Below, in pieces: positions 1-64,000 of a stretch of 64,000 nucleotides of DNA. Numbering within the stretch: the stretch's first letter is position 1; each line of letters begins with the position of its first letter. The notes beneath the pieces are model-generated. The model was not told the DNA's origin, made no database searches, and saw only the letters and a program-made list of their open reading frames with translations. The stretch comes from Phycisphaerae bacterium. Lineage in GTDB: Bacteria > Planctomycetota > Phycisphaerae > UBA1845 > UTPLA1. Location of the stretch: the NCBI GenBank assembly GCA_019636475.1, contig JAHBXN010000005.1, forward strand, positions 62,001-126,000, in the 5' to 3' direction. The position numbers were made by a program, and so were the translations under genes.

Positions 1-1093
1 ATCCGAGCACGCGCGTGCCGAAGATCGCCAGAATCGCCACCGCCGCCATCGCCAGCCCCACCACCAGGTGATTCGCCGCAGCAGCCAGAATACAAGCCAC
101 CGACAATAGGAAGCTCACGGCGTAAATCTGAATCGCCGCCCGCGAGGGTGAGCGACTGCGATCCAGCAACCGATGATGAATATGATCCCGATCGCCCGCA
201 AACAGCGGTTGCCCACGAAAAAGCCGTCGGGCGATCGTCAACAATGTGTCAAAGATCGGGTACCCCAATGCGAACAGCGGAACGAGGATCAACACGGCGG
301 TGTGCGATTTCTGCGCCGACTGAAGCGATGCCAGCGCCAGGTACATTCCCAGCGCCAGCGATCCGGTATCTCCCAGAAACACACGCGCCGGATGAAAGTT
401 GTACCGAAGAAAGCCGAGCAGCGCCCCGGCCAGCAGCAGCATCATCACCGACATGTAGTAATTGCCCAGCCAGATCGCAACAACCGCGTTCACTGTCGAG
501 GCTAGAAAGCAGATGCCCGCTGCAAGTCCGTCTAATCCGTCCGTCAGATTCACGGCATTCGTCACGCCCACAATCCAGATCAGCGACAGCAGGTAGCCCA
601 CCGCCACCGGAAGCGGCACTGAATCAACGAACGGCATGGTCACCGCTTCGATCCGAAAACCGAGCGACACCGCAGCAATTGCAACCACCGACTGCACCAT
701 CAGCTTGATGTGCGGACGGACTGTGTGCCGGTCGTCAACGATTCCCAGCAGCAGCATCGCCAGCGTGCAGATCAGCAAACCGTAGACCTGCACTTCATAC
801 TCGCGCAGCATCTGCCCGACCCGGTTATCCAGCCGCAGCGCGACAAATGCCCCGACGAAGACAATCGCAAAAATCACCACGCCCCCGAGCGTCGCCGTCG
901 CTCGTTCGTGGCGCTTTCGACCCCACGGCTGATCCACCCAGCCGAATCGCTGGGCCAGCAGAATGTAGGCCGGCGTGGCGATTGTCGTGGCCAGCGCTGC
1001 CGCGACGAAAAGAATCAGGTATGATTTGAACCCGCTCAGGGCGAGGACCCAATCGGGCCAGCGGGACGGAACAATGGCATCGGCAAGTGGCAA
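1..1093 (-). CDS. WecA/MraY-family polyprenyl-phosphate sugar-1-phosphate transferase (C-terminus beyond left edge)
   Basis: Integral membrane enzyme that would transfer a HexNAc-1-phosphate from a UDP-sugar to undecaprenyl phosphate, the first step of making lipid-linked cell-surface glycans. About 364 codons are present and the stop is outside the window. The translation has many hydrophobic helices and the family's loops: a DD pair at residues 120-121, NLTDGLDGLAAG at 182-193, GDTGS at 241-245 and HIHHRLLD at 304-311. The last is typical of WecA/TagO rather than MraY. I place the start at a TTG (1091-1093) because an in-frame TGA lies two codons upstream and a GAGG sequence sits about 9 nt before it; no ATG fits. 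Diverges from addB. The family is certain, the exact sugar is not; a paralogue lies at 18883-20025. Confidence 0.88.
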   Translation of the reverse strand, partial: MPLADAIVPSRWPDWVLALSGFKSYLILFVAAALATTIATPAYILLAQRFGWVDQPWGRKRHERATATLGGVVIFAIVFVGAFVALRLDNRVGQMLREYEVQVYGLLICTLAMLLLGIVDDRHTVRPHIKLMVQSVVAIAAVSLGFRIEAVTMPFVDSVPLPVAVGYLLSLIWIVGVTNAVNLTDGLDGLAAGICFLASTVNAVVAIWLGNYYMSVMMLLLAGALLGFLRYNFHPARVFLGDTGSLALGMYLALASLQSAQKSHTAVLILVPLFALGYPIFDTLLTIARRLFRGQPLFAGDRDHIHHRLLDRSRSPSRAAIQIYAVSFLLSVACILAAAANHLVVGLAMAAVAILAIFGTRVLG

Positions 1094-1308
1094 AATTCAA
1101 TTCCTCGCGAAGCAATCGTCAGAATGCATTCTAATCGAATTGGACCGCGCGAGAACAAGGCGATCGGACCACGTGCTCTGCCGACCTTGACCGTCGACCC
1201 GAGTCACGAAAACAAACGGCATTCCCCTCGTGGCGGAGCCTGGCGCAACGACGCCGCCGAAAATGTCCAGATTGACGCAGTCCACCTGACGGCCGGAGAA
1301 ACCACAGC
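1094..1308. other. Divergent intergenic region between the WecA-like gene and addB
   Basis: This 215-base gap separates two divergent genes and should hold both promoters. I see no convincing -35/-10 pair, RNA structure or open frame in it. Only the Shine-Dalgarno-like GGAGA shortly before the addB start is recognisable. Confidence 0.4.
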
Positions 1309-4300
1309 GTGAGCCTGAGGCTGATTACAGGACGAGCCGGCAGCGGCAAGACACACTGGTGCCAGCAGGAAATCGTTCGGGAACTCACCCGCGAACTCAT
1401 TGACGGGCCGCCAGTCATCATGCTCGTCCCGGAGCAAGCCGCCCTGCAAATGGAGCGCGGCCTGCTCGCCCTGCTCGAAACCCACAACACCAAAACCCTC
1501 GGCCGCTGCGAAGTCACCAGCTTCCGGCGGTTCGCCAATCGAATTCTCGCCGAATCAAGAGGACCCGCGCCCGTCCCGCTCACGCCGCTCGGACGTCAGA
1601 TGGCGGTACGTCTGCTCATCAGCCGTCACCGCAAGGATCTTAAGGAGTTCGCAAAGATTGCCGATCGAGGCGGTTTCATCCGCCATATCTCGCACGGCAT
1701 CGCTGAATTGATGCAGGAAGGCGTGTCGATCGACCAACTCGACGAGGCCGCCCGCCATGCCGAAGAAACAGCCGAACCGATGGCAGCCCGTCTGCACGAC
1801 GCCGCGCTGCTGTATGGTGCCTATATGGACTATCTCGGCGATGCCCGCGTGGATCCCGAAGGCGTCCTCGACCTTGCACGCGCAAGGCTTGCCGGAACGA
1901 CTCGGCTTCACGGCGCACGGATTCTCCTCGACGGTTTTGCCGGCTTCACCCGGCAGCAGGCTCGCATGATCCTCGATTTTTCGGCGTGCGCCTCGCAGGT
2001 CGATATTGCGATCCTCCTCGACGGGGCATCGTCGCCAGAGGACTCATGGCTCGCGCTGGATGAATCTCTCGATTCGAAACTCGACCTGTTCGCTCGAACG
2101 CGCAGCATGTGGCATTCACTTCGCCGAATGCTGATCGATCGCGCGATCATGATCGATTCACCGATTCACTTGCCGGGAAGGTCTCTTCGCTTCGATAAAT
2201 CCGATGCGCTGCGCACGCTGGAATCGAGCCTCTTCAAAAACGCACCGGCTGCTTCAATCGAGAATCGTGTTCGCGAGCCTGGTTCGAACCCCGGCGCGAC
2301 GCGCGCTGCCGAAGCAACACAAGCCGGCGCAATCGAGCAGAATTCAGTTCGCATCGTCCAAGCCCGCGACCGCCGATCGGAGGTGGCCTCCGCGGTGCGC
2401 GAAATCATCGATCTCACCCGGCGTGACAGCGACCCCATGCGCTACCGCGACATCGCAATCATCGTCCGCGATCTCGGACCCTACCACGACATTCTCTCTG
2501 CCGAGTTGGCAGCGCATGGAATTCCCTTCTTCATTGACCGGCGACGGTCGACCCACCACCACCCCCTTGTACAACTCGTCCGCGGATTGCTTCAACTCGC
2601 CGACAGCCGCGGCCCCATCGATGAGGCCATGATTCGAATTCTCAAATGCGGTCTTGTCGGCCTGCCGGATGCAACGACCGACGCAATCGAAAACCATGTC
2701 ATCGCATTCAATCTTGCCTTTCCCTCGCAGTGGGAACGCCCGTGGCGAATACCTGCACCGACCGATCGAAATCCATCCGCCCGCACCGAGCCCGACGCCG
2801 ATTTCCATGCAATCGAAGCGGCTCGATCCCGACTTGTGAACATGCTTGAGCCGATCTGGCCCAGAGCGTCCGCCGCGGGCGCACATCCAAAGTGTGGTAC
2901 ATGGCTTCGCCGTCTCTTAGCCGTGCTTCAATCGATGAACGTCGCGCAGACGCTCGATGCCTGCCGACGATCGGCCTTGACCAACGACGCCCTCGACGAA
3001 GCGGCGGAACACGAGCGGGTCTGGCTCGATCTTGTCAGATTGCTGGAGGAGATGGATGAATCTCTCGGTGAGGAGTTGATGACTGCACGGCAGCTTCGAG
3101 AAGTGCTCGAGTCCGGATTGTCAGACTTTTCACTCGGCCTGGTTCCGCCGACGCTCGATCAGGTCCTGGTCAGCTCAATAGAAAGAAGTCGCCACCCGCC
3201 CATACGTGCCGCGTTCATACTGGGGTTCAACGAGGGTCAGTTTCCGGCCCGTATCACCGAGGACACGATTTTCGGCGATGCCGAGCGCCGGTACCTCGCC
3301 TCGCAAGGGGCGAATCTCGGTCGCACTCGCGATGAATGCCAACTCGACGAGCGCACACTCGCCTACATTGCCCTGACACGTGCCGGGGAACTGCTCCGTA
3401 TCAGCTACAGCGCCGCCGACGGTGCGAACCGTGTGCTCGAGCCATCGTCCTATCTTGTGTACGTTCTCGGAGCATTGCCCGAATTATGCATTGAACGGAT
3501 TGAAGATGATTCCGTCGCGATCAGCACGCGCTCGCAGCTTGCACGCCGTCTCGCGCTGTCGATTCGACGCTGGGCGACCGACCAGTCTTCCACCGATGAT
3601 GCCGCGACCTGGCTTTCGATCTACGAATGGGCTCGCACCGGCGCGGAGCCGCGAACCCGGGCCGCTGTTGCGGCAGCAATGCGGGCGCTCCAGCCGATCG
3701 AACCAATCAGACTCAGTACGCAAGCCGCCGCAGCGCTCTGGCCGCCGCCCTACCTAACCAGCATCACCCAGTTGGAGAAAATGGCGGCTTGCCCGTTCCA
3801 GCATTTCGCGGCATACGGACTGCGTCTCTCGGAACGTGCCCGACATGAGGTCTCACAGCAGCATCTCGGTAACCTGTACCACGCCGTGCTCGAACAGTTC
3901 GTCAACGAATTGATGGAAACCGGCAGGCAGCTCGGAGAGTTGACGGACCAGGAGATTGTAGACACATGTAACCGTCTCTGTGCACAGGCCCTGAATCTGT
4001 ACGCCGACGCATTGGGTCTGTCAGAAGACGAGATTTGCAAAACCAGATGGCGGTTCGGCCGTGAACTGCCGTTTGCGTTGCGCGCACATCGCGAATTGCT
4101 CGGGAAAACATCCATCAAGCCCGCCATGACGGAAAAATGGTTCGGCGTGAACGATGGCGATCTGCCCGCAATCGAACTCACGCTGAAGAACAACATTGTT
4201 CATGTACGTGGAAAAATCGACCGAGTGGATTTTGTACAGACGAGCGACCGAAGGCTCGCCGTCGTTTTTGACTACAAACGCACGACGGAACGCCGGCTGA

Positions 4301-4929
4301 AGCTCGACATGGTCTACCACGGCCTGGCGTTGCAATTGCTCGCATATTTGCTCGTCCTGCGCGATGCGGATGCCCGGACCGCGAACCGATCCGGCGGCAG
4401 CGCCCGCATCGTCCCGGGCGGAGCCTTCTTCCTGCCCCTCCTCGGCCAGCTTGCAAAGGTCGATCATCCGGACGATGCGTCCGAACTATGCGATGAGATC
4501 ATCAGCGCGCTGCGCCCGCGCGGCATCGTCGATTTCGATGCAATCGATGAACTCGACCCGGAAGCCGGTGATGGCAAATCGAAGGCTTTCGCGGTGCAGA
4601 AGCGAAAAACCGACCGGAAAATCAGCAATCTGGACAAATCCGATGCGGTGCCCGGGCCGGCACTGCCGTTAATCATCGATCATGTCCGGAGCCGAATGAC
4701 AGAACTGGCGGAGTCCTGGATCGCCGGTGATGTGCGCGTATTGCCCTATCGATACGGGACCGAAATGCCCTGCACCCACTGCCTCTACCGCGCCGTCTGC
4801 CGCTTCGAGCATGCCACTCACCCGACTCGCCGGCTGGAGCCGATGTCGCGGACCGAGGTGATAAGCCGGTTCATTCCGATCAACGATTCCGGGGCAACAG
4901 ACAGGAAACGGGACACGTACCTTGAGTGA
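1309..4929 (+). CDS. addB: AddB-type subunit of the AddAB helicase-nuclease
   Basis: Subunit of the AddAB (RexAB) complex, which processes double-strand breaks for RecA-dependent repair, as RecBCD does in enterics. At 1206 residues it is the usual AddB size. It has a Walker-A-like GRAGSGKT at residues 8-15, a degenerate helicase body, and a C-terminal RecB-type nuclease with D971, D988 and K990 (DYK motif). One Cys at 828 and three at 1155, 1158 and 1164 match the C...C-x2-C-x5-C set that binds a 4Fe-4S cluster in Bacillus AddB. The start is GTG, preceded by GGAGA. Its last 8 bases overlap the start of addA, which suggests translational coupling. Confidence 0.93.
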   Translation: MSLRLITGRAGSGKTHWCQQEIVRELTRELIDGPPVIMLVPEQAALQMERGLLALLETHNTKTLGRCEVTSFRRFANRILAESRGPAPVPLTPLGRQMAVRLLISRHRKDLKEFAKIADRGGFIRHISHGIAELMQEGVSIDQLDEAARHAEETAEPMAARLHDAALLYGAYMDYLGDARVDPEGVLDLARARLAGTTRLHGARILLDGFAGFTRQQARMILDFSACASQVDIAILLDGASSPEDSWLALDESLDSKLDLFARTRSMWHSLRRMLIDRAIMIDSPIHLPGRSLRFDKSDALRTLESSLFKNAPAASIENRVREPGSNPGATRAAEATQAGAIEQNSVRIVQARDRRSEVASAVREIIDLTRRDSDPMRYRDIAIIVRDLGPYHDILSAELAAHGIPFFIDRRRSTHHHPLVQLVRGLLQLADSRGPIDEAMIRILKCGLVGLPDATTDAIENHVIAFNLAFPSQWERPWRIPAPTDRNPSARTEPDADFHAIEAARSRLVNMLEPIWPRASAAGAHPKCGTWLRRLLAVLQSMNVAQTLDACRRSALTNDALDEAAEHERVWLDLVRLLEEMDESLGEELMTARQLREVLESGLSDFSLGLVPPTLDQVLVSSIERSRHPPIRAAFILGFNEGQFPARITEDTIFGDAERRYLASQGANLGRTRDECQLDERTLAYIALTRAGELLRISYSAADGANRVLEPSSYLVYVLGALPELCIERIEDDSVAISTRSQLARRLALSIRRWATDQSSTDDAATWLSIYEWARTGAEPRTRAAVAAAMRALQPIEPIRLSTQAAAALWPPPYLTSITQLEKMAACPFQHFAAYGLRLSERARHEVSQQHLGNLYHAVLEQFVNELMETGRQLGELTDQEIVDTCNRLCAQALNLYADALGLSEDEICKTRWRFGRELPFALRAHRELLGKTSIKPAMTEKWFGVNDGDLPAIELTLKNNIVHVRGKIDRVDFVQTSDRRLAVVFDYKRTTERRLKLDMVYHGLALQLLAYLLVLRDADARTANRSGGSARIVPGGAFFLPLLGQLAKVDHPDDASELCDEIISALRPRGIVDFDAIDELDPEAGDGKSKAFAVQKRKTDRKISNLDKSDAVPGPALPLIIDHVRSRMTELAESWIAGDVRVLPYRYGTEMPCTHCLYRAVCRFEHATHPTRRLEPMSRTEVISRFIPINDSGATDRKRDTYLE

Positions 4930-7900
4930 CATCGAGTGGACATCATCACAGAAAGAAGCGATCCACACCTTCGATCGCAGCCTGCTCGTCTCGGCCGGTG
5001 CGGGCAGCGGAAAGACCGCGGTGCTGGCCGAGCGCTGCGCAAAGCTCGTCCTCGATGCCGATCCGCCATGCGAGATTGATCAGCTGCTCGTCGTCACCTT
5101 CACTGAGGCGGCAGCCGCCGAAATGCGCGAGCGGATCGGCCGTTCTCTGCGCAAGCGACAGGCGGCCAATCCGAGCGACAGCCGCTTGAAGCGCCAGTTG
5201 TTTTTCCTCGATACCGCGCAGATCTCTACGATTCACTCTTTCTGCCGCACGATTCTCAATCGGTATTTCGCCCAGGCCGACATTGATCCCCAATCGCCGA
5301 TCCTCGATCCGAATGAGGCAGCCATCATGAAGCGCGAAGCGGTCAGAGGTGTCTTCGACTCCTCCGCCGCGCGCCGAGACGCCGGGGGCGCGCAGTTCCT
5401 TGAGTTTCTTGCCGCCTATGGCTCATCGGAAAAGTACCTGCAGGACATCGTGCTTCGGCTCTGCGAGTTCCTTGCTTCACTGCCCGATCCCGAAGCCTGG
5501 CTGGACACGTCCTATCTGCGCCTGATGCACGCCAACAAGTGCGAACCATCCGAATTCTGGCTTGATTCTCTGGGAATACTGCTGATCGAGGAGTGCGCCG
5601 CGCGGAAGGAGATGGTAATCCACGAGCGTGCTCGACTGATGGCATTCTGCCCGGATGTCGACGAGGCCCGGCAGGCGCTTCGACCGTTCCTAGAAAGTCT
5701 CGACCAGATCGAGTCATCGCTCGAAGGATGGCGATCATCGCTCGAACGTGATCGATCCGCTGCCACAATCAATGAAGTTTGCCTCAAAGGCATTGCCGGG
5801 TTTCAATTTCCTGCCCTGCCGCGCAGACGCGCCAGTGCGAACGCCGACGAGTTGCTTTCCGTTTCCGCGACCGTGGTCAATCAGGGCCGGAGCGCGCTGG
5901 AGAAAATCCGCGACTCATTTCAAAAAGACCTTCAGGAACGCTGGAGCCGTTTCGATGTCGCCGGATGGACCGCCGGACTCGATCAAACCCTGCCCCACAT
6001 GCTACAGCTGCTGGGCGTCGTCCGCGCCACGCGCGATGCCTACCAGAATGCCAAGCGCGAGCTGGGCGTGATCGATTTCAGCGATCTCGAAAGGATGACC
6101 TACGACCTGCTCCTCGATGAATCCAATGGCGTTGCAGCGCGTCTCCGCGACGAAATTCGTCACGTCCTCGTCGACGAGTACCAGGACGTAAGTCCGATTC
6201 AGGCCGAGATTCTCCGTCTCGTCAGCCGCGACGACGATCCGAACCGTGAAGGCAATCTCTTCACCGTCGGTGACGTCAAACAGAGTATCTATCGCTTCCG
6301 ATTGGCGGAGCCCGCGCTGTTCCTGGCGCGACAACGCCGATTTATGGAAAACCCGACAGACAAGAAATTGTCCGAAACGTCCCCCGGCCAGGCGCCCTCG
6401 AAACCACCCGGACGCGCGATCGACCTGGTCAGCAATTTTCGAAGCGATTCGAAAATCATCGATGCAATCAATGCCGTCTTCGAGAAACTCATGGCGGCCG
6501 ACCTTGGAGGAATCAACTACGACCGGCACGCCCGTCTGGTTTACGGCCCCAAGGCTGACGATTCATCGAGCGCAACGCCTATGGCATCTGGCGCGCCGCC
6601 AATCGAGTTGCACATACTCGAGACATTCAAACGGGCCGCTGCTGCGAAGGCGTCCGATGACAACGGCGACATGGACCGAATCGAGCTTGAGGCCTACGCA
6701 ATCGCTGAGCGGATCAAGGCTCTCGTTGCAGAAGGACGCCAGTACGGCGAAATCGCCATTCTGATGCGATCCATGAAGCCGCGAGCCGAGATCGTCGCAC
6801 GCACGCTCAACCTCCTCGGCGTTCCCGTCCACGTCCAGACCGCCGGCGGCCTATTTGATACACTCGAATCGCGAGATATCCTGTCGCTGCTCGCCGTGCT
6901 CGACAATGCACGGCAGGACATCCCCCTCGCGGCGGTCCTGGCATCGCCGCTGCTCGGTGATCCACTGGACGCGACAACGCTCGCCGGTGTCCGCGCATCG
7001 CTGGGACCGGACGGCCGATCTCTTCCTTTTCACGTGGCGGCATCAACCCTTGCCGCGGGCAACGATTCGTCTGAAATCGCCACGGCCCTGCGCAGCCGCT
7101 TCAGGATCCTCAACGATTGGCGTCGTCGCATTCACCGCCGGCCCGTCGCGGAAGTGCTCTGGGAAATCTACGAGGAATCAGGCTATCTCGCCTATGTGTG
7201 CGGACTGCGCGATGGTGAACAGCGCTATGCCAACCTTGTGGCATTGCACGAACAGGCCCGCAGATTCGGCGAATTCCAGCGGCAAGGCCTGAATCGCTTC
7301 CTGCAGTTTATCGATGCGATGCAAGACTCGGATCAGGACCTCGATGCCGGCGCCGTTTCAGTTCCGACCGGCAACGTCGTGAAAATCATGAGTATCCACC
7401 GCAGCAAAGGCCTCGAATTCCCGATCGTCATTCTGGCGGAGATCGGCAAAAAATTTAACACACAGGACGCCAGCGGCCCGATTCTCTACGATCGGCGGCT
7501 CGGAATCGCGATGAAAGCGGTCGACGCGGAAAAGCGAATCATCTATCCGACGCTCTCGCACAACCTCGTGCGGCAGGCCAACCTCACGGAGATGCTCGCC
7601 GAGGAGCTGCGCGTCCTCTATGTGGGCCTCACGCGCGCCAAGCATCGCCTTATTCTCGTCGGCACGGGCCAGGCCCACATGCTTCTCGGCGTCGAGAAAT
7701 TCGAAGCCGGCCCGCTGTCAATTCTCACTCGCCGCAGTGCAACATCCTTTCTCGATTGGGTTGTCAGCGCCATCGGCGCCCAGCCGCGTAAACTCATCAC
7801 TACACTCGATTCGCGCCCCGTAATCGGCCCGCTCTTCGCCACGCAATGCTACACCCTGGATCAGATGTCATCCTGGACCATTGAACCCAAGCCGCCCACA

Positions 7901-8764
7901 AAAGTGATCGAGAGGCTCCGCGCCGCAGCTGCAACCCTGCCGCTCGATGCACCTACTCCGTCGGCCGTCAGACCCGCCGCCGCCAAGTCCACTGGCGATG
8001 CGTTCAATCCGATTTCCATGATCGAACGCCGCCTCACCGTCCCTTATCCAGCCGAGGCGCTCACCCATGTCCCGGGCGTCGTGGCCGCCAGCATCTTGAA
8101 ACGCACATGGAACACAATTTCCGACGACGATCAGCCAGTCGGCGCGATGCCCGCCGGACGGTCGCCCGGCATGCGAGCCGCAAATATCTCTCCCGCCGAT
8201 TTTCGTCTGCCCGCATTCGCCACCTCCGAAACCGCTCCCGCCGGTCCAAGGCTTGGCACCCTCACGCACGAATTCCTGCAGCAGATTGACCTGACGCGCC
8301 CTTGCGATGAACAAGACCTGAAAGCACAACTCGCAGAATTCACGAGCCTCGGCTGCATCGGCGCATCCGAAGCGGCCGCAATCGATATCGAAGCCCTCGC
8401 ATGGTTTTTCCAAACTGAGCCCGGGAAACTCCTGCGAAAGCCGGGCACGCGCGTGCTTCGCGAACAGCCGTTCGTGCTCAGCGTCGATCCAACAAAGTAC
8501 GATCCGCGCGCAGTCGCCGGCAGCCCCGACGATATCATGCTCGTGCGCGGAATCATTGACTGCCTCTTCGACGCGGGCGATGGTTGGGAGGTCGTTGACT
8601 ACAAGACCGATCGCGTCAGCGGGCCGGCCGTCGACGAGCGAGCCGCCATTTATGATGGACAACTCAAAATCTACGCGGCGGCCATCGAGGCATTATGGCG
8701 CAGCCGACCGTGTCGATCATGGCTGGCGTTTCTGCACCCGCGCCGGATGGTGCGGGTCGGTTGA
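4922..8764 (+). CDS. addA: AddA-type helicase-nuclease subunit
   Basis: UvrD/RecB-like superfamily 1 helicase with a C-terminal nuclease; partner of AddB in break resection. In 1280 residues it shows motif I (AGAGSGKT, K31), motif II (VDEYQD, D418-E419), a GDVKQSIYRFR motif, SNFRSDS, the motif V region (MSIHRSKGLEFP) and motif VI (LYVGLTRAKHRL). Near the C-terminus D1226 and K1228 of the DYK nuclease motif follow an upstream IID motif, so both subunits appear to keep a nuclease site, as in AddAB. It starts at TTG 4922 inside the addB stop region. The length is close to the family norm and no frameshift is seen. Confidence 0.94.
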   Translation: MSDIEWTSSQKEAIHTFDRSLLVSAGAGSGKTAVLAERCAKLVLDADPPCEIDQLLVVTFTEAAAAEMRERIGRSLRKRQAANPSDSRLKRQLFFLDTAQISTIHSFCRTILNRYFAQADIDPQSPILDPNEAAIMKREAVRGVFDSSAARRDAGGAQFLEFLAAYGSSEKYLQDIVLRLCEFLASLPDPEAWLDTSYLRLMHANKCEPSEFWLDSLGILLIEECAARKEMVIHERARLMAFCPDVDEARQALRPFLESLDQIESSLEGWRSSLERDRSAATINEVCLKGIAGFQFPALPRRRASANADELLSVSATVVNQGRSALEKIRDSFQKDLQERWSRFDVAGWTAGLDQTLPHMLQLLGVVRATRDAYQNAKRELGVIDFSDLERMTYDLLLDESNGVAARLRDEIRHVLVDEYQDVSPIQAEILRLVSRDDDPNREGNLFTVGDVKQSIYRFRLAEPALFLARQRRFMENPTDKKLSETSPGQAPSKPPGRAIDLVSNFRSDSKIIDAINAVFEKLMAADLGGINYDRHARLVYGPKADDSSSATPMASGAPPIELHILETFKRAAAAKASDDNGDMDRIELEAYAIAERIKALVAEGRQYGEIAILMRSMKPRAEIVARTLNLLGVPVHVQTAGGLFDTLESRDILSLLAVLDNARQDIPLAAVLASPLLGDPLDATTLAGVRASLGPDGRSLPFHVAASTLAAGNDSSEIATALRSRFRILNDWRRRIHRRPVAEVLWEIYEESGYLAYVCGLRDGEQRYANLVALHEQARRFGEFQRQGLNRFLQFIDAMQDSDQDLDAGAVSVPTGNVVKIMSIHRSKGLEFPIVILAEIGKKFNTQDASGPILYDRRLGIAMKAVDAEKRIIYPTLSHNLVRQANLTEMLAEELRVLYVGLTRAKHRLILVGTGQAHMLLGVEKFEAGPLSILTRRSATSFLDWVVSAIGAQPRKLITTLDSRPVIGPLFATQCYTLDQMSSWTIEPKPPTKVIERLRAAAATLPLDAPTPSAVRPAAAKSTGDAFNPISMIERRLTVPYPAEALTHVPGVVAASILKRTWNTISDDDQPVGAMPAGRSPGMRAANISPADFRLPAFATSETAPAGPRLGTLTHEFLQQIDLTRPCDEQDLKAQLAEFTSLGCIGASEAAAIDIEALAWFFQTEPGKLLRKPGTRVLREQPFVLSVDPTKYDPRAVAGSPDDIMLVRGIIDCLFDAGDGWEVVDYKTDRVSGPAVDERAAIYDGQLKIYAAAIEALWRSRPCRSWLAFLHPRRMVRVG

Positions 8765-8798
8765 CCCAACGCGACGTCGCGAGCGATCCACCGACCCG
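8753..8798. repeat. Nested inverted repeat at the end of addA
   Basis: Nine-base arms CGGGTCGGT (8753-8761) and ACCGACCCG (8790-8798) flank a second palindrome, CGCGACGTCGCG. The outer left arm lies in the last addA codons. It could fold as a transcript-end structure, but no T-run follows, so a terminator role is uncertain. Confidence 0.35.
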
Positions 8799-8906
8799 TT
8801 ATCATGAATCCGCACGCAGCGAAATAGCCGAACACCCGAATCAAGACCTCGACCGGCCAACCCGGCTCCCAAGAGCCTGCCTCGGACGAAACGGAGACTT
8901 CACCGC

Positions 8907-9554
8907 ATGACCGGACCCGATCCCAGATGGCACAATGTCACGATCATTCGCCATCCTGTCGTACAGGAGCGACTGACCGTCGCAAGAGACAAACGCACAA
9001 ACGTCGAGCAATTTCGAAGACTCGTCGGCCATATTGCTCGGCTGATGGCGTTCGAACTCACACGCGACTACGCCACGATTCCCGTCGAGATTGAAACTCC
9101 GATGGGACCGTGCACCGGCTGCAAACTCGCTCGCGAACTGACCCTCGTCCCGATTCTACGAGCCGGACTTGGCATGGCCGAGGGCGTTCATCAGCTCTTC
9201 CCCGGCGCCAGAATGGGTCACCTCGGTATCTTCCGGGACGAGCGAACGCTTGAGCCGGTCGTCTATTATGCCAAGCTTCCACCCAACATCGCCGCAACCG
9301 ACGTCATCATCATCGATCCGATGCTCGCCACTGCCGGATCACTCAATACCGCGATCGATGCGGTCAAGAAAACCGGCGCGACCAGCATCAAGGTGCTCTG
9401 CCTCGTCACTGCGCCAGAAGGCATCGAACGACTCAACGCCCGACATCCGGATACGCAGGTGTACACCGCCGCGGTTGACGAACGGCTGAACGAACGCGGC
9501 TACATCATCCCCGGCCTCGGAGATGCCGGCGATCGCCTCTTCGGAACGGCCTGA
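8907..9554 (+). CDS. upp: Uracil phosphoribosyltransferase
   Basis: Salvages uracil: uracil + PRPP gives UMP + pyrophosphate, in the cytoplasm. The 215-residue translation is full length for the family. It has the N-terminal HPVVQERLTVARD region, the VPILRAGLGM segment, the PRPP-binding loop IIIDPMLATAGS and the C-terminal GYIIPGLGDAGDRLFGT uracil-binding signature. The ATG start follows GGAG at about 10 nt. It is 142 nt downstream of addA on the same strand and may be read with it or from its own promoter. No uracil permease is next to it. Confidence 0.97.
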   Translation: MTGPDPRWHNVTIIRHPVVQERLTVARDKRTNVEQFRRLVGHIARLMAFELTRDYATIPVEIETPMGPCTGCKLARELTLVPILRAGLGMAEGVHQLFPGARMGHLGIFRDERTLEPVVYYAKLPPNIAATDVIIIDPMLATAGSLNTAIDAVKKTGATSIKVLCLVTAPEGIERLNARHPDTQVYTAAVDERLNERGYIIPGLGDAGDRLFGTA

Positions 9555-9715
9555 CCCATGGCAAGCGCGAAGGCGAACCGCCATGACCTCGCCTATGGTC
9601 TTCGCCCGCGCACGCCGGCCTTTTCGACCCATCCTTCGTTTCGGAGGAATTGGAAATACCAGTCACCTTCTGACGTTATGCTCTTCGACGCATCAATTTC
9701 AGAGGGCCCCGGCAA

Positions 9716-10840
9716 ATGAGAACAGATCGATTGAACCGGCTTATCATTTCAATATCGTGGCTGGCTGGCGTCCATTTGGCTTGCGGCGCGCTGGCCGGTA
9801 CGGAGGGCATTCCCACAACGGCGCCGACATCAAAGAAAGTCCGCATTCGGGGTTTCGAGCTCGAATCACGCCATCTGCTCGTCGATGGAATTGATCGAGA
9901 GTACCTGCTCTTTGTCCCCTCAGAAAGGCCGAACGCCAGTGACGCTCCGCCCATGCCGCTCGTCATGATGCTGCACGGCGGCGGCGGCAATGCAAGGCAG
10001 GCCGCCGACGAACTCACAGAGGGCCGCTGGATGGAATTGGCCGAACGCGACCGTTTCTCCGTCGCTTTCCCACAGGGCGTCGGCAATCATTGGAATGACT
10101 GCCGCAGTGACGACACTCGCGTGACCGGTGCGATCGCCAACGATACGAAGTTCCTGCTTAAAATGATTGACGACATCGCCGGTGCGCTCCCAATCAACTC
10201 AAAACAAATCTATGCCGCGGGCGTATCCAACGGTGGCATGATGTCTTTCCGGCTGGCGATTGAACTGCCCGAGCGTTTGGCCGCGGTTTGCTCCTGCGTC
10301 GGCTCCGTCGCGGCCAACTCCGAGTGCCGGACTCCGACAACGCCAGTCCCCATACTCTACATGGTCGGCACAAATGATCCGCTGATGCCCTACGGCGGTG
10401 GTCCCATTGCTCCCTCAGCGCGCAATCCGCTTGGACGCGGCACGGTCCTGTCTGCCATGCAAACTCTCGACTTCTGGCGCACCGTCAATCATGCCGACGC
10501 AACGCCAACGATCGAACACCTGCCCGATTCGAACAAGGACGACGACAGCTATGTTGTCATAACAGCATGGCGGCCCGATCTCAGTGATGCCGATCCGGCG
10601 CGGACTGGCGGCACGGCATCAGGCGAGACCGGCTCGCACACCCGTCGCACCCAGAAAAACGCGGATGCCTCAGGCGTAACCGCGGAAGTGGTCTACTACG
10701 AAATGATCGGCGGCGGCCACGGCTGGCCCGGCGGAAGGCAGCATGGACTCCTTTATCAGCGGATCGTCGGCAGGAAAAACCTCGATTTCAACGCGACTGA
10801 CGAAACCTGGAAGTTCTTCTCCCGCCACGCGAAGCAGTAA
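9716..10840 (+). CDS. Secreted PHB-depolymerase/LpqC-like alpha/beta-hydrolase
   Basis: Predicted exported serine esterase of the LpqC/poly(3-hydroxybutyrate) depolymerase-feruloyl esterase group. The 374-residue protein starts with a signal peptide (hydrophobic stretch at about residues 9-27). It shows the oxyanion segment MLHGGGG, the nucleophile elbow GVSNGGM (Ser), a VGTNDPLMPYGG segment carrying a likely acid residue, and a late GGGHGWPGG carrying the probable catalytic His. The loop of about 35 residues before that His is polar and low in complexity. The start is ATG with AGAGGG about 10 nt upstream. It converges with alaS, leaving only 30 nt. The substrate is not deducible; polyester or acylated plant polysaccharide are the usual possibilities. 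Confidence 0.85.
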   Translation: MRTDRLNRLIISISWLAGVHLACGALAGTEGIPTTAPTSKKVRIRGFELESRHLLVDGIDREYLLFVPSERPNASDAPPMPLVMMLHGGGGNARQAADELTEGRWMELAERDRFSVAFPQGVGNHWNDCRSDDTRVTGAIANDTKFLLKMIDDIAGALPINSKQIYAAGVSNGGMMSFRLAIELPERLAAVCSCVGSVAANSECRTPTTPVPILYMVGTNDPLMPYGGGPIAPSARNPLGRGTVLSAMQTLDFWRTVNHADATPTIEHLPDSNKDDDSYVVITAWRPDLSDADPARTGGTASGETGSHTRRTQKNADASGVTAEVVYYEMIGGGHGWPGGRQHGLLYQRIVGRKNLDFNATDETWKFFSRHAKQ

Positions 10841-10870
10841 CCCCACGCCGGATTCGACCGGCAAATCGCA

Positions 10871-13783
10871 TCATCCGAGCTGTCCGGTCAGTCGTTCACA
10901 TGCCACAGCCACGGCATCACCAATCTTCGAAACGTCCGGGCCGCCGCCCTGTGCCATATCTGGACGGCCGCCCCCCTTGCCGCCGACGACCGGCGCGATC
11001 GCCTTGATCAGATCACCCGCCTTCACGCCCCGGCCCACGACGTCCGGCGTTACCGCCGCCAGCAGTGTCACCTTCCCGCCTTCGTCGCTCGCGAGCAGCA
11101 CCGCCGCCGATCCGGCCCGCGAACGAAGTGAATCCGCCGCAGCGCGGAGTTGATCCGCCGTCGCGCCGGCCAGCGCGCCGCAGATTATCGAAACGCCGCC
11201 GGCTTTTGTCGCGTTCGCCAGCAGTTCATCGACGTGAGACATCACCGAGGCGGTCCCGGCCTTGGCGGCTTCTTTCTGCGCGTGTTTCGCTTTTTCCATC
11301 AGGTGGGCGATATCAGCACGCATGCGCATCTTCTCAACGACCGGCACCGCGTTTTCATTGATGAACGCCGTGATCTCCGCGATTCGCTGGGGGAGTGCGG
11401 CGGAATCAGCCTGAGCGGCATCCTTCAACAACCGTGCCAGCGCCGTGGCATGTTGTTCCACCCGCCTCGCGTGTTCGCCCGTGACCCCGACGACGCGGCG
11501 AATGCCCTTGGAAACTGCCGATTCTTCAATCAGACGGAAACGGCCGATCTCGCCCGTGCGCTTCACATGCGTGCCGCCACAGAATTCGACGGAATATCCC
11601 ATCCACTTCGCATTCTTCGGATCCTGCAGCATCTCGTCGATCGGCGCGCCGATCGAGACCACGCGCACTTTCTCCGGATATTTCTCGCCAAACACCGCCC
11701 GCAGCGTATCAATCTGCCGAGCCTGCGATTGTTCAACCTCATTCTCCGAGTAAACCGGCAGATCGTGATTGATCTGTTCAACGGTGAGAGATTCGATCTT
11801 GGCGAGTTCACCCTCCGTTATCGCGGCGTTGTGCGACAGGTCGAAGCGGGTCTTCTCGTCATCAACGAGTGACCCTTTCTGCTGAACATGTTCGCCGAGA
11901 ACTTCACGCAACGCCCAGTTCATGATGTGCGTCGCTGTGTGGTTCTTCATGATCTGCTGCCGGATCGGATCGACCACCAGCGAGCAGCTCTGCCTCTCCG
12001 TCACATGGCCCTTCGTGAGCACACCGAAATGAACGATCGCCGGACCATATCGCTTGACGGTTTTGACCTGAATCTCACCGCTGGCCGTGCTAATGCGGCC
12101 GGTGTCCGATACCTGTCCGCCTTGTTCGGCATAGAAGCAGGTCCGCTCCGTCGTCACATGGACGCGGCTGCCAACCGTCGGAGGCTCGCCGTCCAGATAA
12201 TCGCACGCGGTGATCACACTCTCACATGCCGGGCTGTCGGAATACTTCCCCGAATCATCGCACGCGGAAAGCCCCGACAGGAATTCGGTCCCCGGTTCCT
12301 CGAATTGATCGCGCGAACCCTTGCCGCCGGTCCGAGCCCTCTCCCTCGCCGCCTCCATCAACCTCTCATACTCCCCGATGTCGACGGTAAGGCGCTGTTC
12401 CTCGGCCATGAGTTCCGTCAGGTCGATCGGAAAGCCGTACGTGTCGTGCAGCTTGAAGGCATCTTCGCCGCCAATGCGGCCGTGGTGATGCTTGCGCGCA
12501 TACTCGGCGGCCTCGTTGAATAACGCGATGCCGCGATCGAGCGTTCGCCCGAAGGATTCCTCCTCGTCGCGCAGGATGGCCGCGACATGTTCAACGTTCT
12601 TGCCGCCGTGGGCTGATTTCAGTTCAGGGAATGCCGCGCCCATCGCCTCGGCCACCGCCGGCACCAGCCGGCACATGAAAGGCTCGCGCGTGCCGAGGTA
12701 TTGCCGGCCATAACGCACGGCGCGCCGCAGGATGCGCCGCAATACATAGCCGCGCCCTTCGTTGCCCGGCACCGCGCCATCCGTCAACGCAAACGTCAGC
12801 GTACGGATGTGATCCGCCACCACGCGATACGCGATATCGCTCATCACCGCGGCGCGTTCGACGTCGCTCCGCGGATCAGCCCCGGCGTCCCTCACTTCCA
12901 ATCGCCCTGTGTACGCGCCCGAACCGGTGACGGTCTGAATCGCCGCGAAGATCGGAGCGAAAACATCTGTGTCATAGTTGCTGAATTGCCCCAGTCGGCC
13001 GGCTTGCATGCCCTGAATCACTGAGCAGATCCGCTCGAAGCCCATGCCCGTATCGACGTGCTTGGAAGGCAGCGGCGTCAGCCTCCCGTCACTTCCGCGG
13101 TTGAACTGAATGAACACGAGGTTCCATATTTCCATCACACGGGCGTCGCCGGCATTGACCAGCCGTCCCCCGCTCTTGTCCGGCGTCAGGTCGATGTGAA
13201 TCTCGCTGCAAGGGCCGCACGGACCGCTGTCACCCATCTCCCAGAAGTTGTCCTTCTTGTTTCCTGGATGCACCCGTTCAGGAGGCAGAATCTTCAGCCA
13301 CAGTTCGCGGGCCTCGCTGTCAGGCTCAAGTCCCTCGCCCGCGTCGCCCTGAAAGTACGTCGCGTGCAGCCGATCGGCCTCAAGTCCCCACACATTCGTC
13401 AGGAGGTCCCATGCCCATGCGATCGCTTCCTTCTTGAAATAATCGCCGAATGACCAGTTGCCAAGCATCTCGAAAAACGTGTGGTGATACGTGTCATGTC
13501 CCACGTCGTCCAGATCATTGTGCTTCCCCCCGGCACGAATGCACTTCTGCGTGTTGGCCGCCCGCGTCGGCATGCCCGGCGTCGCGCCGGGCCATTTATC
13601 GACATCCGGTTCGCGCTGGCCCAGAAAGATCGGCTTGAACTGATTCATGCCGGCGTTCGCGAACATCAGAGTCGGATCGTCCTGAGGCACGCAGGAAGAT
13701 GACGGCACGAATGTGTGCGCGCACTTTTGCCGGAAATAGTCAATGAACTCCTGGCGAATCTGAGAAGATGTTCGTTGCTTCAT
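10871..13783 (-). CDS. alaS: Alanyl-tRNA synthetase
   Basis: Charges tRNA-Ala and hydrolyses mischarged Ser/Gly-tRNA-Ala. The class II catalytic core opens the protein (FIDYFRQKCAHTFVPSSS, then NAGMNQFKPIFLGQ). The editing domain has HTATH near residue 614 and CGGTH near 733, which hold the zinc-type ligands, and a C-terminal GGGRPDMAQGGG segment ends the DHHA1-like domain. I take the ATG at 13783 (MKQRTSS), giving 970 residues; 39 further codons are open upstream but have no family similarity. It is about 95 residues longer than the E. coli enzyme, with part of the excess before the editing domain. It converges with the esterase gene. Confidence 0.97.
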   Translation of the reverse strand: MKQRTSSQIRQEFIDYFRQKCAHTFVPSSSCVPQDDPTLMFANAGMNQFKPIFLGQREPDVDKWPGATPGMPTRAANTQKCIRAGGKHNDLDDVGHDTYHHTFFEMLGNWSFGDYFKKEAIAWAWDLLTNVWGLEADRLHATYFQGDAGEGLEPDSEARELWLKILPPERVHPGNKKDNFWEMGDSGPCGPCSEIHIDLTPDKSGGRLVNAGDARVMEIWNLVFIQFNRGSDGRLTPLPSKHVDTGMGFERICSVIQGMQAGRLGQFSNYDTDVFAPIFAAIQTVTGSGAYTGRLEVRDAGADPRSDVERAAVMSDIAYRVVADHIRTLTFALTDGAVPGNEGRGYVLRRILRRAVRYGRQYLGTREPFMCRLVPAVAEAMGAAFPELKSAHGGKNVEHVAAILRDEEESFGRTLDRGIALFNEAAEYARKHHHGRIGGEDAFKLHDTYGFPIDLTELMAEEQRLTVDIGEYERLMEAARERARTGGKGSRDQFEEPGTEFLSGLSACDDSGKYSDSPACESVITACDYLDGEPPTVGSRVHVTTERTCFYAEQGGQVSDTGRISTASGEIQVKTVKRYGPAIVHFGVLTKGHVTERQSCSLVVDPIRQQIMKNHTATHIMNWALREVLGEHVQQKGSLVDDEKTRFDLSHNAAITEGELAKIESLTVEQINHDLPVYSENEVEQSQARQIDTLRAVFGEKYPEKVRVVSIGAPIDEMLQDPKNAKWMGYSVEFCGGTHVKRTGEIGRFRLIEESAVSKGIRRVVGVTGEHARRVEQHATALARLLKDAAQADSAALPQRIAEITAFINENAVPVVEKMRMRADIAHLMEKAKHAQKEAAKAGTASVMSHVDELLANATKAGGVSIICGALAGATADQLRAAADSLRSRAGSAAVLLASDEGGKVTLLAAVTPDVVGRGVKAGDLIKAIAPVVGGKGGGRPDMAQGGGPDVSKIGDAVAVACERLTGQLG

Positions 13784-13865
13784 AGCCCGGCGATTATCGC
13801 GGGCTGCCCCCTTGTTCACAAGCCGTGCCGGTCGCTCGATCGCCCCCTCAACGTCGCAATGCGCC

Positions 13866-14189
13866 TCAATGGCCCCCGCCCGACAGATTAAGGCCCACAA
13901 TCCCCAGGATGATGAGCCCGAGCGAGGTCACCTTGACGGCCGTCACCGGTTCCTTGAAGTAAATGAATCCGGCGATCGCGATCAGAGCCACACCGCTTCC
14001 GGCCCAGATGGCGTAACCCACGCCGATCTCCATTCGCTTCGTCGCGAAACTCAGGAAGACGACGCTCGCAAGGTACAGAACGATCGTGACGATTGAAGGT
14101 ATCGGCTTCGTGAAACCGTTGGACAACTTCATCGCGATAACCCAGCCGGCCTCGCAGACAATGGCGATGATGAGATTTAACGCGATCAT
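13866..14189 (-). CDS. Small multidrug resistance (SMR) family transporter
   Basis: Four-helix proton-coupled inner-membrane exporter of 107 residues, the standard SMR length. The essential membrane glutamate is E13 in the first helix (IVCEAGWVIAMK). Later come YAIWAGSGVALIA and FKEPVTAVK, closer to the EmrE/QacE-type sequence (AIWSG) than to guanidinium exporters of the Gdx/SugE type. Family members act as antiparallel dimers; here only one gene is present, so a homodimer is likely. The start is the ATG at 14189; the reading frame is open further upstream but that part is not SMR-like. It lies 83 nt upstream of alaS on the same strand. The substrate cannot be told. Confidence 0.88.
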   Translation of the reverse strand: MIALNLIIAIVCEAGWVIAMKLSNGFTKPIPSIVTIVLYLASVVFLSFATKRMEIGVGYAIWAGSGVALIAIAGFIYFKEPVTAVKVTSLGLIILGIVGLNLSGGGH

Positions 14190-14231
14190 GGGCGGAGTAT
14201 GGTACCGCCGTCCGGACTGGAATGATACAAC

Positions 14232-14267
14232 GAGACACGGCCTCGCCGCCGCGCGAGACCGTGCCTC
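14232..14267 (-). terminator. Strong hairpin after the thrombospondin-repeat gene
   Basis: Arms at 14232-14246 and 14253-14267 pair over 15 positions (two G-U type pairs) around a 6-base loop. It begins 36 nt past the stop of the upstream minus-strand gene and ends before the SMR gene. The T-content after it on the minus strand is low, so it may be a terminator without a proper U-tract. Confidence 0.5.
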
Positions 14268-14302
14268 ATGGTTCAGTCCATTGAGCGCCGTGGAGCGATG
14301 CT

Positions 14303-15634
14303 TCAGCCGCGTCTGGATCGCCGGCGCAGACTCCCGACACCGACCAGAAACAGAGGCGCCATCATGGCGGCCCCGCCACCCGCGCCACAAAGTCCCGCGT
14401 CGGGTCCATCCATTGGATCGCCGTCGGAGTTGTCATTGGCGTTGCTGTTCGAGTTGCCGTTGGAATTGTTGTTCGAGTTACTGTTTGAGTTACTGTTTGA
14501 GTTGCTGTTTGAGTTGCTGTTGCCGTTGTTGTTGTTGTTCTCGTTCGGAAGCGCGCCGGCTTCACAGGCGTCGCCGATGCCGTCGTTGTCCGAGTCTGAC
14601 TGACTGAAATTCGCGATCATGGGACAATTATCACAGGCGTCTCCCACGCCATCATCATCGGAATCCAGTTGATCGGGATTGGCAATCTGCGGACAGAGGT
14701 CGCATGCGTCGCCGATGCCATCCCCGTCCAGGTCTGACTGATCCGTATTGTGAGTCCACCAGCAGTTGTCGCAGGAATCTCCGACGCCGTCGCCGTCGCT
14801 GTCTGACTGGTCCGGGTTGACAACCGTCGGACAATTGTCGCAGGCGTCGATGACGCCGTCGCCATCGGTGTCCACCTCACACTCGTCCAGCACGCCGTTC
14901 TGATCGCAGTCCTTGCCCGGATCGAGCTGAATCTCGATCGTGTCGGCGACGTTGTTATGGTTGCAGTCGAGCAGATGACCCTCAATGCGGATCAACAAGG
15001 CGCGCGTATCATTCAGATTCACGCCGAGGCTCGAAAATGGATACCATGGAAGGCCTAGATTCGAACGATAGTACACTTGCTGCTGCGGAGTGCCCATGCT
15101 TCGGTCGGTCGCGATCACGAATTGCTGATTGACCGACGGATTCCATCGCGCGCCGATGTAGAAGTTCCCGGAATCGATGCGAATCTGTGACGCCGAAATA
15201 TTAAAGCCGTAGTAGTCATAACTATTCATTGCTGACAGGACTTGAACGGCGGGAATCTGCGCCACCAGCGTCCCCGGCAACCCGCCCAATCCGTCAGCCT
15301 TGAATACGACAATATCGAATTCCAGGGCGAGGTCAGCCGTTTGTGCCCGCCAGTTGATGCATACTGAATCGAGGATGTACGGATACACCGGCGGCGTGAA
15401 TCGCTGAACCGCGAACACCTCGTACAGGCTCAAACTTGGATTCAGGCCGTAATCCACCGAGTCATCCGAAAGCCCGAATCCGGACACGCAATTGGGCGAC
15501 GCGGCAGAAACGGCCTGCGGTCCGGTAATCACGTCCGCCTGAATTCGGGGCGCGCCCGAAAGTAAAACCCCGGCCGAAATCACCGCAATTGCGATTCTGT
15601 CCAGGCGGAACGATGAGCAAGTGTATTTGTGCAT
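14303..15634 (-). CDS. Secreted thrombospondin-type-3-repeat protein with Asn/Ser linker and C-terminal sorting tail
   Basis: Predicted exported calcium-binding protein of 443 residues. A signal peptide (about 1-33, ending PRIQA) is followed by a domain of about 190 residues I do not recognise. From about 243 to 358 come tandem thrombospondin type 3 units of the form DxDGDGxGDxCDNCP, each with paired Asp runs and Cys. Residues 360-401 are almost only Asn and Ser. The last 35 residues have a Cys-Gly segment, a hydrophobic stretch and an Arg-rich end, the layout of MYXO-CTERM/PEP-CTERM-like sorting tails. It is probably anchored to or exported through the outer envelope. It is divergent from ftsK and ends in a strong hairpin. 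Confidence 0.8.
14475..14522. repeat. Four 12-bp tandem units coding Asn-Ser
   Basis: Units GAGTTRCTGTTT/G run head to tail at 14475-14522 and encode Asn-Ser repeats on the minus strand. Neighbouring sequence is a more diverged continuation. Such a tract is likely to vary in copy number. Confidence 0.75.
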
Positions 15635-15925
15635 GGCTATCCGAGACTCCCCAACGAGAGGCGATCAAACTCTGGCCTGGCCACCATGGCCCGCCTTACC
15701 CCGTTGTAAACAAGACCCCGTGCCAAACCCCTTCCCGGACCGCCCGCAAACCCAGGATTCCGCGATGATTCCGCGCAGAACCTGCCCGTCCAGATGCCTG
15801 CCGTATCTTGCCGATATTAAAGGACATACGTTCGCGGACGACCGCGTCCGTTTCATTCGCAAACCTTGCTGGCTGCGATGCTTAGTACGGCCGGCCCGAC
15901 GACTCATACGAGGAGCGCTCAGCCT

Positions 15926-18454
15926 GTGACGCCCGAAGATCGACGTGCCTTGATGTGGAGAAATTGCCGCCTGATCGGCGCATTGGTGTTCTATGCTTTC
16001 GCCTGGGTGGCTTTGCTCACATACAGTTCAACCGACTGGCCGAATCCCGCGATCTGGCCGCAATCCGATCCGGTCAGCAACGCCTGCGGCCGAGCCGGCG
16101 CCTGGTTTGCATTTCAATTCATGTATTACCTGGGTGTTGGGACGTTTCCGTTGTTTTTCATGCTGACAGTTGCCGCGTTGATGCAACTCATGCGCCGGCG
16201 CATCCGCGATATCGCATTGAGATGCACCGGATTGATGATGATCGTGTGCATTACGTCGGCTTCCGCGGCGCTGATTGACCCGACGCCGATCGACGGGCTG
16301 GTCGAAGGCCGCGGCGGAATCGTGGGTATTGCGATGGCGGAATTTCTCCGCACGAACCTTCAGACTTTTGGCGCGACGCTCGTTGTCGCGTTTGTCTATA
16401 TCGTTGGCTTCCTGCTTGCGGCCGACGAGGTGCTGATCTTTCTCCCGCGAATCATCCGATGGTCGCGCGAGCGTCTGATCGAGGCTGTGGCGGCGTTTCG
16501 TGGCGCGGGGCAGGTGCGTCGGACGCTGACCCCGGTGCTTGCGGGTGCAGGAAACAATGCACCGTCGTTCAGTGCGCCCGGCACGCGCCGCAAAAAAGAT
16601 ACGCCGAAGGACCGAGCCGAGCCGAACGAAACGGACGAAGAAGACATTGTTGAAACGAACGACGACGACGATACCGACTCGATCGAAGATGCCATCGATG
16701 AGACACTTCCGAACGAAGCGGACGAGGAGCCGGTCGATGCCGCGGAGGAACCTCCGGACAGTCCGATCAACCGCGACCTGGTCATTCGCATGTTGGGCAA
16801 GGATCGGGCCCAGGGCAAGACACCGCCGAGCGCCTGGCCGAAGGAACTCGGAGACTATGTCCTGCCACCGCTGACGCTGCTGGGCGATCCCGAAGTGAAA
16901 TACAGCGAGACACAGGAAGTCGTCGTCCGCGAGAAAGCGGAGATTCTTGAGCGCACCCTTCAGGATTTCCGAATTGACGTGCGCGTGGTGGAAATCGACA
17001 CCGGACCGGTCATCACGATGTTTGAATTGGAGCTCTCTGCCGGGACAAAAGTAAGCCAGATCGCATCGCTCTCAAATGACATCGCCCGAGCGCTCAAAGC
17101 GCCGGCCGTCCGCGTCGTGGCCCCCATTCCCGGCAAGAACACGGTCGGAATCGAAGTGCCAAACACGGACAAGGAGAAGGTGCGCATCAAGGAACTGATC
17201 ATGCTCGGCGGCGTGCGACCGACCAAGATGGCGCTGCCTGTGTTCATCGGTAAAGACGCCAGCGGAAACCCGCTGATTCAGGACATCGCGCGCATGCCGC
17301 ATATGCTCGTCGCCGGCACGACGGGGTCCGGAAAATCCGTCGCGATCAACACGCTCATCATGTCAATTCTCATGACGCAACGACCGGATCATGTGAAGCT
17401 GATTCTTGTCGATCCGAAAGTCGTGGAGCTGTCCATCTTCAAGGAGATTCCGCATCTGATGTGTCCCATCGTCACGGACATGCAGAAGGCGTCGATGATA
17501 CTTGAGTGGGCGACGCAGAAAATGGACGAACGGTACGAACTTCTCGCCGAAGCCGGCGTCCGCGATATCAAGGACTTCAACAATCTCGGCCGCGAAAAGA
17601 TCTATGATCGATTCCAACCCGCGACCGAAGAAGAGAAGATGCAGATTCCCACCCATCTTCCGTACATCGTGATCGTGATCGACGAATTGGCGGATTTGAT
17701 GATGACCAGCGGCAAGGAAGTCGAACTTTTCCTGAGTCGCCTGGCCCAGAAGAGCCGAGCCGTCGGTATCCACTTGATCGTCGCGACGCAGCGACCACAA
17801 GCCAACGTGGTCACCGGCCTGATCAAGAGCAATCTGCCCTGCCGCATGGCCTTTCGTGTCGCCAGCCGCATGGATTCCCGCATCGTGCTCGATCAGAACG
17901 GGGCCGAAGTGCTGATGGGAGAAGGCGACATGCTCTTTCTGCCGCCGGGCTCCTCCAAGCTCGTGCGCGCCCAGGGAACGTATATCGAGGACGACGAACT
18001 GCGCGCCGTGCTTGGTGACCTGGCTGAGAAAGCCCGGCCGCAATTCCATCATGAATTGCAGCGACTCACTCCCGGAATGTCGGAAGGCGACGGCGAGCGG
18101 GATCCACTATTCGACAAAGCCGTTGACATCGTCGTGGCAAGCAAGCGCGGCAGCGTGAGCCTGCTTCAGCGGCGTCTTGAGATCGGCTATTCGCGAGCCA
18201 GCCGGCTTATCGAACAGATGGCGACGGCGGGCATCGTGGGCGACTACAAGGGCAGTCAGGCCCGCGAAGTGGCGATCACCGAAAAAGAATGGGAAGACAT
18301 CAAACGACAGCGTGACCGTGAAGTGAATGAGGGCAACTTCCGAGCAGACATGGACGCCGATGAAGACGATCTCTACGGCTCCGCCGATCTGATGGACGAC
18401 GATGATGATGGCGTGCCGGACCTTATCGACGAGGCGGCCGACCTGAGAGACTGA
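15926..18454 (+). CDS. ftsK: FtsK/SpoIIIE DNA translocase
   Basis: Septal ATP-driven DNA pump that clears and resolves chromosome termini at division. The N-terminal quarter is membrane-embedded with several helices. An acidic linker (about 227-278) leads to the motor: Walker A GTTGSGKS at 464-471 (K470), Walker B IVIDELADLMM, and VATQRPQANVVTGLIKSN. The C-terminal gamma domain (SVSLLQRRLEIGYSRASRLI) would read polar KOPS-type sites. I choose GTG 15926 because AGGAG lies 10 nt upstream, giving 842 residues; ATG 15878 and TTG 15866 are in frame without such a site. An Asp-rich tail ends the protein. The linker is short beside E. coli FtsK. Confidence 0.95.
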   Translation: MTPEDRRALMWRNCRLIGALVFYAFAWVALLTYSSTDWPNPAIWPQSDPVSNACGRAGAWFAFQFMYYLGVGTFPLFFMLTVAALMQLMRRRIRDIALRCTGLMMIVCITSASAALIDPTPIDGLVEGRGGIVGIAMAEFLRTNLQTFGATLVVAFVYIVGFLLAADEVLIFLPRIIRWSRERLIEAVAAFRGAGQVRRTLTPVLAGAGNNAPSFSAPGTRRKKDTPKDRAEPNETDEEDIVETNDDDDTDSIEDAIDETLPNEADEEPVDAAEEPPDSPINRDLVIRMLGKDRAQGKTPPSAWPKELGDYVLPPLTLLGDPEVKYSETQEVVVREKAEILERTLQDFRIDVRVVEIDTGPVITMFELELSAGTKVSQIASLSNDIARALKAPAVRVVAPIPGKNTVGIEVPNTDKEKVRIKELIMLGGVRPTKMALPVFIGKDASGNPLIQDIARMPHMLVAGTTGSGKSVAINTLIMSILMTQRPDHVKLILVDPKVVELSIFKEIPHLMCPIVTDMQKASMILEWATQKMDERYELLAEAGVRDIKDFNNLGREKIYDRFQPATEEEKMQIPTHLPYIVIVIDELADLMMTSGKEVELFLSRLAQKSRAVGIHLIVATQRPQANVVTGLIKSNLPCRMAFRVASRMDSRIVLDQNGAEVLMGEGDMLFLPPGSSKLVRAQGTYIEDDELRAVLGDLAEKARPQFHHELQRLTPGMSEGDGERDPLFDKAVDIVVASKRGSVSLLQRRLEIGYSRASRLIEQMATAGIVGDYKGSQAREVAITEKEWEDIKRQRDREVNEGNFRADMDADEDDLYGSADLMDDDDDGVPDLIDEAADLRD

Positions 18455-18509
18455 GCGGTCGAACCTGACGCAGCGGAAAAAATTGCCGCCGTCCGCACGA
18501 TTCGTGCGA

Positions 18510-18746
18510 CTATTTGCAAATTGCCTCGCGCACGTTGGTGAGCGCCTGGTGCATCTGGACTTCGAAATTCGTCCATTCCGGGTCGAACCGCAATTCGCCG
18601 TGAATCGCTCTCAGTTGCGCAAAACGAGAAACCGCTTTTCCCAGCATCCGCATGGCCAATTCGATATTCAGCAGGGCTTGATGCAAATCGCCCGCCGTGA
18701 GTTCACCCGCTGTGGACGCGCTATCGCGATTCGTATCATTCGCCAT
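18510..18746 (-). CDS. Small conserved-looking hypothetical protein (78 aa)
   Basis: I do not recognise this protein. The ATG at 18746 has GGAGA upstream at good spacing, which is the main support for a real gene. The N-terminal 15 residues are polar (Asn, Asp, Ser, Thr); the rest is probably helical, with a regular hydrophobic pattern and no Cys except near the end. No signal peptide or membrane segment is seen. It lies between the converging ftsK and the minus-strand transferase gene, 136 nt after the latter, so it may be the last gene of the degT-transferase transcript. Confidence 0.6.
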   Translation of the reverse strand: MANDTNRDSASTAGELTAGDLHQALLNIELAMRMLGKAVSRFAQLRAIHGELRFDPEWTNFEVQMHQALTNVREAICK

Positions 18747-18882
18747 GTCTCTCCGCGCTCCTGTCGTATTTGTGGAATGTGACCGGCCGAACCCGGATAT
18801 TGCGTATCTTAGCTCTCCGGATGTGGAGTCGCAATTCGAGCGTGCTCCGGGCAATCAACCGCCCCGATTCGCTTTGGGGCCA

Positions 18883-20025
18883 TTAATTCACGTCTGTCGA
18901 ACCAACGGCGGCCTCCACGCGAAGGAAGCCCAGCTTCTTACATGCCGCGGCACAGATGATCGGCAGGAGAACGAATATGATGGCCGCCACCGCTATCGGC
19001 AGCATGGCCAGGAAGACACCGAGTAACACGAAACACAGCTCCAGCCCATAGCACATGACGACTGTCGACCGTACTGATCGACCCCGATCTCGCAATTGAT
19101 CGTAAAAATGACTGCGATCGCCCTTGAACAAGGGCTTCCTGTTCAGACGCCGCCGCCCAACGGCCAACGCGGTATCGAAGATCGGAAAACCGAAAACGAT
19201 GGTCGAACAAATCAAACCGCGCCAGCCCGCGTGCTCCGCAAAGAGCGCAATCATCGTCGCAATCGAGAATCCCAACAGCAACGAGCCGCTGTCACCCATG
19301 AACATTGAGGCTGGATTGAAATTAAAGAAAAGGAATGCGAGGCACGCGCCGATCACGGCGGCGGAAAGCGTCACCACCAGCAACGCTCCTGCCTTTGACA
19401 TCGCACCACAGCCACCCAGCGGAGCCGCCAAAGTGATAAACCCGACGCATGCAATGGCCGTCACGCCGGCACACAAGCCGTCCATGCCGTCAATCAAATT
19501 AGTCGAGTTCGTTGCGCCGGCGATGATGAAAGCGATCAAGGCAAACGCGAGTGACGCGTGGACCGCAGACCATTGGTCCATCGCGGTGTCTCCGATGAGC
19601 GGCGCGGCGAGCGACGTCAGCAAGGTGCGTCCGACGCCGCCGTACAGAAGAACGCCCGCCACGGCGGCCTGCATGAACAGTCGAAATATCGGCGGCAAAT
19701 GTCGAATGTCATCGATGAGGCCGATGAGCATCAGAATCGTCCCGCCGGCGGAGATCCAGAGGACGGCGTGCCCCGTCTGTGAGAATCTCTCGGCACTGAA
19801 TCCGTCCGGCAGCAGAATGGTGAGAATCAGCGCGGCAAGCCAGCCCAGATAGATGGCGATACCCCCAAGATAGGGAATCGGCCGGTCGTGGGGTTTCAGG
19901 CCGCCGTCCGGACGGTCGAAGAAATCCAGCCGAATAGACGCGCGCCTGACAATCGGCCCGAAGATGAGCGCGACAGCCGAAGCTGCGACAAACGGCCAGA
20001 TGGCGGCAGTGAAAAGCTCGCGCAC
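18883..20025 (-). CDS. WecA/MraY-family glycosyl-1-phosphate transferase (second copy)
   Basis: Polytopic membrane enzyme of 380 residues that would load a sugar-1-phosphate on undecaprenyl phosphate. Family marks are DD at 105-106, NLIDGMDGLCAG from 176, FMGDSGSLLLG, and a final loop KPLFKGDRSHFYDQLRDRG, in which the HIHH of ordinary WecA is changed to SHFYDQ. This divergence and the neighbouring aminotransferase point to a dedicated surface-glycan or amino-sugar pathway rather than peptidoglycan. The start is GTG at 20025 with no clear Shine-Dalgarno; it is 45 nt behind the degT-type gene, so probably co-transcribed. Confidence 0.88.
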   Translation of the reverse strand: MRELFTAAIWPFVAASAVALIFGPIVRRASIRLDFFDRPDGGLKPHDRPIPYLGGIAIYLGWLAALILTILLPDGFSAERFSQTGHAVLWISAGGTILMLIGLIDDIRHLPPIFRLFMQAAVAGVLLYGGVGRTLLTSLAAPLIGDTAMDQWSAVHASLAFALIAFIIAGATNSTNLIDGMDGLCAGVTAIACVGFITLAAPLGGCGAMSKAGALLVVTLSAAVIGACLAFLFFNFNPASMFMGDSGSLLLGFSIATMIALFAEHAGWRGLICSTIVFGFPIFDTALAVGRRRLNRKPLFKGDRSHFYDQLRDRGRSVRSTVVMCYGLELCFVLLGVFLAMLPIAVAAIIFVLLPIICAAACKKLGFLRVEAAVGSTDVN

Positions 20026-20070
20026 AGGTGGTTCGCGTGAAAGCTCGCCGCGGCGTCGGCGAGGGCCGGT

Positions 20071-21210
20071 CTATTCTCCGTAGAACTTTCGAATGGCCTG
20101 AGCAATTCGCTCCTGTTGAGCGGGCTTCAACTCCGGATAGATCGGAATCGCCAGGACCTCATCCGCCGCCCGTTCGCAATTCGGCAGATCGCCGCGCTTG
20201 CCGCCGAGTTTTGCGAAGCACTCCTGAAGATGGAGCGGCACGGGATAATAGATTTCAGTGCCAATACCCTGCTCCGTGAGATGCTTTCGCAGTTCATCCC
20301 TGCGCGGCACGGCTATGACATACTGGTTGTAGATCGAGACGTTTCCATTCAGCACGCTCGGTGTTCGGACGCTGCTGCAGCCGGCGAACAGGCTGTCGTA
20401 TCGTTCGGCATTGGCTCTTCGGCCGCGTGACCAGGAATCGAGATGGCGGAGCTTGACGCGAACGATGGCGGCCTGGAGCGCATCGAGACGGAAATTCCCT
20501 CCGACGATCTTGTGATAGTACTTCGGTTCGGATCCGTGGGTGCGAATGAGGCGGCACATTCGCGCGAGCGCGTCGTCATTTGTGACGATCATGCCGCCAT
20601 CGCCGAAACAACCGAGGTTCTTGCTGGGAAAAAACGAAAGCGTGCCGCAATCGCCCATGCTACAGGCCGGCTTGCCGTGGTGTGTCGCGCCGATGCTCTG
20701 TGCGGAGTCTTCCATCACGGCGATGCCCCGGGCCCGGGCAAGCTTCATGATGGCGGTCATGTCGGCACACTGGCCGAAGAGATGCACGGGCACGATCAGT
20801 TTGGTTCGCGGCGTGATCTTTTCGGCGATCAAATCCGCATTGGTGTTGTAGGTGTGAGGATCGCAGTCAACAAAGACCGGCTTGGCATGGAGCCGAGCGA
20901 CACAACCGCCGGTGGCAAAGAAGGTGAAGCTCGGAACAATGACTTCGTCGCCGTGGCCGATGTTCATCGCCATCATGGCACAGAGCAGCGCGTCCGTGCC
21001 GGAGCTCATACCAATGCCGTGTTTGCAGCCGCTATATGCGGCGACATCTTGCTCGCAGGCTTCGACTTCGGGGCCACCGATGAAGTACTGAGCATCGCAC
21101 ACCTTGTCCATCACGGCGCGAATTTCTTCACGCATCGGTGCGTATTGCCCCTTGAGATCAAGCAGCGGGATGGGTTCGTTCCTCGTGGCGGCAGCCGTCG
21201 CGGTGTGCAT
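20071..21210 (-). CDS. DegT/DnrJ/EryC1-family PLP sugar aminotransferase
   Basis: Aminates a nucleotide-linked keto-sugar with PLP. The 379-residue protein is the family size. It shows the opening IPLLDLKGQY, the SSGTDALL cofactor-phosphate region, PSFTFFATG, an EDSAQSIGA segment (Asp contacting the pyridine nitrogen) and SFFPSKNLGCFGDGGM with the Schiff-base Lys. It resembles the branch that includes WecE, ArnB and WbpE-like enzymes. GGAG lies about 11 nt before the ATG. It is the first gene of a likely operon with the WecA-like transferase, which suggests that an aminosugar is made and then put on a lipid carrier. Confidence 0.9.
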   Translation of the reverse strand: MHTATAAATRNEPIPLLDLKGQYAPMREEIRAVMDKVCDAQYFIGGPEVEACEQDVAAYSGCKHGIGMSSGTDALLCAMMAMNIGHGDEVIVPSFTFFATGGCVARLHAKPVFVDCDPHTYNTNADLIAEKITPRTKLIVPVHLFGQCADMTAIMKLARARGIAVMEDSAQSIGATHHGKPACSMGDCGTLSFFPSKNLGCFGDGGMIVTNDDALARMCRLIRTHGSEPKYYHKIVGGNFRLDALQAAIVRVKLRHLDSWSRGRRANAERYDSLFAGCSSVRTPSVLNGNVSIYNQYVIAVPRRDELRKHLTEQGIGTEIYYPVPLHLQECFAKLGGKRGDLPNCERAADEVLAIPIYPELKPAQQERIAQAIRKFYGE

Positions 21211-21412
21211 CGGGATCTTACTCCGGGATGAGCGGAACGCGTCGGCATCGCGCCGACCGGACCGTCGAAATTTCGTTAGCGAAGGTCCAGCGTAACGGGG
21301 GAATCCGGTTCAACGCAAGTACAGGTGAAATGGAGGTACCACGCTACGGGGGCCGCCCCGCCAAGCACGACGTTGCGGACATGAATCCAGCAACCGATCG
21401 CCGTTTTTTCCG

Positions 21413-22441
21413 CTATTCAACGACCCAGGTGTCACCGGCATTGAGCAGCGTTTCGAGATTGCCGGGGCCCTTGGCCTTGATGGCCTCATCTATCTGATGC
21501 TTCATGCCATCGTCAAATCGCGGACGATCGACCGCCCGGAAGACGCCGATCGGCTCGGGAAAGTTCGGATAGTGCATACGCGACAACGCGTAAGCGAGGC
21601 TGGGCTCTGACATTTTCTCGTCATGGAAGAGCAGGTCGTCCTCCTTGACCGAGCCTTCCTTAAGCGAAACGATCTCCGGCTCCATCCCGTGCATTCGGAT
21701 ACCCTTGTCGCGCGCGGCGCCGAAGATCAGCGGCTTGCCGTGCTCGAGGACGACCGTGGTTTCGCTCTTGGTATCCTTTTCGGTGGCATATTCCCATGCG
21801 GCGTCGTTGAAGATATTGCAGTTCTGGTAGATTTCGACAAACGCCGTGCCGCGGTGGGCGGCCGCTCGCTTGAGCACCTCGGCCATGTGGGCGACGTTTC
21901 GATCGATGGTCCTGGCGACGAAGGTCGCTTCGGCACCGATTGCGATTGAAAGCGGATGCAGGGGATTGTCAACGGATCCGAAAGGCGTGGACTTTGTCTT
22001 TTTACCGAGTTCGGAAGTGGGTGAATACTGCCCCTTCGTCAAGCCGTAGATGCGGTTGTTGAAGAGCAGGATCTTGATGTCGAGATTCCTGCGGATCGCG
22101 TGGATCAGGTGATTTCCGCCGATGGAGAGTCCATCGCCGTCACCCGTCACAACCCAGACCATGAGTTCCGGATTCGCGACCTTGACGCCGGTTGCAATCG
22201 CCGGGGCTCGACCGTGAATGGAATGGAATCCGTAGGTGCTGACGTAGTAGGGAAAGCGGCTCGAGCAGCCGATACCTGATACGAAAACCATCTTCTCCCG
22301 CGGCACACCAAGATCGGGGAGAATCTTCTTGACGGTCGCAAGGATGGCATAATCGCCGCACCCGGGGCACCAGCGGATGTCCTGATCGCTCGCGAAATCT
22401 TTTGCCTGCAACTGGGGAAGCGCTTCCGTAGCCATAATCAT
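21413..22441 (-). CDS. korB: 2-oxoglutarate:ferredoxin oxidoreductase beta subunit
   Basis: Thiamine-pyrophosphate half of a 2-oxoacid:ferredoxin oxidoreductase: 2-oxoacid + CoA + 2 oxidised ferredoxin give acyl-CoA + CO2. The 342 residues include the cluster and TPP motifs: WCPGCGDYA near residue 24, SGIGCSSR, GRAPAIATGVK, and GDGDGLSIGGNH...LLFNN for the Mg-TPP site. ATG at 22441 and the second ATG at 22435 are both possible; AGGA lies just upstream. It follows korA by 83 nt on the same strand. The 2-oxoglutarate assignment comes from overall resemblance to KorB; a related 2-oxoacid is possible. Confidence 0.92.
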   Translation of the reverse strand: MIMATEALPQLQAKDFASDQDIRWCPGCGDYAILATVKKILPDLGVPREKMVFVSGIGCSSRFPYYVSTYGFHSIHGRAPAIATGVKVANPELMVWVVTGDGDGLSIGGNHLIHAIRRNLDIKILLFNNRIYGLTKGQYSPTSELGKKTKSTPFGSVDNPLHPLSIAIGAEATFVARTIDRNVAHMAEVLKRAAAHRGTAFVEIYQNCNIFNDAAWEYATEKDTKSETTVVLEHGKPLIFGAARDKGIRMHGMEPEIVSLKEGSVKEDDLLFHDEKMSEPSLAYALSRMHYPNFPEPIGVFRAVDRPRFDDGMKHQIDEAIKAKGPGNLETLLNAGDTWVVE

Positions 22442-22524
22442 CAGATCCTGTAATTCAAACTGCCTGGGGCATACGCCCTTATATTCTAATCAATTCCTCA
22501 ATGACCACCCGATCCAGACCGTGC

Positions 22525-24387
22525 TCACTTCGCGAGAAGCTCACCGATCCTGGCTTCCAGTTCGGAGATTAGGAATGGCTTGCCCTGGACCTTGTTCATC
22601 GCATAAGCATCGACCAGATACGTCGCCCGCAGAATGAACCGCAACTGCCCCGTGTTCAATTCAGCGACGAGCACTTTCTTGAAGCTCTTGAGCACCTTTT
22701 CGAGATTCTTCGGGAAGGGATGCAGATACCTGATGTGGGTGTAGGCGACCGATTTGCCCTCGGCCTGAACCCGCTCCACGGCGCTGCGAATCGCGCCGGC
22801 GGTGCCGCCCCAGCCGACAACAAGCAACTCGCCCGACTGTGGGCCATGAACGACCTGGTCGGGAATATCGTTGGCAATGTTCATCACCTTCTGGGCGCGG
22901 GTGTGAATCATGTGCTCGTGGTTGTTCGGATCGTAGCTGACGTTGCCTGTTCCGTCGGCTTTTTCGAGTCCGCCGATGCGGTGCTCGAGCCCCTTCGTTC
23001 CGGGGACGGCCCAGGGGCGGACCAGATTCGCATCCCGCTTGTAGGGATAAAACGCCGGACCGTCGCCGTTGCCGTTGGGTTCGGTGGCGAATTTGACGTC
23101 AATGCGGGGCAGATCCTTTACATCCGGAATGGACCACGGCTCCTCGCCGTTCGCGATGTAACCATCCGTCAGGAGAATGACGGGCGTCATGAACTTCATC
23201 GCGATGCGGCAGGCCTCGATGGCCGAATGGAAGCAATCAGACGGCGAACTGGCGGCAATGACACAGACCGGGCACTCTCCGTTGCGACCCAGAACGGCCT
23301 GGAAAAGATCCGCCTGCTCGGTCTTGGTGGGCAGACCGGTGCTGGGCCCGCCGCGCTGCACGTCGAGGATGACAAGCGGCAATTCAGTCATCACGCCCAG
23401 GCCGATCGCCTCACCCTTGAGCGCGAGACCCGGACCGCTGGTGCCTGTGATCGCGAGATCGCCGGCGAACGCCGCGCCGATGGCGGAAGTGATGGCGGCA
23501 ATTTCATCCTCCGCCTGGAATGTCTTAACGCGGAAATTCTTGAATCGCGCGAGGTTGTGCAACACATCGCTCGCGGGCGTGATGGGATAGCTGCCGTAGA
23601 ACAGTTCCTTTCCGCTCAACTGTGACGCCGCAACGAACCCGAGCGAGACTGCCTCATTGCCGCTGATGCGCCGATATTTCCCACGAGTGAGTTTGGCCTT
23701 CGGCACCTGATAGGCGTTCTGGAAGTACTCGCAGGTTTCACCGAAGGCATGTCCGGCGATAAAGGTCTTCCGGTTGGCGTCTTCGATGTCGGGGCTCTTG
23801 CCGAATTTCTGCTGGATCCACTTGAGGGTAGGCTCAATCGGCCTGCTGTACAGCCAGCAGACCAACCCGAGGGCGAAGAAATTCTTGCAGCGATCGATCT
23901 GCTTTTCGCTCAGCCCGGAGTCCTTGAGGGCTTCCTTGGTGAGCTTAGAGACCGGCACGCGGAAGACTTTTCGGCCTCGAATCGAACCATCCTCGAGCGG
24001 GTTGTTTTCGTAGCCGGCTTTCTTCAGATCGGTCTTGCCGAAGGAGTCGTCGTTGACAATGACCATTCCGCCTTCCCGAACGTCAGGCAGGTTGATCTTG
24101 AGGGCGGCCGGGTTGAACGCGATGAGTGTGTCGACGGTGTCGCCGGGAGTGTGGAGATCGTGGTTGCCGAAGTGCACCTGGAAACCGGAGACACCCGCAA
24201 CGGTACCGGCTGGAGCGCGAATCTCGGCCGGATAGTCAGGGAAGGTGCTCACGTCGTTGCCGAAAATCGCGGACGTTCGAGTGAATTCCATGCCCGTTAG
24301 TTGCATGCCGTCGCCGGAGTCGCCGGCGAATCGGATCGTGACGTCACTCTGCTCTTGAACCGGTTTGTTGTATACTGCTGTGCTCAT
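22525..24387 (-). CDS. korA: 2-oxoglutarate:ferredoxin oxidoreductase, fused gamma-alpha subunit
   Basis: The 620-residue chain joins the gamma domain to the alpha (pyrimidine-binding) domain, as in many bacterial KorA proteins. The N-terminal 190 residues are gamma (RFAGDSGDGMQLTG, then DYPAEIRAPAG). The alpha part starts near 218 (ISGNEAVSLGFVAA) with YPITPASDVL, AEDEIAAITSAIGA, TGTSGPGLALKGE and QRGGPSTGLPTKTEQADL, followed by a C-terminal VVGWGGTAGAIRSAV domain. With korB it forms the oxidoreductase; a ferredoxin gene is not in the window. Such an enzyme can run the oxidative TCA step or reductive carboxylation. A long inverted repeat lies 85 nt upstream of its start. Confidence 0.94.
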   Translation of the reverse strand: MSTAVYNKPVQEQSDVTIRFAGDSGDGMQLTGMEFTRTSAIFGNDVSTFPDYPAEIRAPAGTVAGVSGFQVHFGNHDLHTPGDTVDTLIAFNPAALKINLPDVREGGMVIVNDDSFGKTDLKKAGYENNPLEDGSIRGRKVFRVPVSKLTKEALKDSGLSEKQIDRCKNFFALGLVCWLYSRPIEPTLKWIQQKFGKSPDIEDANRKTFIAGHAFGETCEYFQNAYQVPKAKLTRGKYRRISGNEAVSLGFVAASQLSGKELFYGSYPITPASDVLHNLARFKNFRVKTFQAEDEIAAITSAIGAAFAGDLAITGTSGPGLALKGEAIGLGVMTELPLVILDVQRGGPSTGLPTKTEQADLFQAVLGRNGECPVCVIAASSPSDCFHSAIEACRIAMKFMTPVILLTDGYIANGEEPWSIPDVKDLPRIDVKFATEPNGNGDGPAFYPYKRDANLVRPWAVPGTKGLEHRIGGLEKADGTGNVSYDPNNHEHMIHTRAQKVMNIANDIPDQVVHGPQSGELLVVGWGGTAGAIRSAVERVQAEGKSVAYTHIRYLHPFPKNLEKVLKSFKKVLVAELNTGQLRFILRATYLVDAYAMNKVQGKPFLISELEARIGELLAK

Positions 24388-24471
24388 CGTACTTTATGAA
24401 GCCTCACGTCGCGTCCGAATACCTTCGCGGCATTGCGGCGGGTCGAACGCTGAATCTATGTGACTTTCCCA

Positions 24472-24505
24472 TCATCCGAGCCGCGAACAGGCGGCACTCG
24501 GATGA
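24472..24505. promoter_or_regulatory. Long inverted repeat upstream of korA
   Basis: Arms TCATCCGAGCCGC and GCGG-CA-CTCGGATGA pair over 13 bases with a 2-base bulge around a 6-base loop. It is 85 nt before the korA start codon. It may be a repressor or activator site or a hairpin in the korA leader; no T-run follows on either strand, so I do not call it a terminator. Confidence 0.45.
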
Positions 24506-24856
24506 ATGACACATTCATGGTTATCCTAGTGGACGCTCCCGGCACGTTCCGTGACGTTTCGCGCGCAACAGTACCGGGACGCGCTCCGCACTACGGGCGA
24601 TCTTCCTAAATGTTCGGCTTTATTCTCGTCGGGAATTGATGAAAGAAGCGACACAATCATCGTCTGGTTTAAGCGGACGTTTTCTTTCCGACCTCAACGG
24701 CTGATCGGCTTCTTACCGCCCGTCAGGCTGCCCCTTTCCGCAACCGTCTATCCCGCACCGTCGCGCGAGGCAGACCGCCAAAAAACAGATCTGTAGAATA
24801 CCCCATGCAACGTCCGCTTTCCAGAGCGAATCCCATCGTTCCTGTTCAAAAACTGC

Positions 24857-24887
24857 TTGCTTGCCCTAACGCGAACGAGAATATAAA
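24857..24887 (+). promoter_or_regulatory. Candidate sigma-70-type promoter of tRNA-Leu
   Basis: TTGCTT at 24857-24862, 17 bases, then AATATA (24880-24885), overlapping TATAAA (24882-24887). The tRNA begins about 85 nt downstream. The match is moderate and the exact pairing of boxes is uncertain. Confidence 0.4.
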
Positions 24888-24974
24888 CTTCCCCGGCTCG
24901 GAGGTGAATCCGACCGTTTCCGGAGTCCGGCGACCTCTCCGGCCTGCGAAATGCGGTCCTTTGGCTCCGAAACC

Positions 24975-25058
24975 GCGGCCATGGCGGAATTGGCAGACGC
25001 GCTAGGTTCAGGTCCTAGTGAGAGCAATCTCGTGGAGGTTCGACTCCTCTTGGCCGCA
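24975..25058 (+). tRNA. tRNA-Leu (anticodon CAG)
   Basis: The 84-base sequence folds as a class II tRNA. The acceptor arm GCGGCCA (24975-24981) pairs with TGGCCGC (25051-25057), leaving discriminator A at 25058. The anticodon stem CTAGG/CCTAG holds the loop TTCAGGT, giving CAG, which reads CTG codons. A long variable arm (GAG...CTC) follows, as leucine tRNAs have, and the T-arm has loop TTCGACT. The 3' CCA is not encoded (TTTT follows), so it must be added by a nucleotidyltransferase. It stands alone, not in a tRNA cluster. Confidence 0.97.
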
Positions 25059-25386
25059 TTTTCCCACCGCCCCGATCGCCCCAAACCGGGTCGCAGGGGG
25101 ATTCCAGAAGCTGTGCAGCCCGGCCGGCTGGCATGACGCAGCGGACCGGCTCGATCCGGTACCGCAGTCGCATTGTGCCAGACCGAGAACTCTCGTCCTC
25201 GACGCGGCCGGGGCCTGTGAAGACTCATCTCGTTTATCCCGAATTCACACGCGGTAGCAGTTGCAATTACCGTGATTCCATGCGGGTTACGAGCCATCAT
25301 CTCGACGCCGGATCGAGTTTCCGACGCACGGAAAAAGTACGTGGCGGACATAACTTGGGCGTAAGCTTCGACTCGATCGTCTCGCC
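25059..25386. other. 328-base gap after tRNA-Leu
   Basis: It lies between the tRNA and the 3' end of the minus-strand propeller gene. A frame of 106 codons (25133-25453) crosses the gap but continues antisense into the propeller gene and lacks any ribosome-binding site. I see no structured RNA or promoter. Confidence 0.4.
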
Positions 25387-26613
25387 TCACTGGACTTCCG
25401 CCGGTGATGCCACGATCGCGACATTATCCAGCTTGATACCGGAACTCGCCTGACTACCGCCTGATGCAAACCGGCCGCCGACGACAAGCTTTGAATCGTC
25501 GGTGAGCAGTGCCCGCACATCGAGGTAACCGGATTGAGCAAGCCCGGCGCCAAACGGCGACCACACGCCCCGGTCCCAGAACGCCAGTCCGTTTGCAGAT
25601 GTCCCACCGGCCGTGGTGAAATTGCCGCCAATCGTCAGTTTGCCACCAAACGACCGGACAACCAGCACCGCCGGAGTACAGGGATCCCCGGCACAACCGC
25701 CAACGCCGTCGCCATATGCTGTCCATTTCGAACCGTTCCAGCGGGCTACACGATTCGCCGGGGTCGCGCCGATTTCCGTGAATGCGCCGCCGGCGACGAG
25801 CACATCGCCGATCACCGTCAAATCATGGACGGCCCCATCGGCACCGGCGCCAAACTCCGACCAGGCCGTTCCATCCCAACGAGCGAGGCGCCGGGCGGGT
25901 TCGGAGCCGGAAAAACTGAAGCTGCCGCCGGCGATCAGTTCCCCCTTGTACTCAGCCAACGCAAACACGGGGCCGTCGAGACCCTCACCCATCGCATGCC
26001 AGACTTGGCCGTCCCAACGAGCGATTCGCGAAATGGGTGTCTGCCCGCTTGCGTTGAAGAGCCCGCCGGCAATCAACTCACCGTTGAACTGGCCGATCGT
26101 GAGGACCGCCGCATCGAGTCCATCACCCATGGCATGCCAATCCGTGCCGTCGAATCGGGCGATGTTCTCCGTACCGACGATCCCCGCCTGGGTGAAGACG
26201 CCGCCGACAATCAAGTCAGCACCGAGAATACCCATGTCATTGATCGGCCCGGTGGTGCCTCCCGACTGAACCTTCCAGACGGACGGACTGACGGAGTCAT
26301 CGAGCCACGAGAGAAAATTCGGTCCGCCGGCAGCGAGCAATTTCCCGCGATAAATCACAAACGCATTGACCGGACCGGTCAGTCCGTTCGCGACAGCCTG
26401 CCATGTGAATTGTGCCCGAGCGTTGTCGGGCTGGTTGCCGTCCGATGGCAACCCGATGCGAAGCGTTTCGCAGGCGCCCAGCGCGAGAACAATGGAAGGC
26501 AGTGCCCATCGCGCGCAAGACAAACGGCGTTTGCGAGGCCAGCCATTCGGTAAGACTCTACCTGATGCGATAAGAGACGCCGGATGCAGTTTGATAAGGC
26601 AGGAAGCGATCAT
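25387..26613 (-). CDS. Beta-propeller lipoprotein of unknown function
   Basis: I do not recognise a named family, but the fold is readable. From about residue 75 to the end, six to seven units of about 47 residues repeat the pattern G-x-LIAGG-x-F...IARWDG-x-x-W...G-x-GLDG, as in Kelch-like or delta-60-type propellers. The N-terminus has a basic stretch (KRR) and a hydrophobic run ending LGAC, a fair lipobox, so it is probably a lipid-anchored periplasmic or surface protein. Start ATG 26613 gives 408 residues with an unusually long stretch before the lipobox; GGGGA lies about 12 nt upstream. The reading frame stays open 100 codons further upstream without signs of coding. Confidence 0.75.
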   Translation of the reverse strand: MIASCLIKLHPASLIASGRVLPNGWPRKRRLSCARWALPSIVLALGACETLRIGLPSDGNQPDNARAQFTWQAVANGLTGPVNAFVIYRGKLLAAGGPNFLSWLDDSVSPSVWKVQSGGTTGPINDMGILGADLIVGGVFTQAGIVGTENIARFDGTDWHAMGDGLDAAVLTIGQFNGELIAGGLFNASGQTPISRIARWDGQVWHAMGEGLDGPVFALAEYKGELIAGGSFSFSGSEPARRLARWDGTAWSEFGAGADGAVHDLTVIGDVLVAGGAFTEIGATPANRVARWNGSKWTAYGDGVGGCAGDPCTPAVLVVRSFGGKLTIGGNFTTAGGTSANGLAFWDRGVWSPFGAGLAQSGYLDVRALLTDDSKLVVGGRFASGGSQASSGIKLDNVAIVASPAEVQ

Positions 26614-26717
26614 CGAGTCATCCCCGTTCTGCGAGAGCGAGCATGATACCGCGGGCCCGGCGAATGCAATACGAGCCCGGCCGGCCCGCCAATTAAACGG
26701 GGAGAGCCATGAGTCGC

Positions 26718-27566
26718 CTATTCGATTCTCCGATCGCTCTGTTGCCTGAGCGCCGCGTAGTCGACCGGGCGTTTCTCGACGAACGCCCGCATTCCTTCGG
26801 CGACCTCGGCGGACCGATTGTGAATGCTCAACCAGTCCCGGGCGTGTCCGATCGTTGTATGCCAGGACAGGTCGCGCCAGAAATTGAGCTGCTGCTTGGC
26901 ATAACGGATGCACTCGGGCATCTTGTCAATCAGCTTTGCCGACATGACATCCACCGCGGCATCGAGCCCGCTGCGCGGAACGATCTGGTTGACCAGCCCC
27001 CATTCCAGCGCTCGCTTCGCCGGGATTTCCTCGCAGAGAAACAGAATCTCCCTGGCTCGCCGGTCTCCGACAATCAGCGGCAGAAACTGGGTCGCCCCCG
27101 CCGCAGCGACACTGCCTCTCGCAGCACCGACCTGTCGGATGATGATATCGTCCGCCGCAATCGCCAGATCGCACGACATGTTAAACTCGTTTCCCCCGCC
27201 AACGACCATGCCGTTGAGCCGCGCGATGGTCGGTTTGCCGATATTGCGCAGGCGTTCATGGCATTCAATGAACAGGCCCATCCATTTCCAGTATCTGTCC
27301 GGCTGGTTCACGAATTCGTCGTTCTGCTCCTTGACGTCTGCGCCTGTGCAGAAGGCGCGGTCGCCTTCGCCGGTGAGAACGAGCACGCGGACATCATCAT
27401 CCCACGACGCGTCCTGAAACGCGGCGTTTAACTCCAGCAGCATCGGGCCGTTTACCGCATTGAGTACTTCCGGCCGATTGAAGGTCACCGTCGCGCGATG
27501 ATTGTGCTTTTCGTAGTGGATAAGCTTGAAGCCGAATGAGTCGGCCGGCCGACCGGCGTAGTTCAT
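26718..27566 (-). CDS. Enoyl-CoA hydratase/isomerase (crotonase) family protein
   Basis: CoA-thioester enzyme of 282 residues with the crotonase fold. The oxyanion-hole region is FCTGADVKEQND, and the second site is MVVGGGNEFNMSCDLAIAAD, where the Glu is in the place of the catalytic acid. A GAARGSVAAAGATQFLPLIVG segment and EEIPAKRALEWGLVNQIV follow. The ATG at 27566 has AGGAGAGG at ideal spacing; the longer frame upstream has none. No other beta-oxidation gene is next to it, so the substrate is open: enoyl-CoA hydration, or ring-cleavage-type hydrolysis as in 6-oxocyclohexenecarbonyl-CoA hydrolases, are both possible. Confidence 0.88.
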   Translation of the reverse strand: MNYAGRPADSFGFKLIHYEKHNHRATVTFNRPEVLNAVNGPMLLELNAAFQDASWDDDVRVLVLTGEGDRAFCTGADVKEQNDEFVNQPDRYWKWMGLFIECHERLRNIGKPTIARLNGMVVGGGNEFNMSCDLAIAADDIIIRQVGAARGSVAAAGATQFLPLIVGDRRAREILFLCEEIPAKRALEWGLVNQIVPRSGLDAAVDVMSAKLIDKMPECIRYAKQQLNFWRDLSWHTTIGHARDWLSIHNRSAEVAEGMRAFVEKRPVDYAALRQQSDRRIE

Positions 27567-27750
27567 CTGAACCTCTCCTTGAAGCGTTCGCTCCGTCGCT
27601 CCCGACATTTTACGTTGGAACAGGGCATTGGCGCCAGCATAGTGTACCAATGTGGCGTGGCTTTGTGCGAGGCATTACGATCCGAGACGATGGCCGGGGC
27701 CGGGGCTTTGACACCCGGCGTCTGCGAGTCACATCACGGGGAGCCGGCGG

Positions 27751-28980
27751 ATGGTTTCGGACAACGTGGCCACCGAAGTATGCAGGAAGTACCTGCGATT
27801 GCATCTGTGCGACGGCATCGGCGCGGTGCGCTTCGGCGCGCTCCTGCGGGAGTTCGGCGACATTGACCGCGTACTGGGCGCAAGTGTCCGCGAGATGGCA
27901 CGCGTCCGAAGCATCAGTGACCGAATCGCGGAGCGCGTCGCCCGGGAACGCGGCGAAGTCGATGTCGATCGGGAGATAGACCTCGCGGGCAGCCGCGGCG
28001 TGCGCATCGTCTGCATGGCGGATGCTGACTACCCGGCGCCGCTGCGCATGATGGATGATCCGCCCCCATGCCTCTATTACCGCGGCACGTTGCAGCGCGA
28101 GGATGCCGTTTCCATGGCAGTCGTGGGTTCGCGCCAGTGCTCACGCTACGGCGCGGAACAGGCGGACCGGTTCGGCTCGCTGCTGGCTGGCGCGGGATTG
28201 ACGGTCGTATCCGGCATGGCTCGGGGTATCGACTCGGCGGCGCATCGCGGCGCGCTTTCGGCCGGCGGAAGGACGCTTGCCGTCATCGGATGCGGACTAT
28301 CTTATTTGTATCCACCGGAGGCGACCGAACTCGCGGAGCGGATCGCGGCGTCGGGCGCGATCCTGAGCGAACTGCCGATGAGCGTCGCGCCGGATTCAAA
28401 GAACTTCCCGCCGCGCAACCGGATCATCGCGGGCTTGTCTCTTGGCGTGCTCGTGGTCGAGGCGGCCCGGCGCAGCGGCGCGCTCATCAGTGCGAAGCTG
28501 GCATGCGAATACAATCGCGAGGTGTTCGCGATACCGGGCCGAATCGACGTCGCCAGCGCCGACGGATGCAATGAACTGATCAAATCGGGGGCGGCCAAGC
28601 TCGTGATGAAGCTGGAAGACATCATGCACGAACTGGGACCGACTGGCGAACTGCTCATGTCTGGGAGCGCCGCGTCAAAGCACCCTATCGACAATCAGAC
28701 CACAACGGCCGAATCGAGCACGCTTTTCAATTCGACGGCCGATGAATCGATTGCGACCCGGAGCGGCGCGCCCGTGCAGAACCTGCCGCGACCCGGAGTG
28801 TCTCTGACCACACAGGAAAAGCACACGCTGGAACTGCTTGCAACCGGATCGATGCCGATCGAGACGCTGTGCGACGTAAGCGATCTGCCTCCGGCCCAGG
28901 TTGCGGCCGCCCTGACAAGCCTGCAATTAAAAGGTCTGATTCGCCGCAAGGCGGGCGATGATTTTGAGCGCATCGGCTGA
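27751..28980 (+). CDS. dprA: DNA-processing protein DprA
   Basis: Binds incoming single-stranded DNA and loads RecA during transformation; it is also widespread in non-competent bacteria. The 409-residue protein has an N-terminal helix-hairpin-helix/SAM-like part (LCDGIGAVRFGALLREFG), then the Rossmann fold from about residue 100: YPAPLRMMDDPPPCLYYRG, VVGSRQCSRYG, VSGMARGIDSAAHRGAL, FPPRNRIIAGLS and EVFAIPGRID. A linker of about 60 polar residues leads to a C-terminal winged helix (LPPAQVAAALTSLQLKGLIRR). GGGAG lies 8 nt before the ATG. It diverges from the crotonase gene and converges on gpsA. Confidence 0.95.
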   Translation: MVSDNVATEVCRKYLRLHLCDGIGAVRFGALLREFGDIDRVLGASVREMARVRSISDRIAERVARERGEVDVDREIDLAGSRGVRIVCMADADYPAPLRMMDDPPPCLYYRGTLQREDAVSMAVVGSRQCSRYGAEQADRFGSLLAGAGLTVVSGMARGIDSAAHRGALSAGGRTLAVIGCGLSYLYPPEATELAERIAASGAILSELPMSVAPDSKNFPPRNRIIAGLSLGVLVVEAARRSGALISAKLACEYNREVFAIPGRIDVASADGCNELIKSGAAKLVMKLEDIMHELGPTGELLMSGSAASKHPIDNQTTTAESSTLFNSTADESIATRSGAPVQNLPRPGVSLTTQEKHTLELLATGSMPIETLCDVSDLPPAQVAAALTSLQLKGLIRRKAGDDFERIG

Positions 28981-29033
28981 TCCGCCGTTCAGAAACTCCG
29001 CGCCGCGACATGCTCGGGCATCGATGCGGACGC

Positions 29034-30029
29034 TCAGTCCTCGTCCTTTAACCGTCGGCTCATCAACTCGCTCAGCGTCGCGATGACTTCCTTGCCCTCG
29101 AAGAGCACAGCATGAACCGCTTCGGTGATGGGCATTTCGACGCCGCATCGGGCTGCCAATTGGACCACGCTCCGCGTGGTCGGGATGCCCTCGATCACGG
29201 AAGGTGTCGATTTCATGACATCTTCAGGCTTGTTCCCTTTTCCGATCAGTTCACCGGCCGATCGATTGCGGCCCATCGGCGAGATACAGGTCGTCACCAG
29301 ATCGCCCAGGCCGGCCAATCCGGCGAAGGTTTCCGGTCGGGCCCCCATCGCGACGCCCAGTCGCTGAATCTCGACCAGGCCGCGCGTAAGCAGCGCCGCT
29401 TTCGCGTTGTCGCCGGCCTTCAGTCCGTCCACGACTCCGGCGGCCAGGGCGATGACGTTCTTCATAGCGCCTGCGAGTTCGACTCCCAGCAGGTCGGTGT
29501 TGGTATATACGCGGAACCATTGCGACGAGAATGTCTGCTGCACAAGCCGGGCGACCTCGCGATTCTCGCTGGCCGCCACGACGGTCGCTGGCAGGCAATT
29601 CGCGAGTTCCGCCGCGATGCTCGGCCCGCTAAGGGCAACCACCGGCACGTCGCCCAGCACATCCTGTACGATCTGCGTCGGCCGAAGCAGGGTGTCATTC
29701 TCGATTCCCTTCGACACGCTCGCGACCGGAACGCCGACGGGATAATGTTCACGGATGGATGTCCAGATCGCGCGCATGTACTGGCACGGCACGGCGGTCA
29801 AAATCAACTCCGCGCCGCTGAAGACCGCCCGCGCATCGTGCGTGAAGGATACGCGATTGGGAATTTTCAGACCGGGAAGGTAACGCCGATTCTCGCGCGT
29901 CACCTTCAACGCTTCGATGTGTTCTCTCGAACGCCCCCACATGCGCACATGGATGCCGCGGTCGGCGAGCATCACGCCGCAAACCGTTGCCATTTGCCCG
30001 TCGCCGATAATGGCCACCTGTTCGATCAT
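29034..30029 (-). CDS. gpsA: Glycerol-3-phosphate dehydrogenase [NAD(P)+]
   Basis: Reduces dihydroxyacetone phosphate to sn-glycerol-3-phosphate, the backbone for phospholipids, in the cytoplasm. At 331 residues it is full length. The N-terminal nucleotide fold has VAIIGDGQMA (GxGxxA). Further marks are ENRRYLPG, SVSKGIE, LSGPSIAAELA, and VELAGAMKNVIALAAGVVDGL with the catalytic Lys (about 192), then GLAGLGDLVTTC. The use of D where many have N or G in the GxG loop is within family variation. It follows the phosphoglucomutase-like gene by 106 nt on the same strand. Confidence 0.95.
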   Translation of the reverse strand: MIEQVAIIGDGQMATVCGVMLADRGIHVRMWGRSREHIEALKVTRENRRYLPGLKIPNRVSFTHDARAVFSGAELILTAVPCQYMRAIWTSIREHYPVGVPVASVSKGIENDTLLRPTQIVQDVLGDVPVVALSGPSIAAELANCLPATVVAASENREVARLVQQTFSSQWFRVYTNTDLLGVELAGAMKNVIALAAGVVDGLKAGDNAKAALLTRGLVEIQRLGVAMGARPETFAGLAGLGDLVTTCISPMGRNRSAGELIGKGNKPEDVMKSTPSVIEGIPTTRSVVQLAARCGVEMPITEAVHAVLFEGKEVIATLSELMSRRLKDED

Positions 30030-30135
30030 GGCGGCCTATTAAAACGAGGCACGCCGGTGGCGGCAACCGTGGCGACGAAGCACTTAGGACCCGTTATGCT
30101 CGCCGTGGAATACGACCTTATGCCGATTTGCCCAT

Positions 30136-30882
30136 TCAGTCGTCGAGATCAAGGTCATCGAGCGTCAGTACACTCACATCCGCATCATCCGGGCCGACGG
30201 CCGTCCCGACGCCAATCGTTCCCATGCCCCATTGCCTGGCCAGGCGCAGATTAGCGGGCGAATCCTCGATGACCACACAGCGTGGCGGCGATTCGCCCAA
30301 GCCCTCGGCCGCAACGAGGAACCGATGCACGATGGCTCGGTCGGAGGACGTACTCAAAGCCGCCGGGCTGCCATCATCCGCCCGCATCGATTGCTCGCAG
30401 GATTCCACGACTATTTGTTCAAACCAGTCGGCAACGCCGAGCCGATCGAGAACACTGCGAGCGTTGCGACTGGCTGACACGGCCGCCAAGCCGATGCCGT
30501 CAGCACGCAGCGATTCCACCAATCTGGATACACCCGGCAGCACATCGGCAGGGCTCAGGCGAGACAAGGAAGCGACGTAGAACTCGTTCTTTCGCGACAT
30601 GATGGAGTCCAGCCGCGACGGCTCCACCGACGATGGATCAATCGATGAAGCACAGAGAATCAGCTCCAGCGAACCGCGCCTCGAAACGCCCCGTAGCGCA
30701 TCGCACACGGATTCGGGAAACGGCAAACCGGCCTCGCGAATCGCATCACGCCAAGCATTGAGATGAAGCGACGCTGTGTCGGCAATGACGCCGTCCACGT
30801 CAAACAGGGCGGCGCGAACCTGATGTCGATTCGAGAGAAACGGACGGCCCCCGTGCACCAGCGTTGGAATTTGAGAAGTCAT
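30136..30882 (-). CDS. HAD hydrolase resembling beta-phosphoglucomutase
   Basis: HAD-superfamily enzyme of 248 residues. Motif I is LFDVDGVIADTASLHLNAW; the DxDGVxxDT...H...AW pattern is that of beta-phosphoglucomutase (beta-G1P to G6P) rather than plain phosphatases. The cap domain follows, then motif II (VSASR), a Lys/Arg-containing motif III region and motif IV (CVVIEDSPANL). This would fit breakdown of maltose or trehalose by phosphorolysis, a possible link to the glucan locus downstream, though no phosphorylase is in the window. The start is uncertain: ATG 30882 lacks a Shine-Dalgarno, and in-frame GTG/TTG codons lie just upstream to 30918. Confidence 0.82.
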   Translation of the reverse strand: MTSQIPTLVHGGRPFLSNRHQVRAALFDVDGVIADTASLHLNAWRDAIREAGLPFPESVCDALRGVSRRGSLELILCASSIDPSSVEPSRLDSIMSRKNEFYVASLSRLSPADVLPGVSRLVESLRADGIGLAAVSASRNARSVLDRLGVADWFEQIVVESCEQSMRADDGSPAALSTSSDRAIVHRFLVAAEGLGESPPRCVVIEDSPANLRLARQWGMGTIGVGTAVGPDDADVSVLTLDDLDLDD

Positions 30883-30966
30883 ACTATCGTTATCGACGAT
30901 CACGGTGAATCGTCTCAAACCGATGTGCTTGACTCCCGCAACCCCGACGGCTGAAATCGGCGCCGC

Positions 30967-32205
30967 ATGAACGCCGTACCCGGTAGGCCGACTATTCCCG
31001 ATTCAACGCTCCGAGCGGTCCTGGTGTTTATCGCCATCGGTCTGTACTTCGGGCCGCCGTCTTTCCGCCGTACGATTCCGCCGCGCGGTCAATTCGTCGC
31101 GCTGGCCGAGTCCTTCCTGCGAGGCGAAACAAGCTTCACGATCGAGCCCGGATCGACACTCCGCGTCGGCGAGCTAATCGCCGCGCCAACGCCGAACCAC
31201 TTTTATTGTGCGTACCCTCCCCTGCCGGCGCTGCTATTGATGCCGTTCGTGTGGCTATTCGGAACGGCGGTGACCATCGAGGGATTCACGAGGTCAATCA
31301 GTGTCGTCGTGGTTCTGTTGATTGATATGGTGCTCGCGCGCCTGCCGCAGCGCATGGGGCTTGCGCCATTGCCACAATCGACTCGCATCATGCTCACCGC
31401 GGGATTGGCTTTTGGTACGACGATCTGGACCAATGCCGACATCGGCATGGACTGGCATCTGGCGCACGTTGTCGCGCTGGCGGCCATGTTGATCGCACTG
31501 TGGGAATATGCCGGTGCGAATCGGCCTTGGCTGGTCGGAGCATGCATCGGTCTTTCCGCACTCTCACGGCCGACAACGATGTTCACCTGCCTCTTCTTCG
31601 CGATTGAGGCGATTCGCCGGCGAGAGTTTTCGAAACTGATCGGGCTGTCGATCGGACCGCTGGCCGCGATCGGCCTTCTGGCGGCTTACAACCAGGCTCG
31701 ATTCGACTCTCCGTGGGATTTTGCGTATGACCGCATGTTGCTGACGGGCGAGGGCGCCCGGCTGATGGCAATGCATGGGCAATTCTCGATGGCTTACATC
31801 GGGCGAAATCTGTTCTGGTTTTTCGCGGCTCCACCGTGGCTGATCGAACCTCACAGATTTCCATGGATTGGATTCGATCCGCGCGGCATGTGCATGTTCA
31901 TTGCGTCGCCAATCTTGTTGCCGGCGCTTTACGCGGCGATTCTTAATTGGCGTGACCCGGTGGTTCGGTCTGCGACGATTGCCGCGCTCCTGGCGCTCAT
32001 TCCGTTGCTTCTCTACTTCAACACCGGCTACTGGCAGTTTGGACATCGGTTCAGCATGGACTACTGGCCGATGCTCATGATACTGACACTTTTCGGTTTC
32101 CGAGCGATTGGTCGGACGGCGGGGTTCACCCTGGCAGTGGCGTCCATCGCATTTCATGGCGTTGGCGTATTCCTGGCGCCGGTGGCTCACTTGCCGATTG
32201 ATTGA
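30967..32205 (+). CDS. Polytopic membrane protein, possibly a GT-C-type glycosyltransferase
   Basis: I cannot assign a firm family. The 412-residue protein has about ten hydrophobic helices. A periplasmic-type first loop (residues 35-80) includes FVALAESFLRGETSFTIE and is followed by YPPLPALLLMPFVW, a layout seen in dolichol-/polyprenyl-phosphate-mannose-type (GT-C, GT39/83-like) transferases. No lipid-linked sugar genes lie beside it. It diverges from the phosphoglucomutase-like gene with an 84-nt gap. The start ATG gives a short polar tail before the first helix. Function is an inference from shape only. Confidence 0.7.
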   Translation: MNAVPGRPTIPDSTLRAVLVFIAIGLYFGPPSFRRTIPPRGQFVALAESFLRGETSFTIEPGSTLRVGELIAAPTPNHFYCAYPPLPALLLMPFVWLFGTAVTIEGFTRSISVVVVLLIDMVLARLPQRMGLAPLPQSTRIMLTAGLAFGTTIWTNADIGMDWHLAHVVALAAMLIALWEYAGANRPWLVGACIGLSALSRPTTMFTCLFFAIEAIRRREFSKLIGLSIGPLAAIGLLAAYNQARFDSPWDFAYDRMLLTGEGARLMAMHGQFSMAYIGRNLFWFFAAPPWLIEPHRFPWIGFDPRGMCMFIASPILLPALYAAILNWRDPVVRSATIAALLALIPLLLYFNTGYWQFGHRFSMDYWPMLMILTLFGFRAIGRTAGFTLAVASIAFHGVGVFLAPVAHLPID

Positions 32206-32960
32206 GGTACCGAGTGCCACGGTTGTGCCGGCGAGCAATGGTCCCGGAAAAATAAATTCACCGGCATTTTATTTGGCACTTTATTAGACGTGGTGTATAA
32301 TTGCGGAAAGAGCAGCGCAGGTGGATGCCGCTGTGATGATCAAGGCCGTTGGATCACGCGACTGTCAATCATACCCTGCATTATCATCATTATCAGTTTA
32401 CTCCTGATGGTCGCGGTTCAGTTCATTGCATTCAATTGAGCCTTCCGGATTCATCACACCAGGCAGCAAACCTACCCTGTTCGTGACATTCTGATCTTTC
32501 TCTCACTGTGCGCAGGCATCGGCGCGGATTGTGGATTCCGCGCCATGCGTCAATTGCCATGAGCTTGACACTGCCCTGCTCACAGAGGCCGGAGAAGGTT
32601 CGCGCCCATTCCGCGCGCTCGCTCGATCTCGCATCGTAAACTGGTGGGACGGTCGGCGGCGCGTGGCGGGCGGTTTCGGCAGGTCCGTCACAGCGCCCGA
32701 TCAACCCTCGATGCGTTGGACGCCGCCGAGCGCGCAGAACTCGGCAGGGCAGGTCCGCGCATTCGACGCGACCGCCGGTTCGAACGGAGCTTCCGACGAC
32801 CAGCCAGTCGTCTTTTCGCTCGCTTTGCGGTGGTGACAGAACATTCCGTGAAGCCAGCAGAAAAGGAGGTGAAGGGAGAACCGATTGCGAATTCCGGCGG
32901 CGGTTCGCGGCGGCGGACCGCCGCTGCTTCTTACAAATCGCCGCCTGCGCGCGACCTCGG
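32206..32960. other. 755-base gap with a strong promoter but no supported gene
   Basis: The longest unexplained stretch in the window. A near-consensus promoter (32273-32301) points rightwards into it. Open frames at 32531-32836 and 32644-33123 are Arg/Ser-rich, lack Shine-Dalgarno sequences and, in the second case, run antisense into scpB. A short frame downstream of the promoter would encode a hydrophobic helix (near 32355-32440) but has no ATG, GTG or TTG to start it. A 15-base perfect palindrome at 32910-32924 (GCGGCGG-A-CCGCCGC) lies near the far end. I do not recognise tmRNA, RNase P RNA or SRP RNA. Confidence 0.55.
32273..32301 (+). promoter_or_regulatory. Near-consensus sigma-70-type promoter without an obvious gene
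   Basis: TTGGCA (32273-32278), a 17-base spacer, then a perfect TATAAT (32296-32301). It is the best promoter I see in the window. Transcription would start near 32308 and run into a region with no recognisable gene. Confidence 0.65.
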
Positions 32961-33791
32961 CTATTCGATGTCGTCGTTCGCCGCGGCGTTGTCGTTCATG
33001 CGGAGCGGCCTTGAGGAACTTTCCGAATTCGCGTCTGTATATTCGGCCATTTCAACAGCCTCGGCCGTAGCGTCCGCAATTTCGGCCGCGGCCGAGCCAG
33101 GTTGTTGCACGTCGCCAGAGTAGCCCGCGCCTTTCGGTGCGAGCTTCAGTGCCTCGACCTGGGGCAGGTCTTCCAATGATGGCAACCCGAACACTTCGAG
33201 GAACCGCTTCGTGGTGCCGTAGAGAATCGGGCGGCCCAGATCCTCCGCACGACCGACAATCTTCACGAGATTCATTTCGCGGAGCTTGTTGAGCATGTCG
33301 CCCGCCGCCACACCGCGCACCGATTCGACCTCGGCGCGGGTACAAGGCTGCTTGTAGGCGACGATTGACAGCGTCTCCATTGCGGCAGCCGTCAGCTTCG
33401 TCTCCTGCCGCACACGCAGGAGCTTGACCAGCCAGGTGTTGAATTGCGGCAAGGTGAGAATCTGGTATCCACCGGCAATTTCCTCGATTCGAAAGGAACT
33501 GCCTCGCGACCTGTATTCCTCATTCAACGCGTCGATGTGTCGCCGAACGTCCTTCGACGATCCGCTGCCCATGATCGACGCAATCCTGGCGGCCGACATC
33601 TGGGTATCCGAGGACAGCAAAATCGCCTCGACGATGCGATTGGGAGCGGGTTCGCCGGCTGCCGCCGTGTCCGAAGGCGTTGTCTGCTCAGTTGGAATTT
33701 CTTCAGACCGCGCGGCGTCTGATTCAGGAGAGAACTCCTCGGGAGCGTCGGCGTGCGTGGGGGTTTCCATGATCGAAGGTGCGCCGTCCAT
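32961..33791 (-). CDS. scpB: Segregation and condensation protein ScpB
   Basis: Winged-helix subunit of the SMC-ScpAB condensin. The conserved core is about residues 50-200: RIVEAILLSSDTQMSAARIA, YRSRGSSFRIEEIAGGYQILT, LTAAAMETLSIVAYKQPCTRAEVESVRG and LGRPILYGTTKRFLEVFGL. The N-terminal 48 residues are acidic and the last 70 are Ala/Glu-rich and probably disordered, giving 276 residues against about 190-200 in Bacillus. GAGGAG lies 8 nt before the ATG at 33791. scpA, normally next door, is not in the window. Diverges from the HEAT-repeat gene. Confidence 0.94.
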   Translation of the reverse strand: MDGAPSIMETPTHADAPEEFSPESDAARSEEIPTEQTTPSDTAAAGEPAPNRIVEAILLSSDTQMSAARIASIMGSGSSKDVRRHIDALNEEYRSRGSSFRIEEIAGGYQILTLPQFNTWLVKLLRVRQETKLTAAAMETLSIVAYKQPCTRAEVESVRGVAAGDMLNKLREMNLVKIVGRAEDLGRPILYGTTKRFLEVFGLPSLEDLPQVEALKLAPKGAGYSGDVQQPGSAAAEIADATAEAVEMAEYTDANSESSSRPLRMNDNAAANDDIE

Positions 33792-33965
33792 GGCGAAGAC
33801 TCCTCAAAGCGTGGGTTCACGTTGCAGGCTCATATTGTAATGGATACAGGCCTTCAGGATCAAATCGTCGATGCAAAGCGTGTCCGCGATTGGCATGCGC
33901 GGCATGTGGTTCGCCGCCTCGATGCTCGATTTGAAAGAAGCATCCGTTGAAAAGCGGGATTGGGT

Positions 33966-33995
33966 TTGACGTTTTCTTTGAGTATGGGCCATACT
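33966..33995 (+). promoter_or_regulatory. Promoter candidate directly before the HEAT-repeat gene
   Basis: TTGACG (33966-33971), 18 bases, CATACT (33990-33995). The expected transcription start falls at about 34002, the A of the chosen ATG. That would make a leaderless message and fits the lack of a Shine-Dalgarno sequence. Confidence 0.4.
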
Positions 33996-34001
33996 GCCGA
34001 C

Positions 34002-35750
34002 ATGGAATGGAGCTTACTTTCAGGTCGCGCCGGTCTCGGGCTGCTGGTGCTGACTGTCGGCTTTCTCGGCTTCCTGGGGCAAGCCCGCGCAGAGCCGGAT
34101 GAGCCGCGTTCTGTGGAGCAGCTCGTTGGGCGGCTCCGGACCGGCAATCCGGATGAGCGATCCGGCGCTGCGTACGCCCTCGGCGAAATTCACGAGAACG
34201 CCGAAGTCGTCATTCCGGCACTAATAATGGCCCTCTCTGATGAGAGTCCGCGCGTGCGATGGCACGCCGTCACTGCCATCGGAAAATTCCAGGAAAGCGG
34301 CATTTCGGCCGAAGCTCCCTTGCGCGAATTGCTCAAGCAGGGAGACCGGACGTTGCTTTTGGAAACGAGTGTCACGCTGGGGCGCATCGGCGCCAAGTCG
34401 GCGGAGACCGCCGATGCACTGCTTGCTCTGCTGGTCGAGCCGGATGCGGATATCCGACGCCAGGTGCTGGGCACGCTTGGAGCGATGGGCCCGCTCTCGG
34501 AGGCGAATGCTGAGCGAATTGTCCCCCTCTTCACTGACGATGACTGGAATGTTCGCACGGAAGCCGCAATCGCGTCGAGAAAAATCGGCGTTTGCACACC
34601 TGCGATCATAAAGGCCCTGGCCGGCGCGCTCGATGATCGAAACATTTATGTCCGGATCGCCACGGCCGAAACCCTCGGTTCGTTCGGCAAGCGTAGCAAG
34701 GTCACATCGCCGCGACTGCTGCATTTGATAAGCGAGGACAAAGACACGCGTGTGCGCCGCGCCGCATTGCTTGCAGTGGGATCGATGCGGGCGGACGATG
34801 AGGAAACACTGCACGCGCTCTCAGAGATTCTCATCGATCGGACCCATCCGCTGCGCCGAGAAGCGGTGGAGGTTCTCGGACAGATTGGCGAGCCGGCAGC
34901 CGCACAAATCGTCAGCGTCATCGCTGACGATGACAAGAACATTCGACGGCGGGCGATCGAGGCGATTCGGGAGATCGGTACGGGGGCGGTTCCACCGTTG
35001 TCCGCACTGTTGAGATCGACGGACCCGGGAATCCGCAAGCGCGCGGCGGAGGTGCTGGAGGAACTGGGCAAGTCCGCCGAAGCCGCAGTTCCGGCCCTCG
35101 GCGACGCCATGGAAGATCCCGACGATCTGGTACGCACCGCGGCAGTTCAATCGCTGGCTGCGATTGGCAAGACCAGTCTGCCGACTCTCATTCGAGGACT
35201 CAAATCCGAGCGCCTGTCGGTTCGAGAGGAGTGTGCCAGGGCTTTGCAGCGACTCGGTCGCAAGGCTGCGCCTGCGGTCCCGGCGCTTGTTGATGCGCTG
35301 TCAGACCCGGATGTGTCCGTGCGGGCGGGCGCGGCGCGGACGCTCGGAGCGATTGGCAAGGCCGCGAACTCTGCGGCCGGAGCCCTGATTAAGGCGATGG
35401 ACGATCCTGACGACGGGGTGGCGTTGCGTGCGGCCGTGGCGCTGGGCAAGACTTGTGCGGAATCCGAGGAGACGGTCGCCCCACTGATCAACGCGCTGCT
35501 TCGGGGACGACCACGCGATCGGCGGGCGACGGTGTACGCACTGTCAAAAATGGGAGAGAAAGCGGTCGATTCACTGATCGAACTGCTGAAAAACGAGGAC
35601 TCTGAGGTTCGCTGGCATGCAATCGACGCGATCGGCCGGATCGGTGCGGCAGCGCACGAGGCCGAGCCGGCACTGCGGGCACTGCTCGAGGACGAGGACG
35701 AGTCGGTCAGGAAAAACGCGGCATGGGCGCTGGTTCAGATCAGCCCCTGA
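34002..35750 (+). CDS. Exported HEAT-repeat protein
   Basis: Predicted periplasmic or envelope scaffold of 582 residues, function unknown. A signal peptide (1-30, ending GQARA) precedes some fourteen to fifteen helical HEAT/PBS-lyase-like units of about 37-40 residues, recognisable by repeats such as VRWHAVTAIGKFQ, VRRAALLAVG, IRRRAIEAIREIG, IRKRAAEVLEELG and VRKNAAWALVQI that fill the rest. Such solenoids bind other proteins. No enzyme domain is attached. I chose ATG 34002 because it starts right at the signal peptide; ATG 33984 and TTG 33960 are in frame. It lies upstream of murI on the same strand. Confidence 0.85.
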   Translation: MEWSLLSGRAGLGLLVLTVGFLGFLGQARAEPDEPRSVEQLVGRLRTGNPDERSGAAYALGEIHENAEVVIPALIMALSDESPRVRWHAVTAIGKFQESGISAEAPLRELLKQGDRTLLLETSVTLGRIGAKSAETADALLALLVEPDADIRRQVLGTLGAMGPLSEANAERIVPLFTDDDWNVRTEAAIASRKIGVCTPAIIKALAGALDDRNIYVRIATAETLGSFGKRSKVTSPRLLHLISEDKDTRVRRAALLAVGSMRADDEETLHALSEILIDRTHPLRREAVEVLGQIGEPAAAQIVSVIADDDKNIRRRAIEAIREIGTGAVPPLSALLRSTDPGIRKRAAEVLEELGKSAEAAVPALGDAMEDPDDLVRTAAVQSLAAIGKTSLPTLIRGLKSERLSVREECARALQRLGRKAAPAVPALVDALSDPDVSVRAGAARTLGAIGKAANSAAGALIKAMDDPDDGVALRAAVALGKTCAESEETVAPLINALLRGRPRDRRATVYALSKMGEKAVDSLIELLKNEDSEVRWHAIDAIGRIGAAAHEAEPALRALLEDEDESVRKNAAWALVQISP

Positions 35751-35858
35751 TGCCCGCCGCCGTGAACGAATCGCTGATTGAGATAACGTCGTTCTGACGA
35801 TATCATTACGAAGCGACGGAACGCTCTTCCATCAGATGACGCCGGCAGGGATGCGCAG

Positions 35859-36701
35859 ATGGCAAACGACGATCGGTGTATTGCGGTATTCGACTCAGGC
35901 ATCGGCGGCTTGACGGTCGTTCGCGAATTGCAGCGCCGCCTTCCCAATGAAGAAATCGTCTATTTCGGCGATACGGCCCGGGTGCCTTACGGCATCAAGA
36001 GCGGCGAAACGGTCACGCGCTTCGCGAAGGAGAATTGCGAATTCCTGCTGCGCTTCGATCCCAAGATGATCGTCGTGGCGTGCAACACGGCGAGCGCCGC
36101 GGCGCTGCCGGCGCTCTCGGAGTGGCTTCCCATTCCGGTCAGCGGCGTGGTTGAGCCGGGCGCGCGTGCTGCGGTTCTTCAGGGTGAAGGTCGGACAATC
36201 GCGGTGATCGCAACCGAGGCGACGATTAACTCGGATGCGTATCGTCGCGCGATGAAGCGATTCCAGCCGGACGTGCGGGTGATTCAGAAGCCATGCCCGC
36301 TTTTTGTGCCGCTTGCGGAAGAGGGTCGTCGATGTGACGATCCGATCACCCGTGCGGTCGTGCGCGATTATCTCCAGCCGATTGTCCGGCTCGATCCTCG
36401 CGTGATCGTGCTGGGTTGTACGCACTATCCCCTTCTGCGGGATGCCATCGCCGAAGTCGCCGGACCGAAGATCGTCCTGCTGGACTCCGGCGAGCAGACG
36501 GCCAAGGCGGTCGTGCAACAGTTACAATCGTCCGATTCGCTTTCCTCGCGGCGCGGCCCGGGAAAACTAACCTGTTATGTCAGTGACAACCCGCAACGAT
36601 TTCGGGAACTGGGTCAGCGTTTTCTCGATCATCCGGTCCTGGATGTCACGTGGATCTCGCCCGAGCAGTTCTTTGCCCATGACGTCAACGCCGCAGTCTG
36701 A
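35859..36701 (+). CDS. murI: Glutamate racemase
   Basis: Interconverts L- and D-glutamate, supplying D-Glu for peptidoglycan. The 280-residue protein has FDSGIGGLTV near residue 11 (D12, S13), the YFGDTARVPYG loop, and the two catalytic cysteines: C75 in VVACNTAS and C187 in LGCTHYPLL. All are in place, so it is probably active. Its presence argues that the organism makes peptidoglycan, a point of interest for planctomycetes. The 3' end overlaps the next gene by 23 nt. Confidence 0.96.
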   Translation: MANDDRCIAVFDSGIGGLTVVRELQRRLPNEEIVYFGDTARVPYGIKSGETVTRFAKENCEFLLRFDPKMIVVACNTASAAALPALSEWLPIPVSGVVEPGARAAVLQGEGRTIAVIATEATINSDAYRRAMKRFQPDVRVIQKPCPLFVPLAEEGRRCDDPITRAVVRDYLQPIVRLDPRVIVLGCTHYPLLRDAIAEVAGPKIVLLDSGEQTAKAVVQQLQSSDSLSSRRGPGKLTCYVSDNPQRFRELGQRFLDHPVLDVTWISPEQFFAHDVNAAV

Positions 36702-37521
36702 AATCACGCTGATCGAGGCTCCGGCTCGATGCAGACCCTCACGGCGGCTTGCCCTGATCGTCCTGTCGCTGGGCACAATCTGTGTCGTCACTCCGGCATG
36801 CGAACGAACAGGTCGTGGCAAACTATTCGAAAGCCGGAAATCCAGCCGGGATTATCTCGATCTGGCGCTCGAGTCGCAAAACGCGGACGAACGCCGCCGT
36901 GGCGTCGTCGGTCTCGCAAAAGGGGCCGATGGCCAGCGAGACTGGGCCGTCAAAGTATACGATACGCTGGCGCGGACTGATCCGGACGCGATGGTTCGCT
37001 GCGCCGCGCTTCGAGCTCTTGTGCCGTGCGAGCATTCGCCTCGCGTCGATACCTGCATCAAGCTGTTGCGAAGCGCCAGTGGACCGATCGAGGGCGTTCG
37101 AGAGGCGCCGGCAACGGTTCGATGGCGGGCCGCCCTGCTGCTGGGCCACGCGGTGCGAAGCGGCGCCTTTTCAGACGAGGAACGCGGACGCATCGTCGAG
37201 GTGTTGATCGATCGGGGCGCAAAAGAGCCGGATCAGAACGCGCGCCTGGCGATGATTGAAACGCTTGGCTACTTCCCCGAGCGCCGGGTGATTGAAATGC
37301 TCATCGGCACGCTGGAGTCAGACAATTTCACGCTGCAGCACGCCGCCGAAATGTCGCTGGCGATGCTCACGGGGGTGACGCACAATCACGATCCGGATGC
37401 CTGGGCCGCCTGGTACAAGTCAGTCGCTGATCCGTTCGAGCGTGCCGGCACCATGCCGCCGGCCGCGCTGTCGAAGCGCGGCGCGAAGTCCCATTGGGAT
37501 TGGCTGGGCTGGTGGGAGTAG
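36679..37521 (+). CDS. Exported HEAT-like protein overlapping murI
   Basis: Unrecognised protein of 280 residues from ATG 36679, which lies within the last codons of murI in another frame. The N-terminus has an Arg pair and a hydrophobic run (RRLALIVLSLGTICVVTPAC) ending in a Cys, a weak lipobox, so a lipoprotein is possible. The body has HEAT-like helices, for example MVRCAALRALVPC, VRWRAALLLGHAV and NARLAMIETLGYF, matching the style of the HEAT protein two genes upstream. Overlap with murI suggests coupled translation. The reading frame is open to 36577 but that would bury the export signal. Confidence 0.78.
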   Translation: MTSTPQSEITLIEAPARCRPSRRLALIVLSLGTICVVTPACERTGRGKLFESRKSSRDYLDLALESQNADERRRGVVGLAKGADGQRDWAVKVYDTLARTDPDAMVRCAALRALVPCEHSPRVDTCIKLLRSASGPIEGVREAPATVRWRAALLLGHAVRSGAFSDEERGRIVEVLIDRGAKEPDQNARLAMIETLGYFPERRVIEMLIGTLESDNFTLQHAAEMSLAMLTGVTHNHDPDAWAAWYKSVADPFERAGTMPPAALSKRGAKSHWDWLGWWE

Positions 37522-37539
37522 TGAGCCAGCGTCTTGAAG

Positions 37540-38604
37540 TCACACGCCGGCGGCCGCGGGCGACATGGCGTCGTCCAGCATCGCGCAGAACTTCCGGTCA
37601 CGGCGGCCTTCCCAGCTCTTGCTGTGATACGCGGCGGACGCAATGATCGGAAATGCGATCGTCGCTTCGCTGAACACCATTTGCTCGAAAGCTGTATCGA
37701 CCTTGCCCCAGCTTGAGGCTTCCTTAAGCGTGCTGCTGGACAACGCCCCATCACGAACGTCGGCAATGGTGATTTGAATCGCGTATTTGTGCATTTCCGG
37801 ATTGGCGCCCAGGATATCGGCCGCAACAACGATATCCTGCGTGAAATTCTTGGGCACGCCGCCACCGATCATGAAGAGACCTGTGACGGGATTCTTCACT
37901 TTGATCTGCGTCAATTCGTAGAAATCCTGCATGCTGTCAATTGTCATGCGGGGTGAGCCCATTCGCGTGCGAATGTACTCCACCAGCCCAAGACCGGCGG
38001 AGCAATCGTTGAACGCCGGCGCGAAGATCGGCACCTGCTTCTCAAAGGCGGTCTGCACGATCGAATCGACGCCCGCGCCATGCTCCTTCGCGTAGCGGCC
38101 CATCTCAAAGATGAACTCTCGCGAAGAATACGGCCTCGCATCCAGCCGCTCGGCGATCTTGAGGCAGGTTTCGTCGCAAACCCGCAGATCGTCTTCATCA
38201 ATGAATGTGTCGTAGATGCGGTCGATGTGAAGGTCGCGCAGCTCGTTATCATTGAGTCCGGCTTTGTAAACTTCGGGCGCGATGTAGTGCCGGAATCCGA
38301 GCGCTTCGAAGAAGTCCTGATCGACGATGTTGGCCCCGGTGCTTACAACGGCATCAACCATGTTGTGCCGCATCATGTCGATAATGACCTTCTTGAGCCC
38401 CGCGCTGATGAGCGAACCCGCAAGACAAAGGATCACGGCGCATTCCTTGTCCCGCAGCATCTTCTCATAAATCTCTGCGGCGCGGGACATATCGCGAGCA
38501 CTGAACGCCATCCGGCTCATTGCATTGATGAGCGGCCGCGTGTCAATCTGGGTGATGTCGATGTGCTCGATCGTCCTGGACAGCAGTTCCTTCTTGGTCG
38601 CCAT
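37540..38604 (-). CDS. Deoxyhypusine synthase-family protein
   Basis: Member of the deoxyhypusine/homospermidine synthase family, NAD-dependent enzymes that move the aminobutyl group of spermidine. The 354 residues keep the Rossmann-like NAD part (CLAGSLISAGLKKVI, VVSTGANIVDQD), GGGVPKNF, and EASSWGKV with the Lys that forms the enzyme-substrate imine in the human enzyme. Eukaryotes modify eIF5A this way. Bacteria have no eIF5A hypusination as a rule; bacterial homologues may make homospermidine or act on another acceptor. The ATG at 38604 follows CGGAG at 7 nt. It stands alone, converging on the HEAT-like gene. Confidence 0.9.
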   Translation of the reverse strand: MATKKELLSRTIEHIDITQIDTRPLINAMSRMAFSARDMSRAAEIYEKMLRDKECAVILCLAGSLISAGLKKVIIDMMRHNMVDAVVSTGANIVDQDFFEALGFRHYIAPEVYKAGLNDNELRDLHIDRIYDTFIDEDDLRVCDETCLKIAERLDARPYSSREFIFEMGRYAKEHGAGVDSIVQTAFEKQVPIFAPAFNDCSAGLGLVEYIRTRMGSPRMTIDSMQDFYELTQIKVKNPVTGLFMIGGGVPKNFTQDIVVAADILGANPEMHKYAIQITIADVRDGALSSSTLKEASSWGKVDTAFEQMVFSEATIAFPIIASAAYHSKSWEGRRDRKFCAMLDDAMSPAAAGV

Positions 38605-38693
38605 ACGAATCTCCGTCGGTAAGCGGGTCCGAAACCGGCGTGCCATCTTAATCGGACGGGCCCCAAGTCTCAACGCACCGTCAACCCCACATG

Positions 38694-38727
38694 AAAAAGC
38701 CCACGAGCGGTGGCTCATGGGCTCTTT
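38694..38727 (-). terminator. Rho-independent terminator of the PilZ gene
   Basis: Stem AGCCCATGAGC / GCTCGTGGGCT around a 4-base loop, followed on the minus strand by TTTTT. It lies just past the stop of the PilZ gene. The flanking A and T runs give it some ability to act in both directions. Confidence 0.85.
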
Positions 38728-38768
38728 GATTTCAGGTTTCAGGCAATCTGAATCCGCCGACTCTCTCG

Positions 38769-39236
38769 TCAGAAAGCGCTCGCGGTTTCGCCGGACCGGC
38801 GATTTCGCACCGAACCCAGCTTTCGCGCGGACTCCCACCGATCCGACTGGAGCACCGGATCGACACTTCGGCGATGATCCGAGAGCGTGTCGATCGGATC
38901 AAAAATCTCAAGACCCGGATCGCAGCACTGAATAAACCGCAAGCCCAGGCGAGCAATGCCGCGCTCCGGGCGACCGACGTTCATGACGACGGCCGTCTCA
39001 TGCCGAATGCGTCGCGGTTCGCCGTCTTCATTGTTACCCGGGGTTTCAAACTGAAGATCGAGATAATCACCCATCCCGGGCGCGTTGAACGCCGTCATCA
39101 CGACAGCAGCGCCGCCCGATGACAGGTCAACCAGATGTGCCGGAGCCTTCTCGGCCGCGCCATCCACGCGGATCATGATCGGAAGATTGGCCTGGGTTCG
39201 AGGGTCTCGTCGTCGTTCAAGCGGATCACGGACCAT
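38769..39236 (-). CDS. PilZ-domain protein
   Basis: Probable cyclic-di-GMP receptor of 155 residues. Residues 8-13 (RRRDPR) give the RxxxR nucleotide-binding motif and residues 37-43 (DLSSGGA) the D/N-x-S-x-x-G motif; both are intact. The domain ends near 110 and a polar Arg-rich tail of about 40 residues follows. No enzyme or membrane part is attached, so it is a stand-alone effector. It is a single-gene unit: a clear terminator follows, and the next gene on the left belongs to another transcript. Confidence 0.85.
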   Translation of the reverse strand: MVRDPLERRRDPRTQANLPIMIRVDGAAEKAPAHLVDLSSGGAAVVMTAFNAPGMGDYLDLQFETPGNNEDGEPRRIRHETAVVMNVGRPERGIARLGLRFIQCCDPGLEIFDPIDTLSDHRRSVDPVLQSDRWESARKLGSVRNRRSGETASAF

Positions 39237-39664
39237 GATTTCGCCTCACAAGGGGTGAATCATCACAGACGCCCCTTCATTACATTTCGAGCGTCCGCCA
39301 AACAGCTTGCTCATCGGGCCGCGCCGACCACGCGTTAAGCTATTTTCGTTCCCGGACGACGCCGACAGGCGTGGAACTCGACAATATTGACAGAACTTCG
39401 ATCCGCCCGACGCATCCAGGGAATACTTGTTTACCGCCTTTTTTCCGATTGCGGAGCACAATCGATCCCGAAGCGCCGATAAAATGGCCGTGAGGTCGGC
39501 TGGCGGACAGGCGAAGGGCGCGCGATTGATTCAAGGATCCCTCGCGGCAGTCCGGACTGATCAAGCAAAATTTCCCCAGATAGCCGCACTTGAAATGCCG
39601 CCCGTCTGCGGTCCTAATGTGCGATTTTCAATATTGAACGGTCCACCAACCAGAGGGCTGCCCG
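39237..39664. other. 428-base divergent gap between the PilZ gene and proS
   Basis: It must contain promoters for both flanking genes. I see a TTGACA near 39385 without a fitting -10, and no hairpin, riboswitch-like structure or convincing short gene. GAGGG directly before the proS ATG is the only clear site. Confidence 0.4.
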
Positions 39665-41446
39665 ATGCGCTGGTCGCAATTCTTCATCGTCACCACCAAG
39701 GAAACTCCGAAGGACGCGACCGCGCCGTCGCATCAGCTCATGCTGCGTACCGGGATGATTCGCCAGTTGGCGGCCGGAATCTACAGCTATCTGCCGCTCG
39801 GCTATCGCAGTCTTCGCAAGGTTGAAGAGATCGTCCGCGAGGAAATGAACCGCGCGGGAGCGATCGAATTGCACATGCCGGTGCTGCATCCGATCGAACT
39901 GTGGGAAGAAACAAATCGAGTAGCCGCGATGGGCGAAGTCCTGCTGCGACTCGGTGGGCCCGAGGGCGATTGGCGTTCGCAGACCGTGCTCGGACCGACG
40001 CACGAGGAAGTGATCACCGAGATCGCCCGCGCGTATCTCGGCAGTTACAAGCAGTTGCCCATCAACCTCTATCAGATCCAGGTGAAGTTCCGTGGCGAGG
40101 CGCGGCCCAAATCCGGCGTGCTGCGGACCCGCGAGTTCCTGATGAAGGACGCGTACAGCTTCCACGACACCGCTGAAAGCCTCGATGAAGGCTACAGGAA
40201 GATGTACGACGCATACTGCCGGATATTCTCGCGCTGCGGCCTGCCCTATGTCGCGGTCGAAGCGGAGAGCGGTCCGATAGGCGGTGACGCTTCGCACGAA
40301 TTCATGGTGCTCACCGATGCCGGCGAAGACTATGTCGCGCTGACCGAGAACAACGACTACGCGGCGAACACAGAGCGCGCCGTCTGCGCGGCTTTGGCAC
40401 AACAGACCGAGGAGATGAAACCGCTAGAGGAAGTGCATACGCCGGATCAGCGAACGATTGACGAGGTCTCGGCATTTCTCGAGACGACGCCCGCTCGAAT
40501 GATCAAGACCCTGATCTATGAATGTGCAACGGTTCGTGGTGATGACAGCGGAAAAGGAAAAACGCCGCCCGAACAGCTGGTGACCGTGGTCCTCGTTCGC
40601 GGCGATCACGACGTGAACGAAAACAAGCTATACCGCGTCACCAAAGCGCGACTCGAATTGGCCAGCCCCACCACGATTCAAAGGCTCACCGGCGCCGATG
40701 TCGGTTTTGCCGGGCCGCACAATCTCGATCGATCGGGCGTATCTTATCGGCTGATTGTCGATCAGGCCGTCAGCGTCATGCGCAATGGCGCCAGCGGCGC
40801 GAACAAAACGGATTATCATGCAGTCAACATCAATCCGGGCCGCGACTTCGCACTGGAAGGGCCGAATGTCGTGGTGGCGGACGTCCGCAACGTCGTTGAC
40901 GGCGATCTGTCTCCGAAGGGAAGCGGTTCCCCGATCCGCCTGCGCAAAGCGATTGAAGTCGGCCATGTCTTCAAGCTGGGCACCAAGTACAGTGTCGCCA
41001 TGAAGGCACACTATCTTGACAAGAACGGAAAGGCCCAGCCGCATATCATGGGATGTTACGGCATCGGTCTGACGCGCACGCTCGCGGCCGCGCTCGAAGC
41101 CCATCACGACGAAAACGGGGCGATCTGGCCGATGAGCATCGCGCCCTTCCAGGTGCTCATCATCGCGCTCGATCCGCGTGACGAGGAAGTCATGACCCTG
41201 GCGAGCAGGCTCCACGACGATTTGACCGCTGCGAATGTGGATGTGTTGTTTGACGACCGCGACGAGCGGGCCGGCTTCAAATTCAAGGACGCCGATCTGG
41301 TCGGCATTCCTCTGCGTGTGGTGATCGGCAAACGAGCCCTGGCGGAAGGCGTGGTGGAGTTCTCACACCGCCGCACTCCGAAGGATGTCCGCAAAATCCC
41401 TCCGGCCGACGTGCACCAGGCGGTGCTCGACGCCATCGAGAATTGA
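39665..41446 (+). CDS. proS: Prolyl-tRNA synthetase (bacterial type with editing insertion)
   Basis: Joins proline to tRNA-Pro. The 593 residues follow the bacterial layout: class II motif 1 and start of the core (MIRQLAAGIYSYLPLGYRSLRKVEEIVREEM), VLGPTHEEVI, motif 2 region (FRGEARPKSGVLRTREFLMKDAYSFH), an inserted editing domain between about 230 and 390, motif 3 (GCYGIGLTRTLAA) and the anticodon-binding domain. The editing insert would clear Ala-tRNA-Pro. GAGGG lies 6 nt before the ATG. It heads a run proS-nusB-ftsY on one strand. Confidence 0.97.
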   Translation: MRWSQFFIVTTKETPKDATAPSHQLMLRTGMIRQLAAGIYSYLPLGYRSLRKVEEIVREEMNRAGAIELHMPVLHPIELWEETNRVAAMGEVLLRLGGPEGDWRSQTVLGPTHEEVITEIARAYLGSYKQLPINLYQIQVKFRGEARPKSGVLRTREFLMKDAYSFHDTAESLDEGYRKMYDAYCRIFSRCGLPYVAVEAESGPIGGDASHEFMVLTDAGEDYVALTENNDYAANTERAVCAALAQQTEEMKPLEEVHTPDQRTIDEVSAFLETTPARMIKTLIYECATVRGDDSGKGKTPPEQLVTVVLVRGDHDVNENKLYRVTKARLELASPTTIQRLTGADVGFAGPHNLDRSGVSYRLIVDQAVSVMRNGASGANKTDYHAVNINPGRDFALEGPNVVVADVRNVVDGDLSPKGSGSPIRLRKAIEVGHVFKLGTKYSVAMKAHYLDKNGKAQPHIMGCYGIGLTRTLAAALEAHHDENGAIWPMSIAPFQVLIIALDPRDEEVMTLASRLHDDLTAANVDVLFDDRDERAGFKFKDADLVGIPLRVVIGKRALAEGVVEFSHRRTPKDVRKIPPADVHQAVLDAIEN

Positions 41447-41491
41447 CCGCGGTAGTCCGCGCCGACACGGTCGGTTGCGCCTCCCGGCGGC

Positions 41492-41520
41492 TTGCGAGAA
41501 CGGCCGATTTCGCCTATCAA
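41492..41520 (+). promoter_or_regulatory. Promoter candidate directly before nusB
   Basis: TTGCGA (41492-41497), 17 bases, TATCAA (41515-41520). The expected transcription start coincides with the nusB ATG at 41528, again pointing to a leaderless message. Read-through from proS is the alternative. Confidence 0.4.
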
Positions 41521-41527
41521 TGGGAGC

Positions 41528-41992
41528 ATGATCGATCGCCGTCACGCCCGAACGCTCGCCATGCAGGCTCTTTGTGTTTTCGACCATCTTGGGGACGAAT
41601 TCGCCGGCGACCTGGATGCCTTTCTCGGCGATGAAAATCCTCCCGCGGAAGTGAGGAAGTATGCCCGCAGCCTCGTGGACGACTACCGAATCGATCGATC
41701 CGCGATCGATGAGTGCATCCAGTCAGTCGTCGAGAATTGGGAGTTGAAGCGGCTCGCTCCGATCGACCGAAATGTCCTGCGAATCGCGGTTTGTGAACTG
41801 TTCCACCGGCCGGAGGTTCCGCCGAAGGTGGCGATTAACGAGGCGATTGAAATCGGAAAAACCTTTGGCACGATGGAAACCGGCGCGTTTATCAACGGGA
41901 TTCTCGATGCCGTCATGAAGCAGCGTACGGCAGGTGCTTCGGAAGCGACGGCCGAACCGGTCGCCCAGGACAGCTTAAACGGAGATGCGTAG
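41528..41992 (+). CDS. nusB: Transcription antitermination factor NusB
   Basis: All-helical RNA-binding protein that with NusE (S10) holds rRNA antitermination complexes. The 154 residues start MIDRRHARTLAMQALC, the typical NusB opening with an Arg-rich RNA-binding end. LAPIDRNVLRIAVCEL and PPKVAINEAIEIGKTFG complete the signature. The C-terminal 20 residues are an Ala/Glu extension. I chose ATG 41528; a TTG 12 codons earlier is in frame. It follows proS by 81 nt. Confidence 0.94.
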   Translation: MIDRRHARTLAMQALCVFDHLGDEFAGDLDAFLGDENPPAEVRKYARSLVDDYRIDRSAIDECIQSVVENWELKRLAPIDRNVLRIAVCELFHRPEVPPKVAINEAIEIGKTFGTMETGAFINGILDAVMKQRTAGASEATAEPVAQDSLNGDA

Positions 41993-42093
41993 GAATTTAG
42001 CATGGCCTGAATAGAAATCGGCATCACCAATCGTCCACAACAACGGTCCGCGTCCGAATTCACCCTTCGACTTTTATTCTCTTCAAATCCGCC

Positions 42094-43008
42094 ATGGGTC
42101 TCTTCGATCGATTCAAGAAAGCGCTCACCAAGACCCGCGAGAAAATCGTCAGCGGGTTCAAGTCGATTCTCCCGTTTGGTCGTGCAATCGATGAAGCTCT
42201 GCTTGAAGATGTCTATGAGACAATGATCCGCGACGATTTCGGCCCCGCAACGGCCGACAAGCTGATCGGCGCCGTTCGCGAATCGTGGAAGAAAAAGGAA
42301 ATCGCCCAGTCCCAGGACATCATCGAATTTCTGAAGCGATACATCATCGGCAAATGGCCGGCCGACATCCGATCACTCGCCAAGGCATCGAGCGGGCCGA
42401 CGGTCATCCTCATCGCGGGGATTAATGGCAGCGGCAAAACCACGAGCGTCGCAAAGCTCGCGAATCACCTCAAGAAACAGGGCAATAAGGTCATGGTCGC
42501 GGCGTGCGACACTTATCGCGCAGCCGCGGTGCTTCAACTTACCGAATGGGCCGGCCGATGCGGCGTCGATATCGTCAAGCACGATCAGGGCGCTGATCCC
42601 GGCGCAGTCGCATACGACGCATGCGAGGCTGCCATCGCCCGAAAGATCGACATCCTTCTGGTGGACACGGCGGGGCGCCTGCATACGCAGGATCATCTCA
42701 TGCGGGAGTTGAACAAGATCCAGCGCGTCGTTGAAAAGAAACTGCCCGGCGCGCCGCACGAGGTGCTGCTTGTGCTCGACGCGACGATCGGGCAAAACGC
42801 CGTTCAGCAGGCACGCATGTTCAGCGAGCATGTCAAGGTCAGCGGCATCATACTCGCAAAGCTGGATGGTAGCGCAAAAGGCGGTATTGTGGTCGGCATT
42901 CGCGACCAACTCAACGTGCCCGTGAAGTTTGTCGGCCTGGGTGAGTCGATTGACGACATTGAGCCGTTCGATCCGCATGTGTTCGTCGACGCATTGTTCG
43001 CCGAATGA
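42094..43008 (+). CDS. ftsY: Signal recognition particle receptor FtsY
   Basis: SRP receptor GTPase that docks ribosomes making membrane proteins. The 304-residue protein is a minimal NG form: an amphipathic start (MGLFDRFKKALTKTREKIVSGF), an N domain to about 100, then G1 GINGSGKTT, the DTYRAAA insertion loop, G3 DTAGRLHT, G4-like AKLDGSAKGG and GLGESIDDIEPFDP. It lacks the long acidic A domain of E. coli FtsY and probably reaches the membrane through its N-terminal helix. It is the third gene after proS and nusB. Confidence 0.96.
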   Translation: MGLFDRFKKALTKTREKIVSGFKSILPFGRAIDEALLEDVYETMIRDDFGPATADKLIGAVRESWKKKEIAQSQDIIEFLKRYIIGKWPADIRSLAKASSGPTVILIAGINGSGKTTSVAKLANHLKKQGNKVMVAACDTYRAAAVLQLTEWAGRCGVDIVKHDQGADPGAVAYDACEAAIARKIDILLVDTAGRLHTQDHLMRELNKIQRVVEKKLPGAPHEVLLVLDATIGQNAVQQARMFSEHVKVSGIILAKLDGSAKGGIVVGIRDQLNVPVKFVGLGESIDDIEPFDPHVFVDALFAE

Positions 43009-43063
43009 CCCCCACGGTCAGCCCTCCAAGGGACTAACGCCTCGACCCATCGGCTGTACCTCC

Positions 43064-45841
43064 TCATGGCTGGCTGAGCAGCAGATCCACAAAGGGCGGC
43101 ACGTCTTCGTGATCGCATCGACCGTCACAGTTGATGTCGGCCGTCGGGAAGAACAGGAAGTTGAGATTGCCGACCGTCGCCTGCACAAAAATGCGAACGT
43201 CTGTTCCGTTGATGACGCCATCCGAATTCAGGTCTCCCGCGCCCAGACCGGCTCCCACCACCGACTGAATACCGGTGTAGGTTTTGTGGCGGGTCTTGAT
43301 GACACCATCCGGAGCTTCCTCGATCGCAACAATATCCAGGCGGTGGTTGCCGCGGGCGAGGCTGCCAAGAGACAACGTGAAATCCTCGTAGTTGCGGGCT
43401 GCCTGTCCCGCTCCACCGGCCAGTGCCGCACCCACAAAATCAAAAGTCTCAAGCCGATCGACATACATGAAGACGCGGTCGATCGCGGGGCTTGAAGCCT
43501 GGGCGACGAATGCAGCAGGCAGTGCCGTGATGTCGGCATTGCAGTCATTTGAGGGCGAGACCAGCGTGAAATCCGGGTCCTCGATATCCACATAAATGAC
43601 GATTCGGAATTCGCCGAAAAGCGGGCTGTCGGTCGGATTGCGATGCCGGAAAGCACGCACCGTGATATAGTGATAGCCCTCTCCCAGCGCCGCCGCATTG
43701 ATCGTCTGCCGATACACGCCGGTCCCGCCGGTATAGCGGGGAGAATTTCCCGTAACGAAGTTTTCAAATCCGTAGCGCGGATCGGTGTGCAACGTGTTGC
43801 CCGGTCCGAAATCCACCTGCGAGTCGCCGTTGTAATCCACGAACCCCTGATCGATTCGGAACACCGCCTCGTCATCCGTATTCGGATCGAGCGGGTCGGT
43901 GTGGGCGGTCTGCAGGAGAATGTCAAACGTTTCCGAGCGAACGACTGTCACGGGATTCAGCCGCCGTCGATATGCCGGAATCCCGACTCCCTGTGGCGGC
44001 GCGACCGTAGTCGTCGCATTGTCTATCGAAAGCGTTCCTGTCGGAACGGCCGGTCCATAGATTACATATCCACGACCGTGGAATACGCCGTTCGCATTGC
44101 GATTGCGCGGCACATTGAGAAACTGTCCGTTCGGCGCGTCGCCATGTATGAGGCGGCCGTCTGCGCCGACGATAAGGAGGTTGGGAATCTGATTGTTCGG
44201 ATCGACAATGGGATCGTTCGCATTGCCGGTCAGTTCATGCAGGCGTGTGCCCGCGGGAAAAGCGGTTTGAACGTTTCTCACATCATGGCCGTTTGATTCC
44301 AGGTCATTAAGCCCGACGAGCACATTGTCCGGACCGCTTGGCGTCCTGCGCGTGAAGGCCAGGACATCATTCTGCGACGGATTGACCGCATCCGTGTTGT
44401 TGATCGGAATGAAATAGCCGCGGGCGTACTGATTGTGAATCTTGATGAGCGTCGTGATTTCATTGCTGCCGAGTCCCAGCGCGTCGTCGCGCCCGTTTGC
44501 ACGCGGAAAATTCGCCTGATTCGTACCGAATTGAAGCGCGTTGTGATAGACGATTGGAATTCCGGTGCGCATCAGCGTGTACGCCTGCACGACGGTGTCG
44601 TTCTCATCATCAGGAATGGTGTTGTCATGGCTGTTGACGTGATGGACGCCCAGACTGCCGTTGTTGAATCCGTCATCCGACAGGTCCACCGACGCGGACA
44701 ACACGTTCGACCAGGACCCGGCGCCGTCCGCGTTGACGAGATCACGAAGCTGCCCCGCTTCGTTAAGGTCCAGCGCGTCGCGATTGCCGAATTCGGCGCC
44801 CTGCGCCGGCCACCCGCCGCCGTTGATCGACCGGCGGATCCAGTTCCGCATCGTGTTGTTGCCTTCGACGGCTTCGACAAAAGAGAACGGCGTCTTGACC
44901 AGCCCGTCAAAATCGACCCATCGCTGATAGACCACCGAATCCCAGAGATTGTCCCAGAACCATGTCTGAATGTGCTTGGCGGCATCCAGGCGAAAACCGT
45001 CCACCTTCAGCACTTCCAGGTAATACTGCGTTGAGCGCAGCAGAAGATCGTTGGCATTCTCGAGCACGGCATCGCCCGCAAGAGGATTCTCAAGATTGTA
45101 CGGGAAGAACGTGAAGTTCAGCGTGCCGGGGTTGCGACTCGTCCCCGGATTCACCACGGCCTGGCCCGGCAGATCGAGATCGGGGTAAAACGCCGCATTG
45201 CTCGCCTTCGGGATGTTGTAAAGTGTCCCGGCGGGAATGTTATCCGGATGACCGGGAGTGACTGGATGACGAATGTACGAGTAGTTCTTCTGCTGCGCGA
45301 TGTCGATCAGCCCCACGAGTCGACCATCATAAAGATTGTAACAGGGGTCGGCCGGTTGCTGCGACTGGGGGCACCCGCCGGAATAGACGTTGAAATCGCC
45401 ATACAAATCGCCCGGACGACTTAGAACGAAGCCGGGGTAGCCGCCTTGTGTCACAAATGTGGCATCATTGTGATCGCGGAAGCCGTTGTGATTCATAATC
45501 AGGTCAACATAGACACGATTGGCCGCGCGGTGAAATTCGTCAACCATGATACGGAAGTCAGACTCGGTCCCGTAGTGAGTCGGACTTCCGGCAGTGCCAA
45601 GGTCGAATCGATCAAAAAGGTCGTAGCCCGCGCTGAACGTGCCGCCTTCGCCCTTCTGAATCGGCGGGAGCCAGACACATTCATACCCCGCGATGAACAC
45701 GTCCGGCATGCGATGCCTGATCACGCTCCATTCCGCCTCGAAGTACTGAAGCATGACCGGCTCCGGCTCGTCGCCAAAAGTTGCGGAAGCCGGGATTGAG
45801 CAAACCGCCATGCACAGGCTCAACAAGATCGATTGTCGCAT
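43064..45841 (-). CDS. Secreted GH13 alpha-amylase with dockerin-like tail
   Basis: Extracellular or periplasmic alpha-amylase-family glycoside hydrolase of 925 residues acting on alpha-1,4-glucans. The signal peptide is MRQSILLSLCMAVCSIPASA. The barrel carries region I (DLIMNHNG), D286 (GFRLDAAKH, nucleophile), E323 (FVEAVEG, acid/base) and D406 (NSHDN). After about residue 600 come beta-rich parts I cannot name, and the last 60 residues (GDLNSDGVINGTDV...ADINCDGRCDHEDV) form a dockerin-like Ca-binding doublet. ATG 45841 has GAGGGG 7 nt upstream, preferred over earlier in-frame ATGs. It ends close to ftsY, converging. Confidence 0.9.
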   Translation of the reverse strand: MRQSILLSLCMAVCSIPASATFGDEPEPVMLQYFEAEWSVIRHRMPDVFIAGYECVWLPPIQKGEGGTFSAGYDLFDRFDLGTAGSPTHYGTESDFRIMVDEFHRAANRVYVDLIMNHNGFRDHNDATFVTQGGYPGFVLSRPGDLYGDFNVYSGGCPQSQQPADPCYNLYDGRLVGLIDIAQQKNYSYIRHPVTPGHPDNIPAGTLYNIPKASNAAFYPDLDLPGQAVVNPGTSRNPGTLNFTFFPYNLENPLAGDAVLENANDLLLRSTQYYLEVLKVDGFRLDAAKHIQTWFWDNLWDSVVYQRWVDFDGLVKTPFSFVEAVEGNNTMRNWIRRSINGGGWPAQGAEFGNRDALDLNEAGQLRDLVNADGAGSWSNVLSASVDLSDDGFNNGSLGVHHVNSHDNTIPDDENDTVVQAYTLMRTGIPIVYHNALQFGTNQANFPRANGRDDALGLGSNEITTLIKIHNQYARGYFIPINNTDAVNPSQNDVLAFTRRTPSGPDNVLVGLNDLESNGHDVRNVQTAFPAGTRLHELTGNANDPIVDPNNQIPNLLIVGADGRLIHGDAPNGQFLNVPRNRNANGVFHGRGYVIYGPAVPTGTLSIDNATTTVAPPQGVGIPAYRRRLNPVTVVRSETFDILLQTAHTDPLDPNTDDEAVFRIDQGFVDYNGDSQVDFGPGNTLHTDPRYGFENFVTGNSPRYTGGTGVYRQTINAAALGEGYHYITVRAFRHRNPTDSPLFGEFRIVIYVDIEDPDFTLVSPSNDCNADITALPAAFVAQASSPAIDRVFMYVDRLETFDFVGAALAGGAGQAARNYEDFTLSLGSLARGNHRLDIVAIEEAPDGVIKTRHKTYTGIQSVVGAGLGAGDLNSDGVINGTDVRIFVQATVGNLNFLFFPTADINCDGRCDHEDVPPFVDLLLSQP

Positions 45842-45969
45842 CAAACGTCCCCTCATGTCGTTTGTCATTTCTCTAATAAGGAAGCGAGTACGCAACTGGC
45901 CGCTGATCGCGTCGGGTCCCAGCCGCGCTGCTCGAACTGCGAGGGCAGACAACCCCGTGTATCAACGCA

Positions 45970-45999
45970 GCGGGCCGCGCATATTGCATCGCAGCCCGC
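45970..45999 (-). terminator. Hairpin after the 1360-residue protein gene
   Basis: Ten-base arms at 45970-45979 and 45990-45999 (GCGGGCTGCG with CGCGGCCCGC in the minus-strand RNA), 25 nt beyond the stop. No U-run follows, so it may be a terminator of the stem-only kind or protect the transcript end. Confidence 0.4.
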
Positions 46000-46024
46000 C
46001 GCATAAAACCGTTCACACTCCGCA

Positions 46025-49000
46025 TCAGTTCAGCAAGGCGTTGACGAAAGCCTGAATGTCGTTGCCGTTGATGCCCGCCGGTGGATTCGGATTGATGTCC
46101 GCTTTGAAGAGCGGACAGACATCCGAGTTCGTACCGAGCAGCACCTGAACAAAGACGTTGACGTCTGTCAGATTCACCTGCCCGTCACCATTGATGTCGG
46201 CGGGATGCGCGCCACAGAAGGCCGATTCCTCCAACTCGTAGGCCAGGCACTGCTCGCCCGCGAAGTTGGTCAGATTGATGGCCGGGCCAAATCCGAGGTT
46301 GCATACTTCGCCGCCCAACCCCGGCAGAAACTGATTGGATGCGAATCCTGTATTTCCCGTCACCAGTGCGAGGACTCGAATCTCCGGACCTCCGCCGGGA
46401 AGAATCTCGGCAATACCCAGATCGGCCAGCGAGATGCTCACTTCCATTCCCGAATCCACGTTGCCGGCATCGGCGTCGGATCCACCCAGACAATTGCAGG
46501 GCGAGCCGGCCTGTGTGCAGCCCGTTACACCGCCGACATTGTCGTTCCAGAATGCGACCAGCGCACAATTGTCGTTGTTGTATCGCGGATTCGGTCCCTG
46601 GTTGCCGAACCCGGTGTAGTTGTCCTGGGTCGCGACCGCCGGGCCCATATGCGACGGAATGTCCGTGCCGAGATACTGCGAAGGTGTCGAATACGTTCCC
46701 GAAATGACATACGTCTGCGGATTCAGCAACGCCGACACATCGACCGGATCGCCGGCCGTACTGACATTGGGAATGTTGTCACCGATGAACGCCGGCAGTG
46801 CCTGGTTGCTCCAATATCCCCCGCCGCTGGTGACGAACGCCGCAAGTTGAACAGTCGCTCCGTTTCCGCCCGGCGCGGCAAGCCCCAGCGAAGCGCGCGA
46901 AACTGCGAACTGATAGCCCGCCGTGGCGCTCGGTGCAAGCGATGCCTGCGTGTTATCGCCGGAATTGCCGTTGACCCCCGCGACATTGTCGTTGTTTGCG
47001 GCGTAGGTGTTGGATGCGATGGCGCCGTTCGTAACGCGGGTGATGTCGATCGGCGTGCTGGCCGTGTTATTCAGATTAACCAGCTTGGCCGTCTGGAACG
47101 AGTTGCCCGACCGCGTGGCCACGATCGCCCAGTCGGGATTGAAGCCGATCGGTAAGGCATCGTTCGTCAGACCCGTCAGCGCGCCGGGCCAGCCGGACGA
47201 CCCTGACGTATTGATCGGGTTGGGCCCGGTTCCGACTGTCTCCAGAAGAATGACGATCGCGTTGCCGTTGCCTTCAAGGTTGCCGGTCAGACCGATGTAG
47301 AAATTGTTGGCGTCGTTCTGAAGGAACAGTTGATTCAGCTCACTGCCCGCATTGTCGCCCGCCGCGCGAAGCACGCCAGAAAGCGAATTCATATTCTGAA
47401 AACCGAGGATTCGCGACGTATTCAACTGGAGATCGGACAACTCGACCGCATACGACCCATCGCCAAACGTGGCGACTGAAATGGCGTAGTCCGCTTCGAG
47501 GCAGCTGTCGAGAACCGCGCCGTTCAGGCCCGTGCCGGGGCCGTTGCCGCCGACGGACTGAGGCGGTGTCGCGTTGCCGGCCAGCGTCGTTTCGCCGCCG
47601 GGCTTCGTGTCGAGCAGCACCACGTAGGCATTGCCGTTCAACTCGAGGTTGCCGGAGATGGCCAGCTTCAGGCGATCGGCCGTATTGCTGAGCCAGAGTT
47701 GGTTCATCTCGCTGCCGGCAGTGTACTGAACACCCGTCGGCGCCTGCGCGTCGCCGAAACAGCTGTAATTGTTCTGCACGGCCAGCGCATCCCCCGGATA
47801 CTGCGCCGGAATATTGGTACCCGGCGGATTCGCGACGGTGAAGTTCGGGGCGCCATCAAATGAAAGCTCGATGGGATCAACCGTGATGTACTCGGCCGTG
47901 GGGAAATCAGCCGCGATCGACACCGGCGGATCGGAATCCGTTCGGAACCCGAGGCAATCGACGCCGCCGCCGACATCTTCCCGAAGATCCAGCGACCATG
48001 AATTCAGTGTTCCCGAGTTGCCGGTCACGTTGTCTGTCACGAACAGGATCCAGTCTCCGGCCGTCGGATCGACGTCGTTGAAAGTCAACAGCGAGTTGGT
48101 CGCCGGATTGTTGACATCGAATACTCCGGCTCCCGGAGCAACCCACGATGTCAGCGACGTGCCATCGTGAGCGAAAGTCGTCGCCATGTTCGCGCCGGAC
48201 TGATTGCCGTTCCACAGTCGAACGGTTCGGTTCGAAGCGGGATTGAAGAGGTCGATGGTCAGTTCCTCAACCGCCGGGTGCGTGATGTTGACGGTCACTT
48301 CCAGGCCGGTGACGCGTTCGAGTCCCGCGCTCGTGGCATTCGTGGGTGTTAATGTGCTGGCAACCGTGGCCGGCGTGTCACCGACACCGGCATCGTCGAT
48401 GACCGTCGGCGTGTTGACCGCGTCGGTCGACAGTCGGACTTCGCCGGTTGTCTTGCGAAGCGGAGGAAGCCACTGGTTGCTCATGAATCCGGAGCCGCTG
48501 ATTACGGCCGCAACAATCTTGATCCCGGGATTTGCACCGATGTTGTATCCGAGACCGAAGCCCGGAGTCTGGCCCGTGCCGGGCGCTCCGTTGAGGTTGA
48601 GCGAGAACTGTACGCCGTTGGCGGCGGTGACCGCATTCAACGTCTGCTGGACAGGATCGTCGCCGGCAATGTTATTGACGCCACCGATGTTCTGAAGATT
48701 GACGCCGAACGCGTTCACGTCAGGATCGAGATGTCGCGCGCCGCTCGTGGAGAATTCCATTAAAACGACATCCGAAAAACCAAACGTCAAATCCTGCACG
48801 GTTGCGCGATGCTGTCCGTTTTGTCTCCAGTACTGAATGGCATATCGCGGGAAGAAGCCGTCGTGCAACTCCAATTCACCCAGTCCGCTGAATGCGCCGG
48901 AACCGCCCGTGTAGAACGATCCGTCTCCGAGCGGATTCGCGCCGAATCCGTCGCCGATATCCACGAAGATCACGATCGTATTGTTGAAGGTGTCATTGAG

Positions 49001-50107
49001 CGGCACGTTCCCGGATACACCGATGTACAGTTTCTGCGCATCGCTGGCGACATAGATTTCGTCGATCTCGGATCCGGGAGACAGCGAGGGCGAAAATGCC
49101 GCGGCATTGCCGAAACAGGTGTAGTTGTTCTGAGTCGAAAGCGCCGAGCCATACTTGCTCGGAATATTGACGCCATCTCGCAATCCGGAGGGCGCCGTGC
49201 CATCCGGATCGAGGAAGTAAGTCACAAACTGGTTGCTCGGAAACAGGAGTTGGAAATTGACGTTATTGGGCGGGTTGCCCGCCGGATCGTGCACGCCGAT
49301 GCATGCGACTCCGCCGCCGACGTTGTTGGAGGTGGCCTTCAGTGGCGGAAGCGACTGATTGCTGATGAAACCCGTCCCGTTCACGAGGATCGCATGGACG
49401 CGGATGTCATCGGAGAACTGGAGCGGCGTCGAGTAACCGAGCAGATTCAGCGGAATTGCGAACTCGAATCCGTTCGTCGCGGTCGCAGCGTTCAACTGCT
49501 GCTGAGCCGGATCGCTCGCGGGCTCGTTGTTCACGCCGAGGAGATTTGAATTGTCCACGGCAAACTGTGTGCCCTGCGACAATGCCTGGCCGATGTCATT
49601 CGGATTGGTCACATTGTGAAGCAGCGCGGACTGAACGCCAAGATCATTCCACAGTGCAATCGCATAATTCGGACCGAAGTCGAGGGTGACACCATCCATC
49701 TTCCGAAGCGCTTCCGATCCCGTCATGTTCTGGGTATTCAGCACCGGATTGATGTTCGATCCGTCTGTCTCGATGAAGATCAGTACGGTATTCTCGAGGA
49801 CATCGCTGGGCGTCAGGTTGCCGGTCACGCCGATATACAGCGTGTTGGCGTCGTTCCGGACAAAAAGCTGATTCAGCTCATTGCCCGTCGTCGGATTCGG
49901 AAGAATCGCAGCGCGATTGCCAAACCCGGTCGCATTGTTCTGAATCGTGGTGGTGGCCCCGCTGTACTTCGTTTGCAGGCTCTGACCGTCCACGTCTTCC
50001 AATGTCTCACAATCCACGCTGCCCGCGCGGACGAAGCTCAATCCCATACACAAAATCGATACCGCATGTACCACTGCAAGAACTGCGAACTGACGACGAT
50101 ATGACAC
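46025..50107 (-). CDS. Large secreted repeat protein with P-domain and dockerin-like tail
   Basis: Unrecognised 1360-residue exported protein. A signal peptide (about 1-28) is followed by at least four copies of a beta-type module with the phrase G-x-E-[LIM]-[ND]-[QE]-[LI]-[FYW] ... LYIGV[ST]GN, at about residues 75, 344, 796 and 921. Between copies 2 and 3 (about 572-711) lies a proprotein-convertase-type P-domain (VTVNITHPAVEELTIDLF, then WSLDLRE). The last 60 residues (ADINGDGQVNLTDV...GINGNDI) are a dockerin-like doublet. Start GTG 50107 is supported by AGGAGGT. It lies next to the amylase on the same strand, so a role in glucan capture or display is an inference. Few Cys; no catalytic motif seen. 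Confidence 0.82.
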   Translation of the reverse strand: MSYRRQFAVLAVVHAVSILCMGLSFVRAGSVDCETLEDVDGQSLQTKYSGATTTIQNNATGFGNRAAILPNPTTGNELNQLFVRNDANTLYIGVTGNLTPSDVLENTVLIFIETDGSNINPVLNTQNMTGSEALRKMDGVTLDFGPNYAIALWNDLGVQSALLHNVTNPNDIGQALSQGTQFAVDNSNLLGVNNEPASDPAQQQLNAATATNGFEFAIPLNLLGYSTPLQFSDDIRVHAILVNGTGFISNQSLPPLKATSNNVGGGVACIGVHDPAGNPPNNVNFQLLFPSNQFVTYFLDPDGTAPSGLRDGVNIPSKYGSALSTQNNYTCFGNAAAFSPSLSPGSEIDEIYVASDAQKLYIGVSGNVPLNDTFNNTIVIFVDIGDGFGANPLGDGSFYTGGSGAFSGLGELELHDGFFPRYAIQYWRQNGQHRATVQDLTFGFSDVVLMEFSTSGARHLDPDVNAFGVNLQNIGGVNNIAGDDPVQQTLNAVTAANGVQFSLNLNGAPGTGQTPGFGLGYNIGANPGIKIVAAVISGSGFMSNQWLPPLRKTTGEVRLSTDAVNTPTVIDDAGVGDTPATVASTLTPTNATSAGLERVTGLEVTVNITHPAVEELTIDLFNPASNRTVRLWNGNQSGANMATTFAHDGTSLTSWVAPGAGVFDVNNPATNSLLTFNDVDPTAGDWILFVTDNVTGNSGTLNSWSLDLREDVGGGVDCLGFRTDSDPPVSIAADFPTAEYITVDPIELSFDGAPNFTVANPPGTNIPAQYPGDALAVQNNYSCFGDAQAPTGVQYTAGSEMNQLWLSNTADRLKLAISGNLELNGNAYVVLLDTKPGGETTLAGNATPPQSVGGNGPGTGLNGAVLDSCLEADYAISVATFGDGSYAVELSDLQLNTSRILGFQNMNSLSGVLRAAGDNAGSELNQLFLQNDANNFYIGLTGNLEGNGNAIVILLETVGTGPNPINTSGSSGWPGALTGLTNDALPIGFNPDWAIVATRSGNSFQTAKLVNLNNTASTPIDITRVTNGAIASNTYAANNDNVAGVNGNSGDNTQASLAPSATAGYQFAVSRASLGLAAPGGNGATVQLAAFVTSGGGYWSNQALPAFIGDNIPNVSTAGDPVDVSALLNPQTYVISGTYSTPSQYLGTDIPSHMGPAVATQDNYTGFGNQGPNPRYNNDNCALVAFWNDNVGGVTGCTQAGSPCNCLGGSDADAGNVDSGMEVSISLADLGIAEILPGGGPEIRVLALVTGNTGFASNQFLPGLGGEVCNLGFGPAINLTNFAGEQCLAYELEESAFCGAHPADINGDGQVNLTDVNVFVQVLLGTNSDVCPLFKADINPNPPAGINGNDIQAFVNALLN

Positions 50108-50502
50108 CTTCCACCTCCTGATGATTCCTGTCCAGGTGCCGGCCGCACATGTCGGACGACCGGCTGACAAATTCGTTTCTCGATGACGCCTCCACCTGAG
50201 AAAAGCTCTCAGGTGGCACGCCCTTTGGCCATCTCTTTCGCGGCCGAGCCGAGCCATTCCCGCGCCTCGCGAAAGCGGATCGGACTTCGCCTGTGCGGCG
50301 ACTGTTACGGCGGACGACTCCTCGTAGAACAGGGACTGTCGAAAACGCCCCCCCGGACACTGACCGGCGATTCTCCCTTGTGAGCATCGCCTGATTGATT
50401 CTATCAGAGGGTCATTTCAACCCCGCTGACATCGCCCGCCGGGAAACTTTCCCAAGCCCTGCATCACACCGCGAAACACCCGATTATCGGCCGCATGGGA
50501 AT
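50108..50502. other. 395-base leader region of the large secreted protein
   Basis: It separates the pseudopilin gene from the large repeat protein on the same strand. It contains the Shine-Dalgarno AGGAGGT and a perfect hairpin (50192-50216). No open frame is convincing. I looked for c-di-GMP, SAM and cobalamin riboswitch signatures and did not find a full one. Confidence 0.45.
50192..50216 (-). promoter_or_regulatory. Perfect 10-bp hairpin in the 5' leader
   Basis: Arms CCACCTGAGA (50192-50201) and TCTCAGGTGG (50207-50216) around a 5-base loop, 85 nt before the GTG of the repeat-protein gene. No T-run follows on the minus strand. It could stabilise the leader, end transcripts of the pseudopilin gene, or bind a regulator. 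Confidence 0.5.
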
Positions 50503-51360
50503 TCACTCGACGGTCTGCACTTCGCTGCTGCGATTCAGGCCGTTTCCCTCGCCGGACCACCGGGGCTTGCGCAGAAACACACGCGCCCAATAGCGCGTGG
50601 CGAATTCCTGCATATCCTGATAGCTGCCGCTTCGTGGTTTGCCCCACTCAACGTGGGAGTCGATGAACAGAAAGTTCATGCCCCGCGTGCCATGATTGTC
50701 TTCACCGGTCAGACCTGTTAATGAACCCACGGCTGTGTCATTACGGTTGCTCTGATCAGCCATGATCATGAAGTCGCCGTTGTCGTCAGTTCGGAACAAG
50801 GCAACATAGAAATAGCTGATGTGCGACTTTCGCAGATTGTTCTGCTCAGGAAGCGTGCGGGGAAGTTTGCGGAAATCATCGATCTCTTCGGTCGGCCAGA
50901 GGTCACCATTGCTCAGGGCGTCCTCTCCAGGCTTGTTATTGCCGCGATCGCTCGGGCAAAGCATCACCTTGGGCGCCGGCAAATAGATCGGATAGGCCCC
51001 GTCTTCTCGCGAATATTTCCGCTCCACAACATCCCGGATCATGCCCGCAAAATTGGGCCCCCAGTTGGGAGACGCAAGCTGTTGAACCGTGGCAAGCTCG
51101 GTCACCTCGGCATTCGCGTTGGTGGGCGACGGCTTGGCCGGAAACCAACTATTGAAATCCTCGGAATAGTTGATGAAAGCCGTTCCAAACTGGCGGAGAT
51201 TCGTTCCACAGACGGCCTGTCGCGAGACTTCCCGAGCCCGTGACATCGCGGGAAGGAGGATGGAGATAAGCAGAGCGATGATTGAGATGACGACAAGTAG
51301 TTCGATCAGGGTGAAGCCGCGAAAGGTGCCGTCGGTACACTTCCGCCTGGAAGACGCCAT
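50503..51360 (-). CDS. Type II secretion-like pseudopilin with prepilin cleavage signal
   Basis: Planctomycete-type prepilin-like protein of 285 residues. The N-terminus has a basic leader ending RG, then [23 protein letters not shown], the prepilin peptidase site and membrane helix. The globular part ends with [19 protein letters not shown], close to the H-x9-DG motif of the large planctomycete pseudopilin families but with Ser for Gly. These are numerous in planctomycetes and their roles are mostly unknown. Start ATG 51360; ATG 51372 is equally possible. Next to LacI and the glucan genes, so it may be co-regulated. Confidence 0.85.
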
Positions 51361-51510
51361 GCGACCATCCATCACAGAGTACGAATGCAGCAAACATGGA
51401 CAGGACTGGCATCGAACCGACCGATCCGTCACCGCGCTGAAATTCGAACTGGTTGACACCGGATTCCCTTCACATCATTGCCATCGACCAGCGGACGCGT
51501 TAAGCTTATG

Positions 51511-51524
51511 GTAAAACCTTTTAC
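51511..51524. promoter_or_regulatory. Operator-like palindrome GTAAAA-CC-TTTTAC
   Basis: Perfect 6-base arms with a 2-base centre in the divergent region before the LacI-type gene. Size and AT-rich arms fit LacI-family operators, though their centre is usually CG and here is CC. Confidence 0.5.
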
Positions 51525-51537
51525 TCAACTAAGTATA

Positions 51538-51552
51538 ACGTTTTCGTAACGT
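51538..51552. promoter_or_regulatory. Second inverted repeat ACGTT-N5-AACGT
   Basis: Five-base perfect arms, 13 bases right of the first palindrome. It overlaps a TATAAC hexamer (51534-51539) that could be a -10 box, so binding here would block transcription. Confidence 0.4.
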
Positions 51553-51804
51553 CGATCAAGAAAAACCCGGCAGAATCCGTGCATACCCCTGTAACTCACA
51601 ATGGTTATGCCGGGCACGGGCTCCGCAAATGCCAATGGCGATCGTCCACTTAATGAGGATGTTAAACCGCAGCAATTCGGTGCGGAATCTTTCACGCGCA
51701 CAGCGCCAACGCCGAAAATAGCGAGTTACAGTATGATAGAACGCACTGAGAAACTTTCCGTCGATGCAGACTGGATCGGCGGTTCTAAACCTGGATTGTC
51801 GCGA

Positions 51805-52842
51805 ATGGCCAAACGCAAAGCCGTCAGTATCAAGGACGTCGCACGTGAGAGCGGTTCGTCCTTAACCACGGTATCTCTGGTGCTTAACAAACGGGACCGC
51901 CGGATCAGCGTAGAAACCCGACAGCGGATTCTGGAGGCGGTCGATCGACTGGGCTATCGCCCGAGCCGACTGGCACAGGGACTCCAATCTCAGAAATCGG
52001 GTTTCCTGGCGATCCTCGTTCCGCAACTTCGGCACGCCTTCGCCGACGCCTACTTCGGCGAGCTTATCAGCGCGATCCAGGAGACCGCACGCCAATCCGA
52101 ATACAAAGTCATTCTTGAAGTTGCGGATGACGCTTACATCGCCGCCAAAGAGTACCTGGAGCTCTTCCGGCGCCATTTCATCGACGGCCTGCTCTGCCTC
52201 GGAATCACCAATAGAGACACCTACCTGCGAGATTTTGTTTCTGAGCAGTTCCCCGTAATCCTCGTCAACAACTACGTCTCGGACATCAGGCTCAATCACG
52301 TCGGCTGCGACTACGAAGCCGCGGGACGCCTCGCCGGCGAACACCTCATAAAACTGGGCCATCGAAAGGTCGGCCTCATTCACGGTGCCGCCGAGGTCCA
52401 GACGACGCACGATCTGCGGCGTGGCTTCGAAAGCGCGCTCAGAAAGGCAGGCGCAAAACTGCCACAATCCTGCGTGCATGACGGACTCTTCACCGAAGAA
52501 GGTGGCGCGGCGGCAGCTGTCGCACTGATAAAACGCGAACCGGGTTTGACCGCCCTCTTCGCCGGAAATGACAAAATGGCCATCGGCGCGCTGGCCGGCA
52601 TCAAAAGCCTCGGACTCCGGGTGCCGGAGGACGTAAGTGTCATCGGCTGCGATGACATTCATCAGGGCGCGTTCTGCGATCCGCCGCTGACAACAATTCA
52701 CACCCCGCTCTTTGAGCTGGGCCGCCAGGCTTGCAGCCGCCTGTTCGAGCTGATCGACGGCCGCATCGCCAGCGTGACAGAGACCTGCCGAGTCAGCGTT
52801 GTCGTCCGCCAATCCTGCGCCGCGCCGCGCAGCTCGCAATAG
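51805..52842 (+). CDS. LacI-family transcriptional regulator
   Basis: Sugar-responsive repressor or activator of 345 residues. The N-terminal helix-turn-helix starts VSIKDVARESGSSLTTVSLVLN, with the hinge YRPSRLAQGLQ. The periplasmic-binding-protein-like part spans about 60-335 (FLAILVPQLRHAFADAYFGEL, GRLAGEHLIKLGHRKVGLIHG, LTALFAGNDKMAIGAL). By position it should govern the GH13 and transporter genes that follow at 52898-59710, with maltodextrin or similar as signal. I take ATG 51805; earlier ATGs at 51733 and 51601 are in frame and would add an unrelated polar extension. The amylase gene begins 55 nt later. Confidence 0.88.
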   Translation: MAKRKAVSIKDVARESGSSLTTVSLVLNKRDRRISVETRQRILEAVDRLGYRPSRLAQGLQSQKSGFLAILVPQLRHAFADAYFGELISAIQETARQSEYKVILEVADDAYIAAKEYLELFRRHFIDGLLCLGITNRDTYLRDFVSEQFPVILVNNYVSDIRLNHVGCDYEAAGRLAGEHLIKLGHRKVGLIHGAAEVQTTHDLRRGFESALRKAGAKLPQSCVHDGLFTEEGGAAAAVALIKREPGLTALFAGNDKMAIGALAGIKSLGLRVPEDVSVIGCDDIHQGAFCDPPLTTIHTPLFELGRQACSRLFELIDGRIASVTETCRVSVVVRQSCAAPRSSQ

Positions 52843-52897
52843 AATCCCATCAATTCGGCGATCGGTCGATCCAGCCGACTAAATCAGAGGAGCCTGA

Positions 52898-55800
52898 ATG
52901 GGAATTGCAATTCTCTGGAACACGTTTTCAACGCGTTGTTTGCGTGCGATATCGGCGCGCTGGACCCTTGCCACCGCCCTGCTTCTTGGACTCGGCGTTT
53001 CGGCGGTCGCACGCGCCGATTCGGACGATCGCATCCATCTGGCGGGCTCGTTCAACAACTGGGCCACCTCCGACGATTCCTTCAAGCTCAACCACGTCGG
53101 AGATCGTTATGAGTTGCAGCGATACATGGGCTGCGGCCTGTACGAATTCAAATTCGTCTTCAATGGGACATGGCAACGACACCTCGGCGACGCCGGCGGC
53201 GAAAACCGCCTGACACAGCCGGGAGGCAACATTCACCTCGTTTGTCCCCAATCAGGCGAGTATCTGATCTGGCTTGACGTCGACAAGATGAAGTGGGGAA
53301 TGGAGCATCGTCCGGCGTCTCGGCCGTACGCCATCATCACGATCGAGCGTGCAAGCTGCGACCACTACATTCTCGATCCGTCGCAGAGCATTCCAACCGC
53401 AGGCAAGACCCTCCTCTATCGTTGGGGCAGCGGTTCAAGCGACCTGGGGCCCAATGATTGGTACATCGAACGGAAGGAATACACCGATCATCTCTTCCTC
53501 AATGCCCCGGGACAGCTCGAAATTCAACTCGTCGTCACCGATGGCGAACTCGCGGACACGGCCGTCGTGAACGGCACCTTCGGCAATGGATTTCAGTTGT
53601 CCGCGCGAACAAACAAAACCGCATCGGCTGGAATGCATCTCGTCGGCGAGGACCTGTGGGCCGCCCCCTACACCGCTGACCACGATGGAACTGAAATCTT
53701 CATCGTCACCGGCACGGGCCGTGGCACCGACACGAGCCCGACATCCTTCACGGTCAGAAAAGACCGGACGTACTACGTACTCTACGACAACGCCCTTCGA
53801 ACAATCAGCATCGAGACTTCAGGCTATCACTACTTCCTGTTTGATCCGAAAAGCGACGATCGTCTGCCCAAAGACCTGGTGCTGGAACGGGTGGACATCG
53901 TCGGCAGTTTCAACAACTGGAAAGCGGGAGTGACCCCGACGCGGCGGATCCACCCCGCGAAGTATGAAGCTCTGGTGCCGTTGCCCGAGGGACTCCACCA
54001 TTACAAGTTCGCCGTCAACGGCGCGATCTTCCTCGATGACAAGACGGCCGATCCGAAGCTCAGCACCCCGGACAACCACGGCGGCCGGAACAGCGGCCTG
54101 TTGATCGGCGATGACGCAAAGCAGTTCGGCGAGGCAAAGCCCGATCACATTACCGCCGAAGCGATCAGACATTCGACGCGCCGGCAGGAGTACTTCGCCC
54201 CCTATTCGCGATCCGATGCCCTTGTCACGCTTCGGACGCTCGCAAACGACGTGGAGTCGGCAAGCCTGTGGACGGACGACTCGAACGATCCGATTCCGAT
54301 GGCTCGCACTGAATCGCGTCTTGGATTTGACTACTGGCAGGCGACCGTCAACGCGCCGAGCGCCAGGCCGAACTACCGATTTGAAGTCGTCGACGGCAAT
54401 ACGAGCCGCTGGATGGACGCCGATGGCGTGCACGAAAAGCGAGCTGAGGCAAGTCACCCATTCACTGCGGAAATCAAGATGAGTTTCGAAACGCCGGATT
54501 GGGCTCGAAATGCGGTCTGGTACCAGGTCTTCCCGGAACGATTTCGCAACGGAACGCCGGACAACGATCCGCCGAGAACCGTGCCGTGGACGCACAAATG
54601 GCACGCGCCTTACAAAGCGCCTTCGGACGTCAAATCCGGTAGTCCGGCAGATTTTGAAGAAACCGGCGGCTTCTTTAATTACATATTTGATCGTCGGTAT
54701 GGCGGCGATCTCCAGGGCGTTCGGGAGAAGCTCGGCTACCTCCGCGATCTCGGCATCAACGCCATCTACCTCAATCCCATCTTCCTTGCCGAGTCCATGC
54801 ACAAGTACGACGCGTCGGATTACCGGCACATTGACGACTTCTTCGGCGTGAAGGACAGCCTGAAGAAAATCAAAGGCGAAACGATCGATCCCGCTACATG
54901 GCAATGGTCGGAGAGCGACAAGGTTTTCCTCGAATTTCTGAACATCGCGCATCAAATGGGATTCAAGGTCATCATCGACGGCGTATTTAATCACGTTGGA
55001 CGGGATTTCTGGGCCTTCAAGGATGTACTGGAACACGGACGCGAATCGAAATTCGCGGGGTGGTTCGATATCGTCAGTTGGGACCCGTTTCACTACAAGG
55101 CCTGGGACGGGGACGATGGCTCGCTGCCCCGATTGAAGCACGACGATGCACTCGGGCTGGCCGCACCGGTGCGTGAACATCTCTTCGCTGTCACGCGGCG
55201 ATGGATGGATCCCAACGGCGACGGCGATCCATCCGACGGGATCGACGGCTGGCGGCTGGACGTGGCCGCGGACATCAACGCGAATTTCTGGAAGGACTGG
55301 CGAAAGCTGGTTAAATCAATTAACCCAGACGCATACATCGTGGCGGAGCTTTGGGAAGAGTCGAAGCCATGGTTGGATGGACGCACCTTCGATGCGGTGA
55401 TGAACTATCCCTTCGCGGTCCGCGCGCAGCAGTTCTTCGTGAACAAAGCCAGGGCGACGAAGCCGAGCGAATTCGATCAGGCCCTCAAGGACATGCTCTC
55501 CTGGTATCAACCCCAGGTGAACTATGTGCTCCAGAATCTCTATGACAGCCACGATACCGATCGGCTCGCATCGATGTTCATGAACCCGGACCTGGAGTAC
55601 GACAAATCGAACCGATTGCAGGATAACGGGCCGAACTACAACGAAGCCAAGCCGACGCCCGACTGTTATCACCGAATGAAGTCGATGGTCACCTTTCAGA
55701 TGACGTTCCTCGGTGCGCCGATGGTGTATTACGGCGACGAGGTCGGCATGTACGGCGCCGACGATCCATCGGATCGCAAACCAATGCTCTGGGATGATCT

Positions 55801-56236
55801 GCCGCCGAACGACGACCCGGAGGAACGAATCGAAAAAGACGTTCTTGAACACTTTCGGCGGCTCATTGCGATCCGCAATACATTTCCGGCGTTGCAGACC
55901 GGCACGTTCCGCTCCATCACATGCCGTGACGATCTCGGGGTCTATGGGTTTTGCCGGACTTCAGGCAGGGAATCGGTGGTTGTCGTGTTCAATAACAGCG
56001 ACAAGGCCTATCGGCTCAACCTGCCGTCGCCATGGCCCAACGGTTCCAGAATCGTAAGACTGGATGATCCGAATCAGACCGAGCTGATCATGCCCGCGAA
56101 GGATGAACCAACCGCTCGACCGAGGGTGCGTCCAAAAGCGGACCTCGAAACAGATTTGAAGGTGGAGAACGGGCTGTTGCACGGAATGATGCTCGAGCCC
56201 CGATCGGCCGCGGTCTTCGCGGTGGTCGGATCGTGA
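52898..56236 (+). CDS. Secreted multidomain GH13 enzyme (alpha-amylase/neopullulanase-like) with CBM48-like modules
   Basis: Exported 1112-residue alpha-glucan hydrolase. A long signal peptide (about 1-40, ending VARA) precedes a module with IHLAGSFNNWA near residue 46 and a second with VDIVGSFNNWK near 333; SFNNW is typical of CBM48/CBM20-type starch-binding or isoamylase N domains. The GH13 barrel starts near 530 (AVWYQVFPERFRNG) with DGVFNHVG, D788 (GWRLDVAAD, nucleophile), E817 (VAELWEE, acid/base) and D886 (DSHDTDR). The architecture is near neopullulanase/cyclomaltodextrinase, here secreted. AGGAG precedes the ATG. First enzyme gene after the regulator, likely start of the uptake operon. 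Confidence 0.92.
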   Translation: MGIAILWNTFSTRCLRAISARWTLATALLLGLGVSAVARADSDDRIHLAGSFNNWATSDDSFKLNHVGDRYELQRYMGCGLYEFKFVFNGTWQRHLGDAGGENRLTQPGGNIHLVCPQSGEYLIWLDVDKMKWGMEHRPASRPYAIITIERASCDHYILDPSQSIPTAGKTLLYRWGSGSSDLGPNDWYIERKEYTDHLFLNAPGQLEIQLVVTDGELADTAVVNGTFGNGFQLSARTNKTASAGMHLVGEDLWAAPYTADHDGTEIFIVTGTGRGTDTSPTSFTVRKDRTYYVLYDNALRTISIETSGYHYFLFDPKSDDRLPKDLVLERVDIVGSFNNWKAGVTPTRRIHPAKYEALVPLPEGLHHYKFAVNGAIFLDDKTADPKLSTPDNHGGRNSGLLIGDDAKQFGEAKPDHITAEAIRHSTRRQEYFAPYSRSDALVTLRTLANDVESASLWTDDSNDPIPMARTESRLGFDYWQATVNAPSARPNYRFEVVDGNTSRWMDADGVHEKRAEASHPFTAEIKMSFETPDWARNAVWYQVFPERFRNGTPDNDPPRTVPWTHKWHAPYKAPSDVKSGSPADFEETGGFFNYIFDRRYGGDLQGVREKLGYLRDLGINAIYLNPIFLAESMHKYDASDYRHIDDFFGVKDSLKKIKGETIDPATWQWSESDKVFLEFLNIAHQMGFKVIIDGVFNHVGRDFWAFKDVLEHGRESKFAGWFDIVSWDPFHYKAWDGDDGSLPRLKHDDALGLAAPVREHLFAVTRRWMDPNGDGDPSDGIDGWRLDVAADINANFWKDWRKLVKSINPDAYIVAELWEESKPWLDGRTFDAVMNYPFAVRAQQFFVNKARATKPSEFDQALKDMLSWYQPQVNYVLQNLYDSHDTDRLASMFMNPDLEYDKSNRLQDNGPNYNEAKPTPDCYHRMKSMVTFQMTFLGAPMVYYGDEVGMYGADDPSDRKPMLWDDLPPNDDPEERIEKDVLEHFRRLIAIRNTFPALQTGTFRSITCRDDLGVYGFCRTSGRESVVVVFNNSDKAYRLNLPSPWPNGSRIVRLDDPNQTELIMPAKDEPTARPRVRPKADLETDLKVENGLLHGMMLEPRSAAVFAVVGS

Positions 56237-56380
56237 TCCTGCGGATTTCGGTGTTGAGTTTCGCTGACTGCGGAGTGTCGGACCGAGCCCTCATCGCGAG
56301 GCATGGCAATCAGGATGCTTCAGTAGGCGGCTGCCGTTAGGTCCTGCCGACCGGAACTGGGACGATCAGAGGCGTCACGC

Positions 56381-58777
56381 TTGCGATCCAGGAACCTGCT
56401 CATTCAATTTGCCAAGGCGGCTCGGCTGATCGTCGGGGCTGTGGCCGCCGCGATTTTGCTGTTCTCGTTTCTATGGGTGTTCGCCTATCGACCGATACGC
56501 GACGGCGTGCAGCGTGCGGACGAAATCGTCATCTCACTGATTCACTGGGGTGAAGATGATGAGGATCGAATCGTTGCCGATCTTGTCAAGGATTTTCTTG
56601 AACAGCCCGGCAACGAGAAAATTCGCGTACGCCGAACAAATCTCGGTCAGGCCGCAGCCGTCAATACCAAACTGCATGCGATGTTCGCTGCCGGCGAACC
56701 GCCCGATGTGTTCTATCTCGGATACGAAAAGGTCGCCGATCTCGCATCCAAAGACCTGCTCGCGGATATCGACCGCCTCATCGCCGATGATGTGGCCGCG
56801 GGCCGCGAAACGGTCGATCTGTCGGGCTATTTTCTGAATGTTGTCGATTGCTTCCGTTTCGATCGCGAGACACAGCGAATGGGCAACCGACGCGGTCGCC
56901 TCGTCGCACTGCCCAAGGATTTCACACCGGCCGGCTTCTATTACAACAAGACGCTTCTCGCCCGCGCAGGCGTGGCGGAGCCGCCGATTGCGGGCTGGAC
57001 GTGGGAGGAGTTCATAACCGCGTCGCGAGAAGTCGCCAGATTGCCCGGTTGCTACGGTGCCGATTTTGTGACGTGGGAGACGATGGTCCGGCTGTTCGCA
57101 TGGAACCACGGCGTGGACTTCCTGTCGAATGACTTCAGCGAACACTACCTGAACGATCCGAAGCTACATGCCGTACTCGCGACACTCCAAGGTTGGTTTC
57201 ACAATGAGAAACGCACCTTGTTTTCCGCCAAGACTCAGCTCGAGACCGGCATGGAACCGTTTCTGGCGGGCAACGTCGGATTCGCGGGACCACTCGGCCG
57301 TTGGAAAGTGCCCACATACCGTCTGATTCGCAGCTTCGAGTGGGACTACGCCCCCCTGCCGCACTCTCAGGGATTGCCCGCCCGCAACGGCATCTTCACG
57401 GCCGCATGGGGCATCGCCAACAGCAGCCCTCGCAAGGCCGAGGCGTGGCGATTTGTCAAACACATGAACAGCCGCCCGGCGCAGGAGCGGATGTGCCGCG
57501 CCGGCCTCGCTTTGTCGGTTATCAAGGAAGTGTCGAATGGTCCGGATTTCATCGACGAAGGCCGACCCCCGCGAAACTATCGCGCCTATCTGGACGCCGC
57601 GGAATACGCGGAGCCGATCAACTGGCCGGCTGATCCGGCCTATCTCCACCAGCTGCGCGTACGACTGGAGAACATCTTCAAGCAAAATGCTGATATCCCG
57701 GCCAAGCTGGCCGAGGTCGACAGGGAGTGGCGACAGATCGAACGCAAGCACGCCAACGAAGTTCATTACACCCGGGTGAACTGGGCCGGTGTCATCGGAT
57801 GGATTGTCGGACCCATCGGCGCATTCGCCGTCGGCGGGACGGTGTATTGGTGGGTGCGGCGCCCGCGCGGTCAGGCGATGCGGGAGGAACTCGCCGGTAA
57901 CATCATGGTCAGCCCATGGGTGATCGGTCTGATGGCATTCACAGCCTTCCCAATCGTCATGTCATTCCTGCTGTCCTTCATGCGATGGAGCGGCATGGCC
58001 TCGCTGGACACGGCAAAATGGGTTGGATTCGACAACTTTGTGTCGATGTGGGAGTTCGACCCGACCTTTGTTCGCGCGCTCTATGTCACGACGGTGTACG
58101 CGCTGCTTGCCGTGCCGAGCGGCCAGATCGCAGCGCTTCTCGCCGCGATGCTGATGAACCATGAATGGAAAGGAATCGGCGCATTCCGAGCGATCTGGTA
58201 TCTACCGAGTGTCCTCGCCGGAGTCGGCATGGCGGTCATGTGGAAGTGGGTGTTCCACCACGAACACGGGCTGATGAACGACGTGCTATCGAAAATCCTG
58301 CCGGCCTCTGTCGCACCGCCGGCGTGGTTTGAGAAAGACGCAGACCGCTGGGGCGTGCCCGCGTTCGCCATCGTCAATCTGTGGTCGATTGGCGGCACCA
58401 TGATGATTTATCTGGCGGGGCTCAAAGGAATTTCAAAGGAACTGTACGAGGCGGCTGCAATCGACGGCGCGACCGGATGGCGTCGATTCCTGCATGTCAC
58501 CCTGCCGATGCTCAGCCCGGTTATTTTCTTTAACGTCATCATCGCGATAATCGCTTCGTTTCAGGTCTTCACGCAGGCATTCATCATGACGGGCGGGGGA
58601 CCGGGCAACGCAACCCGATTCTATGTGATTCAGCTCTACAACCAGGCTTTTGACCTGCATGACATGGGGTATGCCAGTGCCATGGCATGGCTCCTGTTAC
58701 TAATCGTCCTCGGCCTGACGATCGTCGTCATGCGAGGCAGCAGGCGATTCGTGTACTACGAAGCACTGAAAGGCTGA
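56381..58777 (+). CDS. Fusion of ABC solute-binding protein and MalF-type permease
   Basis: One 798-residue chain joins two proteins that are normally separate. Residues 17-42 are a membrane helix. About 45-450 resemble a family-1 (MalE-like) sugar-binding protein (ISLIHWGEDDEDRIVADLV, GEPPDVFYLGYEK, FLAGNVGFAGPLGRW). A second helix at about 466-488 is followed by an Arg-rich cytoplasmic loop, and about 505-798 is a MalF-like permease with the EAA loop EAAAIDGATGWRRFLHVTLPM near 689, the site that meets the ATPase. Topology is consistent: binding domain outside, permease loops inside. Start TTG 56381 with AGAGGC upstream. Between the GH13 gene and malG-type gene; no ATPase gene. Confidence 0.88.
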   Translation: MRSRNLLIQFAKAARLIVGAVAAAILLFSFLWVFAYRPIRDGVQRADEIVISLIHWGEDDEDRIVADLVKDFLEQPGNEKIRVRRTNLGQAAAVNTKLHAMFAAGEPPDVFYLGYEKVADLASKDLLADIDRLIADDVAAGRETVDLSGYFLNVVDCFRFDRETQRMGNRRGRLVALPKDFTPAGFYYNKTLLARAGVAEPPIAGWTWEEFITASREVARLPGCYGADFVTWETMVRLFAWNHGVDFLSNDFSEHYLNDPKLHAVLATLQGWFHNEKRTLFSAKTQLETGMEPFLAGNVGFAGPLGRWKVPTYRLIRSFEWDYAPLPHSQGLPARNGIFTAAWGIANSSPRKAEAWRFVKHMNSRPAQERMCRAGLALSVIKEVSNGPDFIDEGRPPRNYRAYLDAAEYAEPINWPADPAYLHQLRVRLENIFKQNADIPAKLAEVDREWRQIERKHANEVHYTRVNWAGVIGWIVGPIGAFAVGGTVYWWVRRPRGQAMREELAGNIMVSPWVIGLMAFTAFPIVMSFLLSFMRWSGMASLDTAKWVGFDNFVSMWEFDPTFVRALYVTTVYALLAVPSGQIAALLAAMLMNHEWKGIGAFRAIWYLPSVLAGVGMAVMWKWVFHHEHGLMNDVLSKILPASVAPPAWFEKDADRWGVPAFAIVNLWSIGGTMMIYLAGLKGISKELYEAAAIDGATGWRRFLHVTLPMLSPVIFFNVIIAIIASFQVFTQAFIMTGGGPGNATRFYVIQLYNQAFDLHDMGYASAMAWLLLLIVLGLTIVVMRGSRRFVYYEALKG

Positions 58778-58804
58778 TGCACCGTTCGATTGGCGGCGGT
58801 TCGC

Positions 58805-59710
58805 ATGAGTTCGCCGCGGCAGGAGCAACCGGGAAGGGAGCAGCTGGCCGAAATGATGTCGTCTCGCATCCAGAAAAGCCTGACTCTATTCGTCCTGCTC
58901 GCGGGATCCGTCGCGATGATGTTCCCTTTCTGGTGGATGATCGTCACCAGTCTTTCAACCGGCGAGGAAGCGAGTCAGTCAGCGTCCGGATTCCGACTCT
59001 GGCCCAGCGCCGCCCAATGGGCAAATTATCCCGCTGCCCTGAGCAGGATGGGAAGCCGCGAATGGATCGGATTCCTCGACGCCATGTCGAATACCGTCGT
59101 CATAACGACGCTGGTCGTCATCGGACAGGTCTTGTCGTGCAGTCTGGTGGGATACGCATTCGCGAGGGTGCGGTTTCGCGGCCGGGACGCCCTCTTCATC
59201 GTGATGATCGCGACGATGATGTTGCCGGCTCAGGTCACGATGATCCCGCTTTTCATTCTCTTCCGCTGGTTCGGATGGATTGACACGTTCCTGCCCCTTG
59301 TCGTACCCGCGTTTTTCGGGAGCCCCTTTTTCATTTTCATGTTTAGGCAGTTTTTCGCCCAGGTGCCCGAAGCGCTGGTCGAAGCAGCCCGGGTTGACGG
59401 CTGCGGTTCTTTTCGCATCTGGTGGCAGATCATGCTGCCCATCTGCAAGCCTGTCATCGCAATCACCGCCATTTTCACGTTCATCGGCGCTTGGAACGAT
59501 TTTCTCGGGCCCCTGATTTACCTCCAAAGTGAGGAAAAAATGACGCTGGCCGTCGCACTGAACTCATTCCAGAACCAGTACGGCGACTTTCGCGATGCGA
59601 ATTACCTGATGGCGGCGAGCATTGTCACAATGGTGCCCTGCATCGCGCTTTTTATCGTGGCTCAGAAGCAATTCATCAGCGGCCTGGCCCTCGGCGGCGT
59701 CAAGGGATAA
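58805..59710 (+). CDS. MalG-type ABC sugar transporter permease
   Basis: Second membrane subunit of the carbohydrate importer, 301 residues from ATG 58805. It has six helices and the EAA loop EAARVDGCGSFRIWWQIMLP about 100 residues from the end. MMFPFWWMIVTSLS near the start and the end GLALGGVKG are typical of MalG/LacG permeases. It would pair with the permease half of the fusion protein upstream, 28 nt away. The start is uncertain: TTG 58790 and ATG 58853 are also in frame, the latter with GGGAG 12 nt before it. An ATPase must come from elsewhere in the genome. Confidence 0.9.
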   Translation: MSSPRQEQPGREQLAEMMSSRIQKSLTLFVLLAGSVAMMFPFWWMIVTSLSTGEEASQSASGFRLWPSAAQWANYPAALSRMGSREWIGFLDAMSNTVVITTLVVIGQVLSCSLVGYAFARVRFRGRDALFIVMIATMMLPAQVTMIPLFILFRWFGWIDTFLPLVVPAFFGSPFFIFMFRQFFAQVPEALVEAARVDGCGSFRIWWQIMLPICKPVIAITAIFTFIGAWNDFLGPLIYLQSEEKMTLAVALNSFQNQYGDFRDANYLMAASIVTMVPCIALFIVAQKQFISGLALGGVKG

Positions 59711-60056
59711 CGCTTTCCGGGGAGGGAATTGGATTGCCCCGGATCAAGCCCCGGGCTGGCGGTCGCCGCTCCCCGAAATCAACCAAAATTTGATCGCTCA
59801 GAGGTCTGGACGCCCAACGAAAAAGCGTCTACGAATTGCCGCGCTGGCGACGGCGATCTCGGGGCCAGACCCCGCAGATTCCCGCCCGCATTCGGTAAAT
59901 ATTCGCCTCGGTGATGCAGGCGAAACGGGGCCGCGGCGGCACCGCCGAAAATTGTGCTGACCCGCTTGACGAATCGTCGGAAATTCGCCAACTTCACAGC
60001 CGTTGGCGAAAGCGGTGGTCGCTGAGAGTGAGTGAATCATTAGGAGTAGGTCACGC
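59711..60056. other. 346-base gap after the transporter operon
   Basis: It begins with an inverted repeat (59714-59778) that may end the transporter transcript. Open frames in the rest are short, overlap each other and lack ribosome-binding sites. AGGAG before the next gene is the last recognisable site. Confidence 0.45.
59714..59778 (+). repeat. Inverted repeat after the malG-type gene
   Basis: Arms CGGGGAG (59718-59724) and CTCCCCG (59769-59775), extended by TTT/AAA outside, enclose a second GC-rich inverted repeat (GCCC...GGGC). It sits 4 nt after the stop. No T-run follows, so terminator activity is only possible. Confidence 0.35.
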
Positions 60057-60449
60057 ATGGTCAAGCTAGGAGTCGGATCCGAAGACCTCTTGTTAACTGA
60101 AAAGGGGTTCGATTTTGTTGAAGTGTTTTTCGCCCGGTCGCGAAGCGAGGCCGACCGCTGCTGTCGCCGATTGGAAGCCGTCTCGATTCCGGCTCAGGTC
60201 GAATCAGCAGCGTCGCTGCCGTCCGAGTGCGGGGTGGCGGTGCTCGTGCCATCCACCAGGTTGGTCGAAGCGTCCGAAATTCTCACGCGGATGGCACACG
60301 ACGATGAGGACGAAGACTTCGAAATCGATGACGACGATGAAGACGATGATTATGGGAGCGACGACGACCTCGAGTTCGACGGCGATGACGATGACGACGA
60401 ATTTGACGATGACGACGCCGACGAACCTGAAGAGGACGACGATTTCTGA
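60057..60449 (+). CDS. Small protein with DUF2007-like domain and Asp/Glu-rich tail
   Basis: Function unknown, 130 residues. The first 78 resemble small DUF2007-type domains: a strand (FVEVFFARS), a helix with paired Cys (EADRCCRRLEA), and GVAVLVPSTRLVEASEIL. Residues 80-130 are almost only Asp and Glu with scattered Phe, Tyr and Gly, so net charge is strongly negative. Such tails bind basic proteins, metal ions or nucleic-acid-binding proteins. AGGAG lies 11 nt before the ATG. A basic small protein is encoded 60 nt later. Confidence 0.72.
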   Translation: MVKLGVGSEDLLLTEKGFDFVEVFFARSRSEADRCCRRLEAVSIPAQVESAASLPSECGVAVLVPSTRLVEASEILTRMAHDDEDEDFEIDDDDEDDDYGSDDDLEFDGDDDDDEFDDDDADEPEEDDDF

Positions 60450-60508
60450 CGATAGGCGAGGGGGGACCGATCTCGCCTGACGGGCCGGCCCCGCCGGAGG
60501 ACCGTGCC

Positions 60509-60859
60509 GTGAGCCTACCTCATCGAGATCAGCGAGACGTAGTCGAATCGACCGTGATGCAGGACGATCGCCGAAAGACGGTCGTGGATCGTCGCGCCGG
60601 ATTGGAACGCCGCCGAGGACCGGGGCGACGCCGGCCGGAGTCACGCCGCAGCGCCGAGGAAGGCGAACTCAACGAAGAGCAGTTCGAGTTCGTCATGGCA
60701 ATCGACGAATACAAGCGAACGAACAAACGGCCGTTTCCGAGTTGGACCGAAGTGCTTGAGGTGATAAAATACCTTGGGTATCGCAAGGTTGCGGAGCGGG
60801 GGCAGCATCTGGACCGTTTGGACCCGGAGGAGGATTCCGGATCGTCGTTCAATGACTGA
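60509..60859 (+). CDS. Small basic-then-acidic hypothetical protein (116 aa)
   Basis: I know no function. GTG 60509 has GGAGG at 7 nt, good support for a gene. Residues 20-50 are a very basic Arg-rich stretch; residues 55-100 are a compact segment with EEQFEFVMAIDEYKRTNKRPFP followed by WTEVLEVIKYLGYRKV, which reads like a short conserved helical domain. The end is acidic. The segment around RPFPSWTEVLEV recalls small planctomycete proteins I have seen without a named function. It follows the acidic protein and the two may be made together. Confidence 0.68.
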   Translation: MSLPHRDQRDVVESTVMQDDRRKTVVDRRAGLERRRGPGRRRPESRRSAEEGELNEEQFEFVMAIDEYKRTNKRPFPSWTEVLEVIKYLGYRKVAERGQHLDRLDPEEDSGSSFND

Positions 60860-61015
60860 CCCGAGCTTCCGGCCGCATCGGCGGCCCGGTCGACGAGCAG
60901 CATCCGGCCCATCGGCTTTCCTCGATGGAGCCTTTTGGCCGATAGGCATGTATCGTCGAATCGCATCGCGGTCCGTCAGATTGGCGATTCCCGGCCTCGC
61001 GGATGGTTGTCGCCC

Positions 61016-61675
61016 ATGTTCGCATCCGGCTACCAGGTAACTGACGTTCTGATGCTCGTCCTTTGTGTCGGGCCGGTGGCGACCTATTTCCTCACACTCG
61101 GACTGGTCAACAGTCACGCCCGCCCCTGCATCATCACGAGTCGAGCCGACTTCATCTCCCTGACGATCGTGCTCATTCCGCTTCTCGTTGTGCCTTTGCC
61201 AACGCTCGCAGGCTCAAGCCATCTGTGGCTGCTCGGCCTGGCGACGCTGGGATTCGCGATGGCCTTCCATCGCCTGCTGCCGGCGGCTGACGCCGGTTTC
61301 GTGATTTATAACATCTCAGAAAAACGATGCCGTCGGCTGGTCGAGGACGCACTTCGCTCAATAGGTTGGCACGGTTCCTGGTCGGCCGAGACCTGGCACG
61401 ATCGCGATGGCCGCTTCGCACTTTCACTGCGCAGCTTTACCCCGCTTCGCAACGTGACCCTCCATGTGGAACACACGGACGGCATCGATCCAGCCGTAAG
61501 ATTGGCTGCGCTGCGCGCAGCGATGGAACATGAGTTCCGATCAGTCTCGCAGATGCCGTCGACGATGGGCGCATGCCTCGTCATGGTCGGCGTCGCGCTG
61601 ATGATTATTCCCTTGTGGATGGTGAGCCGGCATATCGATCAACTGGTGGACGCCGTCACGTACCTTTTCGGTTGA
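61016..61675 (+). CDS. Hypothetical membrane protein
   Basis: Unrecognised 219-residue protein. Two to three membrane helices lie in the first 90 residues (VTDVLMLVLCVGPVATYFL, DFISLTIVLIPLLVVPLP, then LWLLGLATLGFAMAF). A soluble domain of about 100 residues follows, with FVIYNISEKRCRRLVEDAL at its start, and a last helix (about 182-204) precedes a short tail. No enzyme motif. ATG 61016 is chosen because it starts just before the first helix; the frame is open to 60935. It stands between the small basic protein and the converging amidohydrolase gene. Confidence 0.65.
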   Translation: MFASGYQVTDVLMLVLCVGPVATYFLTLGLVNSHARPCIITSRADFISLTIVLIPLLVVPLPTLAGSSHLWLLGLATLGFAMAFHRLLPAADAGFVIYNISEKRCRRLVEDALRSIGWHGSWSAETWHDRDGRFALSLRSFTPLRNVTLHVEHTDGIDPAVRLAALRAAMEHEFRSVSQMPSTMGACLVMVGVALMIIPLWMVSRHIDQLVDAVTYLFG

Positions 61676-61753
61676 ATCGTCACCATCGTCCCCTGCCATG
61701 CCGCTTTGCTGCTCGAATCGCAGCGCCCATTCAGCCCTTCCCCCGCGCCTTCA

Positions 61754-63142
61754 TCAGGGCATCTGGAAAGAGAACCGCTCCCGCACGAGTCGATTAAATC
61801 GTTCGATCAGCGCCGGCAGATCAACCAGCTTGTGCCGACCGTCTTCGATGACGGTGCGCCCGTTGATAATCAGTCGATCAACGCGAGCCGTCCGGCAGAG
61901 CATGATCGCGCCGAGTGGATCCTGCTCAATCGCGCCGGCGAGTGACAGATCGTCCCGCCGAAACATCGCAAGATCGGCCGAAAATCCGGCGGCAATGTTC
62001 CCAAGCCGTGGACGATTCAGAACCTCGGCGCTACCGACGGTGCCCAGTGAAAACGCCTCCGCCACGGACAAGCCGAGCGGCCCCCGCGCGGCTCGCTGAA
62101 GCAGCAGCGCCTGGCGAGCCTCCGCGAGAAGATGACCGCCGTCATTTGAAGAACTGCCGTCAACCCCCAGTCCCACTCGACCCCCGGCGTCCAGTAAGGC
62201 GCGAACCGGCGGAATCCCGCTGCCGAGTCGCATGTTCGATGACGGACAATGGGCGATGCCGGTCTTCGTTTCCGCCAGCCGACAAATGTCCGAATGGTTG
62301 AGGCAGACACAGTGCGCCAGATAAACATCAGGACCCAGCCAATCGAGCGAGTCCAGCAGATCGATCGGCCGCGCCCCGAATCGATTCAGGCAGTATTCCT
62401 CCTCGTCAAGCGTTTCAGCAGCGTGAGTATGCAGCAGCGCGCCGCGGGAGCGTGCCAGCGACGCGACATCTTTCATCAACTCCGGACTGACGGAGAACGG
62501 GGAGCAGGGCGCCAGATCGATCCGCCGCATCGAGTGCTCCCCGCCGTCGTGGAAGCGATCCATTGCCCGTTCACAATCCTGCAAAATCGCGCGTTCGTCC
62601 TCCACGCAGTCGTCCGGAGGCAGGCCGCCCGCGGAATGCCCCACGCTCATGGAGCCCCGGCAGGCGTGAATTCGCATTCCCATTTCCTCCGCCGCGTCGA
62701 GAACCGCTTCCAGCCGGGCATCCGTTCCCCGCGGAAAAATGTAGAAATGGTCGCTGGTGGTCGTGCATCCGGAGAATTGCAGCTCGGCAATGCTGATTTG
62801 CGCGGCAAGTTTGACGGAGGAGTAGTCGATATGTCGCCAGCGTTTGTACAACTGGGTCAGCCAGTCGAAAAGCGACGCATCCTGCACGCAGCGCAGACAC
62901 CGCGTGAGCGACTGGTAAAGGTGATGATGCGTGTTGATCAATCCGGGAAGAATGACGTGCCCTGAGGCGTCGAACCGTTCACTCCGCCCGTCGGCCGTTC
63001 TCGCGGCGCCGTCGGCGCCCCCATCCCCGAGTTGGACTTCCGTGATAACGCCATCGCCGATGGAGATCGATTCGCACGGCGAAACAATCGGCGCACCGTC
63101 GCGATGTGCAATGAGCGTTCCGTTGAAAATTGTATCTGTCAT
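61754..63142 (-). CDS. Amidohydrolase resembling 8-oxoguanine deaminase
   Basis: Metal-dependent deaminase of the TrzN/AtzA/guanine-deaminase class, 462 residues. The first metal site is in LPGLINTHHHLYQSLTR (about 65-81), with TSDHFYIFPRG following, then HTHAAE, AHCVCLNHSDI, CPSSNMRLGSG and GVDGSSSNDGG with the metal Asp. NTHHHLYQ and SDHFYIFP match 8-oxoguanine deaminases (8-oxoguanine to urate) better than chloro-s-triazine hydrolases. Its ATG overlaps the stop of the xanthine dehydrogenase-type gene by 4 bases (ATGA), so the two are translated together, which fits purine breakdown. S-adenosylhomocysteine deaminase is the main alternative. Confidence 0.88.
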   Translation of the reverse strand: MTDTIFNGTLIAHRDGAPIVSPCESISIGDGVITEVQLGDGGADGAARTADGRSERFDASGHVILPGLINTHHHLYQSLTRCLRCVQDASLFDWLTQLYKRWRHIDYSSVKLAAQISIAELQFSGCTTTSDHFYIFPRGTDARLEAVLDAAEEMGMRIHACRGSMSVGHSAGGLPPDDCVEDERAILQDCERAMDRFHDGGEHSMRRIDLAPCSPFSVSPELMKDVASLARSRGALLHTHAAETLDEEEYCLNRFGARPIDLLDSLDWLGPDVYLAHCVCLNHSDICRLAETKTGIAHCPSSNMRLGSGIPPVRALLDAGGRVGLGVDGSSSNDGGHLLAEARQALLLQRAARGPLGLSVAEAFSLGTVGSAEVLNRPRLGNIAAGFSADLAMFRRDDLSLAGAIEQDPLGAIMLCRTARVDRLIINGRTVIEDGRHKLVDLPALIERFNRLVRERFSFQMP

Positions 63143-64000
63143 CGCGCCATCCGCGCATGCTCGGGCGTTAAGCGATCCAGTCCGGACATGTCCTCCCCGC
63201 GTGAGGACTCGAAGCCGTTGATCATTTCCCAGACGCGCTGAGGAGTGCAGGGAAGCCGATCCGGCATGACGCCGATTGCGTCCCCGATTGCGCCCAGCAC
63301 GGCCGGAACCGCTGCAATCAATGGCGGCTCACCAACGCCCCGCGCCCCGAAAGGTCCGCCCGGATCATCATGTTCCAGTATGACGGTCTCGATCTCCGGC
63401 ACGTCACGAAAGGTCGGCAGAATGTAATCGGTGAAATTCGGATTGAGCATGCGCCCTTCCTTCATCACAACCTCTTCCATGAGAGCCATGCCGATACCCT
63501 GTGTCGCCCCGCCCACCATCTGCCCGGCGACCGACTGTGGATTGATCGCTCGTCCGACATCATGGCATGCGATATACCGCTCAACGCGCACTTCGCCCGT
63601 TTCCACATCAACCACCACCTGCGCGATATGCGATGCGAACAAGTAGGTGATGAACGACCGAGGCGACTGGCCGGTCTCAAAATTCTCGCACACCGTGCGC
63701 GGCTTGAAAATGCCTTCGCCGGTGAGCGAATAACCCCGCTCCCGGGCAGCCGATACGACCTCGCGAAGAGGCATGTTGATCTGACGATCGAACCGCCCGA
63801 CGACGGCCCCGCTGACAAGGTCCAGTTCATGCGGATGAACCTGGAGCACCCGGCCCGCCACGTCGAGCACCTGTTCTCGAAGCTCGCTCGCGGCGATTTT
63901 CACCGCATTGCCGGTGAAATACGTCTGGCGAGTCGCCGACGACGAGCCGGATTCATGAGTGCGGTCGGTATCGGCCCAGACCACGTCAACGTCATTTGTC
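63139..64000 (-). CDS. Xanthine dehydrogenase-type molybdenum-binding subunit (N-terminus beyond right edge)
   Basis: C-terminal 287 codons of the large molybdopterin subunit of a xanthine dehydrogenase-family hydroxylase. Visible family marks are the substrate-binding region SSSATRQTYFTGNAV, IAQVVVDVETGEVRVERY, HDVGRAINPQSVAGQMVGGATQGIGMAL, and PFGARGVGEPPLIA, where the Glu is the catalytic base of xanthine dehydrogenase. The upstream part, and any FAD or iron-sulphur subunits, lie outside. It is the first of two coupled genes; the second is the amidohydrolase. Purines are the likely substrates, but nicotinate- or CO-dehydrogenase-like members share these motifs. Confidence 0.9.
   Translation of the reverse strand, partial: TNDVDVVWADTDRTHESGSSSATRQTYFTGNAVKIAASELREQVLDVAGRVLQVHPHELDLVSGAVVGRFDRQINMPLREVVSAARERGYSLTGEGIFKPRTVCENFETGQSPRSFITYLFASHIAQVVVDVETGEVRVERYIACHDVGRAINPQSVAGQMVGGATQGIGMALMEEVVMKEGRMLNPNFTDYILPTFRDVPEIETVILEHDDPGGPFGARGVGEPPLIAAVPAVLGAIGDAIGVMPDRLPCTPQRVWEMINGFESSRGEDMSGLDRLTPEHARMAR

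Follow-up and report, generated by a model that had tools for sequence, protein, structure and literature searches.

The window analysed here, the whole stretch of 64,000 nucleotides, carries on its forward strand four consecutive genes in the order LacI regulator, GH13 enzyme, a gene joining a sugar-binding receptor to a permease in one chain (hereinafter the fusion), and a MalG-type permease. The features of this cluster, with the residue numbers of the fusion protein where they apply, are:

51601..52842, forward strand: LacI-family regulator, 413 aa (Pfam).
52898..56236, forward strand: GH13 enzyme, 1112 aa, with glycogen-binding (AMPK1_CBM) and alpha-amylase N (Alpha-amylase_N) domains and an Alpha-amylase match at 9.4e-50.
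56381..58777, forward strand: fusion gene, 798 aa, sugar-binding domain plus MalF-type permease (frame, Pfam, alignment, model, fold comparison).
56426..56482, forward strand: N-terminal membrane anchor, residues 16–34 (hydropathy; helix 2–43 in the model).
56519..57751, forward strand: MalE-type (family 1/8) sugar-binding domain, residues 47–457 (Pfam; VIA-align to 5f7v_A).
57782..57859, forward strand: connector membrane helix, residues 468–493, leading from the binding domain to the permease core (model, hydropathy; W468 in 23/23 homologues).
57881..58774, forward strand: MalF-type permease core, residues 501–798, with the EAA loop at 690–696 (BPD_transp_1; PDB matches to MalF and other sugar permeases).
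58790..59710, forward strand: MalG-type partner permease, 306 aa (BPD_transp_1, 2.8e-23; homologue in 18/19 relatives' loci).

By eye, the GH13 enzyme bears an export signal and the MalG-type permease an EAA loop; the latter protein is also matched by the GlcU, UgpE and MalG models, below their own cut-offs. The LacI protein carries a sugar-binding domain of its own. Two reverse-strand frames precede the cluster: one of 1410 aa (46025–50257), for which Pfam at 1e-6 yields a proprotein convertase P-domain and nothing else, and, about 6 kb before the regulator, enzyme and transporter genes, one of 962 aa (43064–45952) with a weak alpha-amylase match (1.1e-7).

The fusion gene begins with a TTG codon, preceded 8 bases upstream by the motif AGAGG (by eye), and runs for 798 codons without an internal stop. 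Pfam searches with its product recovered SBP_bac_1 (residues 67–369, 1.5e-22), SBP_bac_8 (68–391) and BPD_transp_1 (584–785, 1.6e-13), all above cut-off, which places the receptor half in family 1/8 (PF01547 and PF13416). The closest PDB sequences to this half are those of an arabino-oligosaccharide-binding protein, and those to the permease half are SugA, AlgM1 and MalF. Hydropathy analysis identified helices at 16–34 and 470–488 on either side of the binding domain and, at a looser threshold, 5 of the 6 helices expected in the permease. An end-to-end alignment of the protein with 22 relatives, each a single frame, showed the EAA-loop residues Y689, E690, A691, A692, I694, D695 and G696, as well as W468, to be invariant in all 23 rows, while the N-terminal and connector helices are each retained in 22/23 at the same hydropathy threshold. 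The picture drawn in the initial annotation, of a MalE-like domain held between two membrane helices and continuing into a MalF-like permease with an intact EAA loop and consistent topology in both halves, is thereby borne out. We also considered a lipoprotein anchor and rejected it for want of a lipobox, as the first 60 residues of the source protein contain no cysteine; 2/23 alignment rows have one in that stretch.

An AlphaFold2 model of the fusion built with 23 homologues (mean pLDDT 79.9, pTM 0.74) yielded a binding domain (residues 47–457) that matched the cycloalternan-binding protein Lmo0181 (5f7v_A; Z 40.6, rmsd 2.5, 384 residues aligned by VIA-align) and the arabino-oligosaccharide-binding protein AbnE (Z 37.9); in most rows this fold comparison spans residues 44–459, and the assignment of the permease half comes from its sequence matches. 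In this model, residue 43 closes the first helix and residue 49 opens the first strand; at the far side of the binding domain, its final helix runs to 460 and the connector follows from 468. The distance from residue 450 to W468 is 18 residues in 19/23 homologues, the other four ranging from 15 to 21. These boundaries, together with the near-constant spacing, suggest that the receptor domain is held by short linkers at both ends. A connector helix would be needed in such a chain, given that the receptor is predicted to lie outside the membrane and the permease core to begin inside it.

The genes of the cluster are conserved to differing degrees among relatives. Across 19 relatives' loci, homologues of the MalG-type permease occur in 18, relatives of the GH13 enzyme in 15 (one at 26% identity) and the LacI regulator in seven, these seven being all the loci in the set that come from other genomes of the source's family. 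Correspondingly, the complete order LacI-GH13-fusion-MalG is kept in 7/7 long own-family loci, which derive from 7 of the 9 other family genomes with the full fusion.

In agreement with the initial annotation, we observed no ATPase gene among the open reading frames near the fusion (by eye). A search of the source genome with OB_MalK (PF17912) retrieved a single match, in a gene on another contig that combines ABC_tran, OB_MalK and TOBE_2:

L037:6212-7516 (source contig C18), reverse strand: the sole MalK-type ATPase found, beside nusA, infB and rbfA (by eye).

Homologues of this ATPase at 57% identity or more occur in 2/19 relatives' loci: in L042 a 61% homologue lies directly after the fusion and MalG, an arrangement that supports pairing of the MalK-type ATPase with these two proteins, and in L056 a 57% homologue lies within the locus. 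PF01547 matches the source genome once, in the fusion itself, and we recovered no second family-1 receptor in this genome, which is 95% complete and might therefore be missing another. PF00528 matches it four times: in the fusion, in MalG, in an SBP_bac_3 fusion and in a short frame after a ProV-like ATPase, leaving one CUT1-type permease pair found. The SBP_bac_3 fusion (L034:1477-3297, reverse strand, contig C15) is a 606-aa chain of SBP_bac_3 and BPD_transp_1 that adjoins an ABC ATPase. The short frame, at L035:698-1860 (forward strand, contig C7), has 144 codons and comes after the ATPase, which looks ProV-like by eye; its permease match covers only profile positions 67–182 of 184, and it is perhaps a truncated permease.

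Taken together, the family-1/8 receptor, the two different permeases with EAA loops and the MalK-type ATPase with OB/TOBE domains are features of the CUT1 class, and we judge it about 85% probable, from sequence analysis, that the fusion serves a CUT1 (maltodextrin-type) ABC importer as receptor and MalF-type subunit in one, with the unlinked MalK-type ATPase powering this importer. In such a system, the N-terminal helix would hold the binding domain on the outer side of the inner membrane, where the exported GH13 enzyme would cut alpha-glucan and the binding domain would close on a fragment so released. The connector helix would then cross back, bringing the start of the permease core to the cytoplasmic side; this core and the neighbouring MalG-type permease would form the pore, and two MalK-type ATPase copies would provide the docking surface for both EAA loops. 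With the receptor being part of the permease chain, there would be one receptor per transporter, and it would probably never leave the transporter. The altered stoichiometry predicted in the initial annotation holds to the extent that a 1:1 ratio of receptor to permease follows from the sequence; the kinetics of capture may differ as well. Uptake of glucans cut close to the cell surface, as also proposed there, may be the role of the system, and the predicted export of the GH13 enzyme speaks for it.

Transport of di- or oligosaccharides is suggested by the GH13 neighbour, and the assignment of maltodextrin in particular draws on the gene neighbourhood, because the PDB matches of the receptor half bind several sugars (arabino-oligosaccharide, cycloalternan and trehalose/maltose). 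The same build could accordingly serve a different sugar, for example a non-starch oligosaccharide or an alpha-glucan of cyclic or branched form, and the presence of cycloalternan-binding Lmo0181 and arabino-oligosaccharide-binding AbnE among the closest folds favors this alternative. However, the GH13 enzyme of the cluster, with its glycogen-binding domain, points to alpha-1,4/1,6-glucans, and we regard a different substrate as unlikely, while still a serious contender.

A further alternative is that the chain is cut at the junction, or that translation also initiates internally to give the permease, leaving the receptor free or singly anchored. Of the whole alignment, the junction shows the lowest conservation, and it evolves under weaker constraint than the two domains: in the two closest pairs, dN/dS is 0.14 and 0.22 for the junction (residues 441–500, 60 codons each) and 0.05–0.08 for the domains (the N-terminal helix showing 0.35–0.53), and in one of two more distant pairs the junction reaches 0.32. 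Nevertheless, the values of 0.14 and 0.22 indicate that the junction behaves as translated, constrained sequence. Met500 offers a possible start for the permease, but methionine is found at this position in just 2/23 rows, the source protein included, and we accordingly rejected an internal start there. Moreover, either helix is kept in nearly every row, as described above, and a receptor freed from the permease would retain the N-terminal helix. Processing or internal initiation hence appears quite improbable. We give still less credence to the chain being mainly a sugar sensor (a transceptor) in place of an importer: a LacI regulator does lie in the same cluster, but it has its own sugar-binding domain, and the invariant EAA loop, the MalG homologues in nearly all relatives' loci and the presence of an ATPase are those of a transporter.

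The distribution of the fusion was sampled in three overlapping sets of genomes. A single stop-free match covering at least 718 of the 798 residues was detected in 23/61 close genomes (the source and 60 relatives) and, with no more than three candidates from each genome scored, in 50/298 genomes of the class, the source included; under the same limit, a single stop-free match to at least 713 of 792 profile positions was detected in 13/294 genomes of the phylum. The fusion is not universal, as 38/61 close genomes lack a single match of such length. Within the source's own family, 10/17 genomes have the full fusion and seven lack a single full-length match, one of these being cut by a contig end. 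Four own-family genomes without the source-type fusion (L178, L179, L180 and L181) encode a different, longer receptor-permease chain in frames of 927–980 codons. At L167:1422-3804 the permease half is spread over two frames, indicating a broken gene or a contig error, and this locus was left out of the intact count. Pfam searches on further chains recovered both receptor and permease domains in 34/34; in 18 more distant long chains the receptor domain was present in 18/18 and the permease domain in 17/18. A hydrophobic segment between receptor and permease core is seen in 21/21 further fused chains of a second group (see below) and other distant lines. Among the matches listed from searches with two profiles, 6/80 named loci hold both domains in one frame: three from Planctomycetota (43–44% identity) and one each from Poribacteria, Omnitrophota and Chlamydiota. 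By its nearest named relatives, the source DNA belongs to Planctomycetota.

The fusion is thus real, conserved and, to judge from its sequence, functional-looking. Receptor and permease ordinarily occupy separate genes in this order (74/80 named loci, among the matches listed, have no one frame holding both domains; Sinorhizobium meliloti pSymB has receptor and permease as two genes 12 bases apart), but that the source gene is an artifact of sequencing or assembly is of nearly negligible probability and was rejected, given the single long matches in independent genomes of the class and phylum and the constraint on the junction. Neither of the two outcomes on which the initial annotation would have been withdrawn, a stop and start lost between about residues 450 and 500 and absence of the fusion from all close relatives, is what we found.

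To trace the origin of these chains, we used trees of both halves. In the permease-domain tree (181 rows, 78 fused and 103 single), the source protein falls in a fused clade of 61 rows (SH-aLRT 96) and another 15 rows make up a second such clade (99), with at least four changes of state. The receptor-domain tree (130 domains) likewise contains a large fused group with the source protein and a separate fused group, the second group consisting of the same 15 loci in both trees. In these labels, L110, L119 and L030 count as single (permease frame without a receptor match, the receptor being in another frame), L138, a contig-edge fragment with both matches, counts as fused, and L023, cut by a contig end, counts as single in the receptor tree. 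The distant fused chains of Omnitrophota (L114:2850-5120) and Chlamydiota (L115:9899-12223) sit on long branches in both trees and were left out of both of the following tests. A single clade of fused permeases was not rejected (p-AU 0.37; 28 fused of 70 hand-picked rows), whereas a single clade of fused receptor halves was rejected (p-AU 2.4e-5; 24 fused of 47 hand-picked rows), the latter test concerning a group picked after the first tree was seen, with long branches, and omitting L025, L055, L176 and L177, all of which are in the permease test. Three of these (L055, L176 and L177) belong to the source protein's clade by their permease domains but not by their receptor domains, which could reflect receptor exchange or misplacement. 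One origin of all fusions is hence disfavored by the receptor halves and not by the permease halves, and more than one joining is likely, if short of proven, on the strength of these sequence comparisons. A search of plasmids returned 2628 records, all below 60% identity; the 15 of these listed are all from Sinorhizobium, three of them annotated, as two genes, and 12 without annotation. In S. meliloti pSymB, an ATPase, a receptor and two permease genes occur in succession, the 12 bases lying between the receptor and the first permease. Loss of a stop in such a gene order could have been the start of a fusion, with the gain of a connector helix also required.

Several known importers provide a frame for this system. 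In E. coli MalEFGK2, MalE is free in the periplasm and MalF has a large outer domain of its own. The source system resembles it in combining a receptor, MalF/MalG permeases and a MalK-type ATPase, with the permease half matching MalF, but its receptor lies within the chain, ahead of the permease core. GlnPQ-like importers also place receptor domains before the permease; the GlnPQ receptors, however, are SBP_bac_3 domains, whereas Pfam detects only SBP_bac_1/8 and BPD_transp_1 in the source protein. Shared MsmX-type ATPases are MalK-type ATPases encoded apart from the permeases, as is the ATPase here, though sharing is not implied, since only one CUT1-type permease pair was found.

Linkage of receptor domains to the permease in one chain is described, in the available text, for GlnPQ and other amino-acid importers (PMC8025302). 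The accessible parts of two further articles report transport competence for a MalE-MalF fusion (PMC7756565) and include fusion to the permease in the states that a receptor may take, free receptors usually being in excess over the transporter (PMC9045158). More directly, a maltose/maltodextrin ABC transporter in which one MalE domain is joined to MalF has been described (Licht et al., 2019, Res Microbiol 170:1–12, pmid 30193862). As far as that description goes, the two systems are alike in having one CUT1 receptor domain and a MalF-type subunit in one chain, a likeness of description and not of sequence, and they differ in that the source fusion belongs to Planctomycetota and has an unlinked ATPase. 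The organism of the published system is reportedly Bdellovibrio bacteriovorus. The novelty implied in the initial annotation does not stand, as this kind of fusion is already in print. Our literature search, at the level of titles and abstracts, found no report of such a fusion in Planctomycetota, and the available parts of PMC11212667, PMC13342039 and PMC6461901 do not mention any comparable fusion of receptor and permease. What is possibly new is the spread and age of the fusion in Planctomycetota, the signs of more than one joining and the short tether of near-constant length.

The wide spread and possible repeated origin lift this fusion slightly above the routine. For annotation, a pipeline that names such a chain after one domain would overlook its second function. 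A system that nature has long maintained with precisely one receptor on a tether would furnish a test case for the importance of receptor excess, and the many planctomycete sequences constitute natural variants of tether and domain pairing. We propose, tentatively and at a little under even odds, that in Planctomycetota and some neighboring phyla sugar receptors were joined to a MalF-type permease more than once and long kept so, every joining including a connector helix and, in the source's fusion family, short linkers of near-constant length. With no free family-1 receptor found in the source genome, the usual excess of receptor would have been given up, and a receptor fixed at its transporter would be favored by how these bacteria feed or by their envelope.
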